Shown here one piece after another: positions 1-64,000 of a DNA stretch of 64,000 nt. The translations under genes were made by a program, and so were the position numbers. Every line of letters begins with the position of its first letter. Within the stretch, counting starts at the first letter, position 1. A model generated the notes under the pieces. That model was given only the letters and a program-made list of their open reading frames with translations. It had not been told where the DNA came from and did not search any database. The stretch covers positions 868,001-932,000 of the forward strand of contig BMTG01000001.1 of assembly GCA_014649555.1 (NCBI GenBank). The letters run 5' to 3'. This stretch comes from Streptomyces globisporus (lineage in GTDB: Bacteria > Actinomycetota > Actinomycetes > Streptomycetales > Streptomycetaceae).

Positions 1-1167
1 TCGGTCATCTACGCCTCCGGCGGCACCGGCAAGTTCTTCAAGGTGACGTCGAACGCGCACACCCTGACCGGTGACGGCCAGGCCGCCTGCTACCGGCGCG
101 GTCTGCCGCTGGAGGACATGGAGTTCTTCCAGTTCCACCCGACGGGCATCTGGCGCATGGGCATCCTGCTGACGGAGGGCGCCCGTGGTGAGGGCGGCAT
201 CCTCCGCAACAAGGACGGCGAGCGCTTCATGGAGAAGTACGCGCCGGTCATGAAGGACCTCGCGTCCCGTGACGTCGTCTCGCGCTCCATCTACACGGAG
301 ATCCGTGAGGGCCGCGGCTGCGGTCCCGCCGGTGACCACGTGTACCTGGACCTGACGCACCTGCCGCCGGAGCAGCTGGACGCCAAGCTCCCGGACATCA
401 CGGAGTTCGCGCGGACGTACCTCGGCATCGAGCCCTACACGGACCCGATCCCGATCCAGCCGACCGCGCACTACGCCATGGGCGGCATCCCGACCAACGT
501 CGAGGGCGAGGTGCTGGCCGACAACACCACCGTCGTCCCGGGCCTGTACGCCGCCGGCGAGGTCGCCTGTGTCTCCGTGCACGGCGCCAACCGCCTGGGC
601 ACCAACTCGCTGCTCGACATCAACGTCTTCGGCAAGCGCTCCGGCATCGCGGCCGCCGAGTACTCCGTGAAGAACGACTTCGTCGAGCTTCCCGAGAACC
701 CGGCCCAGCTGGTCCAGGACCAGGTCGAGCGGCTGCGCAACTCGACGGGCACGGAGCGGGTCGCCGAGCTGCGCACGGAGCTCCAGGAGTGCATGGACGC
801 CAACGTGATGGTGTTCCGCACCGAGCAGACCATCAAGACGGCGGTCGCCAAGATCGCCGAGCTGCGCGAGCGCTACCTGAACGTGTCCGTCCAGGACAAG
901 GGCAAGCGGTTCAACACCGACCTGCTGGAGGCCATCGAGCTGGGCAACCTGCTCGACCTGGCCGAGGTCATGGCGGTCTCCGCGCTCGCCCGCAAGGAGT
1001 CCCGCGGCGGTCACTACCGCGAGGACTACCCCAACCGCGACGACGTCAACTTCATGCGCCACACCATGGCGTACCGCGAGGTGGCCGCCGACGGCGTCGA
1101 GTCGATCCGGCTCGACTACAAGCCGGTCGTGACGACCCGCTACCAGCCGATGGAGCGTAAGTACTGA
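1..1167 (+). CDS. sdhA: Succinate dehydrogenase flavoprotein subunit (5' end outside window)
   Basis: Flavoprotein of complex II. It oxidises succinate to fumarate on FAD and passes the electrons to SdhB at the cytoplasmic face of the membrane. The frame is open from base 1, so the N-terminal FAD-binding part and the true start lie upstream. The 388 residues present include the family segment HGANRLGTNSLLD near residue 193 of the fragment and RKESRGGHYREDYP towards the C-terminus, both typical of SdhA/FrdA. The stop codon overlaps the sdhB start (ATGA), so the genes are probably translationally coupled. The membrane-anchor genes are expected upstream, outside the window. Confidence 0.97.
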   Translation, partial: SVIYASGGTGKFFKVTSNAHTLTGDGQAACYRRGLPLEDMEFFQFHPTGIWRMGILLTEGARGEGGILRNKDGERFMEKYAPVMKDLASRDVVSRSIYTEIREGRGCGPAGDHVYLDLTHLPPEQLDAKLPDITEFARTYLGIEPYTDPIPIQPTAHYAMGGIPTNVEGEVLADNTTVVPGLYAAGEVACVSVHGANRLGTNSLLDINVFGKRSGIAAAEYSVKNDFVELPENPAQLVQDQVERLRNSTGTERVAELRTELQECMDANVMVFRTEQTIKTAVAKIAELRERYLNVSVQDKGKRFNTDLLEAIELGNLLDLAEVMAVSALARKESRGGHYREDYPNRDDVNFMRHTMAYREVAADGVESIRLDYKPVVTTRYQPMERKY

Positions 1168-1934
1168 TGGCTACCCCGACCCTGGACAAGACCGACAACG
1201 CCGAGGCCGGCTTCGCCGACTCGCCGTTCATCACAGCCACGTTCCGGATCCGCCGCTTCAACCCCGAGGTGTCGGACGAGGTCCAGTGGCAGGACTTCCA
1301 GATCGAGATCGACCCGAAGGAGCGTGTCCTCGACGCCCTTCACAAGATCAAGTGGGAGCTCGACGGAACCCTGACGTTCCGCCGTTCCTGCGCCCACGGC
1401 ATCTGTGGTTCCGACGCGATGCGGATCAACGGCAAGAACAGGCTCGCCTGCAAGACGCTGATCAAGGACATCAACCCGGACAAGCCGATCACGGTGGAGG
1501 CCATCAAGGGCCTCACGGTCCTCAAGGACCTCGTGGTCGACATGGACCCGTTCTTCCAGGCGTACCACGACGTCATGCCCTTCCTCATCACCAAGGGGAA
1601 CGAGCCGACCCGCGAGCGTCTGCAGTCCCCCGAGGACCGCGAGCGGTTCGACGACACCACCAAGTGCATCCTGTGCGCCGCGTGCACGTCCTCGTGCCCG
1701 GTGTTCTGGAACGACGGCCAGTACTTCGGCCCGGCGGCGATCGTCAACGCGCACCGCTTCATCTTCGACTCGCGCGACGAGGCCGGCGAGCAGCGCCTGG
1801 AGATCCTCAACGACCGTGACGGCGTGTGGCGTTGCCGCACCACGTTCAACTGCACGGACGCCTGCCCGCGTGGCATCGAGGTCACCAAGGCGATCCAGGA
1901 GGTGAAGCGCGCGCTCATCACGCGTCGCTTCTGA
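1167..1934 (+). CDS. sdhB: Succinate dehydrogenase iron-sulfur subunit
   Basis: Electron-transfer subunit of complex II, 255 aa, full length for the family. All three cluster sites are visible: the plant-ferredoxin-type [2Fe-2S] cysteines around CAHGICGSD, then CILCAACTSSCP for the [4Fe-4S] cluster, and CTDACPRG for the [3Fe-4S] cluster that faces quinone. The ATG start overlaps the sdhA stop by 4 bases. A strong hairpin follows about 30 bases after the stop, so this is the end of the sdh operon. Confidence 0.97.
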   Translation: MATPTLDKTDNAEAGFADSPFITATFRIRRFNPEVSDEVQWQDFQIEIDPKERVLDALHKIKWELDGTLTFRRSCAHGICGSDAMRINGKNRLACKTLIKDINPDKPITVEAIKGLTVLKDLVVDMDPFFQAYHDVMPFLITKGNEPTRERLQSPEDRERFDDTTKCILCAACTSSCPVFWNDGQYFGPAAIVNAHRFIFDSRDEAGEQRLEILNDRDGVWRCRTTFNCTDACPRGIEVTKAIQEVKRALITRRF

Positions 1935-1962
1935 CCTTCCCGTAACTCCTGTTACGCCGACG

Positions 1963-2003
1963 GGCCCCGTCCCCGCAGCCTCACCGCTGCCGGGGGCGGG
2001 GCC
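1963..2003 (+). terminator. Terminator hairpin after sdhB
   Basis: Inverted repeat with 13-base arms (one G-T wobble) around a 15-base loop, starting GGCCCCG and ending CGGGGCC, directly after the sdh operon. No strong U-tract follows, which is usual in Streptomyces. Confidence 0.7.
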
Positions 2004-2076
2004 TGTTGCTGCACGGGGGCCCGTGCGGGCGGTACGGTTCAGCGGAGCTGAAGACCGAGAAGGAACGGGGATCGTC

Positions 2077-2676
2077 GTGAGCGAGCCGAATCCGTACGCG
2101 GACGACGCGTACAAGTGGGGCCCGCCCCAGCAGCCGGGCCACCAGCCCACTGTCGCGGACGGCCAGGCGTACGGCTATCCGAACCCGGGCGGCGCTCCGG
2201 CGTACGGCTATCCGCAGCCGCTGCCGGAGTCCGCGACCCAGCCGGGGCCGGGTTACGGGTACCCCCAGCACGGTCAGCCGACGATGCCCGGCCAGTACCT
2301 CCCGGTGCCGCAGGGCGTGCCGGGCCAGGGCGGGGTGCCGGTGCTGTCGATCGGCGACATCACCGTGATGAACGACGCGATCGTCACCCCGTCCGGGTCG
2401 ATGCCGCTCAAGGGCGCGGTCTGGACGGCGACGGACATGTCGCGTACGGAGGAGAAGATCCCGGCGCACGCGATCGTGCTGGCGATCATCTTCGCGCTGT
2501 TCTGCCTGATCGGGCTGCTGTTCCTGCTGATGAAGGAGAAGCGGACCACCGGCTTCGTGCAGGTCACGGTGACCAGTGGCGGCCGGCACCACTCCACGAT
2601 GATCCCGGCGATGGGCCCGCACACCTTCCCGGCGGTCATGGGCCAGCTCAACCAGGCCCGCTCCATGAGCATCTGA
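2077..2676 (+). CDS. Hypothetical single-pass membrane protein, Pro/Gly/Tyr-rich N-terminus
   Basis: A 199-residue protein of no recognised family. The first ~85 residues are rich in Pro, Gly, Tyr and Gln with AYGYP-like repeats, as in many actinobacterial membrane proteins. One strong membrane segment (AIVLAIIFALFCLIGLLFLL) lies at about residues 130-150 and is followed by a basic stretch. I chose the GTG at 2077 over an upstream ATG at 2023 because AAGGAACGGGG precedes it at ribosome-binding distance and the segment before it looks non-coding. It is followed 15 bases later by another hypothetical gene on the same strand, probably in one transcript. Confidence 0.75.
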   Translation: MSEPNPYADDAYKWGPPQQPGHQPTVADGQAYGYPNPGGAPAYGYPQPLPESATQPGPGYGYPQHGQPTMPGQYLPVPQGVPGQGGVPVLSIGDITVMNDAIVTPSGSMPLKGAVWTATDMSRTEEKIPAHAIVLAIIFALFCLIGLLFLLMKEKRTTGFVQVTVTSGGRHHSTMIPAMGPHTFPAVMGQLNQARSMSI

Positions 2677-2691
2677 GCCACGGGCCCGCCC

Positions 2692-3567
2692 ATGGCACGC
2701 TTCGCGCACACGGTCACCGTCGCGGCCCTGGACCGGGGCTGGTTCGAGGAGGCCGCCGGCGCGCTGGTGGACCTCCTCGACGCCTCCCGGGAGGGCCCGG
2801 GCGGATCGGTCGTGCTGGCGGACGGGCGGGCGGTGGAGGGCCTGCGGCTGCTGAAGGGGCGTCATCTGCGGTCGGGGGCGCGGTACGGGGAGGTCACGGC
2901 GGCGCCCGAGGGGGCCGGGAAGGCCGGTAGGGCCGCGGAGACGGCCGACGGCCCGGCGGCGCTCGCGTCCGGGGCGGGTGACTCCTCCACGACGCCCTCG
3001 TCCGTCGTCCTGCGCGCCTGGCGGCCGTCGCACTCCGTCGAGGTGGAGAGCCTCGTCGTGGAGGACGGCATGTCCCTGAAGCTGGGGCTGCGGCTGACCG
3101 AGCCCCGCAGGCCCCGCTCGGTGGAGATCTCCCTGTCGGGGCATCAGCCCGGGGGTGGCTCGCTGTACCGCTTCTCGGGGCGCGGCAAGGCCGATCTGGC
3201 GGCCTGGTGGGCGGCGGTGGACCGGCTGCCCGGCGCTCCACCGGCCGTCCGGCCTCCGGTCTCCGGGCGGGCCGTGCACCGGCTGGCCAAGGCCCGTCTC
3301 GCCCTCACCCCGCGCCCGGCCGAGGACGGCTCGTGGCGGATCACCGTCGCGCTGAGCGTGCGCGGGCGGTGGCTGCTGCGGCCGGTGGGCGCGGTGGCCC
3401 TGCTCTTCGCCCGGGGCCCGGTGGAGCGGGGTCTGCGGGAGGCGGCGGAGAGCGCGGCCCGGGAGTGGAACACGGCGCTCGCGGAGCTGGCGCCGTTGCA
3501 CGGCGAGGCGTTGCGCGCGGAGATCGCTGACGCGCTGGTGAACCCGGACGGGCCCGAGGCCCTCTGA
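2692..3567 (+). CDS. Hypothetical protein
   Basis: 291 residues with good Streptomyces codon bias and no family that I recognise. No signal peptide is seen. The middle (about residues 75-105) is Ala/Gly/Ser-rich and probably a linker between two folded parts. The C-terminal part contains a moderately hydrophobic stretch (RWLLRPVGAVALLFARGP, about residues 226-243), which may associate with the membrane. It follows the preceding membrane protein by 15 bases on the same strand. The large palindrome that carries the next promoter begins 9 bases after its stop. Confidence 0.7.
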   Translation: MARFAHTVTVAALDRGWFEEAAGALVDLLDASREGPGGSVVLADGRAVEGLRLLKGRHLRSGARYGEVTAAPEGAGKAGRAAETADGPAALASGAGDSSTTPSSVVLRAWRPSHSVEVESLVVEDGMSLKLGLRLTEPRRPRSVEISLSGHQPGGGSLYRFSGRGKADLAAWWAAVDRLPGAPPAVRPPVSGRAVHRLAKARLALTPRPAEDGSWRITVALSVRGRWLLRPVGAVALLFARGPVERGLREAAESAAREWNTALAELAPLHGEALRAEIADALVNPDGPEAL

Positions 3568-3576
3568 CCGACCCCC

Positions 3577-3617
3577 GTAGCCCCCTTCTTGAACATGTTC
3601 AAGAAGGGGGCTACAGT
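3577..3617 (+). promoter_or_regulatory. Promoter overlapped by a 38-bp perfect palindrome (TetR-type operator)
   Basis: Bases 3577-3614 form a perfect 38-bp palindrome centred on TTGAACATGTTCAA (3589-3602). A consensus-like promoter overlaps it exactly: -35 TTGAAC at 3589-3594, a 17-base spacer, and -10 TACAGT at 3612-3617. A repressor bound at the palindrome would occlude RNA polymerase. It precedes the membrane protein/DCC/TetR operon, so the TetR at 4652 is the likely ligand. Its GC-rich outer arms could also terminate transcription from upstream. Confidence 0.75.
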
Positions 3618-3634
3618 CATGCCCAAGAGCAGTT

Positions 3635-3648
3635 TTGAACGCGTTCAA
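3635..3648 (+). promoter_or_regulatory. Second operator-like palindrome TTGAACGCGTTCAA
   Basis: Same half-sites as the palindrome at 3589-3602 (TTGAAC/GTTCAA around two bases), 46 bases further on, between the predicted transcription start and the start codon at 3662. This gives a two-operator arrangement around one promoter. Confidence 0.7.
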
Positions 3649-3661
3649 GGGAGGGTGGGGC

Positions 3662-4096
3662 ATGGACCTCACTGTTGTCGCGTACGTCATCTACCTGCTG
3701 ATCAGCGTGGCGCTCACCGTCTGGGTCGCCCGCACGCTCAGCCGCAACGGGCGGATCTTCCTCGCCGATGTGCTGCACGGGAACGAGAAGCTCGCCGACG
3801 CCGTGAACCACCTGCTGGTGGTCGGCTTCTATCTGGTGAACCTCGGGTTCGTCACGCTGTATCTGAAGAACGCCGGCGGGGTGGCCGACGCCCGCGAGCT
3901 GTTCGAGGCCCTCTCGGTGAAGGTCGGCGTCGTCCTGCTGGTGCTCGGCGTGATGCACCTGGGCAATGTGTGGGTGCTCAGCCGGATCCGCCGCCGCAGC
4001 GCCCTGGAGCGCGAGCAGACCCCGCCGGTCCCGCCGCAGGGCTGGACCCCGCCGGCGGCCCAGAGCCCCTGGACCGCTCCCGCGGCCGGCCGGTGA
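3662..4096 (+). CDS. Small integral membrane protein, first gene of TetR operon
   Basis: 144 residues with three predicted membrane segments: about residues 5-23 (VVAYVIYLLISVALTVWVA), 50-67 (LLVVGFYLVNLGFVTLYL) and 84-105 (KVGVVLLVLGVMHLGNVWVLS), then a Pro-rich cytoplasmic tail. I do not recognise a functional family. The ATG at 3662 is preceded by GGGAGGGTGGGG. The stop overlaps the next start as GTGA, so it is coupled to the DCC-family oxidoreductase. The operon is probably repressed by the TetR protein encoded third. Confidence 0.8.
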   Translation: MDLTVVAYVIYLLISVALTVWVARTLSRNGRIFLADVLHGNEKLADAVNHLLVVGFYLVNLGFVTLYLKNAGGVADARELFEALSVKVGVVLLVLGVMHLGNVWVLSRIRRRSALEREQTPPVPPQGWTPPAAQSPWTAPAAGR

Positions 4097-4641
4097 GCCC
4101 GGTGGCCGAGGCAGCGCCCACCGAGCCGGCGGACCGGGCGCCCGAGGCGGCGCCCACCGTGTCACCGGGCCAGGCGCCCGGGCCCACGGCCTCGCCGGGG
4201 CCCGCGCCGCACGCCGTCGCCTGGCCCGGCCCCGTACGGCGGCTCACCGTGCTCTACGACGCGCAGTGCCCGCTCTGCGTCCATCTGCGGGGCTGGCTCC
4301 AGCGGCAGCGGCAGCTCGTGCCGCTGGATCTCGTCCCGGCCGGATCGGCCGAGGCGCGGCGGCGGTTCCCGGAGCTGGACCATGCGGCGACGCTCCAGGA
4401 GATCACCGTGGTCGGCGATCTGGGGCAGGTCTACCGGGAGACGGCCGCCTGGATCGTCTGCCTGTGGGCATTGGCCGGGTACCGCGCCCGCGCCCACTGG
4501 CTGACCACCCCGGCCGGGCGGCCCTTCGCGCGGGGCACCGTGCTGGCCGCCGCCCGCTACCGCTCGATGGCGGTCCCACCCTGCGCGCCCGGGGCCCGCG
4601 AGTGCGCCGCCCCGCCCGGCGGCGGGTGGGGTCCCCGATAA
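4093..4641 (+). CDS. DCC family thiol-disulfide oxidoreductase (DUF393)
   Basis: 182 residues. After a ~50-residue Ala/Pro-rich leader comes the DUF393 signature LTVLYDAQCPLCVHLRGWL, with the CxxC redox pair of the thioredoxin-like DCC family. The downstream TAAWIVCLWALAGYRARAHW stretch also fits the family. Its substrate is unknown. The GTG start overlaps the previous stop by 4 bases (GTGA). Context suggests a small redox or membrane function de-repressed with its TetR regulator. Confidence 0.85.
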   Translation: MSPVAEAAPTEPADRAPEAAPTVSPGQAPGPTASPGPAPHAVAWPGPVRRLTVLYDAQCPLCVHLRGWLQRQRQLVPLDLVPAGSAEARRRFPELDHAATLQEITVVGDLGQVYRETAAWIVCLWALAGYRARAHWLTTPAGRPFARGTVLAAARYRSMAVPPCAPGARECAAPPGGGWGPR

Positions 4642-4651
4642 CCTTGGGCCC

Positions 4652-5401
4652 GTGGTGAAGGAAGAGAAGAACGTGCAGGAGAAAAGGCCGGCCAAGGCCG
4701 CGAAGAGCGAGCAGACCCGCACGCTGATTCTCGAAACGGCGCTCCGGCTCTTCGCGGAGCGGGGCTACGACCGGACGACCATGCGGGCCATCGCCCAGGA
4801 GGCGGGCGTCTCGGTCGGGAACGCCTACTACTACTTCTCCTCGAAGGAGCACCTGGTCCAGGGCTTCTACGACCGGATCGCCGACGAACACGCGACGGCG
4901 GTCCGGCCGGTGCTGGAGGGCGACCGGGATCTGACCGTACGGATCAGGGGCGTGCTGCTGGGCTGGCTGGACGTGGCGGAGCCGTACCACCGCTTCGCCG
5001 CCCAGTTCTTCAAGAACGCGGCCGATCCGGACAGCCCGCTCTCCCCGTTCTCGGAGGACTCGGCGGCCGCCCGCGACGCGGCGATCTCCATCCACGAGCG
5101 CTGCATCGCCGGGGCGGACGTCAAGAGCGACCCGGAACTGGCCCCACTGCTGCCGCAGTTGATGTGGCTGATGCAGATGGGTCTGGTGCTCTTCTGGGTG
5201 TACGACCGCAGCGAGGGCGCCGAGCGCAGCCGTCGGCTCGTCGAGCGCACCGCACCGATCGCCGCCCGGGCCATCGCGCTCTCCCGGTTCCGGGTGCTGC
5301 GCCCGCTGGTGCGGCAGGTCCACGGGCTGCTGGTGGAGTTCCTGCCGGGTGCCGACACGGGTACGGCGACGGCCGGGGCGGGGCCCCGGCCGTCGGACTG
5401 A
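4652..5401 (+). CDS. TetR family transcriptional regulator
   Basis: 249 residues. The N-terminal TetR helix-turn-helix covers about residues 20-70: TRTLILETALRLFAERGYD, then TTMRAIAQEAGVSVGNAYYY and FSSKEHLVQGFYD. The C-terminal ligand domain is of a common actinobacterial TetR type, with no ligand that I can infer. It is third in the operon that starts at 3662, 10 bases after the DCC gene. The paired TTGAAC-NN-GTTCAA palindromes at the operon promoter make it a likely autorepressor. Confidence 0.92.
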   Translation: MVKEEKNVQEKRPAKAAKSEQTRTLILETALRLFAERGYDRTTMRAIAQEAGVSVGNAYYYFSSKEHLVQGFYDRIADEHATAVRPVLEGDRDLTVRIRGVLLGWLDVAEPYHRFAAQFFKNAADPDSPLSPFSEDSAAARDAAISIHERCIAGADVKSDPELAPLLPQLMWLMQMGLVLFWVYDRSEGAERSRRLVERTAPIAARAIALSRFRVLRPLVRQVHGLLVEFLPGADTGTATAGAGPRPSD

Positions 5402-5417
5402 CGTCACACCACAGCGG

Positions 5418-5442
5418 TGCCCCCGGCCGGCGGCCGGGGGCA
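5418..5442. terminator. Bidirectional terminator hairpin
   Basis: Perfect 11-base arms (TGCCCCCGGCC and its complement) around a 3-base loop, in the short gap between the convergent TetR and substrate-binding-protein genes. Confidence 0.75.
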
Positions 5443-5447
5443 GACCG

Positions 5448-7001
5448 TCAGATCCAGGCCAGTTCCCACAGGCGCCACGTGCCGGTGCCGTCGGAGAGGT
5501 ACTGGGATCCCGCGACCTCGGACTTGGCGACGACGTAGTCCTTCTTCTGCCACAGCGGCAGCAGCGGGACGTCCTCGCCGACGAGCGCCTGCATCTCCTT
5601 GAAGTCGCCCGAGGTGCGGCTGCGGTCGCTGAACTGCTGCGTGGCGGCGATCAGCTGGTCCATCTTCTTGCTGGAGTAGCCGCTGTGCAGGACGTTGCCG
5701 GTGCCGACGAGCGGCTGGCTGAAGGTGTCGGGGTCCGGGAAGTCGGGGAACCAGCCGACGGTGTACATGTCGTACTTACCAGCCGCGTATTCCTTCTGGT
5801 ACTTCGTCCACTCCACGGCCTGGACCGAGACCTTGAACAGCCCGTCCTTCTCCAGCTGGCGGCGCAGCTCGGCGGTCTCCTTGGTGTACATGTCGCCCTC
5901 GCGGTAGGCGAAGTCGATGGCGACCGGCGTCTGCACCCCGGCCTGCTCCAGCATCTCCTTGGCGCGCGCCGGGTCGGAGGAGGGGTAGGCGTCGAAGAAC
6001 GGGGTGCTGTGCCCGATGTAGCCGGTGGGGATCAGCGAGTACAGCGGGTCGACGGTGCCCTGGTAGACGTTCCGGACCAGCGGCCCCCGGTCGAGGAGCG
6101 CGGCGACGGCCTGGCGGACCTTCTTCTTCCCGAACGGCGAGTCCTCCCGGGAGTTGAAGATGATGTTGCGGATCTCGGCGCTGGCCGCCTCGGTCACGCG
6201 CACGTCCGGGTCGTTGACGTTGAGGTCGGCGAGCGTCTCGGACGGCAGCTGGCGGTGGGCGATGTCCACCTCGTCGTTGTCCCAGGACGTCTGCAGTTCC
6301 TCGGAGGTCTTGAAGTAGCGGATGTTGACCGCTTCGCCGGTCTTCTTGAGCGCGCCCCGGTACTTCAGGTTCGGCACCAGCTCGGCGCTCTTCCCGGGCT
6401 CGTACGCCTTGAGGACGTACGGACCGGAACCGTCGACCTGGTTGCCCGCGCGGAGCTTGTCCCCGGGGTACTGGGTCGGGTCGACGATCGCCCCGGCTCC
6501 CGTCGCGATCTTCTGCGGGAAGGTCGCGTCCCGGCCGGACAGGTTGAACGTGATCGTGCGGCCCTCGGTCGACACCGACTTGAGCGTCGGGAAGAGACCC
6601 GCGGGGCCGACCTCCGACTTGATCCGGAAGATCCGGTCGAAGGAGTGCTTGACGTCCTCGGCGGTGATCTTGCGGCCGTTGGAGAAGGTCAGGTCGTCAC
6701 GGAGCTTGCACTGGTACGTCTGGAGCTTCTGCCCCACGAACCCGCAGCTCTCGGCGGCGTCCGGTTCCGGCGTGACGGCGTTGGGCTTGAACGTCATCAG
6801 CGACTGGTAGATGTTGCTGTAGATCGCCCAGGAGCCGGCGTCGTAGGCGCCGGCCGGGTCGAGCGAGGTGACGACGTCCGACGTCCCGACCGTGATCGCG
6901 TCGTTCTTCGCCTCCCCCGACGGGAGCAGTTGCCAGGCACCGACGCCCGCTATGACCAATACCGCGAGAATCGCGAGAATCCGTACCCGGACCGACCGCA
7001 T
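5448..7001 (-). CDS. ABC transporter substrate-binding protein, family 5 (peptide/nickel type)
   Basis: 517 residues of the SBP_bac_5 family (DppA/OppA-like), which bind oligopeptides or similar ligands outside the membrane. The N-terminus is a basic stretch plus hydrophobic helix (ILAILAVLVIAGVGAWQLL) without a lipobox cysteine, so it is anchored or Sec-secreted rather than a classical lipoprotein. Family features include GTSDVVTSLDPAGAYD near the N-terminus and TVGWFPDFPDPDTFSQPL in the second lobe. The ATG at 7001 has GGGAGAG upstream; an upstream in-frame start lacks this. No permease or ATPase genes adjoin it, so it is an orphan binding protein. Confidence 0.88.
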   Translation of the reverse strand: MRSVRVRILAILAVLVIAGVGAWQLLPSGEAKNDAITVGTSDVVTSLDPAGAYDAGSWAIYSNIYQSLMTFKPNAVTPEPDAAESCGFVGQKLQTYQCKLRDDLTFSNGRKITAEDVKHSFDRIFRIKSEVGPAGLFPTLKSVSTEGRTITFNLSGRDATFPQKIATGAGAIVDPTQYPGDKLRAGNQVDGSGPYVLKAYEPGKSAELVPNLKYRGALKKTGEAVNIRYFKTSEELQTSWDNDEVDIAHRQLPSETLADLNVNDPDVRVTEAASAEIRNIIFNSREDSPFGKKKVRQAVAALLDRGPLVRNVYQGTVDPLYSLIPTGYIGHSTPFFDAYPSSDPARAKEMLEQAGVQTPVAIDFAYREGDMYTKETAELRRQLEKDGLFKVSVQAVEWTKYQKEYAAGKYDMYTVGWFPDFPDPDTFSQPLVGTGNVLHSGYSSKKMDQLIAATQQFSDRSRTSGDFKEMQALVGEDVPLLPLWQKKDYVVAKSEVAGSQYLSDGTGTWRLWELAWI

Positions 7002-7273
7002 TGCCGTGCTCTCCCTTACCAGCCCCACCTCGGCGGTCGCGTTTGTGACGCGCACGTCGCCGCATGTTCGCGCTTACCCAATCACACGATTTTCACATCT
7101 GGAAGAGTAAATGGTGCACTCACAGCCTTTTATTGGACACGTGCGGGAAGCCCTGTCCGAAAAGGCTGTTTCCTGCCTTCCACCTGCGGGTTTCCGTAGC
7201 TGACGGTGACGCTTCGGTGTGGATTTCATGATGGCGGGCCGGAGCGTTCCGGACCGTCGCACCCGCAACGCGA
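7002..7273. other. Intergenic region, relatively AT-rich
   Basis: 272 bases between two genes on the minus strand. Bases ~7075-7140 are clearly more AT-rich than the surroundings and probably hold the promoter of the substrate-binding-protein gene. I see no gene and no clear hairpin. Confidence 0.4.
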
Positions 7274-8689
7274 CTACGCCTGACGGGAGGCCAGTTCCAC
7301 GACCGTGATGTCGGACGGGGCGCCGACCCGGACGGGCGGGCCCCAGGCGCCCGCGCCGCGCGAGACGAAGAGCTGGGTGTCGCCGTACCGTTCGAGGCCG
7401 GCGACCGTGGGGTTGGCCAGCTCGGCGAGGTAGTTCCCGGGCCAGAGCTGACCGCCGTGGGTGTGGCCGGAGAGCTGCAGGTCGACACCGTGCTCGACGG
7501 CGTCGTGGATGACGACCGGCTGGTGCGCCATCAGGACCGCGGCGCGGCCCCGGTCCCGGTCGCCCAGAGCGCGGCCGAAGTCGGGCCCCTGTCCCTCGGT
7601 CTCGCCCGCGATGTCGTTGACGCCGGCGAGGTCGAAGCCCTCGATCTCGACCCGGGCGTTCTCCAGCGGGACGAGCCCGAGTTCGCGGACGTGATCGACC
7701 CACTGCTCGGCGCCGGAGAAGTACTCGTGGTTGCCGGTGACGAAGTAGCTGCCGTGCCGGGCGCGCAGGCCGGCCAGCGGTTCGGCGGCGGAGCCGAGGT
7801 CCGCGACGGACCCGTCGACGAGGTCGCCGACGACGGCGACCAGGTCGGGCGAGGTCGCGTTGATCGTGTCGACGATCCGGCGGGTGTGGGCGCGGCCGAG
7901 GATCGGGCCGATGTGGATGTCGCTGACCACGGCGATCCGGAAGCCGTGGGCGGCGCGGGGCAGTTTGGCCAGCGGGACGGTGATCCGCCGGACGCTCGGC
8001 CCGCGCAGCACGCCGTATGCGCCGTACCCGACGGTCGCGAGCCCGGCGGCGGCCGCCGCGCCGCCGACGACCCGGGAGACGAAGAGCCGGCGGGAGGGCT
8101 GGGGGACGAGGGCGGGCGCGGGGGTGGTGCCGGGCGGGGCAGAGGCGGTGGCCGCCGCTTCCGCTTCCGGTTCCGCCACCGGGTCGGGAGCGTCGCATGC
8201 CGTACGCGCCACCGCTTCCGGCGGGGCGGAGACCCCGGTCGATCCGGACGTCACGAGCTTCTCGGTACGGGGGCGGGTCTCGTCCGGGACCTCCGTGGGG
8301 GTGCCGGACGTCTCCGCGGGGGTTCCGGAAGCCGTTCCGCTTTCCGCCCCGGTCCGCGCCGCGTCACGCCGGGCGAGGACCCGCAGGAGCACCGGGCGTA
8401 CGACCTCGCCCACGAGCAGCGCCAGCGTCAGGTAGAGCAGGCAGGCCAGCCACAGGAAGCCCGGCCAGGCCAGCACCTGCTGGAGCCAGAAGGGGGCGCC
8501 CACCCGGCCGGACGTCATGGCGCCGACACTCAGCAGGGGCAGGACGAAGGCGGCGACGGTGCCCGCCCGGCGCAGCCGGCTGCCGGGCGCCGTCGTGTCA
8601 CCGACGAAGCGCCGCCACACGTACCGGTGCACGGCGCCGAGCAGCGCCAGCACCACGAGCCCCACCAGAGCGAAGACCACTGCAGCCAT
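7274..8689 (-). CDS. Membrane-anchored metallophosphoesterase
   Basis: 471 residues. About four N-terminal membrane segments span residues 1-115, followed by a long Thr/Pro/Glu-rich linker. A further hydrophobic segment (VVGGAAAAAGLATVGYGAYG) precedes the catalytic domain. The calcineurin-like phosphoesterase motifs are all present: SDIHIGP, GDLVDG, GNHEYF, LMAHQPV and GHTHGGQ, which bind two metal ions. It is a YkuE/YaeI-like outward-facing phosphoesterase; the substrate is unknown. It lies 24 bases downstream of the small membrane protein at 8714-8959 on the same strand, probably in one operon. A GGGGAAG ribosome-binding site supports the ATG at 8689. Confidence 0.9.
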   Translation of the reverse strand: MAAVVFALVGLVVLALLGAVHRYVWRRFVGDTTAPGSRLRRAGTVAAFVLPLLSVGAMTSGRVGAPFWLQQVLAWPGFLWLACLLYLTLALLVGEVVRPVLLRVLARRDAARTGAESGTASGTPAETSGTPTEVPDETRPRTEKLVTSGSTGVSAPPEAVARTACDAPDPVAEPEAEAAATASAPPGTTPAPALVPQPSRRLFVSRVVGGAAAAAGLATVGYGAYGVLRGPSVRRITVPLAKLPRAAHGFRIAVVSDIHIGPILGRAHTRRIVDTINATSPDLVAVVGDLVDGSVADLGSAAEPLAGLRARHGSYFVTGNHEYFSGAEQWVDHVRELGLVPLENARVEIEGFDLAGVNDIAGETEGQGPDFGRALGDRDRGRAAVLMAHQPVVIHDAVEHGVDLQLSGHTHGGQLWPGNYLAELANPTVAGLERYGDTQLFVSRGAGAWGPPVRVGAPSDITVVELASRQA

Positions 8690-8713
8690 CCGAGCTTCCC
8701 CATGTTCCCGTCG

Positions 8714-8959
8714 TCATGCGCGTGTGTCGCGCAAAGCCCGGACTCCGCGCAACCCGATCACGCCGACCGCCGTCCCCAGAAGAAAGGACGTGATGGCGAG
8801 CAGCAGGTGCACCCAGAAGTACCCGGTCGGTTCGCCCGCGTCGTCGAAGGCGAGCCCGCTGCCGTCCTGCCACAGGTTCTTGACGAAAGTGATCCAGATG
8901 AACCAGCTCCACACCCCGAAAGCGAGCAGGAACCAGGACACGCGGCGGCTGAGCTTCAT
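8714..8959 (-). CDS. Small membrane protein (SCO4848-like)
   Basis: 81 residues with two membrane helices: about 8-25 (SWFLLAFGVWSWFIWITF) and 52-71 (LLLAITSFLLGTAVGVIGL). It matches the small conserved actinobacterial family that I recall as the SCO4848 family, of unknown function. The ATG at 8959 begins MKLSRRVSW, where hydrophobic coding begins; the frame upstream is non-coding in character. It lies upstream of and co-directional with the phosphoesterase, and divergent from the DD-carboxypeptidase gene. Confidence 0.82.
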   Translation of the reverse strand: MKLSRRVSWFLLAFGVWSWFIWITFVKNLWQDGSGLAFDDAGEPTGYFWVHLLLAITSFLLGTAVGVIGLRGVRALRDTRA

Positions 8960-9092
8960 GGGTCCAGTATCGCCGTCGTCCCCGGGCCCCCTCCTCCGGG
9001 GTGGCGTCCGAACGGGGCCGTCCTGGCGTTCCCTGCGGCGGGTCAGCCGGTCCGGGTCCGCATCCCCAACTTCGCCCTGTACGTTTCCGACC

Positions 9093-10454
9093 GTGCCTGC
9101 TCTGAAAAAGATCGCCCTCACGGTCACATCCGCCGCCTTGTTGTCCGGTTTCGTCCTCAGTCCGGCCGTTGCGGCCGACAAGGACAAGAGCGACGACAAA
9201 CAGCCGAAGCCGCCGAGCACGATGTCCAGCCTCGGCGGGGAGCAGCTCGGCAAGGCCGGCACCCAGGTCAACCTGGGCGCGGGGGCGCCGGTGCTGCCGA
9301 AGAAGCTGTCGGGTCGGTCGTGGATCGTCGCGGACGCGGAGAGCGGGGACGTCCTGGCGGCGCACAACGCGCACTGGCGGCTGCCGCCGGCCTCCACCCT
9401 GAAGATGCTCTTCGCGGACACGGTGCTGCCCGCGCTCCAGCCCACCCAGACCCACAAGGTGTCGGAGAGCGAGCTGGCGGGGGTCGGCGAGGGCAGCAGC
9501 CTGGTCGGGATCAAGGAGGACCACACCTACACGGTCCACGACCTGTGGCTCGGGGTGTTCCTGCGGTCGGGCAACGACGCGGTGCACGTCCTCTCCGAGA
9601 TGTACGGCGGTGTCCCGCAGACGGTGGCCGCGATGCAGAAGCACGCGGAGGAGCTCCAGGCCCTGGACACCGTGGTGGTCTCGCCCGACGGGTACGACGC
9701 ACCGCGCCAGGTCTCCAGCGCGTACGACCTGACGCTCATCGCCCGCAGCGGGATGCAGAAGAAGGACTTCCGCGAGTACGCGGCGACCGCGTCGGCCGAC
9801 TTCCCCGGCGAGAAGAAGAAGGGCAAGAAGCGCGAGTCGTTCGAGATCTCGAACACCAACCGGCTGATCACCGGGGACATCGGCGTGGACCCGTACAAGG
9901 GCATCGCGGGCGTCAAGAACGGCTACACCACCCACGCGGGCAACACCTTCACCGGCGTCGCCGAACGCAACGGCAAGGTCCTCCTGGTCACGGTGATGAA
10001 CCCGTCGGCGGAGGAGAGCCACGCCGTCTACAAGGAGGCCGCCCACCTGCTCGACTGGGGCTTCGCCGCGAGCGGCAAGGTGACCCCGGTCGGCCAGCTG
10101 GTGCCGCCGAAGTCCATCGACACCGGAACCACCACCGGCGGCAAGGGCGCGGCGCCCGCCGCCGGCGCGGACCAGGGCACGGGGGGCCAGGAGGAGGCCA
10201 CGCACGCCTCCGCGGCGAAGAGTTCCAGCGGGGTCGGGGTCGCCCTGGCGATCATCGGCGGCCTGTTGGTGGTCGTCGCCGCCGCGGCGTACCTGGTGAA
10301 CCGCCGCTGGCCGCTGGGCGGCCGCACCAAGGCGGCGCCGGACGCCCCGGAGACGAAGGACGCGGCCGAGACGAAGGCCCCGGAAGCGGCGGAGACGGCC
10401 GAGCCGGTCGCCTCCGCCGGGAAGCCCGCCGACGGGCCCGCGGACAAGTCCTAG
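9093..10454 (+). CDS. D-alanyl-D-alanine carboxypeptidase (PBP5-like serine peptidase)
   Basis: 453 residues, penicillin-binding S11 family, trimming the terminal D-Ala of peptidoglycan stem peptides outside the membrane. A signal peptide (KIALTVTSAALLSGFVLSP) precedes the catalytic domain. Active-site motifs are STLK (Ser-x-x-Lys, in PPASTLKMLF), SGN (RSGNDAVH) and, where most members have KTG, KNG (GVKNGYTTHAG). The C-terminus has an Ala/Thr-rich stretch, a membrane anchor (VALAIIGGLLVVVAAAAYLV) and a charged tail. The GTG at 9093 is chosen from the start of the signal peptide; no clear Shine-Dalgarno is visible. The stop overlaps the convergent YihY gene by 4 bases (CTAG). Confidence 0.9.
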   Translation: MPALKKIALTVTSAALLSGFVLSPAVAADKDKSDDKQPKPPSTMSSLGGEQLGKAGTQVNLGAGAPVLPKKLSGRSWIVADAESGDVLAAHNAHWRLPPASTLKMLFADTVLPALQPTQTHKVSESELAGVGEGSSLVGIKEDHTYTVHDLWLGVFLRSGNDAVHVLSEMYGGVPQTVAAMQKHAEELQALDTVVVSPDGYDAPRQVSSAYDLTLIARSGMQKKDFREYAATASADFPGEKKKGKKRESFEISNTNRLITGDIGVDPYKGIAGVKNGYTTHAGNTFTGVAERNGKVLLVTVMNPSAEESHAVYKEAAHLLDWGFAASGKVTPVGQLVPPKSIDTGTTTGGKGAAPAAGADQGTGGQEEATHASAAKSSSGVGVALAIIGGLLVVVAAAAYLVNRRWPLGGRTKAAPDAPETKDAAETKAPEAAETAEPVASAGKPADGPADKS

Positions 10455-11428
10455 GTTCGGGTGGAGCCGCCGGGCGCCTCGGCCCCGGCGGCCTTCTGCT
10501 CCGCCCCTGCTTCCTTATCCGCCCCGGCTTCCGTCTCCGCCCCTGACCCCTCGTCCGGCTGTCCCACGCCCTCCTCCTCCTTGCTCCCGGTCGCCGTCCA
10601 GGCGGCGCAGAACAGCAGCAGCTTCGCCGTGAAGTTGATCCACAGGAGCAGGGCGATCGGCACGCCGAACGCGCCGTACATGCTCTTGCCCGCCACATCC
10701 CTCATATAGCTGCCGAGCAGCAGCTTGAGCAGTTCGAAGCCGACCGCCCCGACCAGCGCCGCGACCACCAGCCGCCGCCGGGGCGGCTCCACGCCGGGCA
10801 GCAGGGTCAGCAGATAGAGCAGCAGCAGGAAGTCGGCGACGACCGCGACCGCCAGCGCGGCCACCCGCAGCAGGATGCCGCCGGCCCCGTCCTCGGGGAT
10901 GCCGATCTGGTCGGCGGTCCAGCCGACCGCCGTCGAGCCGACGGTGGAGACCGCCAGGGTGGCGAGCCCCGCGCCGCCGAGGCCGACCAGCAGCACGGCG
11001 TCCTTCACCTTGGCGACGACGGGGTTGGCCTCCTGGACGTCGTCCAGCTCCCAGACCGCGCGCAGGCATTCGCGCAGCGAGCCGACCCAGCCGACGCCGG
11101 TGAACAGCAGCAGCGCACCGGCCACCAGGCCGACCGTGCCCGCGTTGGCGACCAGACCGTCGATGCCGAGCTGGTCGGAGATGCCGGGCACCTGGTCGGC
11201 GAGCTTGTCCTTGATGGTGTCGAGCTGCTTGTCGCTCAGCAGGGCGGCGGCGATCGCCGCGCCGACCGCGATCAGCGGGAAGAGGGCGAGAAAGCTGATG
11301 AAGGTGATCGCCGCCGCGAGCCTGGCCCAGTGGACCCGGTCCAGCCGCTCGTAGGAACGCCAGGCGTGCGTCTCCATCAGCCGGGCGACCAGGGGCCCGA
11401 TCACCGGGAGTTTCTTGAGCCAGTCCAT
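10451..11428 (-). CDS. YihY/BrkB family inner-membrane protein
   Basis: 325 residues with six predicted membrane segments and the family start MDWLKKLPVIGPLVARLM, then RLAAAITFISFLALFPLI. The end of the conserved part, YGAFGVPIALLLWINFTAKLLLF, is also typical. Function is not established; the old annotation as RNase BN is wrong for this family. The tail (about the last 45 residues) is acidic and Ala/Gly-rich. I chose ATG 11428, which has AGGAGGG upstream at a rather long spacing; an ATG at 11524 is an alternative. It is convergent with, and overlaps by 4 bases, the DD-carboxypeptidase gene. Confidence 0.85.
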   Translation of the reverse strand: MDWLKKLPVIGPLVARLMETHAWRSYERLDRVHWARLAAAITFISFLALFPLIAVGAAIAAALLSDKQLDTIKDKLADQVPGISDQLGIDGLVANAGTVGLVAGALLLFTGVGWVGSLRECLRAVWELDDVQEANPVVAKVKDAVLLVGLGGAGLATLAVSTVGSTAVGWTADQIGIPEDGAGGILLRVAALAVAVVADFLLLLYLLTLLPGVEPPRRRLVVAALVGAVGFELLKLLLGSYMRDVAGKSMYGAFGVPIALLLWINFTAKLLLFCAAWTATGSKEEEGVGQPDEGSGAETEAGADKEAGAEQKAAGAEAPGGSTRT

Positions 11429-11600
11429 GACGTCACGCGTACCCTCCTGAGCCCGGAACACCAGCGGCCCGCCCCGGACTCTCCCGGACGCGCCCGGCGG
11501 ATCTCCGTCACCATGCGCTGACACTCACTCCATCACCCGTTCCGGTGAGCGAATTCACCAATGCCGCAAACGGGATTTCCAGGACGATACGGTCACCCTC

Positions 11601-12965
11601 ATGTCCGTCGACACGGTGTCCTTGACCGGCTGGGGCCGCACCGCCCCGACGACCGCCGTGCGGTTCCGCCCCCGTGGTCATGAGGAGGCGGCCGCCGTCG
11701 TCCGGGGGCGCGGGCCCCGGGGTGTCATCGCGCGCGGGCTGGGGCGGTCGCCCGGGGACGCGGCGCAGAACGCGGGCGGCTCGGTGCTCGATCTGTCGGG
11801 CCTGGCCAGGATCGGCGGGGTGGACGCCGCCGCCGGCGTGGTGCGCTGCGACGCGGGGGTGAGCCTGGAGCGGCTGCTAGGGGTGCTGCTGCCGCTGGGC
11901 TGGCTGCCGCCGGTCCTGCCGGGAACCGGCAGGGTGACGGTCGGCGGAGCGATCGCCTCCGATCTGCCCGGGCCCGACCACCGGCTGGCGGGTTCGTTCG
12001 CCCGGCAGGTGAGCGCCCTGGAACTGCTCACCGCCGACGGCGAGGTGCGTACGGTGCTGCCGGGCACCGCCCTCTTCGACGCGACCGCCGGGGGCCTCGG
12101 GCTGACCGGGGTGGTCCTGGGCGCCACACTGCGCCTCCGGCGCGTCGGCACGGGGCTGATGTCGGTCTCCACCGAGCGCGCCGGGGACCTGGACGATCTG
12201 CTGGCCCGCTTCACGGCGGGCGGCGACCGGCTCCCGTACGCCTCCGCCTGGGTCGACCTGACGGCCCGGGGCCGTGCGACCGGGCGCGGGATCCTCACCC
12301 GGGGGGAGCACGCGACCCCTGATATGCGCCCGGCGCACGCGGGGCGCACTCGACTTTCCCAGCGCTCCGGGGCAGCGCCGGGGAGATCCCTCCTCCCCGG
12401 TCTCCCGCCGCTGCCGGGCGGGCTGCTGGGCCCGGCGGCCGCCGCCCTGTGCAACGAGGTCCGCTACCGCGGCTCGCCCCGCGCGCGGACCGGTGAGCTG
12501 CGCCCGGTGTCCGCCTTCTTCCACTCCTCGGACGCCCTCCCCGACGTACGCCCGCTCTACGGCCGGGGCGGTCTGGTGCGCTACCGGTTCACCGTCGGGT
12601 ACGGCCAGGAGGAGACCCTGCACCGGGTGGTGCGCCGGATCGCGGCGCGCCGGAGCCCCGCCGTGCGAGCCGTCCTCCAGCGGTTCGGGGCGGCGGACCC
12701 CGGTCTGCTGTCGTTCGCCGCGCCCGGCTGGTCCCTGGAGCTGGATCTGCCTGCGGCCCTGCCCGGCCTGGGCCGCTTCCTCGACGGGGTCGACGAGGAG
12801 GTGGCCGCCGCCGGGGGCCGGGTCTGTCTGGCACAGGACTCCCGGATGCGGCCGGAGACGGTGGCCGCGATGTACCCGCGGCTGGCGGAGTTCCGGGAGC
12901 TGCGGGCGTGTCACGACCCGGCGGGAGCGTTCCGCTCGGACCTGTCGCGCCGGCTCGGACTCTGA
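11601..12965 (+). CDS. FAD-linked oxidoreductase related to DprE1
   Basis: 454 residues, about the length of decaprenylphosphoryl-ribose oxidase DprE1 (461). It has a FAD_binding_4 N-terminal domain with GRVTVGGAIASDL and a C-terminal part matching DprE1 in order and spacing (LLSFAAPGW, DSRMRPETVAAMYPRLAEF, FRSDLSRRLGL). The next gene is a DprE2-like reductase, as in the mycobacterial pair. Aligned from memory to M. tuberculosis DprE1, several pocket residues differ: IHGKNHH reads LPGPDHR, K367 is Gln, C387 is Glu, and the catalytic K418 is Gln. The fold assignment is firm; the reaction is uncertain. Confidence 0.8.
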   Translation: MSVDTVSLTGWGRTAPTTAVRFRPRGHEEAAAVVRGRGPRGVIARGLGRSPGDAAQNAGGSVLDLSGLARIGGVDAAAGVVRCDAGVSLERLLGVLLPLGWLPPVLPGTGRVTVGGAIASDLPGPDHRLAGSFARQVSALELLTADGEVRTVLPGTALFDATAGGLGLTGVVLGATLRLRRVGTGLMSVSTERAGDLDDLLARFTAGGDRLPYASAWVDLTARGRATGRGILTRGEHATPDMRPAHAGRTRLSQRSGAAPGRSLLPGLPPLPGGLLGPAAAALCNEVRYRGSPRARTGELRPVSAFFHSSDALPDVRPLYGRGGLVRYRFTVGYGQEETLHRVVRRIAARRSPAVRAVLQRFGAADPGLLSFAAPGWSLELDLPAALPGLGRFLDGVDEEVAAAGGRVCLAQDSRMRPETVAAMYPRLAEFRELRACHDPAGAFRSDLSRRLGL

Positions 12966-13008
12966 TCGTCCCCCAAAAGATCCCACCCCACCTGACCAGG
13001 AGCTTTCC

Positions 13009-13764
13009 GTGAAGGATGCCTTCGGCGCCCCGCAGTCCCTGCTCGTCCTCGGCGGCACATCGGAGATCGCCCTGGCCACCGCGCGCCGGCTGATCGCCCT
13101 GCGCACCCGCCGCGTCTGGCTGGCCGGGCGCCCCTCCCCCGCCCTGGACGCGGCCGCCGCCGAACTGCGCGGGCGCGGGGCCGACGTCCGTACCGTCGAC
13201 TTCGACGCGCTCGACTCCGCCTCCCACGAGGTCACCCTCGGCAAGGTCTTCGCGGAGGGCGACATCGACGTGGTGCTGATGGCGTTCGGGGTCCTCGGCG
13301 ATCAGGCGCGGGACGAGGAGGAGCCGATGGCCGCCGTCCGGGTCGCCCAGACCAATTACACGGGGGCGGTCTCGGCCGGGCTGGTGTGCGCCGGCGCACT
13401 GCAGGCGCAGGGGCACGGTTCGCTGGTGGTGCTGTCCTCGGTGGCCGGGGAGCGCGCCCGGCGCGCGGACTTCATCTACGGCTCCAGCAAGGCGGGGCTC
13501 GACGCGTTCGCCCAGGGGCTCGGTGACGCGCTCCAGGGGACCGGGGTGCAAGTGATGATCGTCCGCCCCGGTTTCGTACGGACGCGGGCCACGGCAGGGC
13601 TGCCGGAGCAGCCGCTCGCGACGGGGCCCGAGGAGGTCGCGGAGGCGATCGTCACGGGGCTGCGGCGGCGCTCGGAGACCGTGTGGGTGCCCGGTTCGCT
13701 CCGGGTGGTGATGGCGGCGCTGCGGCACGTGCCGCGCCCGCTGTTCCGCAGGTTGCCGGTCTAG
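13009..13764 (+). CDS. SDR-family reductase related to DprE2
   Basis: 251 residues, like DprE2 (254). The Rossmann start is LLVLGGTSEIALATARRL rather than the classical TGxxxGIG. The catalytic region is VVLSSVAGERARRADFIYGSSKAG, with Ser and the YxxxK pair. DprE2 reduces the keto intermediate made by DprE1 using NADH, and pairing with the preceding gene supports a two-step epimerase-like reaction on a polyprenyl-phosphate sugar. The GTG at 13009 has CCAGGAG upstream. The gap from the FAD oxidoreductase is 43 bases, so the two are co-transcribed. Confidence 0.82.
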   Translation: MKDAFGAPQSLLVLGGTSEIALATARRLIALRTRRVWLAGRPSPALDAAAAELRGRGADVRTVDFDALDSASHEVTLGKVFAEGDIDVVLMAFGVLGDQARDEEEPMAAVRVAQTNYTGAVSAGLVCAGALQAQGHGSLVVLSSVAGERARRADFIYGSSKAGLDAFAQGLGDALQGTGVQVMIVRPGFVRTRATAGLPEQPLATGPEEVAEAIVTGLRRRSETVWVPGSLRVVMAALRHVPRPLFRRLPV

Positions 13765-13801
13765 GGAGGATCATCCGACGGGCGTCCGGCCCCGGGGGCG
13801 C

Positions 13802-14404
13802 TCAGGGCCGCAGTGACGAAGCCGAGGACGACGCCTCGATGGTGTAGCCGCCCTGGGCGGGGACGGCGGGCGCGCCGCCGCCTCCGCCGAACGGGAAGTC
13901 GCGGAGCTTGCGCCAGACGGCGTCCGGGCCCTGCTCGTACAGCGCGAAGGAACCGCAGGTCCAGGCCGCCTCGTAGTCGGCGAGCTCCTCGTAGGCCCGG
14001 TCCATGGCCTCCTCGGAGATGCCGTGGGCCACGGTGACGTGCGGGTGGTACGGGAACTGGAGCTCGCGGACCAGGGGCCCGGAGGCGTCCCGGACCCGCT
14101 TCTGGAGCCAGGAGCAGGCCGAGGCGCCCGCGACGACCTGGACGAAGACGACCGGGGAGAGCGGGCGGAAGGTGCCGGTGCCGGAGAGCCGCATCGGGAA
14201 CGGGCGGCCGGCCGTGGCGATCGTCTCCAGATGCGCCTCGATCGCGGGCAGGTCCGCCGCGTCCGCCTCCGTCGGCGGGAGCAGGGTGACGTGGGTGGGA
14301 ATGCCGAAGGCGGCAGGGTCCCCGAAGCTCGCGCGGCGTTCCTGGAGCAGGCTGCCGTAGGGCTCCGGGACCGCGATCGAAACGCCGAGCGTTACGGTCC
14401 CCAC
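13802..14404 (-). CDS. 2'-5' RNA ligase family protein (2H phosphoesterase)
   Basis: 200 residues with the two HxT motifs of the 2H phosphoesterase superfamily: THVTLLPP near residue 37 and HPHVTVAHG near residue 120. Family members act on 2',3'-cyclic or 2'-5' phosphodiester bonds; the true substrate is rarely known. The GTG at 14404 is preceded by GGAGGAG at good distance, so longer N-terminal versions are unlikely. It lies downstream of trpS on the same strand, after a strong hairpin. Confidence 0.88.
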   Translation of the reverse strand: MGTVTLGVSIAVPEPYGSLLQERRASFGDPAAFGIPTHVTLLPPTEADAADLPAIEAHLETIATAGRPFPMRLSGTGTFRPLSPVVFVQVVAGASACSWLQKRVRDASGPLVRELQFPYHPHVTVAHGISEEAMDRAYEELADYEAAWTCGSFALYEQGPDAVWRKLRDFPFGGGGGAPAVPAQGGYTIEASSSASSLRP

Positions 14405-14445
14405 GTCGTTCTCCTCCGTCGTCGATGGTCGGTTTTCGGTCATGC

Positions 14446-14473
14446 CGCGCGGGCCGGGTGCCCGGCCCGCGCG
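14446..14473 (-). terminator. Terminator hairpin after trpS
   Basis: Perfect 13-base stem (CGCGCGGGCCGGG and complement) with a 2-base centre, located between the trpS stop and the start of the 2'-5' RNA ligase gene. Confidence 0.65.
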
Positions 14474-14525
14474 TTCCGCCGCAAGTGTGACCCCTGCGGC
14501 CATGATCTCGCCAGGGTCCTTGGAC

Positions 14526-15605
<1,080 letters not shown>

Positions 15606-15830
15606 TCAGGTACGGGGCCCATCTCCGGCAGCCGGTGCGGGGCGGAGAGGGCGCGTACCTGCAGAAGCCCGGAGCACGGGAGCGCACGGCTGAGACGAAC
15701 CCCACATTCCGGCGCGCCCGGCGTGCGACGGCGGGCGCGCCGCCGGATGAAGGTTTCCCGGCGCGGGTCCCGGCCGACGATACAAAGTGGGCACCACCCG
15801 CCGCCCAGCCGCACGACGAACGGAGATCCC

Positions 15831-17039
15831 GTGTCGACCACGGAAAACGCCATCGCCTCCGCCGAGGCGCACAGCGCGCACAACTACCACCCGCTGCCGG
15901 TCGTCGTGGCCTCGGCCGAGGGCGCCTGGATGACCGATGTCGAGGGCCGCCGCTACCTCGACATGCTCGCCGGATACTCGGCGCTCAATTTCGGCCATGG
16001 CAACCGCCGTCTCATCGACGCGGCCAAGGCCCAGCTGGACCGCGTCACGCTGACGTCCCGGGCCTTCTACCACGACCGGTTCGCCGACTTCTGTACGGAG
16101 CTGGCGGCGCTGTGCGGCATGGAGGCGGTGCTGCCGATGAACACCGGGGCGGAGGCCGTGGAGACCGCGGTGAAGACCGCCCGCAAGTGGGGCTACCGGG
16201 TCAAGGGCGTACCGGACGGCATGGCCAAGATCATCGTGGCCTCGGACAACTTCCACGGCCGCACCACGACGATCGTCAGCTTCTCCACCGACCCGGAGGC
16301 GCGGGCCGACTTCGGCCCGTACACCCCGGGCTTCGAGATCGTGCCGTACGGGGATCTCACCGCGATGCGGGAGGCGATGACCGAGAACACCGTGGCGGTG
16401 CTGATCGAGCCGATCCAGGGGGAGGCGGGGGTGCTGGTGCCGCCGGCCGGCTACCTCCCCGGCGTACGGGAGCTGACCCGCGAGCGGAACGTGCTGTTCA
16501 TCGCGGACGAGATCCAGTCGGGCCTGGGCCGGACCGGGAAGACGTTCGCGCTGGACCACGAGGGGGTGGTGCCGGACATGTATGTGCTCGGCAAGGCGCT
16601 GGGCGGCGGGGTGGTGCCGGTCTCCGCTGTGGTCTCGTCGGCGGACGTGCTGGGGGTGTTCCGGCCCGGTGAGCACGGCTCCACGTTCGGCGGGAACCCG
16701 CTGGCGTGCGCGGTGGCGCTGGAGGTGGTCGCGATGCTGCGGACCGGCGAGCACCAGCAGCGGGCGGCCGAGCTGGGCGACCATCTGCACCGGGAGCTGG
16801 GCCTGTTGGCGGGCGGCGGCGCGGTGGAGGCGGTGCGCGGCCGGGGGCTGTGGGCGGGGGTGGACATCGCTCCGGCGCTGGGCACCGGCCGGGAGATCTC
16901 CGAGAAGCTGATGGAGGAGGGGGTGCTGGTGAAGGACACCCACGGCTCGACGATCCGGATCGCCCCGCCGCTGGTGATCTCCAAGGAGGACCTGGACTGG
17001 GGCCTGGACCGGCTGCGTACGGTGCTGAGCGCCCGGTAA
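15831..17039 (+). CDS. rocD: Ornithine aminotransferase
   Basis: 402 residues, class III PLP aminotransferase. It converts ornithine and 2-oxoglutarate to glutamate semialdehyde in arginine/ornithine breakdown. Ornithine-type features include SRAFYHDRFADFC, MNTGAEAVETAVKTARKWGY, IADEIQSGLGRTGK and the PLP lysine in YVLGKALGGGVVPVSA, plus GEHGSTFGGNPLAC. The GTG at 15831 is preceded by CGGAG. It is monocistronic and ends 23 bases before the convergent synthetase-like gene. Confidence 0.92.
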   Translation: MSTTENAIASAEAHSAHNYHPLPVVVASAEGAWMTDVEGRRYLDMLAGYSALNFGHGNRRLIDAAKAQLDRVTLTSRAFYHDRFADFCTELAALCGMEAVLPMNTGAEAVETAVKTARKWGYRVKGVPDGMAKIIVASDNFHGRTTTIVSFSTDPEARADFGPYTPGFEIVPYGDLTAMREAMTENTVAVLIEPIQGEAGVLVPPAGYLPGVRELTRERNVLFIADEIQSGLGRTGKTFALDHEGVVPDMYVLGKALGGGVVPVSAVVSSADVLGVFRPGEHGSTFGGNPLACAVALEVVAMLRTGEHQQRAAELGDHLHRELGLLAGGGAVEAVRGRGLWAGVDIAPALGTGREISEKLMEEGVLVKDTHGSTIRIAPPLVISKEDLDWGLDRLRTVLSAR

Positions 17040-17062
17040 GGACGCGGATCCCACCGGAGGAT

Positions 17063-18250
17063 TCAGAGGATGACGTGGGGCAGGAAGCGGGCGTACTCGT
17101 CCGTGACCGGCCCCGCCGACTCCCGGATGCCGAGCCCCGCCGCCTCGCCCTCGACGGTCCACGCGCCGAGCACCACCCGGTTGCCGTCGATCGCGGGCAG
17201 CGGGGCCAGCTCCTGGTAGCAGCACGGCTCGTCGCGCAGGACCGGCGGGGAACCGGGCCCGTGCAGGTCGACCCCGGCGCCCTCGCGGCCGAGCAGCGGC
17301 TTGGAGACGTACCCCGCCCCGCCGGGCCCCGCCAGCTCGCGCGGTCCGTCGAGATAGGCGGGCAGCAGGTTCGGGTGGCCGGGATACAGCTCCCAGAGGA
17401 TCGCCAGCAGCGCCTTGTTGGAGAGGAGCATCTTCCAGGCGGGCTCGATCCAGCAGGTGGTTCCGGAGCCGCCCCCGTTGTCGAGGGTGTCCAGCACCTG
17501 CGGGCCGAAGCGGTCCGTGGCCAGCCACTCCCAGGGGTAGAGCTTGAAGCAGCTGCGGATGAAGCGCAGCCGGTCGTCGACGAACCGGCCCGACAGCCGG
17601 TCCCAGCCGATCTCCTCGACCGACAGCGCGTGTGTCTCCAGACCGGCCTGGTCGGCGGTCTCGCGCAGATACGCGACCGTCATCAGGTCCTCGCCGATCT
17701 CGTCGCCCTCGGAGTGGACGAAGTGCAGCGGACCCGGCGGCAGCAGGGGCGCCTGCCGCTTCCAGGCGTCAACCAGGCGCTCGTGCAGGGAGTTCCACTG
17801 GTCGGCCCCGGGGAACCGGTCCTCCATCCAGAACCACTGCGCGCTCGCCGCCTCCACCAGCGAGGTCGGGGTGTCGGCGTTGTACTCGAGCAGCTTCGCC
17901 GGGCCGCTCCCGTCGTAGCGCAGGTCGAACCGCCCGTACACGGAGGGCAGTTCGGCACGGCGGCGCCAGGACTCGGCGACGAGCCCGGCCAGCCGGGGGT
18001 CGGTGATGCCGAGGTCGGCGAACCGGTCGTGCTCGACGATGTGCGCGGCGGCGGCCAGGCTCATCGTGTGCAGTTCCTCGACGACTTCCTCCAGCGCCTC
18101 GACCTCGGGCAGCGAGAAGACGTAGTAGGCGCTCTCGTCCCAGTACGGACGGAGTGAGTCGTCGGGGTAGCGGGTGAGCGGGTAGACGACGCCCTGCGCC
18201 TCGACGGTCTCCTGCCAGCCGGGGCGCGGCTCGATCGTGCGGCGTTCCAC
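17063..18250 (-). CDS. Glutathionylspermidine synthase family ATP-grasp protein
   Basis: 395 residues matching the C-terminal synthetase domain of GspS and the stand-alone YgiC/YjfC proteins, ATP-grasp ligases. Typical segments are RFDLRYDGSGPAKLLEYNAD, LYPWEWLATDRFG, WIEPAWKMLLSNKALLAILW and YVSKPLLGREGAG. Streptomyces lack glutathione, so the real substrate is unknown and probably another peptide or amine. The GTG at 18250 uses a GGAGG that lies inside the end of the upstream lipoprotein gene, 5 bases away, so translation is coupled. Confidence 0.87.
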   Translation of the reverse strand: MERRTIEPRPGWQETVEAQGVVYPLTRYPDDSLRPYWDESAYYVFSLPEVEALEEVVEELHTMSLAAAAHIVEHDRFADLGITDPRLAGLVAESWRRRAELPSVYGRFDLRYDGSGPAKLLEYNADTPTSLVEAASAQWFWMEDRFPGADQWNSLHERLVDAWKRQAPLLPPGPLHFVHSEGDEIGEDLMTVAYLRETADQAGLETHALSVEEIGWDRLSGRFVDDRLRFIRSCFKLYPWEWLATDRFGPQVLDTLDNGGGSGTTCWIEPAWKMLLSNKALLAILWELYPGHPNLLPAYLDGPRELAGPGGAGYVSKPLLGREGAGVDLHGPGSPPVLRDEPCCYQELAPLPAIDGNRVVLGAWTVEGEAAGLGIRESAGPVTDEYARFLPHVIL

Positions 18251-18255
18251 GGCGG

Positions 18256-18531
18256 TCAGCCTCCGCCGGAGCCGGAGCAGCCGAAGCCGCCTCGGTCGAC
18301 GGCGGACTTGTCGAAGCTGCCGCCCTGCACCTTGCCGTCGCCGCCCTTGCCGCCGCCGTAGTAGTACGAACCGCTGCCGCCGCTGCGGCACTCGGAGCTG
18401 GGCAGGGTCTTCTGGGTCGTGCGGTCGGCGCAGCGCTTGTCCGGCTCCGAGCCGCAGGACGTGATCGTCAGGGCGAGCAGCCCCATGCCGCCGAGCACGA
18501 CCGTGCTCGACCTCAGCCTTCGTCCGGCCAT
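18256..18531 (-). CDS. Tiny Gly/Ser-rich lipoprotein
   Basis: 91 residues. The signal peptide ends in a lipobox, LTITSCGS, so Cys25 is probably lipidated. The mature part has further cysteines (DKRCADRT, SSECRSG, GFGCSGS) and a Gly/Tyr-rich stretch (SYYYGGGKGGDG). No family is recognised, but small Gly-rich proteins next to YjfC-like ATP-grasp genes recur in bacteria. The ATG at 18531 has GGGGGAG upstream. It is first in a two-gene operon with the synthetase-like gene. Confidence 0.8.
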   Translation of the reverse strand: MAGRRLRSSTVVLGGMGLLALTITSCGSEPDKRCADRTTQKTLPSSECRSGGSGSYYYGGGKGGDGKVQGGSFDKSAVDRGGFGCSGSGGG

Positions 18532-18657
18532 GTTCGGTTCTCCCCCGTGATGCGTGTTCCGGTCCCGGCCGCATCTCCGCAACCGGACCTCTTGTCAGAC
18601 TAGTTCGACGGATGGCCGATGCGAAACCTGCGTTTCGTCAAGGGTTCCGCCACGGCC

Positions 18658-20058
18658 CTACGGCAGCACCCGGCACAGGGCGTCCAGGGCGCCCGGCCAG
18701 GCGCTCTCGGAGGGCGAGCCGTAGCCGATGACCAGGGCGTCGCGGGTGGCCGGGGCGTCCGGGTGGCGGTAGCGGGACAGGCCCTCCAGCGCCAGGCCCT
18801 GGAAGGCCGCCGCCTGGATCACCGAACGCTCGGCGCCCGCGGGGAGTTCGAGGACGGCGTGCAGCCCGGCCGCGATCCCGCTGACCTCGATGCCCGGCGC
18901 GCGGTCCGCGAGCGCCGCGACGAGCTGATCGCGGCGGCGGCGGTAGCGCAGCCGCATGGAGCGCACATGCCGGTCGTACGCCCCCGAGGCGATGAACTCC
19001 GCGAGGGTCAGCTGGTCGGGCGAGCCGGAGACCCGGTCGGCCATGCCCTTGGCCGCCATCACCTCGCCGACCAGGTGCCGGGGCAGCACCATCCAGCCCA
19101 GCCGGAGGCCCGGGGCCAGCGACTTGCTGGCGGTGCCGAGATAGACGGCCCGTTCCGGGTCGAGGCCCTGGAGCGCGCCCACCGGCTGCCGGTCGTACCG
19201 GAACTCCCCGTCGTAGTCGTCCTCCAGGATCAGCCCGCCGGTGGACCGGGCCCAGTCGACGGCGGCGGCCCGCCGGTCCGGGTGCAGCGGTACGCCGGTG
19301 GGGAACTGGTGCGCCGGGGTCAGCAGGACCGCCCCCGCCCCGCGCAGTGCGGCCAGGTCGCCGGTCCGGGAGCCGTGCTCGTCCAGCGGCAGGCACGGGA
19401 TGCGCAGCCCGGCGTCGGTGAGGAGGTTCGTGTGGAGGTCGAGGCCGTACGACTCGACGGCGACCTCCCGGACCCGGCGGCGGCGCAGCACCCGGCCCAG
19501 CAGCGCGACACCGTGGGCGAAGCCGGCGCAGATCACGATGCGCTCCGGGTCGGCGTACACCCCGCGGGCCCGCGCCAGGTATTCGGCCAGCACGGTGCGC
19601 AGTTCGGCGCGGCCCTGCGGGTCGCCGTAGCCGAAGACCTCGTCGGGCGCGGCGGTGAGCGCCTTGCGGGCGGCCTTGAGCCAGGCGGTGCGCGGGAAGC
19701 CGGACAGGTCGGGCGTGCCGGGCTTCAGGTCGTGCCCGGCGCCGGTTCTGGCCGGCCGGGCGGGGGCCGCCGCCGGGTCCGTGCGGCGCGGCGCGGACCG
19801 CTGGGCGACCCGGGTCCCGGAGCCCTGGCGGGCGGTGAGCCAGCCCTCGGCGACCAGCTCGGCGTACGCGTCGGCCACCGTGTTGCGGGCGACGCCCAGG
19901 TCGGCGGCGAGCGCCCGGGAGGACGGCAGCCGGGTGCCGGGGGCGAGGCGGCCGGTGCGCACCGCATCGCGCAGCGCCTCCATCAGCCCGCTGCGCAGGC
20001 CCTGCCCGACCGGCTCCAGATGCAGGTCCGCGCCGAAAGTGGCCCAGGAATCCGTCAT
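18658..20058 (-). CDS. MocR/PdxR family regulator (GntR HTH plus aminotransferase domain)
   Basis: 466 residues. The N-terminal GntR-type winged helix is about residues 15-80 (TRLPSSRALAADLGVARNTV, then AYAELVAEGWL). An Ala/Arg/Pro linker leads to a class I aminotransferase-like domain with the PLP-binding lysine in YLGTASKSLAPGLRLGW. Proteins of this kind use PLP or a PLP adduct as effector and often regulate a divergent gene. Here the divergent neighbour is an AhpD-like gene only 47 bases away, and the gap holds repeated GGNCCAT elements. Confidence 0.92.
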   Translation of the reverse strand: MTDSWATFGADLHLEPVGQGLRSGLMEALRDAVRTGRLAPGTRLPSSRALAADLGVARNTVADAYAELVAEGWLTARQGSGTRVAQRSAPRRTDPAAAPARPARTGAGHDLKPGTPDLSGFPRTAWLKAARKALTAAPDEVFGYGDPQGRAELRTVLAEYLARARGVYADPERIVICAGFAHGVALLGRVLRRRRVREVAVESYGLDLHTNLLTDAGLRIPCLPLDEHGSRTGDLAALRGAGAVLLTPAHQFPTGVPLHPDRRAAAVDWARSTGGLILEDDYDGEFRYDRQPVGALQGLDPERAVYLGTASKSLAPGLRLGWMVLPRHLVGEVMAAKGMADRVSGSPDQLTLAEFIASGAYDRHVRSMRLRYRRRRDQLVAALADRAPGIEVSGIAAGLHAVLELPAGAERSVIQAAAFQGLALEGLSRYRHPDAPATRDALVIGYGSPSESAWPGALDALCRVLP

Positions 20059-20064
20059 GCCAAT

Positions 20065-20084
20065 GGACCATACCGGCGGGCCAT
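20065..20084. promoter_or_regulatory. Possible MocR operator repeats
   Basis: GGACCAT at 20065-20071 and GGGCCAT at 20078-20084 form direct repeats 13 bases apart, in the 47-base gap between the MocR gene and the divergent AhpD-like gene. MocR-type regulators commonly bind direct repeats in such gaps. Confidence 0.4.
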
Positions 20085-20105
20085 CGGGACCGTAACGTCG
20101 TCCTC

Positions 20106-20621
20106 ATGACCGCTACGCACGCACACCACCGCGCCCCCGCCGACCTCGCCCCCGAGGAGCCGCAGCGCATCTCCGTCTCCCAGCTGCTCCCGGACGTCTA
20201 CAAGGCGATGGTCCGGCTCGACATCGCCGCCCGCCAGGGCCTGGACCCGGTCCTGGTCGAGCTGGTGAAGATCCGCGCCTCGCAGCTCAACCAGTGCGCG
20301 TTCTGCCTGGACATGCACAGCAAGGACGCGCTCGCGGCGGGCGAGTCCCCCGAGCGGATCGTCCAGCTCAGCGCCTGGCGGGAGTCGCGGCACTTCTACA
20401 CGGAGAAGGAGCTGGCGGCGCTCGCGCTGACCGAGGCCGTCACCGTGCTCACCGACGGCTTCGTCCCGGACGAGGTGTACGCGGAGGCGGCCGAGCACTT
20501 CGAGGAGACCGAACTGGCCCAGCTCATCGCCGCCATCACGGTGATCAACGCCTGGAACCGTTTCGGTGTCACCGGCCGGCTGGCCCCCGGCCACTACACG
20601 CCGGGCGACTTCAAGAGCTGA
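20106..20621 (+). CDS. Carboxymuconolactone decarboxylase/AhpD-like protein
   Basis: 171 residues. The AhpD-type core is ELVKIRASQLNQCAFCLDMH, with the CxxC redox pair and following His that act in peroxide reduction or thiol exchange, and then SAWRESRHFYTEKELAALA. It is typical of the CMD family of hexameric or trimeric cytoplasmic proteins. It is divergent from, and probably controlled by, the MocR regulator. A strong hairpin follows the stop. Confidence 0.9.
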   Translation: MTATHAHHRAPADLAPEEPQRISVSQLLPDVYKAMVRLDIAARQGLDPVLVELVKIRASQLNQCAFCLDMHSKDALAAGESPERIVQLSAWRESRHFYTEKELAALALTEAVTVLTDGFVPDEVYAEAAEHFEETELAQLIAAITVINAWNRFGVTGRLAPGHYTPGDFKS

Positions 20622-20630
20622 CCACGCGCG

Positions 20631-20664
20631 AGCGCCCCCGGCAGCAGGTGCTGCCGGGGGCGCT
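20631..20664. terminator. Bidirectional terminator between AhpD-like gene and mdh
   Basis: Perfect 16-base arms (AGCGCCCCCGGCAGCA and complement) with a 2-base centre, in the gap between convergent genes. Confidence 0.8.
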
Positions 20665-20690
20665 CGACGTGCTACGGGTGCTGCCGCGGC

Positions 20691-21809
<1,119 letters not shown>

Positions 21810-21968
21810 CTATCGGACCCGGCCGGGCCGGACCGCCCGCCCCCCTGTGGCACCGCGCACAAACGGTCACGCACCGCACGCGCTGTGGTGCGTGCGTGCG
21901 ATGTGTGCCGGCGATGCGTGCCTGCTTGCGCGCGTGCGGCGGGGCGTCCCGGCACCGCCGCACCGGTC

Positions 21969-23183
21969 TCACCCGGCGGCCGGTTCGGTGCAGCCCTTCG
22001 TGCCGGAGGTGAGCGTGGCGCAGGCCTTCGCGTCGGACGCCTTCTTCACCGCGACCATCGGGGTGTACGCGTCGGTGTCCCCCATGACCTCGCCGTTCTG
22101 GGGGTCGGCTCCCCCGGTGATCTGCACGGTGTCGCCGATCGCCGCCTCGGTGAGGCGGGCCCAGGCGGCGGAGCAGACCTTGCTGTAGCGGACCTCGACC
22201 TTGCTGCCGCCGACCACGGCGGTGGCGACCGTACGGGCGAACTCGCCCCCGCAGCCCATCGCCTCGGGGTCCTGCCCGGCACAGTCCGCACCGCTGCACT
22301 CGACGCCCACGGGCAGCTCGGTCGCCTCCGTCGTGGGGGTGGCCGACGGGGGCGGGGTCGCCTTGGCCGCGTCGTCGCCGCCCGGTGCGAGCAGCACGGC
22401 GCCGAGCACGACGATCAGCGCGCCGACGGCCCCGACGGCGAGCATGAGGCCCTTCCGGGGGCCTCCGGGAGCCTTGTCCGCTGCGGTGCCGCCCGCCTTC
22501 CGGCCGGAGCCGGAGCCGCCGTCGGCGTTCCCCGCCGTGTTCCGCTCCGGTCGCCGCCCGCCCTGGTCCGGCACGCCGTCGTACGGCCGGTCCTGGTGGC
22601 GGGCGGGGGCCGGTGCGGTGCCACGCTGGGCGGGGACGATGAGCTGGCGCGTGTCGTCGTCGCCGGGCTCGTAGGCCCCGCCGCCGTACGGGCTCCTGCC
22701 GTGGGCGTCGCGGGGCGGGGCGTCCGTACCGGCCGGACCCGCGGCGGTGGGGACCTGTGCACCGGAACCGGACGCGCCGCGCCGGCCGCCACCGGAGGAC
22801 CGGCCGGACCGGCCGCCCGCCGGAGCGCCGGGGGCCGTCGTGCCGAGCTCGCCGAGCGCGGCACGGGCCTGCGTGATGCGGATGGCCTCCATCGTCATGT
22901 CGTGGCGCATCTCGGCCCGGCTCCACGCCCGTTCCGCCAGCTCCCACATGGTCGTGAGGTGGTGCTGCGGGGTGCCCGTCACCTCGGCGAGCGCCACGAC
23001 GGCCCCGCGCGGGGCGAGCAGCCGTCCGTTGAGATACCGCTCCCAGGACGTCTTGCTGTAACCCGTGCGGTCGGCTACGGCGTTGATGTTCAGTCCGCTG
23101 CGGTCGACGAGCCGGCGCAGCTGGCTGGCGAACTCCCTGATCTGCGGGTCGAGCTCTTCGGGCAGTGCCTTCCAACGAGGCAT
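21969..23183 (-). CDS. HTH (XRE) protein with membrane segment and DUF2690 domain
   Basis: 404 residues. The N-terminal helix-turn-helix is about residues 15-70 (RRLVDRSGLNINAVADRTGY, then SKTSWERYLNGRLLAPRGAV). A long disordered Gly/Pro/Arg linker (about 110-240) is followed by one membrane helix (LMLAVGAVGALIVVLGAVLL, about 246-266). The extracellular C-terminal domain has paired cysteines (VECSGADCAGQD, GCGGEF, KVCSAAW), which fit DUF2690. The topology suggests a DNA-binding protein tethered to the membrane that senses something outside. It is monocistronic. Confidence 0.82.
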   Translation of the reverse strand: MPRWKALPEELDPQIREFASQLRRLVDRSGLNINAVADRTGYSKTSWERYLNGRLLAPRGAVVALAEVTGTPQHHLTTMWELAERAWSRAEMRHDMTMEAIRITQARAALGELGTTAPGAPAGGRSGRSSGGGRRGASGSGAQVPTAAGPAGTDAPPRDAHGRSPYGGGAYEPGDDDTRQLIVPAQRGTAPAPARHQDRPYDGVPDQGGRRPERNTAGNADGGSGSGRKAGGTAADKAPGGPRKGLMLAVGAVGALIVVLGAVLLAPGGDDAAKATPPPSATPTTEATELPVGVECSGADCAGQDPEAMGCGGEFARTVATAVVGGSKVEVRYSKVCSAAWARLTEAAIGDTVQITGGADPQNGEVMGDTDAYTPMVAVKKASDAKACATLTSGTKGCTEPAAG

Positions 23184-23642
23184 GGCGTTTCCCTTCCCCC
23201 CTCATGTCCCCCGGACGTGCTTGCTGTGCCCCGCTGCGACCGGTCCTCCGGCCCGCGCATCCCCCGGTCCGTCCGCCGTCGGTCCGTTCCCTCCGGACCG
23301 TCAACCGGACTACCCACGAGGATGCGCGAATCCAGGGTGTCAGTTCCTGACGAGGGGGCGCACAGGAGCATTCGGGACGGGGTACGCATCTTCACGCGCC
23401 TCGAACACTGCACCGGTCCTTGCCCGGCCACTGCTCTGCCTGCTCCGTGCCGCTCGGTGTGCCGTGACAGTCTGCCATCGTTGCGCGGCGATCACACCGT
23501 GCCGGAATGGTCACTTCCGTGCCACAGGCCACAGTGAGCGCTTGTTCCCGTCTTTCATGTCCATGACGCTGGAGTCCGGACGGGGCAAGGCCTCCCATCT
23601 CGCCGCATACCGGGGCTTCTTGCCCGGTAGGCCCCGTTCCGC
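23184..23642. other. Gap without a recognisable gene
   Basis: 459 bases between the HTH-membrane protein gene and the terminator of the DUF3017 gene. Short open frames exist on both strands but lack ribosome-binding sites and codon bias. The left part presumably holds the promoter of the HTH gene. Confidence 0.4.
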
Positions 23643-23684
23643 CGTGGTGGCCGTCCCCCCTCGGGGGTGGGGACGGCCACCACG
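23643..23684 (-). terminator. Terminator hairpin of the folD operon
   Basis: Perfect 16-base arms (CGTGGTGGCCGTCCCC and complement) around a 10-base loop, just after the stop of the DUF3017 gene. Confidence 0.8.
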
Positions 23685-23692
23685 GGAACGCT

Positions 23693-24388
23693 CTAGCGGA
23701 TCGTGAAGCGGACCGCGTCTTCGAGGATCGGGACGTCGAGCCAGGGCTCGGGCTGGGCGACCAGGGCGAGCAGCACGATCAGTGTGCCCATCACCCCGTA
23801 CGTGACGAGGTCGGTGAAGCGGGACCGTACCGCCAGCATCCCGACCGAGGGCACCACCCAGCGCAGCACGGCACCGGTGATCAGCGCGCCGCCGATCAGG
23901 ATGGTGCCGACGCGGAACGCCTGCTCGAACGGGTCCAGGACCACGATCAGCAGACCGAGGCCCGCCGCGCAGAGTACGGTGAGCAGCGGCCACTGCCGGG
24001 CCGGGGCGGGCGCGTCACCGGACGCCGCCCGGCCGCCGCCCTCGGGGCGGGCGGTGTCCCGGGTGAACCGGGGGAACCGCCGCGACCTGCGGGGCCGCCC
24101 TGTCGGCGCGGGGCCGTCCGCCGGCGCGGCGTCGGCCGGCGCGGCGTCGGCCGGCGCGGCGTCGCTCTGCCCGGCGGAGCCGCCGGATTCGCCCGAGCCA
24201 CCGGATGATCCGTCCGAACCGCCCTGCCCGTCGGCGGCCTCGGAAGCGGTCTCGTCGCGACCGCCCTGCCCTTCCGCGGCCTCGGCCTCGGCGGAAGCGG
24301 GGGCTTCGGAAGCGCCCTCGTCGCGGTCGCTCCGCCCGTCGGTCTCGCCCGCCGGGGCGGGGTCGGCCGGACTCCTACCAGCACCCAT
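23693..24388 (-). CDS. DUF3017 domain membrane protein
   Basis: 231 residues. The first ~130 are low-complexity (Glu/Ala/Gly/Ser), with a DAAPA repeat. The DUF3017 part follows, with three membrane segments (LLTVLCAAGLGLLIVVLDPF, VGTILIGGALITGAVLRWVV, LVTYGVMGTLIVLLALVAQP). Function is unknown. It follows folD by 24 bases on the same strand, an arrangement conserved in Streptomyces as I recall it, so it is probably co-transcribed. Confidence 0.85.
   Translation of the reverse strand: MGAGRSPADPAPAGETDGRSDRDEGASEAPASAEAEAAEGQGGRDETASEAADGQGGSDGSSGGSGESGGSAGQSDAAPADAAPADAAPADGPAPTGRPRRSRRFPRFTRDTARPEGGGRAASGDAPAPARQWPLLTVLCAAGLGLLIVVLDPFEQAFRVGTILIGGALITGAVLRWVVPSVGMLAVRSRFTDLVTYGVMGTLIVLLALVAQPEPWLDVPILEDAVRFTIR
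24121..24165. repeat. 15-bp tandem repeat within the DUF3017 gene
   Basis: Three near-identical copies of CCGGCGCGGCGTCGG encode the Ala-Asp-Ala-Ala-Pro repeats in the disordered N-terminal region. Copy number is likely to vary between strains. Confidence 0.7.
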
Positions 24389-24412
24389 GGGGGTTCCCTC
24401 CGGATCCGGCCG

Positions 24413-25294
24413 TCAGCCCGCGGCGGCGGCGTCGGCGGCCTCGGCGGCGGCCCGCTCGGCCGCCTCGACCACGTTGACCAGCAACTGCGCACGGGTCATC
24501 GGGCCGACGCCCCCGGGGTTCGGGGCGACCCAGGCGGCCACCTCGCGGACCCCCGGGTGCACATCGCCGACGATCTTGCCGTCCGCGTCCCGACTGACGC
24601 CGACGTCGAGCACGGCGGCGCCCGGCTTCACGTCCTCGGGCTTGATCAGGTGCTGCACCCCGGCGGCGGCGACGATGATGTCGGCCTGGCGCAGGTGGGA
24701 GGAGAGGTCCCGGGTGCCGGTGTGGCACTGGGTCACCGTGGCGTTCTCCGACTTACGGGTCAGCAGCAGCGGGATCGACCGGCCGATGGTGACACCGCGT
24801 CCGACGACCACGACGTGCGCCCCGTTGATCTCGACACCGTGCGCGCGCAGCAGCTGGACGACGCCCTGCGGGGTGCAGGGCAGCGGGCCGGTCTCGTTGA
24901 GGACGAGGCGGCCGAGGCTCATCGGGTGCAGCCCGTCGGCGTCCTTCGCCGGGTCCATCAGCTCCAGGACCCGGTTGGTGTCGATGCCCTTGGGCAACGG
25001 CAGCTGGACGATGTAGCCGGTGCACTCCGGGTCGGCGTTCAGCTCCCGGACGACGTCCTCGATCTCCTCCTGGGTCGCGGTGTCGGGGAGTTCGCGCTGG
25101 ATGGAGCCGATGCCGACCTGGGCACAGTCACGGTGCTTGCCGTTGACGTACCACCGGCTGCCCGGGTCGTCCCCGACGAGCAGGGTTCCGAGGCCGGGAG
25201 TGATCCCCTGGGCCTTGAGGGCCGCCACACGGACGGTCAGATCGGATTTGATCGCGGCAGCGGTGGCCTTGCCATCGAGAATCTGGGCAGTCAT
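24413..25294 (-). CDS. folD: Bifunctional methylene-tetrahydrofolate dehydrogenase/cyclohydrolase
   Basis: 293 residues. It interconverts 5,10-methylene-THF and 10-formyl-THF in the cytoplasm, supplying formyl groups for purine synthesis (PurN and PurH are encoded nearby). Family motifs include [21 protein letters not shown] with the catalytic Lys (YxxxK type), [26 protein letters not shown] for NADP, and [15 protein letters not shown]. The tail is an Ala/Glu-rich extension. The ATG at 25294 fits the family start [16 protein letters not shown]. The DUF3017 gene follows. Confidence 0.97.
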
Positions 25295-25373
25295 GGGCCC
25301 ATCCTCGCGGATGACCCCGCCCGCATACCAATTGCCGGTGCCACTCCCGTACGGGACATTGCACTTGCACAAC

Positions 25374-25389
25374 GTCCGGGGCCCCGGAC
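25374..25389. repeat. Perfect 16-bp palindrome in the folD/RDD divergent gap
   Basis: GTCCGGGGCCCCGGAC, in the 220-base gap between divergent folD and the RDD gene. It is too short of a loop to be a normal terminator and could be an operator; no assignment is possible. Confidence 0.4.
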
Positions 25390-25514
25390 TGGACAAACAA
25401 GGGTCTCGCTCATAACGATGAAGGCCGCGGTTGTACGGGGGGCGGGCCGCTGATCGATGTCCTTCCTCCGTGTGGCCATCTCGTCCCCACACGTCTGTTG
25501 AAGGAACACCCCTT

Positions 25515-26138
25515 ATGAGCTTCGGCGACCCGAACAACCCGTACGGGCAGCAGCCCGGTCAGCCTCCCCAGGGCCCGCCGCAGGGACAGCCCGGTTACGG
25601 CTACCCGCAGCAGGCTCCGCAGGGCGTCCCGCAGCAGGGCTACGGCTACCCGCAGCAGCAGCCCGGCCAGCCGTACGGGGCCTACCCGCAGCAGCCGGGT
25701 TACGGCGGCCAGCAGCCCGGTTACGGCGGCGGCATGCCGGAGCTGGCCCACTGGGGTCTGCGCTTCGGCGGTCTGATCGTCGACGGGCTCGTCATGATGA
25801 TCCCGTACATCCTCGTCATCATCGGCGGCGCGGTCGGCGAATCGTTCGGCGCGATCCTCGCCGTCATCGGCTTCCTGGGCCTCATCGCCGTCGCGATCTG
25901 GCAGCTGTACCAGGAGGGCACCACCGGTCAGACGATCGGCAAGAAGGCCGTGGGCATCCGTCTGCTGCGCGAGGCCGACGGCCGTCCGCTCGGCTTCGGC
26001 ATGGCCTTCGTCCGCCGCCTGGCCCACTTCCTGGACAGCCTCGCCTGCTACATCGGCTGGCTGTGGCCGCTGTGGGACGAGAAGAAGCAGACGTTCGCGG
26101 ACAAGGTCTGCTCGTCCGTGGTCGTCAAGGCCAACTGA
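25515..26138 (+). CDS. RDD family membrane protein
   Basis: 207 residues. The N-terminal ~75 residues are a Pro/Gln/Gly/Tyr repeat (units like GYGYPQQ). The RDD domain follows, with the conserved Arg and Asp in [20 protein letters not shown] and the later segments [21 protein letters not shown] and [20 protein letters not shown]. Function is unknown; some RDD proteins act in ion or compatible-solute transport. AAGGAAC precedes the ATG. A perfect 19-base hairpin follows. Confidence 0.9.
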
Positions 26139-26164
26139 CGCTTTTCCCCGGACCCTTCCGGACC

Positions 26165-26209
26165 TGCCGCGAGGGCCGCACCCGATCACGGGGTGCGGCC
26201 CTCGCGGCA
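26165..26209. terminator. Bidirectional terminator
   Basis: Perfect 19-base arms (TGCCGCGAGGGCCGCACCC and complement) with a 7-base loop, between convergent RDD and DUF2079 genes. Confidence 0.85.
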
Positions 26210-26225
26210 TGTCGGGCGGCTCCGC

Positions 26226-27770
26226 TCAGCCCTCGCGTACGCCCGGGATCTCCTTCGGCTCCGGTGTCGTGCGCTCCATCACCACGAAGCTGCCGCCCCG
26301 GTGCTTGAGCCGGTAGCGCGCCTCGGGGTGCAGCTGCTCGGCGTACGCCACCGGGTCCTGGATCGGGCGGGACCAGCCGAAGTCCAGGTTGATGGCGACG
26401 ATGTCGGGTGCGGTGCCCGGGGCTCCGCCGACCCAGTAGACGGTGCGGTCGGACGTGAGGTGGGCCATCAGCGTGATGTCCGTCTCGACCCGCGACCCGG
26501 CCGGGATGGCGTCCAGCGCCGCCCGGGCCGCCTGGCTGCGGGCGTCGTCGGTGCGGTAGGTCTCCGGGCGCATCAGATCGCGCAGCGGCAGGTGCTGGGT
26601 CATCGCGACGGCGATCGCCGCGGCGACGGGCACGGCGACCTTCGCGTACGAGGCGAGCCAGGGGCGGTGCGATCCGCGGCTGCGGCGGACGCCGTCGGCC
26701 AGCGCGAGGAAGAGCACCGGCATGAGGATCGCGCTGTAGTGCCAGACCATGCCCCAGTGGTTGCTGTCCTGCGAGAGCAGCCGCCAGCCGAGCGTCGGGA
26801 TGATCAGCAGCGTCAGCGGTGAACGCAGCGCCATGAACGCGGTGATGCCGATCAGGAAGACCAGCATCTCGATCTTGACGGAGGAGTTGAGGACGCCGAG
26901 GACCGAGTCCAGCATCGAGACGTCCTGCTCGCCGTTCTTGTCGATCTTCGTCCAGTAGTCGTAGCGGCCGGCGCTGCTGGCCGCCGGGATGAGGACGACG
27001 AGGGTGACGGCGAAGGCGGCGACCCCGAAGGCGGCGAGCAGCGCGCCCTGGAGGCGGCGGCCGTACACGAAGAGCAGGAAGCCGACGACGGCGACGGTCG
27101 CGCCGAGGTCCTCCTTGACCAGGACGAGCGGGAGCGACCAGAGCAGGGCGGCCGTGTACCGCTTCAGGAGCAGGGCCCGGCAGACGAGGGCCAGCAGCGG
27201 TACGGCGAACGCGATCTCGTGGAAGTCGGCCTTCACCGCCTCCTGGATGCCCCAGGAGAGCCCGTAGGCGACGGTGACGCAGAGCCCGGAGCGCCCGCCG
27301 AGGATCTGCTGGGTGGTGCGGCCGACGACGACCGCGCCCAGCGCGAACAGCGCGGCCTGGGCGAACAGCAGGGACGCGGCGGACGGCCAGATCCAGTAGA
27401 GCGGGGCGAGCAGCGCCACGATCGGGGAGAAGTGGTCACCGAGGATCAGATAGCCGGGGCCCTTGATGTCGACGACCGGCGCGTCGAACCCGGCGTACGC
27501 CCGGACCTCCTGCTCGAAGATCCCCAGGTCCCAGGAGGGCGAGCCGAAGCGGGCGTACTGGAAATACGCGTAGAGGAAGTAGAGCGCGCACAGGATCGCA
27601 CCGGCGATGAGGTACGGGCGCAGGGGTACGCGGTCGGCGGCCGCCTCCGGGCCCGTGCTCGGGGAGTCGCCCGCCGGGCGGGGGTCCGCGGCGGCGTCGG
27701 GCCCCGGGTCCTGGGCGGGCAGGCGTCCCGGCTCCGACCGGTCCGTTCCACTCTTGTTCAGCTCAAGCAC
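26226..27770 (-). CDS. DUF2079 polytopic membrane protein
   Basis: 514 residues with about ten membrane segments after a ~50-residue disordered cytoplasmic leader. Segments such as FQYARFGSPSWDLGIFEQEVR, GDHFSPIVALLAPLYWIWPS and SQDSNHWGMVWHYSAILMPVL fit the DUF2079 family, which has the architecture of a GT-C-type glycosyltransferase (acidic residues in the first outer loop). The lipid-sugar substrate is unknown. It is monocistronic and lies downstream of the purH terminator. Confidence 0.85.
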   Translation of the reverse strand: MLELNKSGTDRSEPGRLPAQDPGPDAAADPRPAGDSPSTGPEAAADRVPLRPYLIAGAILCALYFLYAYFQYARFGSPSWDLGIFEQEVRAYAGFDAPVVDIKGPGYLILGDHFSPIVALLAPLYWIWPSAASLLFAQAALFALGAVVVGRTTQQILGGRSGLCVTVAYGLSWGIQEAVKADFHEIAFAVPLLALVCRALLLKRYTAALLWSLPLVLVKEDLGATVAVVGFLLFVYGRRLQGALLAAFGVAAFAVTLVVLIPAASSAGRYDYWTKIDKNGEQDVSMLDSVLGVLNSSVKIEMLVFLIGITAFMALRSPLTLLIIPTLGWRLLSQDSNHWGMVWHYSAILMPVLFLALADGVRRSRGSHRPWLASYAKVAVPVAAAIAVAMTQHLPLRDLMRPETYRTDDARSQAARAALDAIPAGSRVETDITLMAHLTSDRTVYWVGGAPGTAPDIVAINLDFGWSRPIQDPVAYAEQLHPEARYRLKHRGGSFVVMERTTPEPKEIPGVREG

Positions 27771-27847
27771 GGTGACTGTCCCTGCTGGGGATTGCTACGG
27801 CCGTGTCATTAGAACAGAGCGGCGAGCGGATTCCGTACGGCGGACAC

Positions 27848-27887
27848 GGCGGCGGCCGCACCCCCGGGAAGGGGTGCGGCCGCCGCC
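27848..27887 (-). terminator. Terminator of the purN-purH operon
   Basis: Perfect 17-base arms (GGCGGCGGCCGCACCCC and complement) around a 6-base loop, 14 bases beyond the purH stop. Confidence 0.85.
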
Positions 27888-27901
27888 GGATACCTCAGTG
27901 A

Positions 27902-29455
27902 TCAGTGGAAGAAGTGGCGCGTGCCGGTGAAGTACATGGTCACGCCCGCCTTCTGCGCGGCCTCGATCACCAGCTCGTCGCGGACGGATCCGCCGGGCTG
28001 GACGACGGCCTTGATCCCGGCGGCCGTGAGGATCTCCAGGCCGTCGGGGAACGGGAAGAACGCGTCGGACGCGGCGTAGGAACCGGCGGCCCGCTCGGCG
28101 CCTGCCCGCTCGACGGCGAGCTTGGCGGAGTCGACCCGGTTGACCTGGCCCATGCCGACGCCGACCGACGCGCCGTCCTTGGCGAGCAGGATCGCGTTGG
28201 ACTTGACCGCGCGGGACGCCTTCCAGGCGAAGGCCAGCTCCTTCAGCTCGGCCTCGGAGAGCGCGTCGCCCGTGGCGAGCGTCCAGTTGGCCGGGTCGTC
28301 GCCGTCGGCCTGGAGCCGGTCGGCGACCTGGAGCAGCGCCCCGCCGTCGATCGGCTTGACCTCGAACGCGGCGGTGGGGGCCTCGGGGGCGCGCAGCACG
28401 CGGATGTTCTTCTTGCGGGCCAGCACCTCCACGGCGCCGTCCTCGTAGGCCGGGGCGACGATGACCTCGGTGAAGATCTCCGCGACCTGCTCGGCCAGCT
28501 CGACCGTCACCGGGCGGTTGACGGCGATGACGCCGCCGAACGCGGAGAGCGGGTCGCAGGCGTGCGCCTTGCGGTGGGCCTCGGCGACGTCGGCGCCGAT
28601 CGCGATCCCGCACGGGTTGGCGTGCTTGATGATCGCGACGCACGGCTCGGCGTGGTCGTGGGCGGCGCGGCGGGCGGCGTCGGTGTCCGTGTAGTTGTTG
28701 TAGGACATCTCCTTGCCGTGCAGCTGCTCGGCCTCGGCGAGGCCGCCGTCGCCGGCGGTGTAGAGCGCGGCGGGCTGGTGCGGGTTCTCGCCGTAGCGCA
28801 GGACGTTCTTGCGGGCGAAGGTGTCGCCCAGGAACTCCGGGAGGCCCGAGTCGTCGGCGGCCGCGTAGTCGTCCGCGAACCAGGAGGCGACGGCCACGTC
28901 GTAGGCGGCGGTGTGCTGGAACGCCTCGGCGGCCAGCCGCTTGCGGGCGGTCAGGTCGAAGCCGCCCGCCTGCACGGCCGCGAGGACGTCCGCGTACCGC
29001 TCGGGGCTCGTGACGACGGCCACGGAGGGGTGGTTCTTGGCGGCGGCGCGGACCATCGAGGGCCCGCCGATGTCGATCTGCTCGACGCACTCGTCGTCGG
29101 AGGCGCCCGAGGCGACCGTCGCCTTGAACGGATAGAGGTTCACCACGACCAGGTCGAAGGGCTCGACGCCCAGCTCGGCCAGCTGCTCGCGGTGGGCGTC
29201 GAGGCGCAGGTCGGCGAGGATGCCGGCGTGGACGCGCGGGTGCAGCGTCTTGACGCGGCCGTCCAGGCACTCGGGGAAGCCGGTCAGCTCCTCGACCTTG
29301 GTGACCGGGACTCCGGCGGCAGCGATCTTCCCGGCGGTGGAGCCGGTGGAGACGAGTTCGACGCCCGCCTCGTGCAGACCGCGGGCGAGGTCTTCGAGCC
29401 CCGTCTTGTCGTAGACACTGACCAGGGCGCGGCGGATGGGCTTATTCACCGACAT
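27902..29455 (-). CDS. purH: Bifunctional AICAR transformylase/IMP cyclohydrolase
   Basis: 517 residues carrying out the last two steps of IMP synthesis. The N-terminal MGS-like cyclohydrolase domain starts [20 protein letters not shown], with the TGST and [10 protein letters not shown] motifs. The transformylase domain has [12 protein letters not shown] and [13 protein letters not shown]. The ATG at 29455 (MSVNKPIRR) has GAAAGG upstream and overlaps the end of purN by 14 bases. An in-frame ATG at 29497 lies deeper inside purN and lacks a ribosome-binding site, so it is less likely. Confidence 0.96.
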
Positions 29456-30098
29456 GACCGAGATGAACCTTTCGTCCCTCAATGCGATGGCCGTCACGGG
29501 CGATCCGCCCCACGGCCTCGACGAGCAGCGAGCGCTCGACTTCCTTGATGCGTTCGTGGAGGGCGGCTTCGCCCTCCGGGGTGTCCTCCTCGGTCACCTC
29601 GACCACGCCCTGCGCGATGATCGGACCGGTGTCGACACCGTCGTCGACGAAGTGGACGGTGCAGCCCGTGACCTTGACGCCGTACGCGAGTGCGTCACGC
29701 ACTCCGTGGGCGCCGGGGAAGCTGGGCAGCAGGGCGGGGTGGGTGTTGACGGTCCGGCCGCCGAAGGCGGCGAGGAACGCCGGACCGACGATCTTCATGA
29801 AACCGGCGGAGACGACGAGGTCGGGACGGTGCGCGGCGACCTGCGCGGCGAGCGCCTCGTCCCACGCTGCGCGGCTCGCGTGATCCTTGACCCGGCACAC
29901 GAACGTGGGGATTCCGGCCCGCTCCGCACGCTCCACGCCACCGGTCCCGAAACGGTCCGCGCCGACCGCGACGATCCGCGCCCCATACCCCTCGGGGTCG
30001 TCGCCGATGGCGTCGAGGAGCGCCTGGAGATTCGTACCGGATCCGGAGACCAGCACGACCAGCCGGGCAGGAGAGGCGGGGGTGGGCGGGGAGGCCAC
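29442..30098 (-). CDS. purN: Phosphoribosylglycinamide formyltransferase
   Basis: 218 residues. It transfers a formyl group from 10-formyl-THF to GAR in purine synthesis. Motifs are [48 protein letters not shown] with the catalytic Asn and His, and [14 protein letters not shown] with the catalytic Asp. The GTG at 30098 is preceded by AAAGGG. The 3' end overlaps purH, so the pair is translationally coupled. Confidence 0.95.
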
Positions 30099-30294
30099 GT
30101 CGGGGCCCTTTCTCACGTGATGACCGCGCGGTGACGCAGGTGCGGCATGCTCTTTGTAGGGTCGTACGAATGAATCGCCTCGCCCGATACGGGGAACCCT
30201 ACGAACGGGCCGACCGTCAGCAACGATACCGGCACACCCGGCGGCCCCCACGGGACGGGGGCGTGACCGGGAGGTAGCGTCAGGGGACAGCGAG

Positions 30295-30334
30295 CCGTCC
30301 ACCGGGCGGACGAACCGTCCTTCGGGCGGACATG
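30295..30334. repeat. 20-bp tandem repeat in the purN upstream region
   Basis: Two copies of CCGTCCNNCGGGCGGACNNN at 30295-30314 and 30315-30334, each with internal GTCC/GGAC complementarity. They lie in the divergent gap between purN and the gene at 30360. Confidence 0.6.
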
Positions 30335-30359
30335 ACGAGATGGGGAAGACGTTCACCAC

Positions 30360-31247
30360 ATGCCGGACCGACGCCGTCGCACCGCCTTCCGCTTCCCCCT
30401 TCCGCAGCGGTCCGCTCTGCTGATGCGGGAACGCCAGTCCTCGTCGCCGGACCCCGGGTCCGCCGGGAAGTCGCCGGACCCCGGGTCCGCCGGGAAACCG
30501 CAGGAGGACAACCCCTTCGCCGCGCCGCCCGCGGACCGGCCGGACCAGCCGTGGCAGCCGCGCCGTCCTTCCGGGTCCCAGGGCCAGGGCCAGGGTTCGG
30601 ACGAGCAGGGCGACAACGGCTCCGGCTCCGGCGGGGGCCGCCCGGCCTGGGGCAGCCAGTGGAGCGACCGGCAGCCCGGCCGGGGCAGCGGCGGCTTCGG
30701 CGGCGGCCCCGGCGGGAACGGGGCGGGCGGCCCGGGAGGCAAGGGCGGTAACGACCGCGGCCCGGGCGGACTGCGCTGGGACCCCACGGACCCCGCCCAG
30801 CGGCGCGCCCGTTACGCGGTGCTCGGCGGTATGTGGGCCTTCTTCTTCGCCCTCTTCGACTTCCAGGAGATCGCCCTGCTGCTGGGCGCGCTCGCGACGT
30901 ACTGGGCGATCAGCGCGCTCCGTACGCCGCTGAAGAACGCGCCCGCAACGGACCGGGCGGCGGTGGGCGGCGGCTCGGCGGGTACGGCCGCGCCCGGCGC
31001 CCCCGCGAACCCCGCCGCCCCCGCCCCGCCGTCGAACGTCAGCAGCAGGCAGCAGACCACGGCGGCGGTCGGCGGCCTGGTGACCGCGCTGCTGGCGCTG
31101 CTCATCGTGGCGACGTCGTACACCGTGCAGCTGGTCTACCGCGACTACTACACGTGCGTGGACGACGCCCTGACCAAGTCCGCCTCGGTGGCCTGCAACG
31201 ACAAGCTGCCGAAGCCGCTGGAGCCGTTCTTCGGCGTCAAGGAGTAG
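30360..31247 (+). CDS. Hypothetical two-helix membrane protein with Gly/Pro-rich N-terminus
   Basis: 295 residues from ATG 30360; ATG 30423 is an alternative start. The N-terminal ~140 residues are disordered, Gly/Pro/Ser-rich, and include a duplicated SPDPGSAGK unit. Membrane helices are about 158-185 (YAVLGGMWAFFFALFDFQEI and onward) and 240-262 (AVGGLVTALLALLIVATSYT). The outer tail has two cysteines. By position next to perM and purN it corresponds to the M. tuberculosis Rv0954 slot, a septum-associated membrane protein as I recall, but similarity was not tested. The 3' end overlaps the convergent gene by 11 bases. Confidence 0.75.
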   Translation: MPDRRRRTAFRFPLPQRSALLMRERQSSSPDPGSAGKSPDPGSAGKPQEDNPFAAPPADRPDQPWQPRRPSGSQGQGQGSDEQGDNGSGSGGGRPAWGSQWSDRQPGRGSGGFGGGPGGNGAGGPGGKGGNDRGPGGLRWDPTDPAQRRARYAVLGGMWAFFFALFDFQEIALLLGALATYWAISALRTPLKNAPATDRAAVGGGSAGTAAPGAPANPAAPAPPSNVSSRQQTTAAVGGLVTALLALLIVATSYTVQLVYRDYYTCVDDALTKSASVACNDKLPKPLEPFFGVKE

Positions 31248-32997
31248 CTCCCGGCCCGTCCGGATCCGCCGCCCGGCGGTCCGGAACGGGATCGGCGCGA
31301 TCGGCTCGGTCGTTCTGACCTGCGCGGTCGGCCGTGCGCTCGGCGGGGAAGTCGGCCATCAGTCCGCCGGAGCCCTGCTTCAGGGAGGCCCAACGGGCCT
31401 CCCTGGTCTCTTTCCCGTGCCAGGGACCGTCCTTCTCGTGCCACGGGTCGGTCGGCAGGAAGTCGTACGGCTCAAAGCCGGAAGCCGCTTCGGGGGACGG
31501 TACGGAGGAGGCGGCCGGTGACGCGGGACCGCCCGGGCCCACTGCGCCGTCCTCGCCCGCCGCCGCGCGCCGCCCACGCCAGGGCGCCCACCACCGGCGG
31601 GGACGCCCGGCGCCGTCGCCCTCCTCCTCTTCCTCTTCTTCCCCGTCCGCCTCGGCCACCGGGAGCTCGTCCGCTTCCGGTACGTCCCTGCGCCAGGCCC
31701 AGCCCGGGGTACGCAGCCGCCACAGGCGCAGCAGCAGGGCCGCCGGTACGCCGATGACGGCCGTCCACACCAGCGCCGCCGGGCCGGTCAGCCACCACAC
31801 CGGGCCGAACACGCTCAGCGCCCCGCTACCGATCGGCCCGCCGGCCACCGCCGTGAGCAGCGCCGTCCCCACGCCGCACCCGAGCGCGGCGAGCAGCGTC
31901 ACCAGCACCGTCTCGCGCGGGCTCCAGGCCCGGGCGGGCGGCGCGTCGGCGGGCGCGGCCCTGCGCACGACGAACCAGGCGACCGCCAGTGCCGCCGCCG
32001 TCGGCACCGCGAGGGCCGCCCAGTTCGGCAGGGCGCCCGCCCCCTGGTCCGGCACCGCCGCCAGCAGGGGGAAGCGGGGCAGCGCGGGGGTGCCGTCGAG
32101 GCCCAGCGGGGTGGCGGTGGCCCCCATGCCGAGCGAGAAGCCGGGGCCGAGCCCGTACGCCGCCCCCCACAGCGCGGCGTTCGGCACGAGCGCGGCGGCC
32201 AGCAGGAGGACGGCGACGCGCCCCGACCAGTCGCCCGCGAGCCCGAGGAACGCGTCCTGGGCCGCGCCCGCGTTCCGGCCGAGCGCCACCGCGACCAGCA
32301 GCGCACCGCCCCCGAGCAGCATCGTCAGGCCCGCCGCCGCCGACCGGAACGCCGCCTCGGCCCGCCGGCGGAAGAGCGTCCGCGCGACCGCCTCCTGGAC
32401 CGCCAGGGGCGACCAGGACGGCGCGGGCCCGAACGGCCGCCCGGCCGCCGTCCACACCCCGGCGGCCGCCGCACCGGCCACCAGCACCACCACGGGGAAC
32501 GCCAGGGTGTCCGGGTCCGGGTACAGCGGGCCGCCCCGCGCGTAGGCCGCCGCGCCCGCGACGACCAGCAGATAGCCCGCGGTCACCGCGCAGAACGCGC
32601 CCGCCCGCGAGGGCCCGGCCGACCCGTCCCGCGCCCCTTCTTGCAGTTCTTCCTGCGGCTCCGCCGCATCGCGGGCCGCCCGGTGCGCCAGCCAGACCGG
32701 GCCCAGCACGAGCAGCAACGGGACCATGCCGACGGGCGCGGGTACGCCGCTCAGGGTGTCGGGCCGTACAAGCCCGGCGCCGTGCGCGAGCAGCCAGACG
32801 CCGGCCGCCGCGCGCAGCGCCCCGCCCGGTCCGCTGTCCGGGTACGGGGAGCTGATCCACACGACCATGACCAGCACCGTCAGCGACCCGAGGCCGAGCC
32901 CGGCGGCGAGGACGCCCTTCACCAGGGCGGAGACCAGGTCGAGGGTGCGGTTCCGTCGCACCGTCACCTTCGGGGTGCGTTGCGTCATTTGGGTCAC
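31237..32997 (-). CDS. DUF6350/PerM-like polytopic membrane protein
   Basis: 586 residues with about ten membrane helices, starting at LVSALVKGVLAAGLGLGSLT, and a ~160-residue acidic, disordered cytoplasmic C-terminus (poly-Glu stretch EEEEEEGDG). Position next to purN-purH matches M. tuberculosis perM (Rv0955), a cell-division-associated membrane protein. I chose the GTG at 32997, which has GGGAG at good spacing; an ATG at 33006 would be too close to it. The functional assignment rests mainly on synteny and topology. Confidence 0.75.
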   Translation of the reverse strand: MTQMTQRTPKVTVRRNRTLDLVSALVKGVLAAGLGLGSLTVLVMVVWISSPYPDSGPGGALRAAAGVWLLAHGAGLVRPDTLSGVPAPVGMVPLLLVLGPVWLAHRAARDAAEPQEELQEGARDGSAGPSRAGAFCAVTAGYLLVVAGAAAYARGGPLYPDPDTLAFPVVVLVAGAAAAGVWTAAGRPFGPAPSWSPLAVQEAVARTLFRRRAEAAFRSAAAGLTMLLGGGALLVAVALGRNAGAAQDAFLGLAGDWSGRVAVLLLAAALVPNAALWGAAYGLGPGFSLGMGATATPLGLDGTPALPRFPLLAAVPDQGAGALPNWAALAVPTAAALAVAWFVVRRAAPADAPPARAWSPRETVLVTLLAALGCGVGTALLTAVAGGPIGSGALSVFGPVWWLTGPAALVWTAVIGVPAALLLRLWRLRTPGWAWRRDVPEADELPVAEADGEEEEEEEGDGAGRPRRWWAPWRGRRAAAGEDGAVGPGGPASPAASSVPSPEAASGFEPYDFLPTDPWHEKDGPWHGKETREARWASLKQGSGGLMADFPAERTADRAGQNDRADRADPVPDRRAADPDGPGATP

Positions 32998-33114
32998 GCG
33001 GCCCATGCTCCCAACGACACGCGCTTATGTCGCGTAACGCGCGAACAGCCGCCGTGTCGCTCAATATACGTTTATGTACTTTTTCACCCAGCGCGGTGCT
33101 GCCGGGGGTCGTCC

Positions 33115-34386
33115 ATGACCCGGAGCACGACCGACGAGGCCGCCGTGCCGCCGCTGCCCTCCCCCAAGGAGCGCCGCAGACTGCGCGAGGCGAAATCGTT
33201 GAGCGAGGAGGAGGTGGCGGCGGCGGTCGGCGTCACGCGCGCCACCGTGCGCTCCTGGGAGACGGGGCGCACGAGCCCGCGCGGACGCAAGCGCGCGCTG
33301 TACGCCAAGCTCATCGCCCCCGAACCGGCGGTGAAGCCCCCGGTGGTGACCGCTGAGGCGGCAGCAGTGGTGGCGACCTCGGCGGCGGCCGACCTGCCCG
33401 AAGCCCCGCCCCTGCCCGAGGCCCCGTCGCCCGCAGCGCCACCCTCCGACCCGCCCCCGGCCCCGATGTCGGACCCGCGCACCGGCGCGGTGGCGGCCGA
33501 CGACCGGAGCCGCACGGCAGAGGTCCCCGGTCGGCCGAGCGGCACGGCGGAGGCGCCCGACGAGCGGCGCGCCTCCCCCGCCGAGGCGTTCGACGAGCTG
33601 TACGCCCGCACCGCCCCCGGCCTCGTGCGGCAGACCTATCTGCTGACCGGCCGCCGCGCCCTGGCCCGCGAGTCCGTCGAGCGCGCCTTCGAACTGGCCT
33701 GGCAGCGCTGGCCCGAGGTGGCCGTCGACCGGGATCCGGCCGGCTGGGTGCGCGCGGCGGCGTACGAGTACGCGATGTCGCCCTGGCACCGGCTGCGCCG
33801 TACCCACCGGCACCCCGACGCCCCGCCCACGGAGCCGGGCAAGCGGGCGCTGTTCGACGCGCTGCTCGACCTGCCCCCGGCCTACCGGCGCACGCTGCTC
33901 CTGTACGACGGCGTCGGCCTGGACCTGCCGGAGACCGCGGCCGAGACGGAGGCCAGCACCCCGGCGGCGGCGGGCCGGCTGATGACCGCCCGGGCCGCCG
34001 TCGCCGAGCGGCTCCCCGAGCTGGCGGACGCCGCGCCCGCCGAGCAGTCGGCGCTGCTGCAGGACCGGCTCGGCGGCCTGGCCCGCGCCGAGCACGTCCC
34101 CGTACCGCGGCCGGCCCGTGCCGTGCGCACCGGCAGCGAGAGCAAGGCCAGGCTGTGGACCCGGGCCGCCGTCGCGGGCGTCGCGCTGCTCATCGCCGTG
34201 ACCGGGCTGACCCTGCACACCGCGCCCACTCACTACGAGCAACCGATCTCGCCCCCCGAACGGGTCGGGGGCGTACCGCCGCGCGGTGGTCCGCAGAAGC
34301 TCACCGCGCAGGACCTGAAGCTCCAGAAGTCACTGAACGAGCAGGTGGCGCACGGCCCGGAACGGCTGGTCCCGCAGCTGGAGTGA
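33115..34386 (+). CDS. XRE-type HTH fused to sigma-70-like domain with C-terminal membrane helix
   Basis: 423 residues. Residues ~18-58 are an XRE helix-turn-helix (RRLREAKSLSEEEVAAAVGV, then TRATVRSWETG). A ~95-residue Pro/Ala linker follows. Residues ~160-310 resemble an ECF sigma factor: region-2-like FDELYARTAPGLVRQTYLLT with RESVERAFELAWQRWPEVA, and region-4-like LLDLPPAYRRTLLLYDGVG. A membrane helix (AAVAGVALLIAVTGLTL) lies at about 347-364, with an outside tail. The region-4 helix-turn-helix appears degenerate. This may be a membrane-tethered regulator rather than a true sigma factor. Confidence 0.78.
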   Translation: MTRSTTDEAAVPPLPSPKERRRLREAKSLSEEEVAAAVGVTRATVRSWETGRTSPRGRKRALYAKLIAPEPAVKPPVVTAEAAAVVATSAAADLPEAPPLPEAPSPAAPPSDPPPAPMSDPRTGAVAADDRSRTAEVPGRPSGTAEAPDERRASPAEAFDELYARTAPGLVRQTYLLTGRRALARESVERAFELAWQRWPEVAVDRDPAGWVRAAAYEYAMSPWHRLRRTHRHPDAPPTEPGKRALFDALLDLPPAYRRTLLLYDGVGLDLPETAAETEASTPAAAGRLMTARAAVAERLPELADAAPAEQSALLQDRLGGLARAEHVPVPRPARAVRTGSESKARLWTRAAVAGVALLIAVTGLTLHTAPTHYEQPISPPERVGGVPPRGGPQKLTAQDLKLQKSLNEQVAHGPERLVPQLE

Positions 34387-34410
34387 GCCGGACGGCAGGT
34401 ACGCACACGA

Positions 34411-34460
34411 ACGGCGCGGGCCCGCACCCCTTTTCGATCAGGGGTGCGGGCCCGCGCCGT
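34411..34460. terminator. Bidirectional terminator before sucD
   Basis: Perfect 21-base arms (starting ACGGCGCGGGCCCGCACCCC) around an 8-base loop, between convergent genes. Confidence 0.88.
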
Positions 34461-34483
34461 TACGCGTGTCCCTGCGGCCTGCG

Positions 34484-35368
34484 TCAGGCGCCGAGGATCT
34501 CGCGCGCCAGCTTGGCGGTCTCGGTCGGCGTCTTGCCGACCTTGACGCCGGCGGCCTCCAGGGCCTCCTTCTTCGCCTGGGCGGTGCCCGAGGAGCCGGA
34601 GACGATGGCGCCCGCGTGGCCCATGGTCTTGCCCTCGGGGGCGGTGAAGCCCGCGACGTAGCCGACGACCGGCTTCGTGACGTTCGCCTTGATGAAGTCG
34701 GCGGCACGCTCCTCGGCGTCGCCGCCGATCTCGCCGATCATCACGATGAGGTCGGTGTCGGGGTCGGCCTCGAACGCCGCGAGGGCGTCGATGTGCGTCG
34801 TACCGATGACCGGGTCGCCACCGATGCCGACGGCGGAGGAGAAGCCGATGTCACGGAGCTCGTACATCATCTGGTAGGTCAGCGTGCCGGACTTGGACAC
34901 GAGACCGATGCGGCCGGGCTTGGTGATGTCGCCCGGGATGATGCCGGCGTTGGACTGGCCCGGGGTGATGAGACCGGGGCAGTTCGGGCCGATGATCCGG
35001 GTCTTGTTGCCCTTCTCGTTCGCGTACGCCCAGAAGGCGGCGGAGTCGTGAACGGCGATGCCCTCGGTGATGACGACCGCGAGCGGGATCTCGGCGTCGA
35101 TCGCCTCGACGACGGCGGCCTTCGAGAAGGCCGGCGGCACGAAGAGGACGGACACGTTCGCGCCGGTCTTCTCCATCGCCTCGGCGACGGAGCCGAAGAC
35201 CGGGACCTCGGTGCCGTCGAAGTCGACGGACGTACCGGCCTTGCGCGGGTTGACGCCACCGACGATGTTGGTGCCGTCACCGAGCATGAGCTTGGTGTGC
35301 TTCATGCCCGTGGCGCCGGTCATCCCCTGGACGATGACCTTGCTGTCCTTGGTGAGGAAGATAGCCAT
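34484..35368 (-). CDS. sucD: Succinyl-CoA synthetase alpha subunit
   Basis: 294 residues. The alpha subunit binds CoA and carries the phosphohistidine of the TCA-cycle step that makes ATP or GTP from succinyl-CoA. Features are [19 protein letters not shown] at the CoA site, [32 protein letters not shown] and the active-site His in [15 protein letters not shown]. It follows sucC by 21 bases in one operon. Confidence 0.97.
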
Positions 35369-35389
35369 GGTGTTGGAGTCCCTCGTCCC

Positions 35390-36571
35390 TTACTTCGCAG
35401 CCGCGGCGAGCTCGGCGGCCTTGTCGGCCGCGCCGTCCATGGTGTCCACGCGCTGCACGAGCGGGTGGTTGGCGTCGGAGAGGATCTTGCGACCCAGCTC
35501 CGCGTTGTTGCCGTCGAGACGCACGACCAGCGGCTTCTCGACCTTCTCGCCCTTGGACTCGAGCAGCGCGAGCGCCTGCACGATGCCGTTGGCGACCTCG
35601 TCACAGGCGGTGATGCCACCGAAGACGTTGACGAAGACGGACTTGACGTCCGGGTCGCCGAGGATGATCTCCAGGCCGTTCGCCATGACCTCGGCGGAGG
35701 CGCCGCCACCGATGTCGAGGAAGTTGGCGGGCTTCACGTTGCCGTGGTTCTCACCGGCGTACGCGACGACGTCCAGGGTCGACATGACCAGGCCGGCGCC
35801 GTTGCCGATGATGCCGACCTCGCCGTCCAGCTTGACGTAGTTGAGGTTCTTGGCCTTGGCGGCAGCCTCGAGCGGGTTGGCTGCGTCCTTGTCCTCCAGA
35901 GCCTCGTGCTCCGGCTGGCGGAAGTCGGCGTTCTCGTCGAGCGAGACCTTGCCGTCCAGCGCCAGGATGCGGCCGTCCTTGGTCTTCACCAGCGGGTTGA
36001 CCTCGACGAGGAGCGCGTCCTCGGCGACGAAGGTCTCCCACAGGGTCACCAGGGCCTCGGCGACACCCTCGGCCACGTCGGCCGGGAACTTCGCCTGGGC
36101 CACGATCTCGCGGGCCTTGACGATGTCCACGCCGGAGTTGGAGTCGACCGGGACCTTCGCGAGGGCCTCGGGGGTCTTCTCCGCGACCTCCTCGATGTCC
36201 ATGCCGCCCTGCACCGAGGCCATGGCCAGGAAGGTGCGGTTCGTGCGGTCGAGGAGGTACGAGACGTAGTACTCCGCCTCGATCTCCGGGGACAGCTCGG
36301 CGATCATCACCTTGTGGACCGTGTGGCCCTTGATGTCCATACCGAGAATGTCGGTCGCCCGGGCGACGGCCTCGTCGGCGTCGCCGGCCAGCTTGACGCC
36401 GCCGGCCTTGCCGCGGCCGCCGACCTTCACCTGCGCCTTGACGACAGACTTGCCGCCCAGCTTCTCGGTCGCCTCGCGGGCTGCCTCAGGCGTGTCGATC
36501 ACTTCACCGGCCAGCACCGGTACACCGTGCTTGGCGAAGAGGTCCCTCGCCTGGTACTCGAACAGGTCCAC
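35390..36571 (-). CDS. sucC: Succinyl-CoA synthetase beta subunit
   Basis: 393 residues. The beta subunit has an ATP-grasp domain that determines nucleotide use and binds succinate. It starts [20 protein letters not shown]. Further features are [40 protein letters not shown] and [20 protein letters not shown]. It is first gene of sucCD. The upstream gap holds two palindromes of CRP/FNR type. Confidence 0.97.
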
Positions 36572-36637
36572 GCGCGTCCGTCCCTTTTAGTGGTCTCGCG
36601 GTTCGTTCTTCTGCGTGGGCGTGCCGCGAAGGGCAAC

Positions 36638-36653
36638 GTGACTGCGCTGTCAC
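36638..36653. promoter_or_regulatory. CRP-type palindrome upstream of sucC (proximal)
   Basis: GTGACTGCGCTGTCAC, 5-base arms GTGAC/GTCAC spaced 6 bases, centred about 75 bases upstream of the sucC start. The half-sites and spacing resemble CRP/FNR-family operators. Confidence 0.45.
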
Positions 36654-36750
36654 TAGGGAGGCATACACGGTGTCCGCGTACGCGGCATGTCCATCCGGCA
36701 GGTTATCCCCGCGCTCCGCGTGACCCTAAATCGCAGATCACACCTGAGCG

Positions 36751-36764
36751 GTGATAACGGTCAC
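36751..36764. promoter_or_regulatory. CRP-type palindrome upstream of sucC (distal)
   Basis: GTGATAACGGTCAC, fitting GTGA-N6-TCAC, about 185 bases upstream of sucC and roughly 106 bases from the proximal palindrome (10 helical turns). Confidence 0.4.
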
Positions 36765-36827
36765 AGAGGGTGGCCCTTCCCGGCCCCCGGACGGGGCTCG
36801 CCGGAGGTCGGGAAGGGCTGTGGGGCC

Positions 36828-36871
36828 ACCGGAGCACCCGGCCCGGGTCCCCTGGGGCCGGGTACTCCGGT
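36828..36871 (-). terminator. Terminator of the secreted-protein gene at 36920
   Basis: Arms ACCGGAG-N-ACCCGGCCC and complement with one mismatch, 10-base loop, 49 bases beyond the stop of the minus-strand gene. Confidence 0.7.
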
Positions 36872-36919
36872 GCGGTGAATCGCTACGGCGCGTGCGCCGT
36901 GTGCGCCCCGCTCGTCCGG

Positions 36920-38107
36920 TTACCGCCCGGGCACCGCGTCCGTGACGAAGGACGGGGTGACCGAGGTGAGGCCCTGGGCGCCGGCGGCCGCGTGGGCGAC
37001 GGCGGGACCGGCGTCCTCGCGGACCGTGTCCGTCAGACCGCCCGCGAACGGCCGGGCCTGCGCCCCGACGCCCTCGGCCAGCGGCTGCACCCGGGTGGTG
37101 ACCCCCTGGGCGAACGGCGCGACCGCGTCGCCGGTCAGCCCCTGCGAGAGCGGCTGCACCTCGGACGCGACGCCCTCGGCGAACGGTATGGCCGCACCGG
37201 TGACGCCGTACGCCAGCGGCTGGACCTCGGTCGTGACGCCCTGCACGAAGGGGGCGGCGGCGTCGCCGACGACTCCCTGGGCGAACGGCCCGACCTCGCC
37301 GACGACGCCCTGCGCGAGCGTGCCGACATCGCCGACCGCCTGCCCGACGACCGGGACGGCGACGCCGACCGCACCCGCGGCGAGCGGCGGCAGCACGGAG
37401 TCGGACGTCTGCTCGACGACGGGCCCGGCCTCGGCCAGCGCGCCCTGGACGGCGGTCGGCACCTGGCTCTGCGCGTAGCCGGGGATCTGCTCGATCGGCC
37501 CGAAGAGGTAGTCGATCTCGTCGACCGGCGCCGCGGGGACCCGCACGTCGGGGAACCGGGCGTCGGGGAGCTGCGTGTCGGGGATGCCCGCTTCGGGGAT
37601 GCCCGCGCCGGGGAACTGGACGTCAGGGAGCTGGGCGTCCGGGAGCTGCGTGTCGGGGAGGTGGCCTGCTCCGGGCAGCTGCTGTACGTCACCGAGCTGC
37701 GGGACCTCGGCGGTCTGCGGGAACTCCGGTGCCTGCGGCGCGCGCACCTGCGACGGGAGGCTGTCGCGCACGTCGGCCTGCGACGGGAGGCTGTCCCGCG
37801 CGTCGGCCGCACCGGCGCCCTCGACCGCCTCGGCGGCCTTGTTCCCGGCCTTCGTCAGGGTGTCCTTGGCGTCGCCGGCACGGTCGACGGCCTTCGCGTC
37901 GGTGACGGCCTTGGCTTCCTTCACCACCTTGGTGTCGGTGACGTCCTCGACGACGTCCGTCGCGTCGGGGGTCTCAGCCCCCAGGTCCGGGGTGGCCAGC
38001 GGTACGGACACGGGCAGCTCGGCCGCGCTCGCCGCGGCGGTGCCGAGCGCCCACATACCGGTGGCGGTGGCGGCGACGGCTATGGATCGGCGCATGTTCT
38101 TGTGCAT
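36920..38107 (-). CDS. Secreted repeat protein, unknown function
   Basis: 395 residues. A signal peptide (SIAVAATATGMWALGTAAASA) is followed by an Ala/Asp/Val/Lys segment. Then come pentapeptide-like repeats in which LPDTQ, LPDAQ, LPDVQ and FPGAG alternate (about residues 150-190). The C-terminal half has ~30-residue repeats of the form QGVTTEVQPLAYGVTG and EGVASEVQPLSQGLTG. No cysteines, LPxTG or catalytic motif are seen. It looks like a fibrous or wall-associated exported protein. A second Pro-rich exported protein is encoded 109 bases upstream on the same strand. Confidence 0.75.
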   Translation of the reverse strand: MHKNMRRSIAVAATATGMWALGTAAASAAELPVSVPLATPDLGAETPDATDVVEDVTDTKVVKEAKAVTDAKAVDRAGDAKDTLTKAGNKAAEAVEGAGAADARDSLPSQADVRDSLPSQVRAPQAPEFPQTAEVPQLGDVQQLPGAGHLPDTQLPDAQLPDVQFPGAGIPEAGIPDTQLPDARFPDVRVPAAPVDEIDYLFGPIEQIPGYAQSQVPTAVQGALAEAGPVVEQTSDSVLPPLAAGAVGVAVPVVGQAVGDVGTLAQGVVGEVGPFAQGVVGDAAAPFVQGVTTEVQPLAYGVTGAAIPFAEGVASEVQPLSQGLTGDAVAPFAQGVTTRVQPLAEGVGAQARPFAGGLTDTVREDAGPAVAHAAAGAQGLTSVTPSFVTDAVPGR

Positions 38108-38216
38108 GGGTGTGTCAGATCCTTCGAAGATGTTCGGCTGTCCGGAGGATTCGTCCGGACGCGGGCAGACCTGTTCCGCCCCCGCGCGGCAGGTCGAGGC
38201 GGGGGAACGGCCTGCC

Positions 38217-39296
38217 CTAGCCGGGGAATTCGAGGATCTCGCCGGATCTGTCGGTGATCGGGGCGGCGGTCGCGGGGAGCCCGGCTCCCCGGACGAGCGC
38301 GGCATACGGGCCGCCCGGGACGGGGGCCGCGTGCAGGTCGCCGCCGCGCGGCCCCTGTGCGTCGGCCACCACCGTGCGCACGAGGTTGCCGCAGGGGGCG
38401 AACGGCGCACGGTCCCGCGTCGGCGGGAGCGCCGGCGTGGGCGCGGAGAGCTGCGCGTGCCCGGCGTCCGGCGTGCCGGACCGCTCCGGCACAGTTGGGG
38501 CGAGGCCCGGTGCCCCGGCACTCCGGCCCTGGCCGGCCGCGTGCTCGGCCGAGGCGTCCGCGCCGGTGCCGCCCGGCGTGGTGGAGCCCTCGGCACCACG
38601 GCCGGTGCCCGGAACGGGCGCTGCCGGAGCACCCGGTGCGTCCGGGTCACCGCCAGGCACGGGCAGCTCGGGCAGCACGGAGAGGAGCGGAGGGAGCCCC
38701 GGCAGGGACGCAACCAGCGGCCGCACCTCTCCGGCGATCCGGTCGACGGCGTCGCCCGCTCCCCCGACCACGGGGGTTACGGAGGCGACGGGTTCCGTGG
38801 CCGGTTCCGCGGAAGCGGAAAGGGCCGCGGTCGCCTTCCGTGCGGTCTCAGGCTGCGCGGGACGGTGGGGCGTCGGCCGGCCCTGTACGGACAGGTGCTG
38901 CGTCGGCCGGTGCTGCGCGGCTCGGTCGGCCACCGGCTCGACGACCTGGTCGGCGACCGGGTCCACGACCTGGTCCGCTTCGTCCGCGACCGGGTCCATC
39001 ACCTCGTCGGCGACCCGGCGAACCGGAGGCTCGACCGGTGTGCGGGCGAGGTCCTCGGAAACCGCGCCCTCCCCGACCGTGCTTTCCCGAACCGCGTCCT
39101 CGGGCACGGCGTCCGCCACGGAGGCGGTGAGCCCGCCCGGTTCCGGACGCTCCTGCGCCTCCGCGCGGCCGCCCGCGAGAAGCCCCAGGGCCAGCAGCCC
39201 GCCGAGGAACAGCACCACCTGTACCGCGCGACGCCCCGTCGTCCCGCGCGCCGGGCGCGGATCGACAGCTGCGCGGGCAGCGGCGGTTGCGGTCAC
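38217..39296 (-). CDS. Secreted Pro/Ala-rich protein, unknown function
   Basis: 359 residues from GTG 39296, preceded by CAGGAG. An N-terminal basic stretch and hydrophobic helix (AVQVVLFLGGLLALGLLAGG) end in RAEAQERPEP, a signal-peptidase-like site. The mature part has VADQVVDPV-type repeats and long Pro/Ala/Gly segments. The short conserved-looking end has a single cysteine (FAPCGNLVRTVVADAQGP) and finishes EILEFPG. No family is recognised. It is paired with the secreted repeat protein downstream. Confidence 0.65.
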   Translation of the reverse strand: MTATAAARAAVDPRPARGTTGRRAVQVVLFLGGLLALGLLAGGRAEAQERPEPGGLTASVADAVPEDAVRESTVGEGAVSEDLARTPVEPPVRRVADEVMDPVADEADQVVDPVADQVVEPVADRAAQHRPTQHLSVQGRPTPHRPAQPETARKATAALSASAEPATEPVASVTPVVGGAGDAVDRIAGEVRPLVASLPGLPPLLSVLPELPVPGGDPDAPGAPAAPVPGTGRGAEGSTTPGGTGADASAEHAAGQGRSAGAPGLAPTVPERSGTPDAGHAQLSAPTPALPPTRDRAPFAPCGNLVRTVVADAQGPRGGDLHAAPVPGGPYAALVRGAGLPATAAPITDRSGEILEFPG

Positions 39297-39412
39297 CTCG
39301 GGTGGACTCCTGATACGCAGGCGGGTGGGGGCGGAGGGCGGCGGAATGCGCCCCTCCGCGAACGACGGTGTCGATGCTTGCACGAGCCCGTGGGGGTCAC
39401 GCAAGTCCCTGG

Positions 39413-40777
39413 CTACGGTTGGTACTCCTTGTCCGGTATGGGCAGTGGTCTCTTCTCGATCGCCGCCGCCATGACGTCCGGGAAGAGATCCGGCGTACAG
39501 GCGAACGCGGGTGCGCCCAGCGCGCCGAGCGCCGCCGCGTGCTCGTGGTCGTACGCCGGCGCTCCCTCGTCGGAGAGGGCGAGCAGCGTCACGAACTGCA
39601 CGCCGGACGCCTTCATCGCGGCGACCCGCTTGAGCATCTCGTCGCGGATACCGCCCTCGTAGAGGTCGCTGATGAGGACGACGACGGTGTCCGCGGGGCG
39701 GGTGATCCTCGACTGGCAGTAGGCCAGCGCCCGGTTGATGTCGGTGCCGCCGCCGAGCTGGGTGCCGAAGAGGACGTCGACCGGGTCGTCGAGCTGGTCC
39801 GTGAGGTCGACGACCGCCGTGTCGAAGACGACGAGCCGGGTCGAGAGCGTGCGCATGGAGGCGAGCACCGCCCCGAAGACCGAGGCGTAAACGACGGACG
39901 CGGCCATCGAGCCCGACTGGTCGATGCACAGGACGATGTCCTTCTTGGCCGACCGGGAGGAGCGGCCGTAACCGATGAGGCGTTCCGGTACGACCGTGCC
40001 CGTCGCGCCCGTCGTCCCTGTCGACCCGGCCGTCGTCGCGGCGTCCGGTGCCGGGAGCGTCAGGTAGTTCTTGAGGTTGGCCCGGATGGTGCGGTCCCAG
40101 TCGATGTCCCGGTGGCGGGGCCGGCTGATCCGCGCCGAACGGTCCAGGGCCCCGGTCAGGGTGGCCCTGGTGCGGCTCTCCAGCCTCCTCTCCAGGTCCT
40201 CGACGACCTTGCTGACGACGGCGCGTGCGGTCTCCTTCGTCGTCTCGGGCATCGCCTTGTTGAGCGAGAGCAGGGTGCCGACGAGATGGACGTCCGGCTC
40301 GACCGCCTCCAGCATCTCCGGCTCCAGCAGCAGGGCCGACAGGCCGAGCCGGTCGATCGCGTCGCGCTGCATGACCTGGACCACGGAGCTGGGGAAGTAG
40401 GTCCGGATGTCGCCGAGCCAGCGGGCGACGGAGGGCGCCGACGCGCCGAGCCCCGCCGAACGGGCGCCGGTGCTCCGGCCGTTGGGCTTCTTCGCGGTGC
40501 CCCCGCCGTACAGCGCGTCCAACGCACCGTCCATCGCCGCGTCCTGGCCGGTGAGGGCGCACTCCGTGCTGTCGGCGCTGTCGGCCCCGAGCACCAACCG
40601 CCAGCGCCGCAGCCGTTCGGCGTCGGGCGGGGTGTGCGAGGCCGTGGCCGTCCGTTCCGTCGCCCGTTCCGTGGTCTCCCCCGGCGTCTGCCTCATCGGG
40701 TCCGTCCTCGTGGTCGTCCTGGCCGCGGGCGTCCTGCTCGTGGTCGTCCCGGTCGTGGTCGTCCTGGTCGTCGTCAT
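39413..40777 (-). CDS. VWA domain protein of MoxR/VWA system (YehP-like)
   Basis: 454 residues. A Thr-rich leader is followed by a helical region (RLRRWRLVLG and onward, about residues 55-260). A von Willebrand A domain with a complete metal site completes the protein: DQSGSM (DxSxS), GGGTDINRAL (Thr) and ISDLYEGG (Asp). VWA proteins next to MoxR ATPases act as adaptors that hand substrates to the ATPase. The ATG overlaps the DUF5682 stop by 4 bases (ATGA). It is third and last gene of the operon. Confidence 0.9.
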   Translation of the reverse strand: MTTTRTTTTGTTTSRTPAARTTTRTDPMRQTPGETTERATERTATASHTPPDAERLRRWRLVLGADSADSTECALTGQDAAMDGALDALYGGGTAKKPNGRSTGARSAGLGASAPSVARWLGDIRTYFPSSVVQVMQRDAIDRLGLSALLLEPEMLEAVEPDVHLVGTLLSLNKAMPETTKETARAVVSKVVEDLERRLESRTRATLTGALDRSARISRPRHRDIDWDRTIRANLKNYLTLPAPDAATTAGSTGTTGATGTVVPERLIGYGRSSRSAKKDIVLCIDQSGSMAASVVYASVFGAVLASMRTLSTRLVVFDTAVVDLTDQLDDPVDVLFGTQLGGGTDINRALAYCQSRITRPADTVVVLISDLYEGGIRDEMLKRVAAMKASGVQFVTLLALSDEGAPAYDHEHAAALGALGAPAFACTPDLFPDVMAAAIEKRPLPIPDKEYQP

Positions 40778-43182
40778 ACGGCCGCCTCCACGGGCTCGGG
40801 CGGGCGGCCGAGCAGCAGGCGCAGCACCGGTTCGACCGCGTCGGCCCTGACCGGGTCGAGACCGGGTCCGAAGCCTCCGGTCGCCGGGGCGGCGTCGTCG
40901 CGGCGGGCGCCCTCGGGGACGGGGCCACGCCGGACCAGCTCGCCGAGGGTGCGCCGCACGCCCGGTTCGTACGCGGAGAACGTGCGGCGCAGCAGCGGCA
41001 GCACATCGGTGAACTGGTCGGCGGGGACACCGGTCAGCCAGGCGTCGACGAGGCCGAGCAGCCGCTCGTCGTGGACCAGCAGCATGCCGCCGCCCGACGC
41101 TCCGCCGACGAACCCCTCGATCCAGGCGGCGGCGTCGGCGGGCGGGGTGCCGGGCGAGAGCACCAGGCCCATCAGCCGGGCCGCCTCGTCCTCCGCCAGC
41201 CGTCCTTCGTCCAGGAGCAGCCGGGTGGCCCGGCCTCTGATGATTCCGGCGACCGCGTCCCGGGCCGCCAGCTTGTGCAGGACGGCGTCCCAGCGTTCCC
41301 GCAGCCCCGTGCCCGGCTCCGCCCCGGTGTCCAGCAGGCCGATCGCCCCGTGCACCGCCTCCACCTGACCGCGCAACGCCTCGGCGCCGTCCGGGTCGAG
41401 GCCGGTGCAGGCGGACGGCAGGCCGACACAGATCCGCTCGGCGAGTCCGGCGGCGACCTCCGCGAGCGCCGCCGTGTCCGTGGAGCGCACGTCCCCGTAC
41501 CGCAGGGAGCGGGCCAGGGCGGGCAGCGCGTCCGCGAGGTGGCCGACGTCCGCGTCGAGTGCGGCCCGGTCGGCGAGGGCCTTCATCACGACGGGCAGGG
41601 CGTCGGGCAGTCCGGCGAGGAGGCAGTGTTCGGCGAGTGCCGTGACATCGGACAGCGCGGTCGCCGCCACGGCCTGCGACGCGGCCTTGGCGGTGGCGGC
41701 GGTGAGCACGGTCGTGCCCCACACCCCGGCCTCCGCGACCCGGACGTACAGTTCCGGTTCCCAGCGCAGCCGCCAGCTCTCACGGAAGGTGCCGGTGCTG
41801 CCCCGCCCCGTGACCGGGTCGCCCCAGCCGACGTCGAGGAGGCGCAGCCGGTGCAGGAGGCGGCTGCGCGCGGCGTCGGTCTCCTTGCGCAGATCGAGGT
41901 CCAGCTCGCGTTCCGACGCCTCCGGCTTGAGCCGGAGGGTCCGCAGGCTGCGGTTCAGGTCCCGTTGCAGCGGGACGGCCGGGGCGGTGTCCGGCACCTC
42001 GCCGAGGCTCTCGCCGACGATCAGCCGGTCCCGGACGAGGGTGAGCGGGACGTCGGACCCCTCGCACATGACGGCCCGCACGGCGTCGGTCGTCTCGCCC
42101 AGGCCGGCCAGCGGGCGGCCCCGGAGGGCGGCGAGCGTCTCGGCGAGCCGGACGGCCTCGATGACATGGGCGGTCGAGACGAACCGGTCCTCGCCGCGCA
42201 GCAGTCCGGCGACCTTGGTCATCCAGCGCTCGATCGGCCGGTCGGCAGCCTCGAAGAGGTGCCCGTACCAGCCGGGCGAGTCGATCCCGGCCCCGTATCC
42301 GCTCCGCCGGGCGAGGCGGCGGTGGGTCCACGGGACCCAGGTCAGATCCGTTCTGACCTTCGGGAGGCCCTTGAGCAGAGCACGGTCGGCGGCGAGGGTG
42401 GTCCGCGCGGCGAGAGCGGGGACGTGCCAGGCGCCGCAGACGACGGCGACGTCGTCCCCGAACTCCTTGCGCGCGGTTCGCAGTTGGATTCGCATGTATG
42501 CCTCGCGCACCGCGTCACGCGGCTGCCCGCCGTCGCCGTACGCCTCGCGGAGCGCGCCCATGGCCTCCGCCAGCGCGCCGAACGGGGCGAGGGTGTCACC
42601 GGGCGCGCCCTCGGAGGGGGGAGCACCGCCATCGGTCCCTCCGGTGGGTGAGCGGTGTTCGACGACGTCCTCCCACCAGCGCTCGGGGTCGTCGTATCCG
42701 GCGGTCTCGGCGAGCACCCGGATCGGGTCGACGACCGGCGTGACCTCCTCCTCTTTCTCTGTGCGCTCCGGCCCCTCCACCGGCTCCCCGGGCGCGCTTT
42801 CCTTGAGCGCGAGGGAGTGGGCGGCGGGCAGGTCGATGAAGCGGACCGGGACGTCGTGGTCGAGGGCCCACCGGATGGCCACCCACTCGGGCGAGAACGC
42901 GGCCATCGGCCAGAAGGAGGCCCGCCCCGGATCGTCCACGGCATGCGCGAGCAGCGCGACGGGCGGACGCATGTGCGGGTCGGCGGCCAGGGACAGCAGC
43001 ACGTCGCCCTCGGGCGGCCCCTCGATGAGGACGGCGGCCGGGCGGGCCGTCCGGAGCGCGGCGAGGACCGCGCGGGCCGACCCGGGGCCGTGATGCCGCA
43101 CTCCCAGGAGCCAGGGCCCGGCGACCGGTCCGGTCGCGGTGCGGCCCTGCGGTGCGGCGGCGGCCACCGCCGCACCGCTCAT
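40774..43182 (-). CDS. DUF5682 family protein (YehM-like)
   Basis: 802 residues, mostly helical. The N-terminal ~280 residues contain LLGVRHHGPGSARAVLAAL, AAVLIEGPPEGD and VAVVCGAWHVPAL. These resemble the GxxH, ExPxE and G-x-x-H elements of TraB/ChaN/EreA-like domains. The long C-terminal part has no motif that I recognise and is probably a helical scaffold. Both ends overlap neighbours by 4 bases (ATGA), so it is tightly coupled to the MoxR ATPase and VWA genes. It is probably a core subunit of their complex. Confidence 0.87.
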   Translation of the reverse strand: MSGAAVAAAAPQGRTATGPVAGPWLLGVRHHGPGSARAVLAALRTARPAAVLIEGPPEGDVLLSLAADPHMRPPVALLAHAVDDPGRASFWPMAAFSPEWVAIRWALDHDVPVRFIDLPAAHSLALKESAPGEPVEGPERTEKEEEVTPVVDPIRVLAETAGYDDPERWWEDVVEHRSPTGGTDGGAPPSEGAPGDTLAPFGALAEAMGALREAYGDGGQPRDAVREAYMRIQLRTARKEFGDDVAVVCGAWHVPALAARTTLAADRALLKGLPKVRTDLTWVPWTHRRLARRSGYGAGIDSPGWYGHLFEAADRPIERWMTKVAGLLRGEDRFVSTAHVIEAVRLAETLAALRGRPLAGLGETTDAVRAVMCEGSDVPLTLVRDRLIVGESLGEVPDTAPAVPLQRDLNRSLRTLRLKPEASERELDLDLRKETDAARSRLLHRLRLLDVGWGDPVTGRGSTGTFRESWRLRWEPELYVRVAEAGVWGTTVLTAATAKAASQAVAATALSDVTALAEHCLLAGLPDALPVVMKALADRAALDADVGHLADALPALARSLRYGDVRSTDTAALAEVAAGLAERICVGLPSACTGLDPDGAEALRGQVEAVHGAIGLLDTGAEPGTGLRERWDAVLHKLAARDAVAGIIRGRATRLLLDEGRLAEDEAARLMGLVLSPGTPPADAAAWIEGFVGGASGGGMLLVHDERLLGLVDAWLTGVPADQFTDVLPLLRRTFSAYEPGVRRTLGELVRRGPVPEGARRDDAAPATGGFGPGLDPVRADAVEPVLRLLLGRPPEPVEAAV

Positions 43183-44303
43183 GCGGACACCTCGCGGCAG
43201 GCGCGGTAGAAGTCCTTCCAGCCGTCCCGCTCGCGGACCACGGTCTCCAGATACTCCTGCCAGACCACCCGGTCCGCCGCGGGGTCCCGGACGACCGCGC
43301 CGAGGATGCCGGCCGCGACGTCGCCGGGGCGCAGGACGCCGTCGCCGAAGTGGGCGGCCAGCGCGAGGCCGCCGGTGACGACGGAGATCGCCTCGGCCGT
43401 GGAGAGCGTGCCGGAGGGGGACTTGAGCTTGGTGCGCCCGTCGGTGGTCACTCCGTCACGCAGTTCACGGAAGACCGTCACCACGCGCCGGATCTCGGTC
43501 AGACCTTCCGGGGCGGCGGGCAGGTCGAGCGAGCGGCCGATCTGGTCGACGCGCCGGGACACGATGTCGACCTCGGCGTCCGGGGTCTCGGGCAGGGGCA
43601 GCACCACGGTGTTGAACCGGCGGCGCAGGGCGCTGGACAGCTCGTTGACCCCGCGGTCCCGGTCGTTGGCCGTGGCGATGAGGTTGAATCCGCGGACGGC
43701 CTGGACCTCCTGCCCCAGCTCGGGGACGGGGAGCGTCTTCTCGGACAGGATCGTGATGAGTGAGTCCTGCACATCGGCGGGGATGCGGGTCAGCTCCTCG
43801 ACCCGGGCGGTCATGCCCTCGGACATGGCCCGCATCAGCGGGCTGGGCACCAGGGCGTCACGGCTGGGGCCGTGGGCCAGCAACTGGGCGTAGTTCCACC
43901 CGTAGCGGACGGCTTCCTCGGGCGTGCCCGCGGTGCCCTGCACGAGCAGCGTCGAGTCGCCGCTGACGGCGGCTGCGAGGTGCTCGGAGACCCAGGTCTT
44001 GGCCGTGCCGGGGACGCCGAGCAGGAGCAGCGCCCGGTCGGTGGCGAGCGTGGTCACGGCCACCTCGACCAGCCGGCGCGGGCCCACGTACTTCGGGGTG
44101 ATCACCGTCCCGTCCGGCAGGGTCCCGCCCTGCAGATAGGTGGCGACGGCCCACGGAGACAGCCGCCAACGGGCGGGCCTGGGACGGTCGTCGGCGGCCG
44201 CGAGCGCCTTCAGCTCGTCGGCGAACGCGTCCTCCGCGTGCGGGCGCAGCGCCTGGGCGCGGGTCTCCGGCTCGACGGCCTCGATGGTGTTGGACACGGT
44301 CAT
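43179..44303 (-). CDS. MoxR-family AAA ATPase (YehL-like)
   Basis: 374 residues. Walker A is GVPGTAKT in LLLLGVPGTAKTWVSEHLAA. The Walker B position reads MTARVEELTR, so the usual Asp-Glu pair is Glu-Glu. Sensor 1 is LIATANDRD and the arginine finger region LSSALRRRF. MoxR ATPases form rings that remodel proteins or insert metals with VWA partners. It is first gene of the operon MoxR-DUF5682-VWA. The ribosome-binding site is GGAGGGGGAG. The promoter has a DNA-damage-type element at 44342-44364. Confidence 0.92.
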   Translation of the reverse strand: MTVSNTIEAVEPETRAQALRPHAEDAFADELKALAAADDRPRPARWRLSPWAVATYLQGGTLPDGTVITPKYVGPRRLVEVAVTTLATDRALLLLGVPGTAKTWVSEHLAAAVSGDSTLLVQGTAGTPEEAVRYGWNYAQLLAHGPSRDALVPSPLMRAMSEGMTARVEELTRIPADVQDSLITILSEKTLPVPELGQEVQAVRGFNLIATANDRDRGVNELSSALRRRFNTVVLPLPETPDAEVDIVSRRVDQIGRSLDLPAAPEGLTEIRRVVTVFRELRDGVTTDGRTKLKSPSGTLSTAEAISVVTGGLALAAHFGDGVLRPGDVAAGILGAVVRDPAADRVVWQEYLETVVRERDGWKDFYRACREVSA

Positions 44304-44313
44304 GGCTCCCCCT

Positions 44314-44336
44314 CCAGATCGGTCGACCTGATCTGG
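44314..44336 (-). repeat. Inverted repeat in the leader of the MoxR operon
   Basis: CCAGATC (44314-44320) and GATCTGG (44330-44336) around a 9-base spacer containing GGTCGACC, between the predicted -10 and the ribosome-binding site. It could be an operator or a leader hairpin. Confidence 0.45.
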
Positions 44337-44341
44337 TTACC

Positions 44342-44364
44342 ACCGTGCACCATGCCACTGACAA
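44342..44364 (-). promoter_or_regulatory. RecA-independent DNA-damage-type (PafBC) promoter of the MoxR operon
   Basis: On the minus strand: TTGTCAGTG (44356-44364), 8 bases, then CACGGT (44342-44347). The first element matches TTGTCRGTG exactly and the spacing is the required 8. The -10 keeps A2 and T6 of TANNNT but has C for the first T. The start codon is about 38 bases downstream. Confidence 0.72.
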
Positions 44365-44425
44365 CGGGCCCTGACCGCAGGTCAGAGCCCGATGACGAAC
44401 GGTTGCCCCCTCCCCCGGAGGCCCG

Positions 44426-44451
44426 CCGCCCCGGTCGGCCGACCGGGGCGG
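44426..44451 (-). terminator. Terminator of the MmpS-like lipoprotein gene
   Basis: Perfect 26-base palindrome (CCGCCCCGGTCGG and complement), 10 bases beyond the stop. Confidence 0.75.
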
Positions 44452-44461
44452 ATCGGCCCGG

Positions 44462-44887
44462 TCAGCCCACGATCGGCGACACGGCGACGCAGCCGCCCGC
44501 CGTGATCATGCCCTCGCCCTTCGCCTCCTTGATGACCTTGCCCTTGTAGGTGATGGAGCAGGTGACGTCGGCGCCGCCCGCGTCCAGGGCGATCGGCGAG
44601 ACGGCGGGCGGCATGATGCCGCGCAGTTCGACGGTCTTCTTCCACGGCAGGGCCGGCTTGGTGACGGTCTCCAGCTTGGGCTCCATCGCCTCGCCGCCGC
44701 CCCCGTGGTACGTGATCTCGTCGACGCCCGTGCCGGTGACCTCGTACGTGACCTCGTAGGTCTCGTCCACGGTCTTGTCGACCGCCTTGCCGACCGCCTC
44801 GTCCACGGACTCGGCCGAGCAGGCCCCCAGTCCGAGCACGAGGACGGCGACCGCGAGGGCGCGGGTGGTGCGGGTGGTGCGGTTCAT
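44462..44887 (-). CDS. MmpS-like lipoprotein
   Basis: 141 residues. The signal peptide ends in lipobox LGLGACSA. The mature domain resembles MmpS-type transport-accessory proteins: YEVTGTGVDEITYHG, LPWKKTVELRG and ADVTCSITYKGKVIKEA, a small beta-sandwich with a conserved Cys. It is exported and membrane-attached. The ATG at 44887 follows GGGGGGATC. It lies between the two operons of the MoxR/VWA system but has its own terminator and no clear link to them. Confidence 0.82.
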   Translation of the reverse strand: MNRTTRTTRALAVAVLVLGLGACSAESVDEAVGKAVDKTVDETYEVTYEVTGTGVDEITYHGGGGEAMEPKLETVTKPALPWKKTVELRGIMPPAVSPIALDAGGADVTCSITYKGKVIKEAKGEGMITAGGCVAVSPIVG

Positions 44888-44980
44888 CTGGGATCCCCCC
44901 TGGATCGGTCCGGGCACGGATCCGTTCCGTACGCGGAGACCGCAGAGAAACGCAAAGGCAGGGCAAAGTCAAATCTCTCC

Positions 44981-45059
44981 TCGGACCGCAGCTTCGCAGG
45001 TCGGAGCGGGATCGGAGCAGGTCGGAGGGGATTGTCAGTGGTGCCCCCTACCGTCGGAG
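44981..45059. repeat. Helically phased TCGGAG repeats before the SWIM gene
   Basis: TCGGAC at 44981, then TCGGAG at 45001, 45012, 45022 and 45054. The intervals 20, 11, 10 and 32 are close to whole helical turns. They flank the promoter and may be a protein-binding array; the last copy also serves as the only Shine-Dalgarno-like sequence. Confidence 0.45.
45032..45054 (+). promoter_or_regulatory. RecA-independent DNA-damage-type (PafBC) promoter of the SWIM operon
   Basis: TTGTCAGTG (45032-45040), exactly 8 bases, then TACCGT (45049-45054). This fits the full TTGTCRGTG-N8-TANNNT motif known for RecA/LexA-independent damage induction in mycobacteria. Transcription would start at about the ATG (45062), so the mRNA is leaderless or nearly so. 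Confidence 0.82.
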
Positions 45060-45061
45060 AC

Positions 45062-46516
45062 ATGCAGCTATCTCACGGGGGAGAGTCCTCGCCCACCGGT
45101 GCCCCGGTGGCGCGCTGGTCGGTGGAGCAGGTGCTGGCCCTGGCTCCTGACGCGGCATCACGCAAGGCGGGCACGCGCCTCGGCGCGGCCGGTCCGTGGT
45201 CCGGTACGGGGTGCGATGCGTCGGGCGCGGTGTGGGGCCTGTGCAAGGGCAGCGGAAGCACGCCGTATCGGACGGTGGTCGACACCACGGGGCCTGCCTA
45301 CGCGTGCAGTTGCCCGAGCAGGAAGTTCCCGTGCAAGCACGCGCTGGGGCTGTTGCTGCTCCTGGCGTCGGGCGGCGACGCGTTCCGGCCCGCCGAGCCG
45401 GCCGACTGGGCCGAGGAGTGGCTCGCGGGCCGGCGCGCACGCGCGGCGCAGAAGAGCGGTCCTGCGGCGGGCGGCGACAGCGCGCGGGGCCCCGCCGACC
45501 CGGTCGCCGCCAGGAAGCGGGCGGAGCGCCGCGCGGAGCGGGTCACGGGCGGCGCCCAGGAGCTGGAACAGCGCCTGGGCGACCTGCTGCGCGGCGGACT
45601 GGCCGCGACCGACCGCTCGGGGTACGGCCTGTGGGAGGAGACCGCGGCTCGCATGGTCGACGCCCAGGCCCCCGGTCTCGCCGCCCGGGTGCGGGAGTTG
45701 GGCGCGATCACCGGGTCCGGGCCGGGCTGGCCGGTCCGTTTGCTGGAGGAGTGCGGCCTGCTCCATCTGCTGGACACGGCCTGGCTCGGCCGGGACCGGC
45801 TGCCGGATCCGCTGGCCGCGACCGTCCGGACGAGAGTGGGGCTGCCCATGTCCGCCGAAGGCCCCCCGGTCCGCGACCAGTGGCTGGTCCTCGCGCAGTA
45901 CGACACCCCGGACGGCAAGATCGTCGCCCGCCGGATCTGGCTGTACGGGCGGGGGTCGGGCCGCACCGCGCTGCTCCTCTCGTTCGGTGCCGCGGGCCGG
46001 TCCCCGGCGCAGGCACTGCAGGTGGGGGCCACGATCGACGCCGAGCTGACGCCGTATCCGGGCGGCGGGCAGCTCCGGGCGGAGCTGGGCGAGCAGTTCG
46101 GGGCAACGACCGCGGCCGGTCCCCCGCCGGGGATCGCCGCGGCGGCCGCCCCGGCCGTCTACGGGAACGCCCTGCGGGACGACCCCTGGCTGGACGCCTG
46201 GCCGGTCACCCTGCGCGATGTCATACCCGTGCCGTCCAAGGACGGCTGGCAGCTGACCGACGTCCGCACGGACGCCCATCGCGACGCCCACGCGGGCACC
46301 CGCACCGACGCTCGCACCGGATCCGCGCTGCCGATCGCCCCGGCCGCGCTGTCCCGGCCGGGCCTGTGGAAGCTCGTCGCCCTGTCCGGCGGCGGCCCGG
46401 TCACGGTGTTCGGCGAGGTCGGCCACCGCGGCTTCGACCCGTTCGCGGCCTGGGACCCGGGCGAGGGGGAGAAAGGTGGAGGCACCACGGGCGGGTCGGT
46501 CGTCCAACTGGTCTGA
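45062..46516 (+). CDS. SWIM zinc-finger protein (YehQ-like)
   Basis: 484 residues. The SWIM zinc finger CxCx6CxH is in YACSCPSRKFPCKHALG at about residues 79-95, predicted to bind nucleic acid or protein. The rest has no recognised domain; it includes a Lys/Arg-rich helix around residue 150. It is first gene of a two-gene operon with DUF5691, divergent from the MoxR operon. The ATG at 45062 coincides with the predicted transcription start; a GTG at 45041 would lie inside the promoter. Confidence 0.9.
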   Translation: MQLSHGGESSPTGAPVARWSVEQVLALAPDAASRKAGTRLGAAGPWSGTGCDASGAVWGLCKGSGSTPYRTVVDTTGPAYACSCPSRKFPCKHALGLLLLLASGGDAFRPAEPADWAEEWLAGRRARAAQKSGPAAGGDSARGPADPVAARKRAERRAERVTGGAQELEQRLGDLLRGGLAATDRSGYGLWEETAARMVDAQAPGLAARVRELGAITGSGPGWPVRLLEECGLLHLLDTAWLGRDRLPDPLAATVRTRVGLPMSAEGPPVRDQWLVLAQYDTPDGKIVARRIWLYGRGSGRTALLLSFGAAGRSPAQALQVGATIDAELTPYPGGGQLRAELGEQFGATTAAGPPPGIAAAAAPAVYGNALRDDPWLDAWPVTLRDVIPVPSKDGWQLTDVRTDAHRDAHAGTRTDARTGSALPIAPAALSRPGLWKLVALSGGGPVTVFGEVGHRGFDPFAAWDPGEGEKGGGTTGGSVVQLV

Positions 46517-46678
46517 CCGGCGGGCCGACCGACTGGCCGACTCGCCGACCGGGCCCGCGCGACGACGCTCACGCGCGCACCCCACATTCTTCGCCGCCCT
46601 GTCCCCTGTTCCTGCCCCCGCTTCCGTCCGCTGCTCCTGTCCGACATCCGCGCATCCCTGCCACGGGAGGGGAAAGAG

Positions 46679-48346
46679 ATGCCTCACACGACCAGCCCCA
46701 CCGCAACCACCACCGGCACCACCACACCCACTTCCGCATCCGCTTCCGTCGACTCCCTCTCCCTCCCCTGGGAGGAACTGGTCACCTCCGCTCTCCTGGG
46801 GACCGACCGCCGTCCTCCGGCACCACGCGGCGCCCCCGTACCGGCCGATGCCCCCGCGGCTCTGCTGGACGCCGCCGCGCTGCACACCGTGCGGCGGCGG
46901 GCCGGGCTGCTGCCCGCCGTGCCGGAGGCCCGGCCCGAGCCCGCCGCCCCGGACCCGCGCCCGGCGCTCCCCGAGGCCGCCCGGCACCGGCTCGCCCACC
47001 TGCTGGCCGACCGCTCCGCACCCTCGGGCGGCGGGCGGCGCGGGACCGCGCCCGACCTCACCGAGCTCATCCCGCAGTGGCTGGCCATCGCCAACCGGCG
47101 GGGCTTCCGCGCCCCGGCGGCCCTGCTGCCCGCGCTGCTGGACGCCGCCCGCGCGCGGACGGACCTTCGCCCGCAGGCGCTCGCGTTCGCCGGTCCGCGC
47201 GGGATGTGGCTGGCCGGGCTGAACCCCGACTGGAAGTTCGCCCTGCGGGGCTCCGCGAGCGGTGCGCCGCAGCCCGATCTCACGGACCCGGACGCGGTGG
47301 CCCGGCTGTGGGAGGAGGGGCTGTTCGCGGAGCGGGTCGCGCTGCTCGACGCCGTACGGGCACAGGATCCCCCCGCCGCGCTCGCCCTGCTCGCCACCAC
47401 CTGGCCGGCCGAACGGGCCGAGGACCGGCTGATGTTCCTGGATTCCCTGCGGTCGGGGCTGGGCGGCGCCGACGAGCCGTTCCTGGAGCAGGCCCTGTCC
47501 GACCGCAGCCGCAACGTCCGCGCCACTGCGGCCGAACTGCTGTCCGCCCTGCCCGAGTCGGCACTCGCCGGACGGATGGCGGCCCGCGCGCTGTCCTGCG
47601 TGCATCCGGACCGTACGGGGGCCGTCGCCTCCATCGCCGTGGAGGCGCCGCACGAATGCGACGCGGACATGCAGCGCGACGGCGTCATGGCGGTCCCGCC
47701 CACGGGACGTGGCGAACGGTCCTGGTGGCTCGGGCAGTTGGTGGAGGCCACCCCGCTCGGCGTCTGGGAGGAACGGTTCGGCGAGCGTCCGGCCGACGAG
47801 ATCGTGGCCCTGCCCGTGGCCGACGACTGGGCCGACGAACTGCACACCGCCTGGTGCCGGGCGGCGGCCCGGCAGCGGAATCCGCGGTGGTCCCGGGCCC
47901 TGCTCGGGCGTCCGTCGGAGCCGGTGACGAGCGGCTCCGGGACGGCCTCGATCGCCGAGCGCTCGAAGCTCCTGGCCATTCTGGACGAGGGGGAACGTGC
48001 CTCCTGGGTCGCCGAGTTCATCGCGGCGCACGGCCTGTCGGAGGCGTTCCAGCTGCTCGGGGTGTGCACGGTCCCCTGGGCCGGGCCGCTCGGGCGTGCG
48101 GTGGTCGACGCGCTCGACATCGCGCGGGACGGCGGGAGTTATCCGTGGAGCTTCAGCGGGGTGATGGGCCTCGCCGAACGCTGTCTGGATCCGGCCGAGG
48201 CCGACCGGCTGGAGGTCCTGACGGCCACGCAGGACGAGCAGGAGGGCGCGTCACCGGGCGCCGGCGGCTACTGGTCCGAGGCCTTCCAGCGTCTGGTCTC
48301 CACGCTGCGGCTGCGCGCCGCGATGGAGGCGGAGCTGATGGGCTGA
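46679..48346 (+). CDS. DUF5691 family protein
   Basis: 555 residues. After a Thr-rich leader the conserved part starts WEELVTSALLGTDRRPP. It is largely alpha-helical with HEAT-like segments, for example QALSDRSRNVRATAAELLSA and LLATTWPAERAEDRLMFLDS. No catalytic motif is seen. In the families I know, DUF5691 genes accompany SWIM, MoxR, DUF5682 and VWA genes, so it is probably a scaffold or adaptor of that system. The ATG has GGGAGGGGAAAG upstream. It is 162 bases after the SWIM gene. Confidence 0.88.
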   Translation: MPHTTSPTATTTGTTTPTSASASVDSLSLPWEELVTSALLGTDRRPPAPRGAPVPADAPAALLDAAALHTVRRRAGLLPAVPEARPEPAAPDPRPALPEAARHRLAHLLADRSAPSGGGRRGTAPDLTELIPQWLAIANRRGFRAPAALLPALLDAARARTDLRPQALAFAGPRGMWLAGLNPDWKFALRGSASGAPQPDLTDPDAVARLWEEGLFAERVALLDAVRAQDPPAALALLATTWPAERAEDRLMFLDSLRSGLGGADEPFLEQALSDRSRNVRATAAELLSALPESALAGRMAARALSCVHPDRTGAVASIAVEAPHECDADMQRDGVMAVPPTGRGERSWWLGQLVEATPLGVWEERFGERPADEIVALPVADDWADELHTAWCRAAARQRNPRWSRALLGRPSEPVTSGSGTASIAERSKLLAILDEGERASWVAEFIAAHGLSEAFQLLGVCTVPWAGPLGRAVVDALDIARDGGSYPWSFSGVMGLAERCLDPAEADRLEVLTATQDEQEGASPGAGGYWSEAFQRLVSTLRLRAAMEAELMG

Positions 48347-48380
48347 CGGCGGCGGAGGGGCACTGTCGCCCCGAGGCGGA

Positions 48381-48408
48381 GACGGGCCCCCTGCGCGGCG
48401 GGCCCGTC
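48381..48408 (+). terminator. Terminator of the SWIM-DUF5691 operon
   Basis: Nine-base arms GACGGGCCC and GGGCCCGTC around a 10-base loop, 34 bases after the DUF5691 stop. Confidence 0.65.
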
Positions 48409-48418
48409 CCGGGGCGGC

Positions 48419-48513
48419 GTTCAGGTCTGGGTACGGCGCCCAGGCCTGGGTACGGGGTTCAGGTCTGGGTGCGGGGTTCAGATCTGGTTACGGCGTTCAG
48501 GCCTGGGCGGCCT
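48419..48513. repeat. 19-bp tandem repeat, about five copies, running into the mutase gene 3' end
   Basis: Units of GTTCAGGTCTGGGTACGGC type start at 48419, 48438, 48457, 48476 and 48495. The last copy contains the stop codon and final codons of the minus-strand mutase gene. The copies have diverged by one to several bases each. Confidence 0.85.
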
Positions 48514-48910
48514 GGCGGACGTTGGCGTTGACCCACGTGACGATCTCGGTCGTCGTCGCCCCGGGCGTGAAGAGCTCCGCGACACCCAGCTTCTTCAGCG
48601 GGGCGATGTCGTCCTCGGGGATGATCCCGCCGCCGAACACCTTGATGTCCTCCGCCTCGCGGGCCTTCAGCAGTTCGATCACCTTGGCGAACAGCGTGTT
48701 GTGCGCCCCGGAGAGGATCGAGAGGCCGATGGCGTCGGCGTCCTCCTGGATCGCCGTGTCGACGATCTGCTCGGGCGTCTGGTGGAGCCCGGTGTAGATC
48801 ACCTCCATACCGGCGTCCCGCAACGCCCGCGCGATGACTTTGGCCCCGCGGTCGTGGCCGTCGAGGCCCGGCTTGGCCACCACCACACGGATCGGACCGG
48901 TCACACCCAT
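48497..48910 (-). CDS. icmB: B12-binding small subunit of acyl-CoA mutase (isobutyryl-CoA mutase type)
   Basis: 137 residues, the length of IcmB. The cobalamin-binding domain has the DxHxxG motif in [15 protein letters not shown], and also [12 protein letters not shown] and [15 protein letters not shown]. It pairs with a separately encoded large subunit to interconvert isobutyryl- and n-butyryl-CoA; no large subunit is nearby. A methylmalonyl-CoA mutase role cannot be excluded by the sequence seen. The ATG at 48910 matches the family start [15 protein letters not shown]. Confidence 0.85.
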
Positions 48911-49430
48911 CACTGCCTCCACCTGGTCTCCCGCGTCTGAAGGGACGGGGATGTGAACGAACGTTATCCACAGCATCCCGCAAGCCACAGTTTCGCGGCA
49001 GCCGGGGAGGGGGAAATCACACGTGGGACATGTTCGCCAGGCGTCGTCCCCGGCAACACGCGGAGTTCCGCCGCGCGGGGCCCGGCGCCAGGGGGTGTCT
49101 TGTCGGTCAGGCCGGATCAGGGAGCGGGGTCTGGTGCCGTGCATCGTAAGGCGGAGGAGGGAGTCGACGCGGAGCGTCGGCGACCGACGACAACGCCGCG
49201 AGGTGCGGTGTCAGACCCCGCGAGCCCGGCCTGACCGACAAGACACCCCCTAGGGGAGCCGCTACGAGGTCGCCGTACCACCGCGCCGCCAGCCGCACGG
49301 CACGGTGGTACGGCTCCACGACCCCGGCCACGGCCGCCCGGCCGTCCGGCAGCACTCCTCGTCCCGCCACCCACAAGGGCGTACGGGGACGGGGGCCGCC
49401 TCCTCCGTACGCCGGTGCAGGAGGCAGGCC
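48911..49430. other. 520-base gene-free region holding a MITE-like element
   Basis: No credible gene is seen on either strand. The central part is the inverted-repeat element at 49090-49251. The left end probably contains the icmB promoter and the right end the lipase promoter. Confidence 0.6.
49090..49251. mobile_element. MITE-like inverted-repeat element, 162 bp
   Basis: Perfect 26-base terminal arms: 49090-49115, starting AGGGGGTGTCTTGTCGGTCA, and its complement at 49226-49251. Inner arms of 10 bases (GCGGGGTCTG at 49124-49133 and CAGACCCCGC at 49212-49221) let the whole element fold. It has no coding capacity. There is no obvious target-site duplication. It could be a non-autonomous transposon remnant or another large hairpin repeat. 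Confidence 0.65.
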
Positions 49431-50357
49431 GTGAAGTTCCCCCCACCCCTCTCCCCGCTGACCTGCTTCACCCACCTCAGCCGCCTCACCCGTCTCCCGG
49501 CCCTCCCCCGGCTGCCGGGGCCCCGGCTGTCGTCCGCGCTGCTCGGCGCCACCGCGCTGGAGCTGTTCGTCCTCACCGGGCGGCTGATCGTCTACCCCTT
49601 CGGGCTCACCCCCGAGCGGGACGGGACCGCGCCCGCCGAGGCCGGGCCTCCGGCCGCGACCGGTCCGCCGACCACGACCACGACCGCGACCACCGCCCTG
49701 CCGGTGATGGCCGCCACGACGCCGCCCGTCGTCCTGCTGCACGGCTTCATCGACAACCGCTCCGCGTTCGTCGTCCTGCGCCGCACGCTGACCCGGCACG
49801 GCCGCCGCCTGGCATCCCTCAACTACTCGCCGCTGACCCGCGACGTCCGCACCGCCGCCGAACTGCTCGGCCGGCATGTGGAGGAGATCTGCGCGCGCAC
49901 CGGGCACGGCCGGGTCGACATCGTCGGGCACAGCCTCGGGGGCCTGATCGCCCGCTACTACGTGCAGCGGCTCGGCGGTGACCGGCGCGTGCGCACCCTG
50001 GTGACGCTCGGGACCCCGCACGGGGGCACCGCCGTCGCCCCCGGGGCGGGCGTTCACCCCATCGTGCGGCAGATGCGCGGCGGCTCCTCGGTGATCGAGG
50101 AGCTGCGCGGTCCCGCCCCCGGCTGCCGGACCCGCTTCGTGAGCTTCTGGAGCGAGCTGGACCAGGTGATGGTCCCCGTCGAGACGGCGTGCGTCGACCA
50201 CCCGGATCTCGACGCGGTGAACGTCCGCGTCACCGGCATCGGACACCTCGCGCTGCCCGTGCACCCCACGGTGGCCGCAGCGGTCCGTGAGGCCCTTGAG
50301 GCGCCGGAGGCCGGAGAGGACGACGCCACCGCCGCCGGGGCGACGTCCGCGGCCTGA
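49431..50357 (+). CDS. Alpha/beta-hydrolase, triacylglycerol lipase type
   Basis: 308 residues. A hydrophobic N-terminal segment (LLGATALELFVLTGRLIVYP) probably anchors or exports it. The lipase core has the oxyanion segment VVLLHGFIDN, the nucleophile elbow VDIVGHSLGGLIARYY, TLGTPHGGTAVA, and the Asp/His region DHPDLDAVNVRVTGIGHLAL. Substrate is unknown, presumably an ester or lipid. The GTG at 49431 has GGAGG at ideal distance, so upstream in-frame starts are rejected. Confidence 0.9.
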   Translation: MKFPPPLSPLTCFTHLSRLTRLPALPRLPGPRLSSALLGATALELFVLTGRLIVYPFGLTPERDGTAPAEAGPPAATGPPTTTTTATTALPVMAATTPPVVLLHGFIDNRSAFVVLRRTLTRHGRRLASLNYSPLTRDVRTAAELLGRHVEEICARTGHGRVDIVGHSLGGLIARYYVQRLGGDRRVRTLVTLGTPHGGTAVAPGAGVHPIVRQMRGGSSVIEELRGPAPGCRTRFVSFWSELDQVMVPVETACVDHPDLDAVNVRVTGIGHLALPVHPTVAAAVREALEAPEAGEDDATAAGATSAA

Positions 50358-50456
50358 AAATAGAACACCACTCGAACGTAGGGCCAAGGCTGCGTCTGCC
50401 GTCCGCCGAAAGACGGCCGATTGCCCGTTTCCTGCGGACCCAAAACCTGTTGAAGA

Positions 50457-50486
50457 TTGTCGTCCTCACATACCGCCGGGTACAGT
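50457..50486 (+). promoter_or_regulatory. Candidate housekeeping promoter of the M23 peptidase gene
   Basis: -35 TTGTCG (50457-50462), 18-base spacer, -10 TACAGT (50481-50486), about 80 bases upstream of the start codon. Confidence 0.5.
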
Positions 50487-50563
50487 CGCGGCCACTGCTT
50501 CCCCCTGGGACACCCCTGACCGGGACCCAGAACAGTCCTGTTGCCGAGGCGAGAGAGACGTTG

Positions 50564-52321
50564 GTGAACGACCAGCACCCCCACGCCGGGCACGTCGGGT
50601 ACGACGACCGATCGACCGGCAGCTTCGACACCGACCCGCTCTTCGGTTCGCTCCCCGGCGGCCACGACACCGGCTACGACGTCGGTCACCCCGCCGCCGG
50701 GTACGGCGACGCCAGCTATGGCCAGGGCACCTACGGCGACGGCTACGCCACCGCGTACGCGACCGGGCAGCCGGACCACAGCGGCCAGTACGACGCCTCC
50801 GCGTGGAGCACCGGCGCCCAGCAGACGCTGACCCACGACGGCTACGCCGCTCAGGAGCACCTCCAGGACCACCCCCAGCAGGCCCACGCCACGCAGCAGT
50901 GGGACACCTCCGGGGCCTGGCAGCAGGTCGACGACCAGGACCTGACCGGCCAGTGGGCGACCGCCGACACCGGCGCCTTCCCCACCACAGGCTTCCCCTC
51001 CGCCCCGTACGGCACCGACGCCGGGTACGGGGCGGAGGCGTACGACACCACCGGCGCGTACGGCACCGGGACTTACGAGACGGCCGCCTACGAGACCGGG
51101 GCGTACCCGGCGGACACCGCGTACGGAACCGGCGGTGCCTACGGGGCGGACGCCTACGAGACCGGGGCGTACGCCACCACCGCCTTCACGACCGGCGCCT
51201 ATGACACCGGGGTCTACGAGACCGGCGCGTACGGCACGGTCGCGTACGACACCGGCGCCTACGACGCGACCGCCTGGAACTCCGGCGCCACGCCCGGGGA
51301 CGCCGCGTACGAACCCGAACAGACGTCGCAGTCGCTGTACGAACAGCAGCAGGCCGACATGACGGCGCCCGAGGGGCCGGCCGAGGCTGACGGCACGGCC
51401 GGTGAACCGGTGCACGACGCATCCTCCACCGCTCAGTTCGACGCCCTCGCTCACGACATCGCACCGGACGTCACGCCGGACGTCATGCCGGAGCCGGAGC
51501 AGGACGCCGGGGACGGCTTCCCCGACCCGTACTCCGTGAACCGCACCGCGGTCCGTCCCCCCGCCCCGCGCAACCGGGCCCGCCGCCGCACCCCCGCCAA
51601 GCGCTCCGCCCTGCTGACCGTCGCGGTGCCCTCCGCCTGCGTGATGAGCGTCGCGGGCATCGCGGCCGCCTCGGTCGGCGGGATGCCCGGCGGCGAGGAG
51701 AAGCCGGAGGAGACGACCACCTCGCTGGCGGTCGCCGACCCCAGCACGGTCCAGCCGGTCGCCGCCAACAACCGGCTGGACAGCCAGCTGGCGCAGCTCT
51801 CCGAGGGCAGCGACGACTTCCGCGAGCGGGCGAGCCGCACCCAGGAGCGCATCGACCTGCGGGAGCGGCAGGCGGCGGAGAAGAAGAAGCGCGAGGAGGA
51901 GGCCGCACGCCGTGAGGCGCTGCGCCCCAAGTTCGTCCTGCCGGTCAAGCAGCACGGGCTCTCCGCCTACTACGGCCAGGCGGGCGTCAACTGGATGTCC
52001 GTGCACTCTGGCATCGACTTCCCCGTCTCGTACGGCACTCCGGTGATGGCCGCGACCGACGGCACCGTACGCACCCAGCTGAACAGCGCCTACGGGGTCA
52101 TGGCGATCGTGACCGCAGCGGACGGCACCGAGACCTGGTACTGCCACCTCAGCAGCACCAAGATCCGCTCGGGCCCGGTGAAGGCCGGCGACGTCATCGC
52201 GTACTCCGGGAACTCGGGCAACTCCACCGGCCCGCACCTGCACTTCGAGGTCCGGCCCGGCGGCGGCGCGGCGATCGACCCGCTGGTGTGGCTGCGCAGC
52301 AAGGGTCTCAACCCGGCCTGA
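50564..52321 (+). CDS. M23 family metallopeptidase with repetitive N-terminal domain
   Basis: 585 residues. The first ~345 are polar and disordered, with many TGAY/ETGAY/DTGAY repeats at about residues 150-245. A membrane segment (ALLTVAVPSACVMSVAGIAA) at ~350-370 and a charged coiled coil (SRTQERIDLRERQAAEKKKR) follow. The C-terminal LytM domain has zinc ligands in HSGIDF and GPHLHFEV, so it should cut peptidoglycan peptide bridges outside. The N-terminal repeats would stay in the cytoplasm. The GTG at 50564 follows GAGAGAG. Confidence 0.9.
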   Translation: MNDQHPHAGHVGYDDRSTGSFDTDPLFGSLPGGHDTGYDVGHPAAGYGDASYGQGTYGDGYATAYATGQPDHSGQYDASAWSTGAQQTLTHDGYAAQEHLQDHPQQAHATQQWDTSGAWQQVDDQDLTGQWATADTGAFPTTGFPSAPYGTDAGYGAEAYDTTGAYGTGTYETAAYETGAYPADTAYGTGGAYGADAYETGAYATTAFTTGAYDTGVYETGAYGTVAYDTGAYDATAWNSGATPGDAAYEPEQTSQSLYEQQQADMTAPEGPAEADGTAGEPVHDASSTAQFDALAHDIAPDVTPDVMPEPEQDAGDGFPDPYSVNRTAVRPPAPRNRARRRTPAKRSALLTVAVPSACVMSVAGIAAASVGGMPGGEEKPEETTTSLAVADPSTVQPVAANNRLDSQLAQLSEGSDDFRERASRTQERIDLRERQAAEKKKREEEAARREALRPKFVLPVKQHGLSAYYGQAGVNWMSVHSGIDFPVSYGTPVMAATDGTVRTQLNSAYGVMAIVTAADGTETWYCHLSSTKIRSGPVKAGDVIAYSGNSGNSTGPHLHFEVRPGGGAAIDPLVWLRSKGLNPA

Positions 52322-52346
52322 CGGAACGGCGGAAGATCGAGCACGG

Positions 52347-52384
52347 GAGTGAGGGGGAAGGGCCGAGGCCCTTCCCCCTCACTC
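52347..52384. terminator. Bidirectional terminator between M23 peptidase and pcrA
   Basis: Perfect 18-base arms (GAGTGAGGGGGAAGGGCC and complement) with a 2-base centre. Confidence 0.88.
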
Positions 52385-52389
52385 GTGTC

Positions 52390-54828
52390 CTAGAGCTTCT
52401 CGACCGGCGCGTACCGCAGGAGCAGCTTCTTCGGGCGCTCGTCGCCGAAGTCGACCGTCGCCTTGGCCTGGTCGCCGTGGCCCTCGACGGCCGTCACCGT
52501 GCCCAGGCCGAACTGGTCGTGCGTGACCCGGTCCCCGACGGCCAGTGCGACCGTCGGCTTGTCCGAGGAGCGCCGGGTCGCGAAGCCCGAGGGGCCGGAG
52601 CGGGAGCGGGAAGAGGACAGCGAGGACGTGATGCCGGAGGTGGGCCCGGCGGGGGCGGCCATCGGGCCCTTGCGCTTCCACTCCAGGTGCGCTTCCGGGA
52701 TCTCCTCCAGGAACCGCGACGGCGGGTTGTACGAGGGCTGGCCCCAGGCGCTGCGCATCGCGGCCCGGGTCAGATAGAGCCGTTCGCGGGCGCGGGTGAT
52801 GCCGACGTACGCGAGGCGGCGCTCCTCCTCCAGCTCCTTGGTCTGGCCGAGGGCCCGCATGTGCGGGAAGACGCCGTCCTCCAGGCCGGTGAGGAAGACG
52901 ACGGGGAACTCCAGGCCCTTCGCCGTGTGCAGGGTCATCAGCGTGATGACGCCGGAGCCGTCCTCGTCCTCGTCGGGGATCTGGTCGGAGTCCGCGACGA
53001 GCGCGACCTTCTCCAGGAACTCCGCGAGCGTGCCCGCGCCCTCCTCCTCGCCGCGCTCCTGCTCGAATTCGAGGGCGACGGCGGCGAGTTCCTGGAGGTT
53101 CTCGATACGGGTCTCGTCCTGCGGGTCGGTGGAGGCCTGGAGCTCGGCGAGATAGCCCGTGCGTTCCAGGACGGCTTCCAGCACGACGGCGGGCCCGGCG
53201 CCGGACTCGACGATCGTGCGCAGCTCCTCCATCAGCGTGTTGAAGCGCTTGACGGCGTTGGAGGAGCGGGCGGCCATGCCGTACGCCTCGTCGACGCGGC
53301 GCAGCGCCTGCGGGAAGGAGATCTTCTCGCGCATCGACAGGGCGTCGATCATGGCTTCGGCGCGGTCGCCGATGCCGCGCTTGGGGACGTTGAGGATGCG
53401 GCGGAGCGGGACGGTGTCCTCGGGGTTGGCGAGGACCCGGAGGTAGGCCAGGACGTCCCGGACCTCCTTGCGCTCGTAGAAGCGCACGCCGCCGACGACC
53501 TTGTAGGGCAGGCCGACGCGGATGAAGATCTCTTCGAAGACACGTGACTGGGCGTTGGTGCGGTAGAAGACGGCGACGTCGCCGGCCTTGGCGTCACCCG
53601 CGTCGGTGAGCCGGTCGATCTCGTCGGCGACGAACTGCGCCTCGTCGTGCTCGGTGTCGGCGACATAGCCGGTGATGCGGGCACCGGAGCCGGCGTTGGT
53701 CCAGAGGTTCTTCGGGCGGCGGCTCTCGTTGCGCTCGATGACGGCGTTGGCGGCGGAGAGGATCGTCTGCGTGGAGCGGTAGTTCTGCTCCAGCAGGATC
53801 GTCGTCGCGCTCGGGTAGTCCTCCTCGAACTGGAGGATGTTGCGGATGGTCGCGCCCCGGAAGGCGTAGATCGACTGGTCCGCGTCACCGACCACGCACA
53901 GCTCGGCGGGGGCGTCGTTTTTTCCGGCCGGTCCGACCAGCTCACGGACCAGCGTGTACTGGGCGTGGTTGGTGTCCTGGTACTCGTCGACGAGGACGTG
54001 GCGGAAGCGGCGGCGGTAGTGCTCGGCGACGTCCGGGAAGGCCTGGAGGAGGTGGACCGTCGTCATGATGATGTCGTCGAAGTCCAGGGCGTTGGCCTCG
54101 CGCAGGCGGGCCTGGTAGAGCGCGTACGCCTGGGCGAGGGTCTTCTCGAACCCGTCCGCTGCCTGTCCGGCGAAGGTCTCCTCGTCGATGAGCTCGTTCT
54201 TCAGGTTGGAGACCTTGGCGGTAAAGGACTTCGGCGGGTAACGCTTGGGGTCGAGGTCGAGGTCTCGGCAGACCAGGGCCATCAGGCGCTTGGAGTCGGC
54301 GGCGTCGTAGATCGAGAACGACGAGGTGAAGCCGAGCTTCTTCGACTCGCGGCGCAGGATGCGGACGCACGCGCTGTGGAACGTCATGACCCACATGGCG
54401 TTGGCGCGCGGGCCCACGAGCTGCTCGACGCGCTCCTTCATCTCGCCCGCGGCCTTGTTGGTGAAGGTGATCGCGAGGATCTGCCCGGGGTGCGTACCGC
54501 GCTCGGCCAACAGGTGGGCGATGCGGTGGGTGAGCACCCGGGTCTTGCCGGAGCCGGCCCCGGCGACGATGAGCAGCGGGGACCCGGCGTGCACGACGGC
54601 GGCGCGCTGCTCGGTGTTCAGCCCGTCGAGCAGCGCGGCGGAGTCGATCACCGGGCGCGGGTGACCGTCCCGGTAGTACCCGTCCCGGGGCGGCGGGGGC
54701 GCGTCGTAGACGCCCTCGAAGAGTCCCTCCGGCACCGCTTCGGGCGCGTGGTCCTCGGGGGGCGGCGGAGGGCCGTCCTCCGCGGGCTGGAGGCCGGTCA
54801 GGAAGTTGTCGTCAAAGAGGCTGCTCAT
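52390..54828 (-). CDS. pcrA: ATP-dependent DNA helicase PcrA/UvrD
   Basis: 812 residues, superfamily 1A 3'-5' helicase acting in excision repair and replication restart. Motifs are the Q motif LNTEQRAAVVHAG, Walker A AGAGSGKTRVLTHR, Ia TFTNKAAGEMKERV, II LVDEYQDTNHAQY, III GDADQSIYAFRGA and VI YVGITRARERLYL. The C-terminal Tudor-like domain contains VAVGDRVTHDQFGLGTV, as in PcrA. It is monocistronic. The promoter at 54838-54860 resembles the DNA-damage element found before the MoxR and SWIM operons. Confidence 0.96.
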   Translation of the reverse strand: MSSLFDDNFLTGLQPAEDGPPPPPEDHAPEAVPEGLFEGVYDAPPPPRDGYYRDGHPRPVIDSAALLDGLNTEQRAAVVHAGSPLLIVAGAGSGKTRVLTHRIAHLLAERGTHPGQILAITFTNKAAGEMKERVEQLVGPRANAMWVMTFHSACVRILRRESKKLGFTSSFSIYDAADSKRLMALVCRDLDLDPKRYPPKSFTAKVSNLKNELIDEETFAGQAADGFEKTLAQAYALYQARLREANALDFDDIIMTTVHLLQAFPDVAEHYRRRFRHVLVDEYQDTNHAQYTLVRELVGPAGKNDAPAELCVVGDADQSIYAFRGATIRNILQFEEDYPSATTILLEQNYRSTQTILSAANAVIERNESRRPKNLWTNAGSGARITGYVADTEHDEAQFVADEIDRLTDAGDAKAGDVAVFYRTNAQSRVFEEIFIRVGLPYKVVGGVRFYERKEVRDVLAYLRVLANPEDTVPLRRILNVPKRGIGDRAEAMIDALSMREKISFPQALRRVDEAYGMAARSSNAVKRFNTLMEELRTIVESGAGPAVVLEAVLERTGYLAELQASTDPQDETRIENLQELAAVALEFEQERGEEEGAGTLAEFLEKVALVADSDQIPDEDEDGSGVITLMTLHTAKGLEFPVVFLTGLEDGVFPHMRALGQTKELEEERRLAYVGITRARERLYLTRAAMRSAWGQPSYNPPSRFLEEIPEAHLEWKRKGPMAAPAGPTSGITSSLSSSRSRSGPSGFATRRSSDKPTVALAVGDRVTHDQFGLGTVTAVEGHGDQAKATVDFGDERPKKLLLRYAPVEKL

Positions 54829-54837
54829 CGCCTCCCG

Positions 54838-54860
54838 AGTCTAGGCCGACGGACTGACAA
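54838..54860 (-). promoter_or_regulatory. RecA-independent DNA-damage-type (PafBC) promoter of pcrA
   Basis: On the minus strand: TTGTCAGTC (54852-54860; 8 of 9 match TTGTCRGTG), 8 bases, then TAGACT (54838-54843). The start codon at 54828 is about 10 bases downstream, giving a very short or absent leader. Confidence 0.75.
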
Positions 54861-55068
54861 CCTTGCCCCGAAGCCGGTAAGCCGGTCGGAAGCGGCCGCC
54901 CACGCCGGGGAATCGCCCACCCCTCACCCGTACGCAGGGAGAACGGACGTCCACGTTCCGTGAAGGAGTGCCCGGTCGGAGGGGGTGCGGACGACCTGAT
55001 CCGGAAAGGTCACGAAAATGTATCGGGCATATCGCTCATCGTCCTTCCCAGCGGTGGGCCGGGTTGGC

Positions 55069-55074
55069 TAGCGT
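55069..55074 (+). promoter_or_regulatory. Candidate -10 of the riboswitch transcript
   Basis: TAGCGT about 50 bases before the riboswitch core. The same hexamer occurs before the second NlpC/P60 gene (57047-57052). No convincing -35 is seen. Confidence 0.35.
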
Positions 55075-55117
55075 GCTCGGTCAGGTGATCCGTACCTCCC
55101 TGAGGCGAACCGCGCCG

Positions 55118-55272
55118 AACGGACACCTCTGCCGAATCCGTCCTGCCTTCCCGGCCGTTCGGAACCGGGGACCCACACGCAGAACCGGGGTGAATCGGTC
55201 CGTGCCCTCGCATGCGGACCGTAGGACAGCCTTCCGTTCCGTCCGAACCCGACAGCTAACCCGGTAGGCGGT
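55118..55272 (+). ncRNA. ydaO-type cyclic di-AMP riboswitch
   Basis: Conserved blocks of the ydaO/yuaA motif appear in order: GCCGAATCC (55131), GGAACCGGGGACCCA (55161), GGGGTGAATCGGTCCG (55187), GACAGCCTTCCG (55225), and then CCGAACCCGACAGCTAACCC (55243) with GGTAGGCGG. It ends ~20 bases before the NlpC/P60 gene. In actinobacteria this riboswitch typically switches off cell-wall hydrolase genes when c-di-AMP is high. Confidence 0.92.
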
Positions 55273-55293
55273 CCACGGAAGGAGATGCCGGTC

Positions 55294-56481
55294 TTGGCAT
55301 CGCATCGCAAGCCGCGCACGAAGGTGCGCACCACCACCCCCGCCGTCGGGCTGACGACGGCCGCGCTGGCCTCGGTGACCTTGCTCTCCACGCAGAGCGC
55401 CACGGCGGCGCCCGCGGAGCCGAAGCCCGCCATCGAGGACGTGCAGAAGAAGGTCGACGCCCTGTACCGGCAGGCGGGCTCGGCGACCCAGGAGTACAAC
55501 CGGGCCAAGGCCGCCTCCTCGTCGCAGCAGAAGAAGGTCGACACGCTGCTCGCGGACGTGGCGAAGCGCACCGAGAAGATCAACGAGGCGCGCCGATCGC
55601 TGGGCTCCTACGCGGCGGCCCAGTACCGCAGCGGCGGCATCGCGCCCACGGCGACGTTCTTCCTCGCGGACGACCCGCAGGGGTACTTCGACCAGAGCCG
55701 GCTGATGGACCGGGCGACGGAGCGGCAGCAGAAGGCCGTGACCGACTTCCGTACGCAGCAGGCCTCGGCGGCGAAGAAGCGCGCGGAGGCCGTGAAGAGC
55801 CTGGAGACCCTGACCGAGACGCAGGCCACGCTCTCCTCCAGCAAGAAGGACGTCCAGGCCAAGCTGACCGAGGCGCGTGGGCTGCTGTCCCGGCTGACCG
55901 CCGAGGAGAAGGCGCGGCTGGCGGAGCTGGAGCGCAAGAAGGAGGCCGAGGCGAAGGAGAAGGCGGCGAAGCTGGCCGCCCGCCAGGCCGCCGAGGCGGA
56001 GGCGAAGGCCGAGGCCGAGGAGAAGGCCCGCGAGGAGGCCGCGAAGGAGTCCGGCGGCGGTTCGGGATCCGGATTGGGCACCGGTACGGGCACGGGTCCG
56101 GGGTCCGGCTCCGGCGCGGGCAGCGGTTACGCCGCCAAGGCGGAGAAGGTGCTGGCCTTCGCCCGCGCCCAGATCGGGAAGCCGTACGTCTGGGGGGCGA
56201 CGGGCCCCTCCAGTTACGACTGCTCGGGGCTGACCCAGGCGGCCTGGCGGGAGGCGGGCGTGACCCTGCCCCGGACCACCTGGGACCAGGTCGAGGTCGG
56301 CACGCGGGTCGCCACGTCCGACCTCCAGCCCGGGGACCTGGTCTTCTTCTACGACGACATCAGCCACGTCGGCATCTACAAGGGCGACGGGATGATGATC
56401 CACGCCCCGAAGCCGGGTGCGAACGTGCGCGAGGAGTCGATCTACTACATGCCGATCTACGGGAGCGTACGCCCGGCGTGA
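55294..56481 (+). CDS. NlpC/P60 cell-wall endopeptidase, riboswitch-controlled
   Basis: 395 residues. A signal peptide (TTAALASVTLLSTQSATAA) precedes a long coiled coil (about residues 45-255, Lys/Glu/Ala-rich). A Gly/Ser linker leads to the NlpC/P60 domain with catalytic Cys in SSYDCSGLTQAAW and His in DISHVGIYKGD, then HAPKPG. It hydrolyses peptidoglycan stem peptides. I prefer TTG 55294 (MASHRKPR), which has AAGGAG 9 bases upstream, over ATG 55285, which abuts the same AAGGAG. A c-di-AMP riboswitch lies directly upstream. Confidence 0.9.
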   Translation: MASHRKPRTKVRTTTPAVGLTTAALASVTLLSTQSATAAPAEPKPAIEDVQKKVDALYRQAGSATQEYNRAKAASSSQQKKVDTLLADVAKRTEKINEARRSLGSYAAAQYRSGGIAPTATFFLADDPQGYFDQSRLMDRATERQQKAVTDFRTQQASAAKKRAEAVKSLETLTETQATLSSSKKDVQAKLTEARGLLSRLTAEEKARLAELERKKEAEAKEKAAKLAARQAAEAEAKAEAEEKAREEAAKESGGGSGSGLGTGTGTGPGSGSGAGSGYAAKAEKVLAFARAQIGKPYVWGATGPSSYDCSGLTQAAWREAGVTLPRTTWDQVEVGTRVATSDLQPGDLVFFYDDISHVGIYKGDGMMIHAPKPGANVREESIYYMPIYGSVRPA

Positions 56482-56488
56482 CACAGGG

Positions 56489-56517
56489 CGGGGGCGGCCG
56501 GTGACCGGCCGCCCCCG
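56489..56517. terminator. Bidirectional terminator
   Basis: Perfect 13-base arms (CGGGGGCGGCCGG and complement) around TGA, between convergent genes. Confidence 0.8.
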
Positions 56518-56534
56518 AAAGATCAGGTCCGGGC

Positions 56535-56888
56535 TCAGGTCCAGACGGTGGCGATGAAGATGTTGACGGTCGTCAGAGCGCCGACGGCGATGAACGCGCC
56601 CTTGTCGACCTTCTCCTCGTCTCGCTTGACGTAGACCAGGGCGAGGATCACGACCAGCAGCGCCAGCTTGATGCCGATCTTGACGTTGTTCACGGTCTGG
56701 TCGTCGGCCTGGTTGAGGCCGACCAGGGCCACGCCGGTGACCAGCATGGTCAGCGCGCCGTGCAGCATCGCCGGGGTGAACCGGGCGGTCCCCGGCCCCA
56801 TGGCCTTCATCTGCGTCAGGAAGCCGCCCAGCAGGGAGGCGATGCCGATGATGTGCAGGGCGACGAAGACATTGATGAGTACGTCCAT
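56535..56888 (-). CDS. Small four-helix integral membrane protein
   Basis: 117 residues with four membrane helices: INVFVALHIIGIASLLGGFL, MLHGALTMLVTGVALVGL, VKIGIKLALLVVILALVYV and AFIAVGALTTVNIFIATVW. The first two helices contain histidines (ALHIIG, MLHGAL), as in heme- or copper-associated membrane proteins, but I do not recognise the family. The ATG lies within the inverted repeat CCATGGCT/AGCCATGG (56885-56909). It is flanked by the two NlpC/P60 genes on the other strand. Confidence 0.75.
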   Translation of the reverse strand: MDVLINVFVALHIIGIASLLGGFLTQMKAMGPGTARFTPAMLHGALTMLVTGVALVGLNQADDQTVNNVKIGIKLALLVVILALVYVKRDEEKVDKGAFIAVGALTTVNIFIATVWT

Positions 56889-56923
56889 GGCTCGGGAGCC
56901 TAGCCATGGCCAAAGTTTTACTT

Positions 56924-56942
56924 TTCAGTGAGGCAAGCCTTC
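56924..56942 (-). promoter_or_regulatory. Weak iron-box-like sequence
   Basis: The minus strand reads GAAGGCTTGCCTCACTGAA, matching 12 of 19 positions of the DtxR/DmdR box TTAGGTTAGGCTCACCTAA. It lies about 35-55 bases upstream of the small membrane protein gene. This is below the match usually expected of functional boxes. Confidence 0.25.
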
Positions 56943-56975
56943 CTTGAGCGCTTCGAGCCCCCTTGAGCGCTTCGA
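56942..56975. repeat. 15-bp direct repeat
   Basis: CCTTGAGCGCTTCGA at 56942-56956 and again at 56961-56975, 19 bases apart (about two helical turns), in the divergent gap. Confidence 0.6.
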
Positions 56976-57109
56976 TCATCCGTGACCGGCGAAACGTCAC
57001 ATCAGGGCAATAGCTGTCATGGCGCCTCTTTTCTCCGCGCCGGGATTAGCGTCCATCCCGGACCCGCCGCCGTTCCCGGCGGTCAGCCGAGAGGAAGGAT
57101 GCCGCCCCC

Positions 57110-58189
57110 GTGGCAGCCCACCGCAGGTCAGCTCACCGAAAACCGAAGCAGCGCCCGCTCACCGGCCCTGCTGCCCGCACCGCCGCCACCCTGGCGCTCG
57201 CCGGGGCCGCCACCGCCGGCTCGGTCACCGGGGCGGGCGCGGCCCCCGCCGAACCGGCCCCCACCGCGGCGCAGGTCAAAGCCCAGGTCGACCGGCTCTA
57301 CCACGACGCCGAGGTCGCCACCGAGAAGTACAACGGGGCGAAGGAGAGGGCGGACGCCGCCACCCGCACCGTCGACGCCCTGACCGACGAGGCCGCCCGC
57401 CGCACCGACCGCCTCAACACCGCCCGGCACGCGCTGGGTTCGCTGGCCACCGCGCAGTACCGTTCCGGCACCCTGGACCCGGCCCTGCAACTGGCGCTCT
57501 CCTCCGACCCCGACGCCTATCTGGAACGCGCCTCCTACCTCGACCGGGCCGGCGACCGGCAGACCGGGCTGCTGCGGAACATCAAGCGGCAGGTCTCCCG
57601 GATCGCCCAGGTCAAGTCCCGCGCCGACGAGGAGACCGAGCGCCTCGCCGCCCGCCGCACCGAACTGCGCGAGCACCGCACCGCGATCCGCACGAAGCTG
57701 ACCGACGCCCGGAAGCTGCTGGACACCCTGACGGCCGACGAGCGCGCCGACTTCGAACGCTCCGCCGACGCCCGGCACGGCGGCGGCCCGGCCCACGCCG
57801 ACCGCTCCACCACCCGCAGCGGCCCGGTGGCCGCTCCCAACTCCCGTGCCGGGCAGGCCATCGCCTTCGCCCACGGCGCGATCGGCAAGCCGTACGTCTG
57901 GGGCGCGACCGGCCCGAACGCCTTCGACTGCTCCGGCCTCACCCAGGCGGCCTGGAAGGCGGCGGGCGTGAGCCTGCCCCGCACCACCTACACCCAGATC
58001 AACGCCGGACAGCGCATCCCGCGCTCTCAACTGGCCCCCGGCGACCTGGTGTTCTTCTACTCCGGGATCAGCCACGTCGGCCTCTACATCGGCGGCGGCC
58101 AGATGATCCACGCCCCGCGGCCGGGAGCACCGGTGCGCATCGCGCCGATCGACCAGATGCCGTTCGCGGGCGCGACCCGGGTGGCGTAG
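57110..58189 (+). CDS. NlpC/P60 cell-wall endopeptidase, second copy
   Basis: 359 residues with the same architecture as the gene at 55294. It has an N-terminal export signal (AARTAATLALAGAATAG), a coiled coil (about residues 45-215) and an NlpC/P60 domain with the catalytic Cys in NAFDCSGLTQAAW and the His in GISHVGLYIGG. The linker is shorter and not Gly-rich. The GTG at 57110 follows GAGGAAGG. A candidate -10, TAGCGT, lies at 57047. Unlike the first copy there is no ydaO riboswitch in front of it. Confidence 0.9.
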   Translation: MAAHRRSAHRKPKQRPLTGPAARTAATLALAGAATAGSVTGAGAAPAEPAPTAAQVKAQVDRLYHDAEVATEKYNGAKERADAATRTVDALTDEAARRTDRLNTARHALGSLATAQYRSGTLDPALQLALSSDPDAYLERASYLDRAGDRQTGLLRNIKRQVSRIAQVKSRADEETERLAARRTELREHRTAIRTKLTDARKLLDTLTADERADFERSADARHGGGPAHADRSTTRSGPVAAPNSRAGQAIAFAHGAIGKPYVWGATGPNAFDCSGLTQAAWKAAGVSLPRTTYTQINAGQRIPRSQLAPGDLVFFYSGISHVGLYIGGGQMIHAPRPGAPVRIAPIDQMPFAGATRVA

Positions 58190-58211
58190 GGACTGTCAGC
58201 GCGCCCCGGCC

Positions 58212-58907
58212 TCAGACCAGCCGTCGCGCCGTCGCCCAGCGGGTCAGTTCGTGCCGGTTGGAGAGCTGGAGCTTGCGCAGCACCGCCGAGACGTGGGACT
58301 CGACCGTCTTCACCGAGATGAACAGCTGCTTGGCGATCTCCTTGTAGGCGTAGCCGCGGGCGATCAGCCGCAGGACCTCGCGCTCGCGCTGGGTGAGGCG
58401 GTCCAGGTCCTCGTCGACCGGCGGGGCGTCCGTCGAGGCGAAGGCGTCGAGGACGAAGCCGGCCAGACGGGGCGAGAAGACCGCGTCGCCCTCCTGGACC
58501 CGGAAGATCGAGTCGACGAGGTCGGTGCCGGTGATCGTCTTGGTGACGTAGCCGCGGGCACCGCCGCGGATCACGCCGATGACGTCCTCCGCGGCGTCCG
58601 ACACGGACAGGGCGAGGAAGCGGACCGGGTTCTCCACCGCGCCCATCAGGGGGGCGCAGCGGCGCAGCACCTCGACGCCGCCGCCGCCCGGGAGGTGGAC
58701 GTCGAGGAGGACGACCTCGGGGCGGGTCGCGGTGATGACGGTGACCGCCTGGTCGACGTCGGCGGCCTCGCCGACCACCTCGACGCCGGTCTCCTCGGTG
58801 CGGCCGATCTCGGCCTGCACCCCGGTGCGGAACATCCGGTGGTCGTCGACGAGCACGACCCGTACCCGTCGCTCCGGGCCCCCGGTGGCTTCGGTGTTCT
58901 CGGTCAT
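58212..58907 (-). CDS. LuxR/NarL-type response regulator (LiaR-like)
   Basis: 231 residues. The receiver domain has the acidic pair in VVLVDDHRMF, phosphoacceptor Asp69 in VVLLDVHLPGGGG, and the conserved Lys in GYVTKTITG. The C-terminal LuxR helix-turn-helix is LTQREREVLRLIARGYAYKE and SVKTVESHVSAVLRKL. The start overlaps the sensor kinase stop by 4 bases (ATGA), so the two are coupled. Confidence 0.95.
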   Translation of the reverse strand: MTENTEATGGPERRVRVVLVDDHRMFRTGVQAEIGRTEETGVEVVGEAADVDQAVTVITATRPEVVLLDVHLPGGGGVEVLRRCAPLMGAVENPVRFLALSVSDAAEDVIGVIRGGARGYVTKTITGTDLVDSIFRVQEGDAVFSPRLAGFVLDAFASTDAPPVDEDLDRLTQREREVLRLIARGYAYKEIAKQLFISVKTVESHVSAVLRKLQLSNRHELTRWATARRLV

Positions 58908-60190
58908 TCGCTCGCCCTCTCCATCTCCAGCTCGACCTCGGTGCCCCCGCCGGGCACCGAACGCAGCCGGGCACTCCCGCCGTTGCGCTGCATCCGGCCG
59001 ATGATTGATTCTCGTACGCCCATGCGGTCCCCGGGAACCTCGTCCAGGTCGAAACCCGGACCCCGGTCCCGTACGGACACGAAGACCGTACGGCCCTCGA
59101 CCTCCGCGAAGACCTGGACCGCCCCGCCCTCGCCACCGTACTTGGCGGCGTTGACCATCGCCTCGCGCGCGGCCTGCATCTGTGCGGACAGCTTCTCGTC
59201 GAGGGGGCAGTCGCCGACCACGACGACCTCCAGGGGCACGCCGTGCTTGTCCTCGACCTCGGCGGCGGCCCGTTTGACCGCCTCGGCCAGGGTCTCCGGT
59301 TCGTCGTCCTCGTCCTTGCCGGTGCCCTCGGGGTTGTAGAGCCAGTTGCGCAGCTCGCGTTCCTGGGCGCGGGCGAGGCGTCTGACCTCGCCGGCGTCGT
59401 CAGCGTTGCGCTGGATCAGGGTGAGGGTGTGCAGCACGGAGTCGTGTACGTGGGCGGCGACCTCGGCCCGCTCCTGGGCGCGGATGCGCATCAGGCGCTC
59501 CTCGGAGAGGTCCTGGGTCATCCGCACGAGGGAGGGGCCGGCGAGCAGGAAGATGCCGGTCAGTACGGCGACGGCGGCGGTCAGCAGATTGCCGAGCTGG
59601 GCGGCGGAGCCGCGGACGACGAAGAAGACGGCGAGGCCGAGGCCGACCAGGGCGACCCCGGCGAGGCCGCGGGCGACGTGGAGCAGCCTGCGGTTGCCGC
59701 TGACCTCCATCCAGCGGGCCCGCCGGGCGTTGTCCGCCTGCCGCCAGACCAGGACGGATCCGGCGCCGATGAGGAGGGTGGGCCAGATGTAGCGGCCGGT
59801 CTCACCGCCCATGTCGACGTTGACGGCATACGCGACGGCCCCTGTCGTCAGGGCGACCAGGGCGAAGACCTGGCCCTTGTCCGGCTTACGGAGCCTGCGG
59901 CGGCCGTCCGCGACGGTCTCGAAGACGGAGCGGGAGGGCTCGACGCCGCCGACGCCGAGCGGGACGACGATCCAGAACACCGCGTAGAGCAGGGCGCCGA
60001 GGCCGTCGGTGACGAACAGTCCGAGGAAGACGAGCCGCACCCAGGCGACCGGCAGTCCGAGGTGTCCGGCGAGCCCGCGCGCGACACCGCCGAGCAGCCG
60101 GCTGTCGGCGCTGCGGTAGAGCTTGCGCAGCGGCGGCTCCTCCGGGTCGGCGGAGAGGGAGCTGGCGGCTCGGGCGGTGGCGGCGGGCAT
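58904..60190 (-). CDS. PspC-domain sensor histidine kinase (LiaS-like)
   Basis: 428 residues. An N-terminal PspC domain (KLYRSADSRLLGGVARGLAG) is followed by five or so membrane helices. A HisKA_3 dimerisation domain has the phospho-His in VAAHVHDSVLHTL. An HATPase domain has VNAAKYGGEG as N box and RDRGPGFDLDEVPG as G1. The PspC domain inside a kinase suggests sensing of membrane stress. It is first gene of the kinase-regulator operon and is divergent from a PspC/LiaF-like gene. Confidence 0.93.
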   Translation of the reverse strand: MPAATARAASSLSADPEEPPLRKLYRSADSRLLGGVARGLAGHLGLPVAWVRLVFLGLFVTDGLGALLYAVFWIVVPLGVGGVEPSRSVFETVADGRRRLRKPDKGQVFALVALTTGAVAYAVNVDMGGETGRYIWPTLLIGAGSVLVWRQADNARRARWMEVSGNRRLLHVARGLAGVALVGLGLAVFFVVRGSAAQLGNLLTAAVAVLTGIFLLAGPSLVRMTQDLSEERLMRIRAQERAEVAAHVHDSVLHTLTLIQRNADDAGEVRRLARAQERELRNWLYNPEGTGKDEDDEPETLAEAVKRAAAEVEDKHGVPLEVVVVGDCPLDEKLSAQMQAAREAMVNAAKYGGEGGAVQVFAEVEGRTVFVSVRDRGPGFDLDEVPGDRMGVRESIIGRMQRNGGSARLRSVPGGGTEVELEMERASE

Positions 60191-60266
60191 ACCCCGATCG
60201 TCACACGCGCGGGCGCGGGGCGGCATCAGGGTCAGCCCCCGAACCGACCCTGATGCTGTCCCCCGG

Positions 60267-60365
60267 GTGCGGCCTGGGGCCGGCACCTCCCCCCTGCCGC
60301 GCCCCGGTGCCGGCACCCCTTCCCGGCCGCACCCTGGTGCCGGCACCCCTTCCCGGCCGCGCCCT
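60267..60365. repeat. 30-bp tandem repeats in the kinase/PspC divergent gap
   Basis: GGTGCCGGCACCCCTTCCCG plus ten more bases repeats at 60306 and 60336 with a 30-base period and one change in the copies. A degenerate third copy precedes them from 60267. The repeats contain the palindrome GGTGCCGGCACC. Confidence 0.7.
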
Positions 60366-60449
60366 TCAGGGGCGTACGCGGGCAATATCAGGGACCGTCC
60401 AGGGTCGGGGCGGGTCCCGGCGGGCGGTCCGGCCCGTCACCATGGAGGC

Positions 60450-61799
60450 ATGACCGCTCCCTCCAACACCGCTCCCGGCGTCGCGCCCTCCGAAGCGCCG
60501 AAGCCGACGCTGCGGCGCATCCCGCGGCAGAAGGTCGTCGCCGGGGTGTGCGGCGGGCTCGGCCGGTACTGCGACGTGGACCCGGTGATCTTCCGGATCG
60601 TGGTCGGCGTGCTGTCGGTGACCGGGGGCATCGGGCTGATCTTCTACGGCTTCGCCTGGCTGCTGCTGCCCGCCGAGGGCGAGGACGAGAACGAGGCGCG
60701 CAAGCTGCTCTCTGGCCGGGTCGACGGGGCGTCCCTGGTGGCGCTGCTGCTGGCACTGATCGGCTGCGGTCTCTTCCTGTCGATGCTGCACAACCGGGGC
60801 ATGCTGTCGTTCGCCGCACTGCTGACGGTGGCCGTCGTCGGCTTCGCCGTGTGGACGCAGTCCCGGCGGACGGCGGCCCCGGAGGACCCGGCGGCCCCGC
60901 CCGGCGCACCGGCCGCCCCTCCGGGCCCCGCGCACACCGGCGGGCTCGGCACGCCGCCGCCGGAGGTGAAGGCCCCGCCGACGCCGGGCAGTCCGTCGTG
61001 GTGGCGGGACCCGATCGTCAAGGACGGCACCACCGGGCCGGTCGGCTCCGGCTATCTGTGGGGGCCGCCGGACACCGACGCGGAGGCGGCACGGGCCGGG
61101 GCGAAGGCCGGGCGGCCCACCCCGGACGCCCCGTTCCGGACGCCGCAGCCCTCGCCCGAGCCGAGCGGGCCGCGCTCGATCGGCGGCCTGGTCTTCCTGA
61201 CAGCGCTGGTGGCGGGCGGCCTGGGCGCCGGGCTGAGCTGGGAGCACCAGCCGCTGGGCACCGCCCTCCAGATCGGTCTGGTCGCGGCTCTCGCCGTCTT
61301 CGGACTCGGCCTGCTGATCGCGTCGCTGCTGGGGCGGACCGGCTTCGGCACGGTCTTCATGGCGATGGTCACGGCGGGCCTGCTGGCGGGCGCGGCGGTG
61401 CTGCCGAAGGACATCGACACCTCGTGGGCCCGCCAGGAGTGGCGGCCCGCGTCGGTGGCCGCCGTCCAGCCGCGCTACGAACTGAGCACGGGCGACGCCC
61501 GGCTGGACCTGTCCGGCCTGAAGGTCCCCAAGGGCGAGACCGTGCGCACGGAGGTCGACGTGGCGGCGGGGCGGGCGGCCGTGGTCGTCCCGGCGGACGT
61601 GACGGTGAAGGTGCGCGCCGAGGCGGGTCTCGGGGAGGTCCGTCTGGAGGAGGGGCAGCGGGTCCAGGTCCGGATCAACAACGGCGAGTCGACCGAGCGC
61701 ACGCTGCCGCCGCCGAAGGGCACGAAGCCCGCCGGGACGGTCGAGCTGGATGTGGAAGTCGGCATCGGACAGGTGGAGGTCACCCGTGCTGCGTCATGA
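60450..61799 (+). CDS. PspC/LiaF-like membrane protein
   Basis: 449 residues. A PspC domain at about residues 20-80 (RRIPRQKVVAGVCGGLGRYC, VTGGIGLIFYGFAWLLLPAE) is followed by further membrane helices and a Pro-rich loop. The C-terminal beta-rich domain (YELSTGDARLDLSGLKVP onward) resembles the LiaF/DUF2154-type repeat domain. With the divergent PspC kinase and LuxR regulator this makes a LiaFSR-like envelope-stress set. The ATG at 60450 has GGAGG only one base upstream, an unusual spacing. Confidence 0.87.
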   Translation: MTAPSNTAPGVAPSEAPKPTLRRIPRQKVVAGVCGGLGRYCDVDPVIFRIVVGVLSVTGGIGLIFYGFAWLLLPAEGEDENEARKLLSGRVDGASLVALLLALIGCGLFLSMLHNRGMLSFAALLTVAVVGFAVWTQSRRTAAPEDPAAPPGAPAAPPGPAHTGGLGTPPPEVKAPPTPGSPSWWRDPIVKDGTTGPVGSGYLWGPPDTDAEAARAGAKAGRPTPDAPFRTPQPSPEPSGPRSIGGLVFLTALVAGGLGAGLSWEHQPLGTALQIGLVAALAVFGLGLLIASLLGRTGFGTVFMAMVTAGLLAGAAVLPKDIDTSWARQEWRPASVAAVQPRYELSTGDARLDLSGLKVPKGETVRTEVDVAAGRAAVVVPADVTVKVRAEAGLGEVRLEEGQRVQVRINNGESTERTLPPPKGTKPAGTVELDVEVGIGQVEVTRAAS

Positions 61800-62049
61800 A
61801 TTCCGGCCCGGCAGGGCCGTGGCCGGCCTGGTGATGCTGGGCCTGGCCGCCGGGTACGCGGCGGACGCGGCCGGGGCCTGGGAGGTCCCGTGGACGTTCT
61901 TCCTGCCGCTGTTCTTCGGCGGGCTGTGGCTGGCCGCGACGGTGACCTGGGCCGCCTACATGCTGCGGCGGCGGCGCGCGGCGAGGAAGGCGTCGGCGGA
62001 GAACAGCGGGGCGCCCGCGAGCACCAGCGGCAGCCACGCCACCAGGTAG
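61786..62049 (+). CDS. Small two-helix membrane protein
   Basis: 87 residues with two membrane helices (AVAGLVMLGLAAGYAADAAG, FFLPLFFGGLWLAATVTWAA) and a basic tail. The GTG at 61786 has GGAGG at good spacing and overlaps the end of the PspC/LiaF-like gene by 14 bases, so it is coupled to it. Its last 94 bases overlap the convergent DoxX gene, and the C-terminal Ser/Ala-rich tail there may not be conserved. Confidence 0.75.
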   Translation: MLRHEFRPGRAVAGLVMLGLAAGYAADAAGAWEVPWTFFLPLFFGGLWLAATVTWAAYMLRRRRAARKASAENSGAPASTSGSHATR

Positions 62050-62468
62050 GGCAGGTCGTTGCCGTAGTAGTACGGGGTGGCCTGCCAGCTCACGGTCAGC
62101 CAGAGGCTCAGCGAGATCAGCGCACCGCCGAGCGCCGCGAGCCGGGCCCAGAGGCCGACGAGGGTGCCGAGGCCGACGAGGAGTTCGCCGATCGCGATGG
62201 CGTAACCGAAGCCCTCGGGGCTCTTCAGGGCCAGGTCGACGAGGGCGGGGATCGCGGAGGAGTCGCGCACTCCGCGCATCATCTCGCCGATGGACCCGTT
62301 GCCGCTCGCGGACAGGAACGCGCTGTCGGTGAGCTTGTCGAGGCCCGCGTAGACGAAGGTGACGCCGAGGAAGATCCGCAGCGGCAGCAGGGCGTGGACA
62401 CCTGCCTGCTCCTTCAGTGTCCTGCGCTCGCCCAGTCCGTACGAACCCCGCTCGCCGTAACCGTTCAT
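61956..62468 (-). CDS. DoxX family membrane protein
   Basis: 170 residues with four membrane helices. The DoxX features are LLPLRIFLGVTFVYAGLDKL at the start and GFGYAIAIGELLVGLGTLVGL in the middle. The family includes terminal-oxidase-associated and thiosulfate:quinone-oxidoreductase-like subunits; the exact role here is unknown. The C-terminus (PLFSADAFLAARRRRSM) is encoded opposite the tail of the small membrane protein gene. Confidence 0.88.
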   Translation of the reverse strand: MNGYGERGSYGLGERRTLKEQAGVHALLPLRIFLGVTFVYAGLDKLTDSAFLSASGNGSIGEMMRGVRDSSAIPALVDLALKSPEGFGYAIAIGELLVGLGTLVGLWARLAALGGALISLSLWLTVSWQATPYYYGNDLPYLVAWLPLVLAGAPLFSADAFLAARRRRSM

Positions 62469-62575
62469 GACCGCTGCCCCACTTCCCGATGTCCCGTCAC
62501 TTCGACCATACGTACGCCTTCGGCGCGCCGCTCACCAGGGTTGCGGAGCAGATCGGTGAAAGCGGGCGGCGGCGG

Positions 62576-63844
62576 TCAGTCGGTGACGTCGATCGGGACC
62601 CGGTCGGTCTCCACCCCGGCGGCGGTGACGACCTGGACGTCCACGGTCCCCGGCTCGACCTCGACCGGGACGGGCACGGTGAGGACGGTGTCGGTGGGGT
62701 TGGCGAAGCCCCCGGCGACCGGGACCAGCGGGACGTGGACGTGAACGGTCCCTATCCGCACGACGAGCCGGGCCAGCCGGTCGGGGGTGCCCGCGCCGGG
62801 CGGGACGAAGCCCGCGCCCCGGATCTCGATGTCGTCGCCGGTCCGGATCGGGGCGTCCAGGTCTCCGGCCTCCCGGGCCCGGACGACGGACAGCACGACG
62901 GGCCTGCCGCCCTCCGCGTACTTCCCGGCGAAGTAGGTCGCCGCCGAGACGGCCACCAGCAGCGCGAGCCCCCACGGCAGATCGGGCAGCTGCTCGGGGC
63001 GGCGGGCGAGGCGGACCGCGGCGAACAGCACGGCGACGGCGCTGACCAGGACGTACTGCACATCGGTGAACGACCCGCGTCCGGAGTCGTCGGTGAGCAG
63101 GTCGGCGGCGCGCGGCCGGTCCGCGCGCAGCTTTTGGAGCCGCCGGCCCAGCACCCGTACGGTCACGACGCGGCGCACGACGACGGCGACCGCGGACACC
63201 AGCGCCAGCACGGCCACGACCCCGGCGGAGCGCACGAGATCGAGCCCCTCGATCAGGGCGTCCCGCTCGTCCGGGTCGGAGGCACCGGCCAGTTGCAGCG
63301 CGAGGACGAGGACGGCGAAGACGGCGAGCAGCACCCAGGAGGCGGCGACCGTCCGGGAGGTGGAGAGCCGGTTGTCCTCACCGATCAGCGGGGCGAGGAG
63401 GCCGCCGCGGGCACGGTGGAAGCGAGCAGCGGCGGTGAGCAGCCCCGCGGTGACGAGGGCGGCGAGCAGGGCGGCGGTCCGGGCGGTGGACCAGCCGGCC
63501 CCGATCGCGGTGACGCAGACCCCGACGAGGAGCGCCCCGGCCGCGCCCCAGACGGTGAACAGGGTGGACCGCCAGACCTGGTGCGGCCAGGCGTCCCCGG
63601 CCTCCCGGGCGCGTTCGGCGACGGCGCGGGCGGACCCGGTCAGCTCGTCGGAGACCCACTGCCGGGAGGCGGAGGGAGACTGGGCGACCCCGGCGGGCAG
63701 CCCGTTGCCCGCGGCGAGTTCGTCGCGCTTGGCGAGGAACGCGGCGACCGCGTTCCGGTGTCCGCGCCGCGCTCCGTGCGGGCAGTCGCCGCAGGTACAG
63801 CCGCCGCTGTGCGTGCCGCTCGTCCTGGTTTCGTCCAACGCCAC
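62576..63844 (-). CDS. Hypothetical membrane protein with N-terminal Cys cluster
   Basis: 422 residues with a GTG start; no Shine-Dalgarno is visible, so the start is uncertain. The N-terminus has a CxCxxC cluster in GGCTCGDCPHGARRGH that could bind zinc. About six membrane helices span residues ~90-320. A soluble beta-rich C-terminal domain (GDDIEIRGAGFVPPGAG, VHVHVPLVPV, TDTVLTVPVPVEVEPG) resembles an IPT/TIG or immunoglobulin-like fold. No family is recognised. The last 156 bases of the window hold its upstream region and no other gene that I can see. Confidence 0.72.
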   Translation of the reverse strand: MALDETRTSGTHSGGCTCGDCPHGARRGHRNAVAAFLAKRDELAAGNGLPAGVAQSPSASRQWVSDELTGSARAVAERAREAGDAWPHQVWRSTLFTVWGAAGALLVGVCVTAIGAGWSTARTAALLAALVTAGLLTAAARFHRARGGLLAPLIGEDNRLSTSRTVAASWVLLAVFAVLVLALQLAGASDPDERDALIEGLDLVRSAGVVAVLALVSAVAVVVRRVVTVRVLGRRLQKLRADRPRAADLLTDDSGRGSFTDVQYVLVSAVAVLFAAVRLARRPEQLPDLPWGLALLVAVSAATYFAGKYAEGGRPVVLSVVRAREAGDLDAPIRTGDDIEIRGAGFVPPGAGTPDRLARLVVRIGTVHVHVPLVPVAGGFANPTDTVLTVPVPVEVEPGTVDVQVVTAAGVETDRVPIDVTD

Positions 63845-64000
63845 GGAGGATTACGCCCTTTCCCGCCCCGGTACAGCCAACTCACTTGCGATATCAGCGA
63901 ATTGTGCCGTACCGGGCGGCCGGTCCCCGCATCGGGGCGGGCCGGGGGCGGGTGTCGTCAGAACGTTCGACTGATCCGCTGCCACAGGGGCTGGTAGTTG

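Follow-up and report, generated by a model that had tools for sequence, protein, structure and literature searches.

The locus between two divergent operons of Streptomyces globisporus, one headed by a gene for a SWIM zinc-finger protein and the other by a gene for a MoxR-type AAA+ ATPase, raises the question of whether both are read from promoters of the RecA-independent DNA-damage class (RecA-NDp), and what such control would say about the proteins encoded. The DNA analysed (the window) was a stretch of 64,000 nt from assembly GCA_014649555.1 (contig BMTG01000001.1, positions 868,001-932,000, forward strand), and all coordinates below refer to it unless a locus is named. The window was scanned with the pattern TTGTCRGTG-N8-TANNNT allowing up to two mismatches; sites matching this pattern are referred to as boxes.

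The SWIM arm carries an exact RecA-NDp/PafBC-type promoter box on the forward strand at 45032-45054, as an earlier note on this sequence had stated, with the 9-mer TTGTCAGTG at 45032-45040, a spacer of eight nucleotides and the -10 hexamer TACCGT, of the TANNNT form, at 45049-45054. The SWIM gene (45062..46516, +, 484 aa, Pfam SWIM 1.4e-5) has its ATG at 45062, 7 nt past the -10, and since transcription is predicted to begin at about 45061-45062 (+) the SWIM mRNA is predicted to be leaderless. The second gene of this arm (46679..48346, +, 555 aa) encodes a DUF5691 protein (Pfam 3.6e-175). The MoxR arm has its box on the reverse strand at 44342..44364, likewise where it had been placed before. 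Its 9-mer is exact (TTGTCAGTG, 44364-44356), its N8 spacer ends in TG, and the hexamer CACGGT (44347-44342) holds the sole mismatch, a C in place of the leading T of the -10. The MoxR gene (43179..44303, -, 374 aa, AAA_5 1.1e-37) has its start codon at 44303, 38 nt downstream of the -10, and is preceded by the Shine-Dalgarno-like GGAGGGGG (44315-44308, -); its transcription is predicted to begin at about 44335 (-), some 32 nt ahead of the ATG. It overlaps by 4 nt with the gene of a DUF5682 protein (40774..43182, -, 802 aa, Pfam 4.7e-294), which in turn overlaps by 4 nt with the gene of a CoxE-like VWA protein (39413..40777, -, 454 aa, VWA_CoxE 2.3e-60).

The scan returned four sites in the window with at most two mismatches, including one at 57120-57142 (two mismatches) and one before a helicase gene that is described at the end; shuffled windows gave a mean of 1.16 sites, and 4 of 100 shuffles reached four. 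The contention of the earlier note that two such sites would hardly arise by chance therefore finds little help in the window itself, where the count is just mildly above chance, and draws its weight from conservation and from whole-genome counts, which make the observation much stronger.

Conservation within the genus was determined in 110 Streptomyces loci, consisting of the window, the best 30 of 56 SWIM-bearing genomes and the best 80 of 575 related stretches; the latter two subsets may share species, the overlap was kept, and close relatives are not independent of each other. Absence of the motif upstream of Streptomyces orthologues had been named beforehand as an observation that would speak against the idea; both arms were boxed in all 110 loci. 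The SWIM-arm box was exact in 102 and had one mismatch in eight (73 and seven in the named GTDB subset, n=80), and the start codon followed the -10 by 7 nt in 104 loci and by 6 nt in six. Control windows of 290 bases (n=2,589) included one that held a site with at most one mismatch and nine that held a site with at most two. The MoxR-arm box had one mismatch in 107 loci and two in three (77 and three in the GTDB subset, n=80), and its -10 was CANNNT, with C at -12, in all 110. The SWIM-arm boxes are near-invariant while their spacers largely vary, giving 66 distinct 23-mers. Over 2.46 Mb of strand from 80 Streptomyces loci, an exact copy of the 9-mer was combined with TANNNT 78 times at a spacer of 8 and never at spacers of 4-7 or 9-14, and on the same strands with CANNNT 77 times at a spacer of 8 and never at the other lengths, the total number of 9-mer copies being 163.

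The motif was further scanned across the S. globisporus genome, a check proposed in the earlier note, which gave 24 exact sites and 89 with at most one mismatch, against 10 for the reversed pattern. Downstream genes were assigned from open frames and third-position GC content, in place of a gene finder. Eight of the 24 exact sites precede genes for repair or replication by Pfam (RecA, UvrB, RuvC, Pol III beta, UDG, EndoIII, HHH_RecD2 and a DEAD helicase), one is that of SWIM itself, five precede other families (amine oxidase, AAA_16, glyoxalase, transport permease, DUF4253), and for nine the downstream gene had no Pfam family at E 0.001; site L012, with a longest frame of 57 aa, was left out of the Pfam scan. 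Thirteen of the 24 are followed, 5-9 nt on, by an open frame that starts with ATG or GTG. One of the nine without a family (L002) is probably the orthologue of the macrodomain protein SCO6735, since its predicted protein start and promoter agree with the primers in PMC5087735. Another of the nine, L020:118-1494 (-), whose ATG follows an exact box by 6 nt, shows a SWIM finger that scores below threshold (18.4 bits against a cut-off of 19.6). Eight of the 65 one-mismatch sites were inspected (L025-L030, pcrA and a DUF4132 operon); L025-L030 precede UvrD, exonuclease VII, MoxR and three genes that are non-repair by Pfam (ABC transporter, sigma factor, no family).

The DUF4132 operon (L258, C2:88000-104500) is a paralogous system that encodes a DUF4132 protein, a 1,726-aa protein, a MoxR protein, a DUF5682-VWA fusion and a 659-aa protein. 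The system was found in 17 of 41 Streptomyces genomes, in one by a fragment only. All 16 Streptomyces loci examined, from which the fragment L276 and the second copy L277 among 18 matches were omitted, have the box, which lies 37-41 or 83-92 nt upstream of the first gene (nine exact, five with one mismatch, two with two). The control frequency, 16 of 1,617 random 430-base windows with a site at up to two mismatches, is an overestimate because some of these windows overlap true promoters.

The sites in front of the SWIM and MoxR genes resemble the RecA-NDp class in the 9-mer TTGTCRGTG, the N8 spacer, a -10 that is of the full TANNNT form in the SWIM arm, and the repair genes found downstream of the same motif, and the SWIM arm shares with the UV-inducible SCO6735 a short distance from promoter to start codon. 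They differ from the class in the C at -12 of the MoxR arm, where a TG stands upstream, and in that the targets belong to an uncharacterised AAA+ machine. Among the 9-mer sites of the S. globisporus genome, TG occurs upstream in 12 of 29 without T at -12 versus none of 24 with T at -12 (Fisher p = 2e-4), at -15/-14 in nine of the twelve and at -14/-13, its position in the MoxR arm, in three. This post hoc observation in one genome suggests that sites lacking T at -12 but having TG form an extended -10 subclass.

The sequence and spacing of the sites, their geometry relative to the start codons, their conservation, the sharing of the motif with repair genes and the presence of pafBC are observed directly, and from these we consider it likely that the two sites are promoters of divergent operons for one five-protein machine, that they are of the RecA-NDp class, and, by inference, that they are driven by DNA damage through PafBC. 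Reading both sites as DNA-damage-type promoters, as the earlier note did, is partly supported and in outline probably correct. It had also attributed the motif to mycobacteria, but the motif is known beyond mycobacteria, and in Streptomyces too. In excerpts of the published work it is cited for the UV-inducible recA promoter of Streptomyces rimosus, and variants are given for S. coelicolor and S. avermitilis, with 67 S. coelicolor genes, DNA repair included (PMC2375139). SCO6735 is described in part of PMC5087735 as having a RecA-NDp-type promoter and a 5-fold rise after UV, the promoter claim being repeated in a passage of PMC9411070, and according to an excerpt of PMC8223512 the motif reaches other Actinobacteria and resembles that of PafBC. 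As to its link to these machines, literature searches, which were not exhaustive, gave no report tying MoxR/SWIM machines to this promoter or to damage, and a full-text search on the names DUF5682 and DUF5691 gave no paper. MoxR and PafBC both occur in the part of PMC6882752 seen, in unrelated talks.

Promoters of this class might be read in Streptomyces by ClgR or another factor, or constitutively by a housekeeping sigma factor, with PafBC unneeded. In M. smegmatis, as partial text of PMC5656591 has it, ClgR was proposed to recognise the P1 (RecA-independent) promoter, for which the paper gives a consensus, and induction of repair genes was impaired without ClgR. In S. venezuelae, according to a passage of PMC9380542, an initial search did not turn up the PafBC motif of mycobacteria, which seemed not to be conserved there, and the excerpts of the literature examined contained no demonstration of PafBC activation in Streptomyces. 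Against this stand the 9-mer and N8, which are those of the RecA-independent promoter bound by PafBC in the parts of the sources seen, the position of pafBC beside pafA, and the inclusion of two S. coelicolor sequences in the alignment of the PafBC structure paper, which describes PafBC as working via RecA-NDp (PMC6789036, in part). In the S. globisporus genome pafA, an FKBP gene, pafB, pafC, tatA and tatC are clustered (Pfam Pup_ligase, WYL, HTH_PafC; gene names partly from reading of the translations). Mere presence of the family is non-discriminating, since HTH_PafC matches occurred in all 40 genomes queried and also in the E. coli control. Available passages further state that PafBC is activated by single-stranded DNA in mycobacteria (PMC11804915), and that M. 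smegmatis without pafBC has lower MoxR1, MoxR2 and von Willebrand factor protein, which does not imply homology to the present genes (PMC5656591). We regard use of these promoters without PafBC as unlikely.

With PafBC as the preferred activator, DNA damage would lead PafBC to enable transcription from both sites by the housekeeping RNA polymerase, so that both halves of the machine, SWIM and DUF5691 from one operon and MoxR, DUF5682 and VWA from the other, would be made together. SWIM would be translated from a leaderless mRNA, the MoxR mRNA would have a short leader that carries a strong Shine-Dalgarno sequence, and the MoxR -10 without T at -12 may be aided by the TG just upstream. MoxR and the VWA protein would form a remodelling ATPase, which SWIM and DUF5691 may target by way of the SWIM finger and an OB-like C-terminal region, and the machine might act on nucleic-acid or nucleoprotein substrates during repair. 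Taken together, the sequence data suggest that the machine belongs to the DNA-damage response of the cell.

Among the closest known counterparts in gene content is the yehI-yehK-yehL-yehM-yehP-yehQ-yehR cluster of E. coli K-12, in which MoxR has 39% identity to YehL, DUF5682 27% to YehM and VWA 34% to YehP, these three homologous proteins being encoded together here as in E. coli. E. coli annotations assign SWIM fingers to YehQ, DUF4132 to YehI and a lipoprotein to YehR. The SWIM protein aligns with YehQ in the zinc motif alone and without significance (E 0.20), the DUF4132 gene of the paralogous system has no significant BLAST match to YehI (E 0.018), the gene order differs, and DUF5691 has no match in the E. 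coli control. As with NorQ-NorD and RavA-ViaA, the locus has a MoxR ATPase, its nearest sequences in the PDB being Midasin and NorQ; the VWA protein shows a weak likeness to the ViaA model, far under the model cut-off. Unlike those systems, it has the additional subunits SWIM, DUF5691 and DUF5682 and damage-type promoters.

It might instead be an anti-phage or conflict system for which DNA damage serves as an alarm, similar to the MoxR-vWA ternary conflict systems (Kaur et al., 2020), with which it shares the MoxR and VWA core. An excerpt of PMC7159879, in which the word SWIM is absent, places MoxR-vWA pairs at the centre of predicted conflict systems, and the patchy occurrence of the DUF4132 paralogue would fit such a role. 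The Pfam matches of the five proteins include no VMAP, iSTAND, FtsH or beta-propeller third component (VMAP and iSTAND profiles were not searched by name), the bpMoxR profile scored below its cut-off, and none of six proteins of the locus matched a PADLOC family at E 0.01. Of 61 Streptomyces genomes 56 have the SWIM protein, and of 61 Streptomycetaceae genomes 59 have DUF5691, a spread that does not resemble that of a patchy defence system; the box is one common to core repair genes. A conflict system is an improbable explanation.

For lineages beyond Streptomyces, the SWIM arm was counted as boxed when a site with at most two mismatches stood in the leaderless geometry. In the other Streptomycetaceae (20 loci of 14 genera, fetched from 49 non-Streptomyces genomes with a match) this applied to 19 of 20 loci, six exact, six with one mismatch and seven with two; L225 failed the strict start and frame test, yet its box is exact and is followed by an ATG after 7 nt. 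Twenty non-Streptomyces genomes were fetched from 75 with DUF5682, and 21 of family f3 from 34 f3 genomes with DUF5691. In family f68 the genes form a single operon with one box, which was found in nine of 12 loci with a SWIM match, one further locus ending before SWIM. In f3 outside group g4, four of 14 loci were boxed in leaderless geometry. All seven f3 g4 loci have a box with one or two mismatches upstream of SWIM in a position that is not leaderless. In these loci (L160, L196-L200, L205) the box is TGTCGGTG with a -10 of TANANN followed by T, possibly a lineage variant of the promoter. The boxed layout fades in lineages farther out: three f69 loci had 3, 4 and 3 mismatches, one f91 locus had three, one f77 locus had none near, and four loci from outside the class included one with three mismatches in leaderless geometry and one with a two-mismatch site elsewhere upstream. 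As a control, 36 of 21,774 ATG or GTG codons in L218-L257 were boxed at up to two mismatches, a count that includes true sites.

That the boxes are due to chance, or are inherited sequence lacking promoter function, is highly improbable: although some shuffles of the window reach the observed count and loci from near relatives are not independent, the box keeps an equal distance from the start in orthologues whose proteins are about 36-57% identical, and a single spacer length is used while the SWIM-arm spacer bases are free to vary.

The MoxR arm was boxed (at most two mismatches) in 11 of 13 loci of other Streptomycetaceae with MoxR in the stretch, seven more stretches being without MoxR, and in none of the 17 MoxR genes of L238-L254, where MoxR lies downstream of SWIM and co-directional with it wherever SWIM was found. 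L255-L257 have a MoxR arm without a box, and SWIM is missing or occurs only in a long frame. An unboxed downstream MoxR in L238-L254 as opposed to a boxed one in Streptomycetaceae is in keeping with an operon that split and then gained a second promoter. Ancestrally there was probably a single operon with a single such promoter; it would have been split in the Streptomycetaceae line, with the MoxR half gaining a promoter of its own. In 12 loci of other lineages (L160, L196-L200, L205-L207, L252, L253, L257) the SWIM and DUF5691 matches share one frame of 894-1,104 residues, which supports a joint function.

The promoters provide a regulatory clue to the role of DUF5682 and DUF5691, which are conserved proteins of unknown function; MoxR, DUF5682 and VWA have relatives in E. 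coli yehLMP. More tentatively, and less likely than not, Actinobacteria may own a dedicated damage-induced AAA+ remodelling machine for damaged or stalled nucleoprotein (MoxR, VWA, DUF5682, DUF5691 and a nucleic-acid-binding subunit with SWIM and OB folds), with at least two paralogous versions in the PafBC regulon and E. coli yehLMP as a distant version. A 2022 study of S. venezuelae stated, in the part of PMC9380542 seen, that a RecA/LexA-independent damage response in Streptomyces was still to be shown; the question becomes directly testable, the two arm promoters, about 0.7 kb apart, and the paralogous operon as a third reporter forming a compact test case.

The two arms are separated by a small lipoprotein-like gene (44462..44887, -, 141 aa), a candidate member only, which scored 19.8 bits against Pfam Mycobact_memb, below the cut-off of 21. 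A lipoprotein gene, yehR, also sits after yehQ in E. coli. Elsewhere in the window, a variant box with one mismatch, TTGTCAGTC-N8-TAGACT (54838..54860, -), is followed after 9 nt by the ATG of a PcrA/UvrD helicase gene (54828-52390, -), which is outside the MoxR/SWIM system and a possible regulon companion of it.
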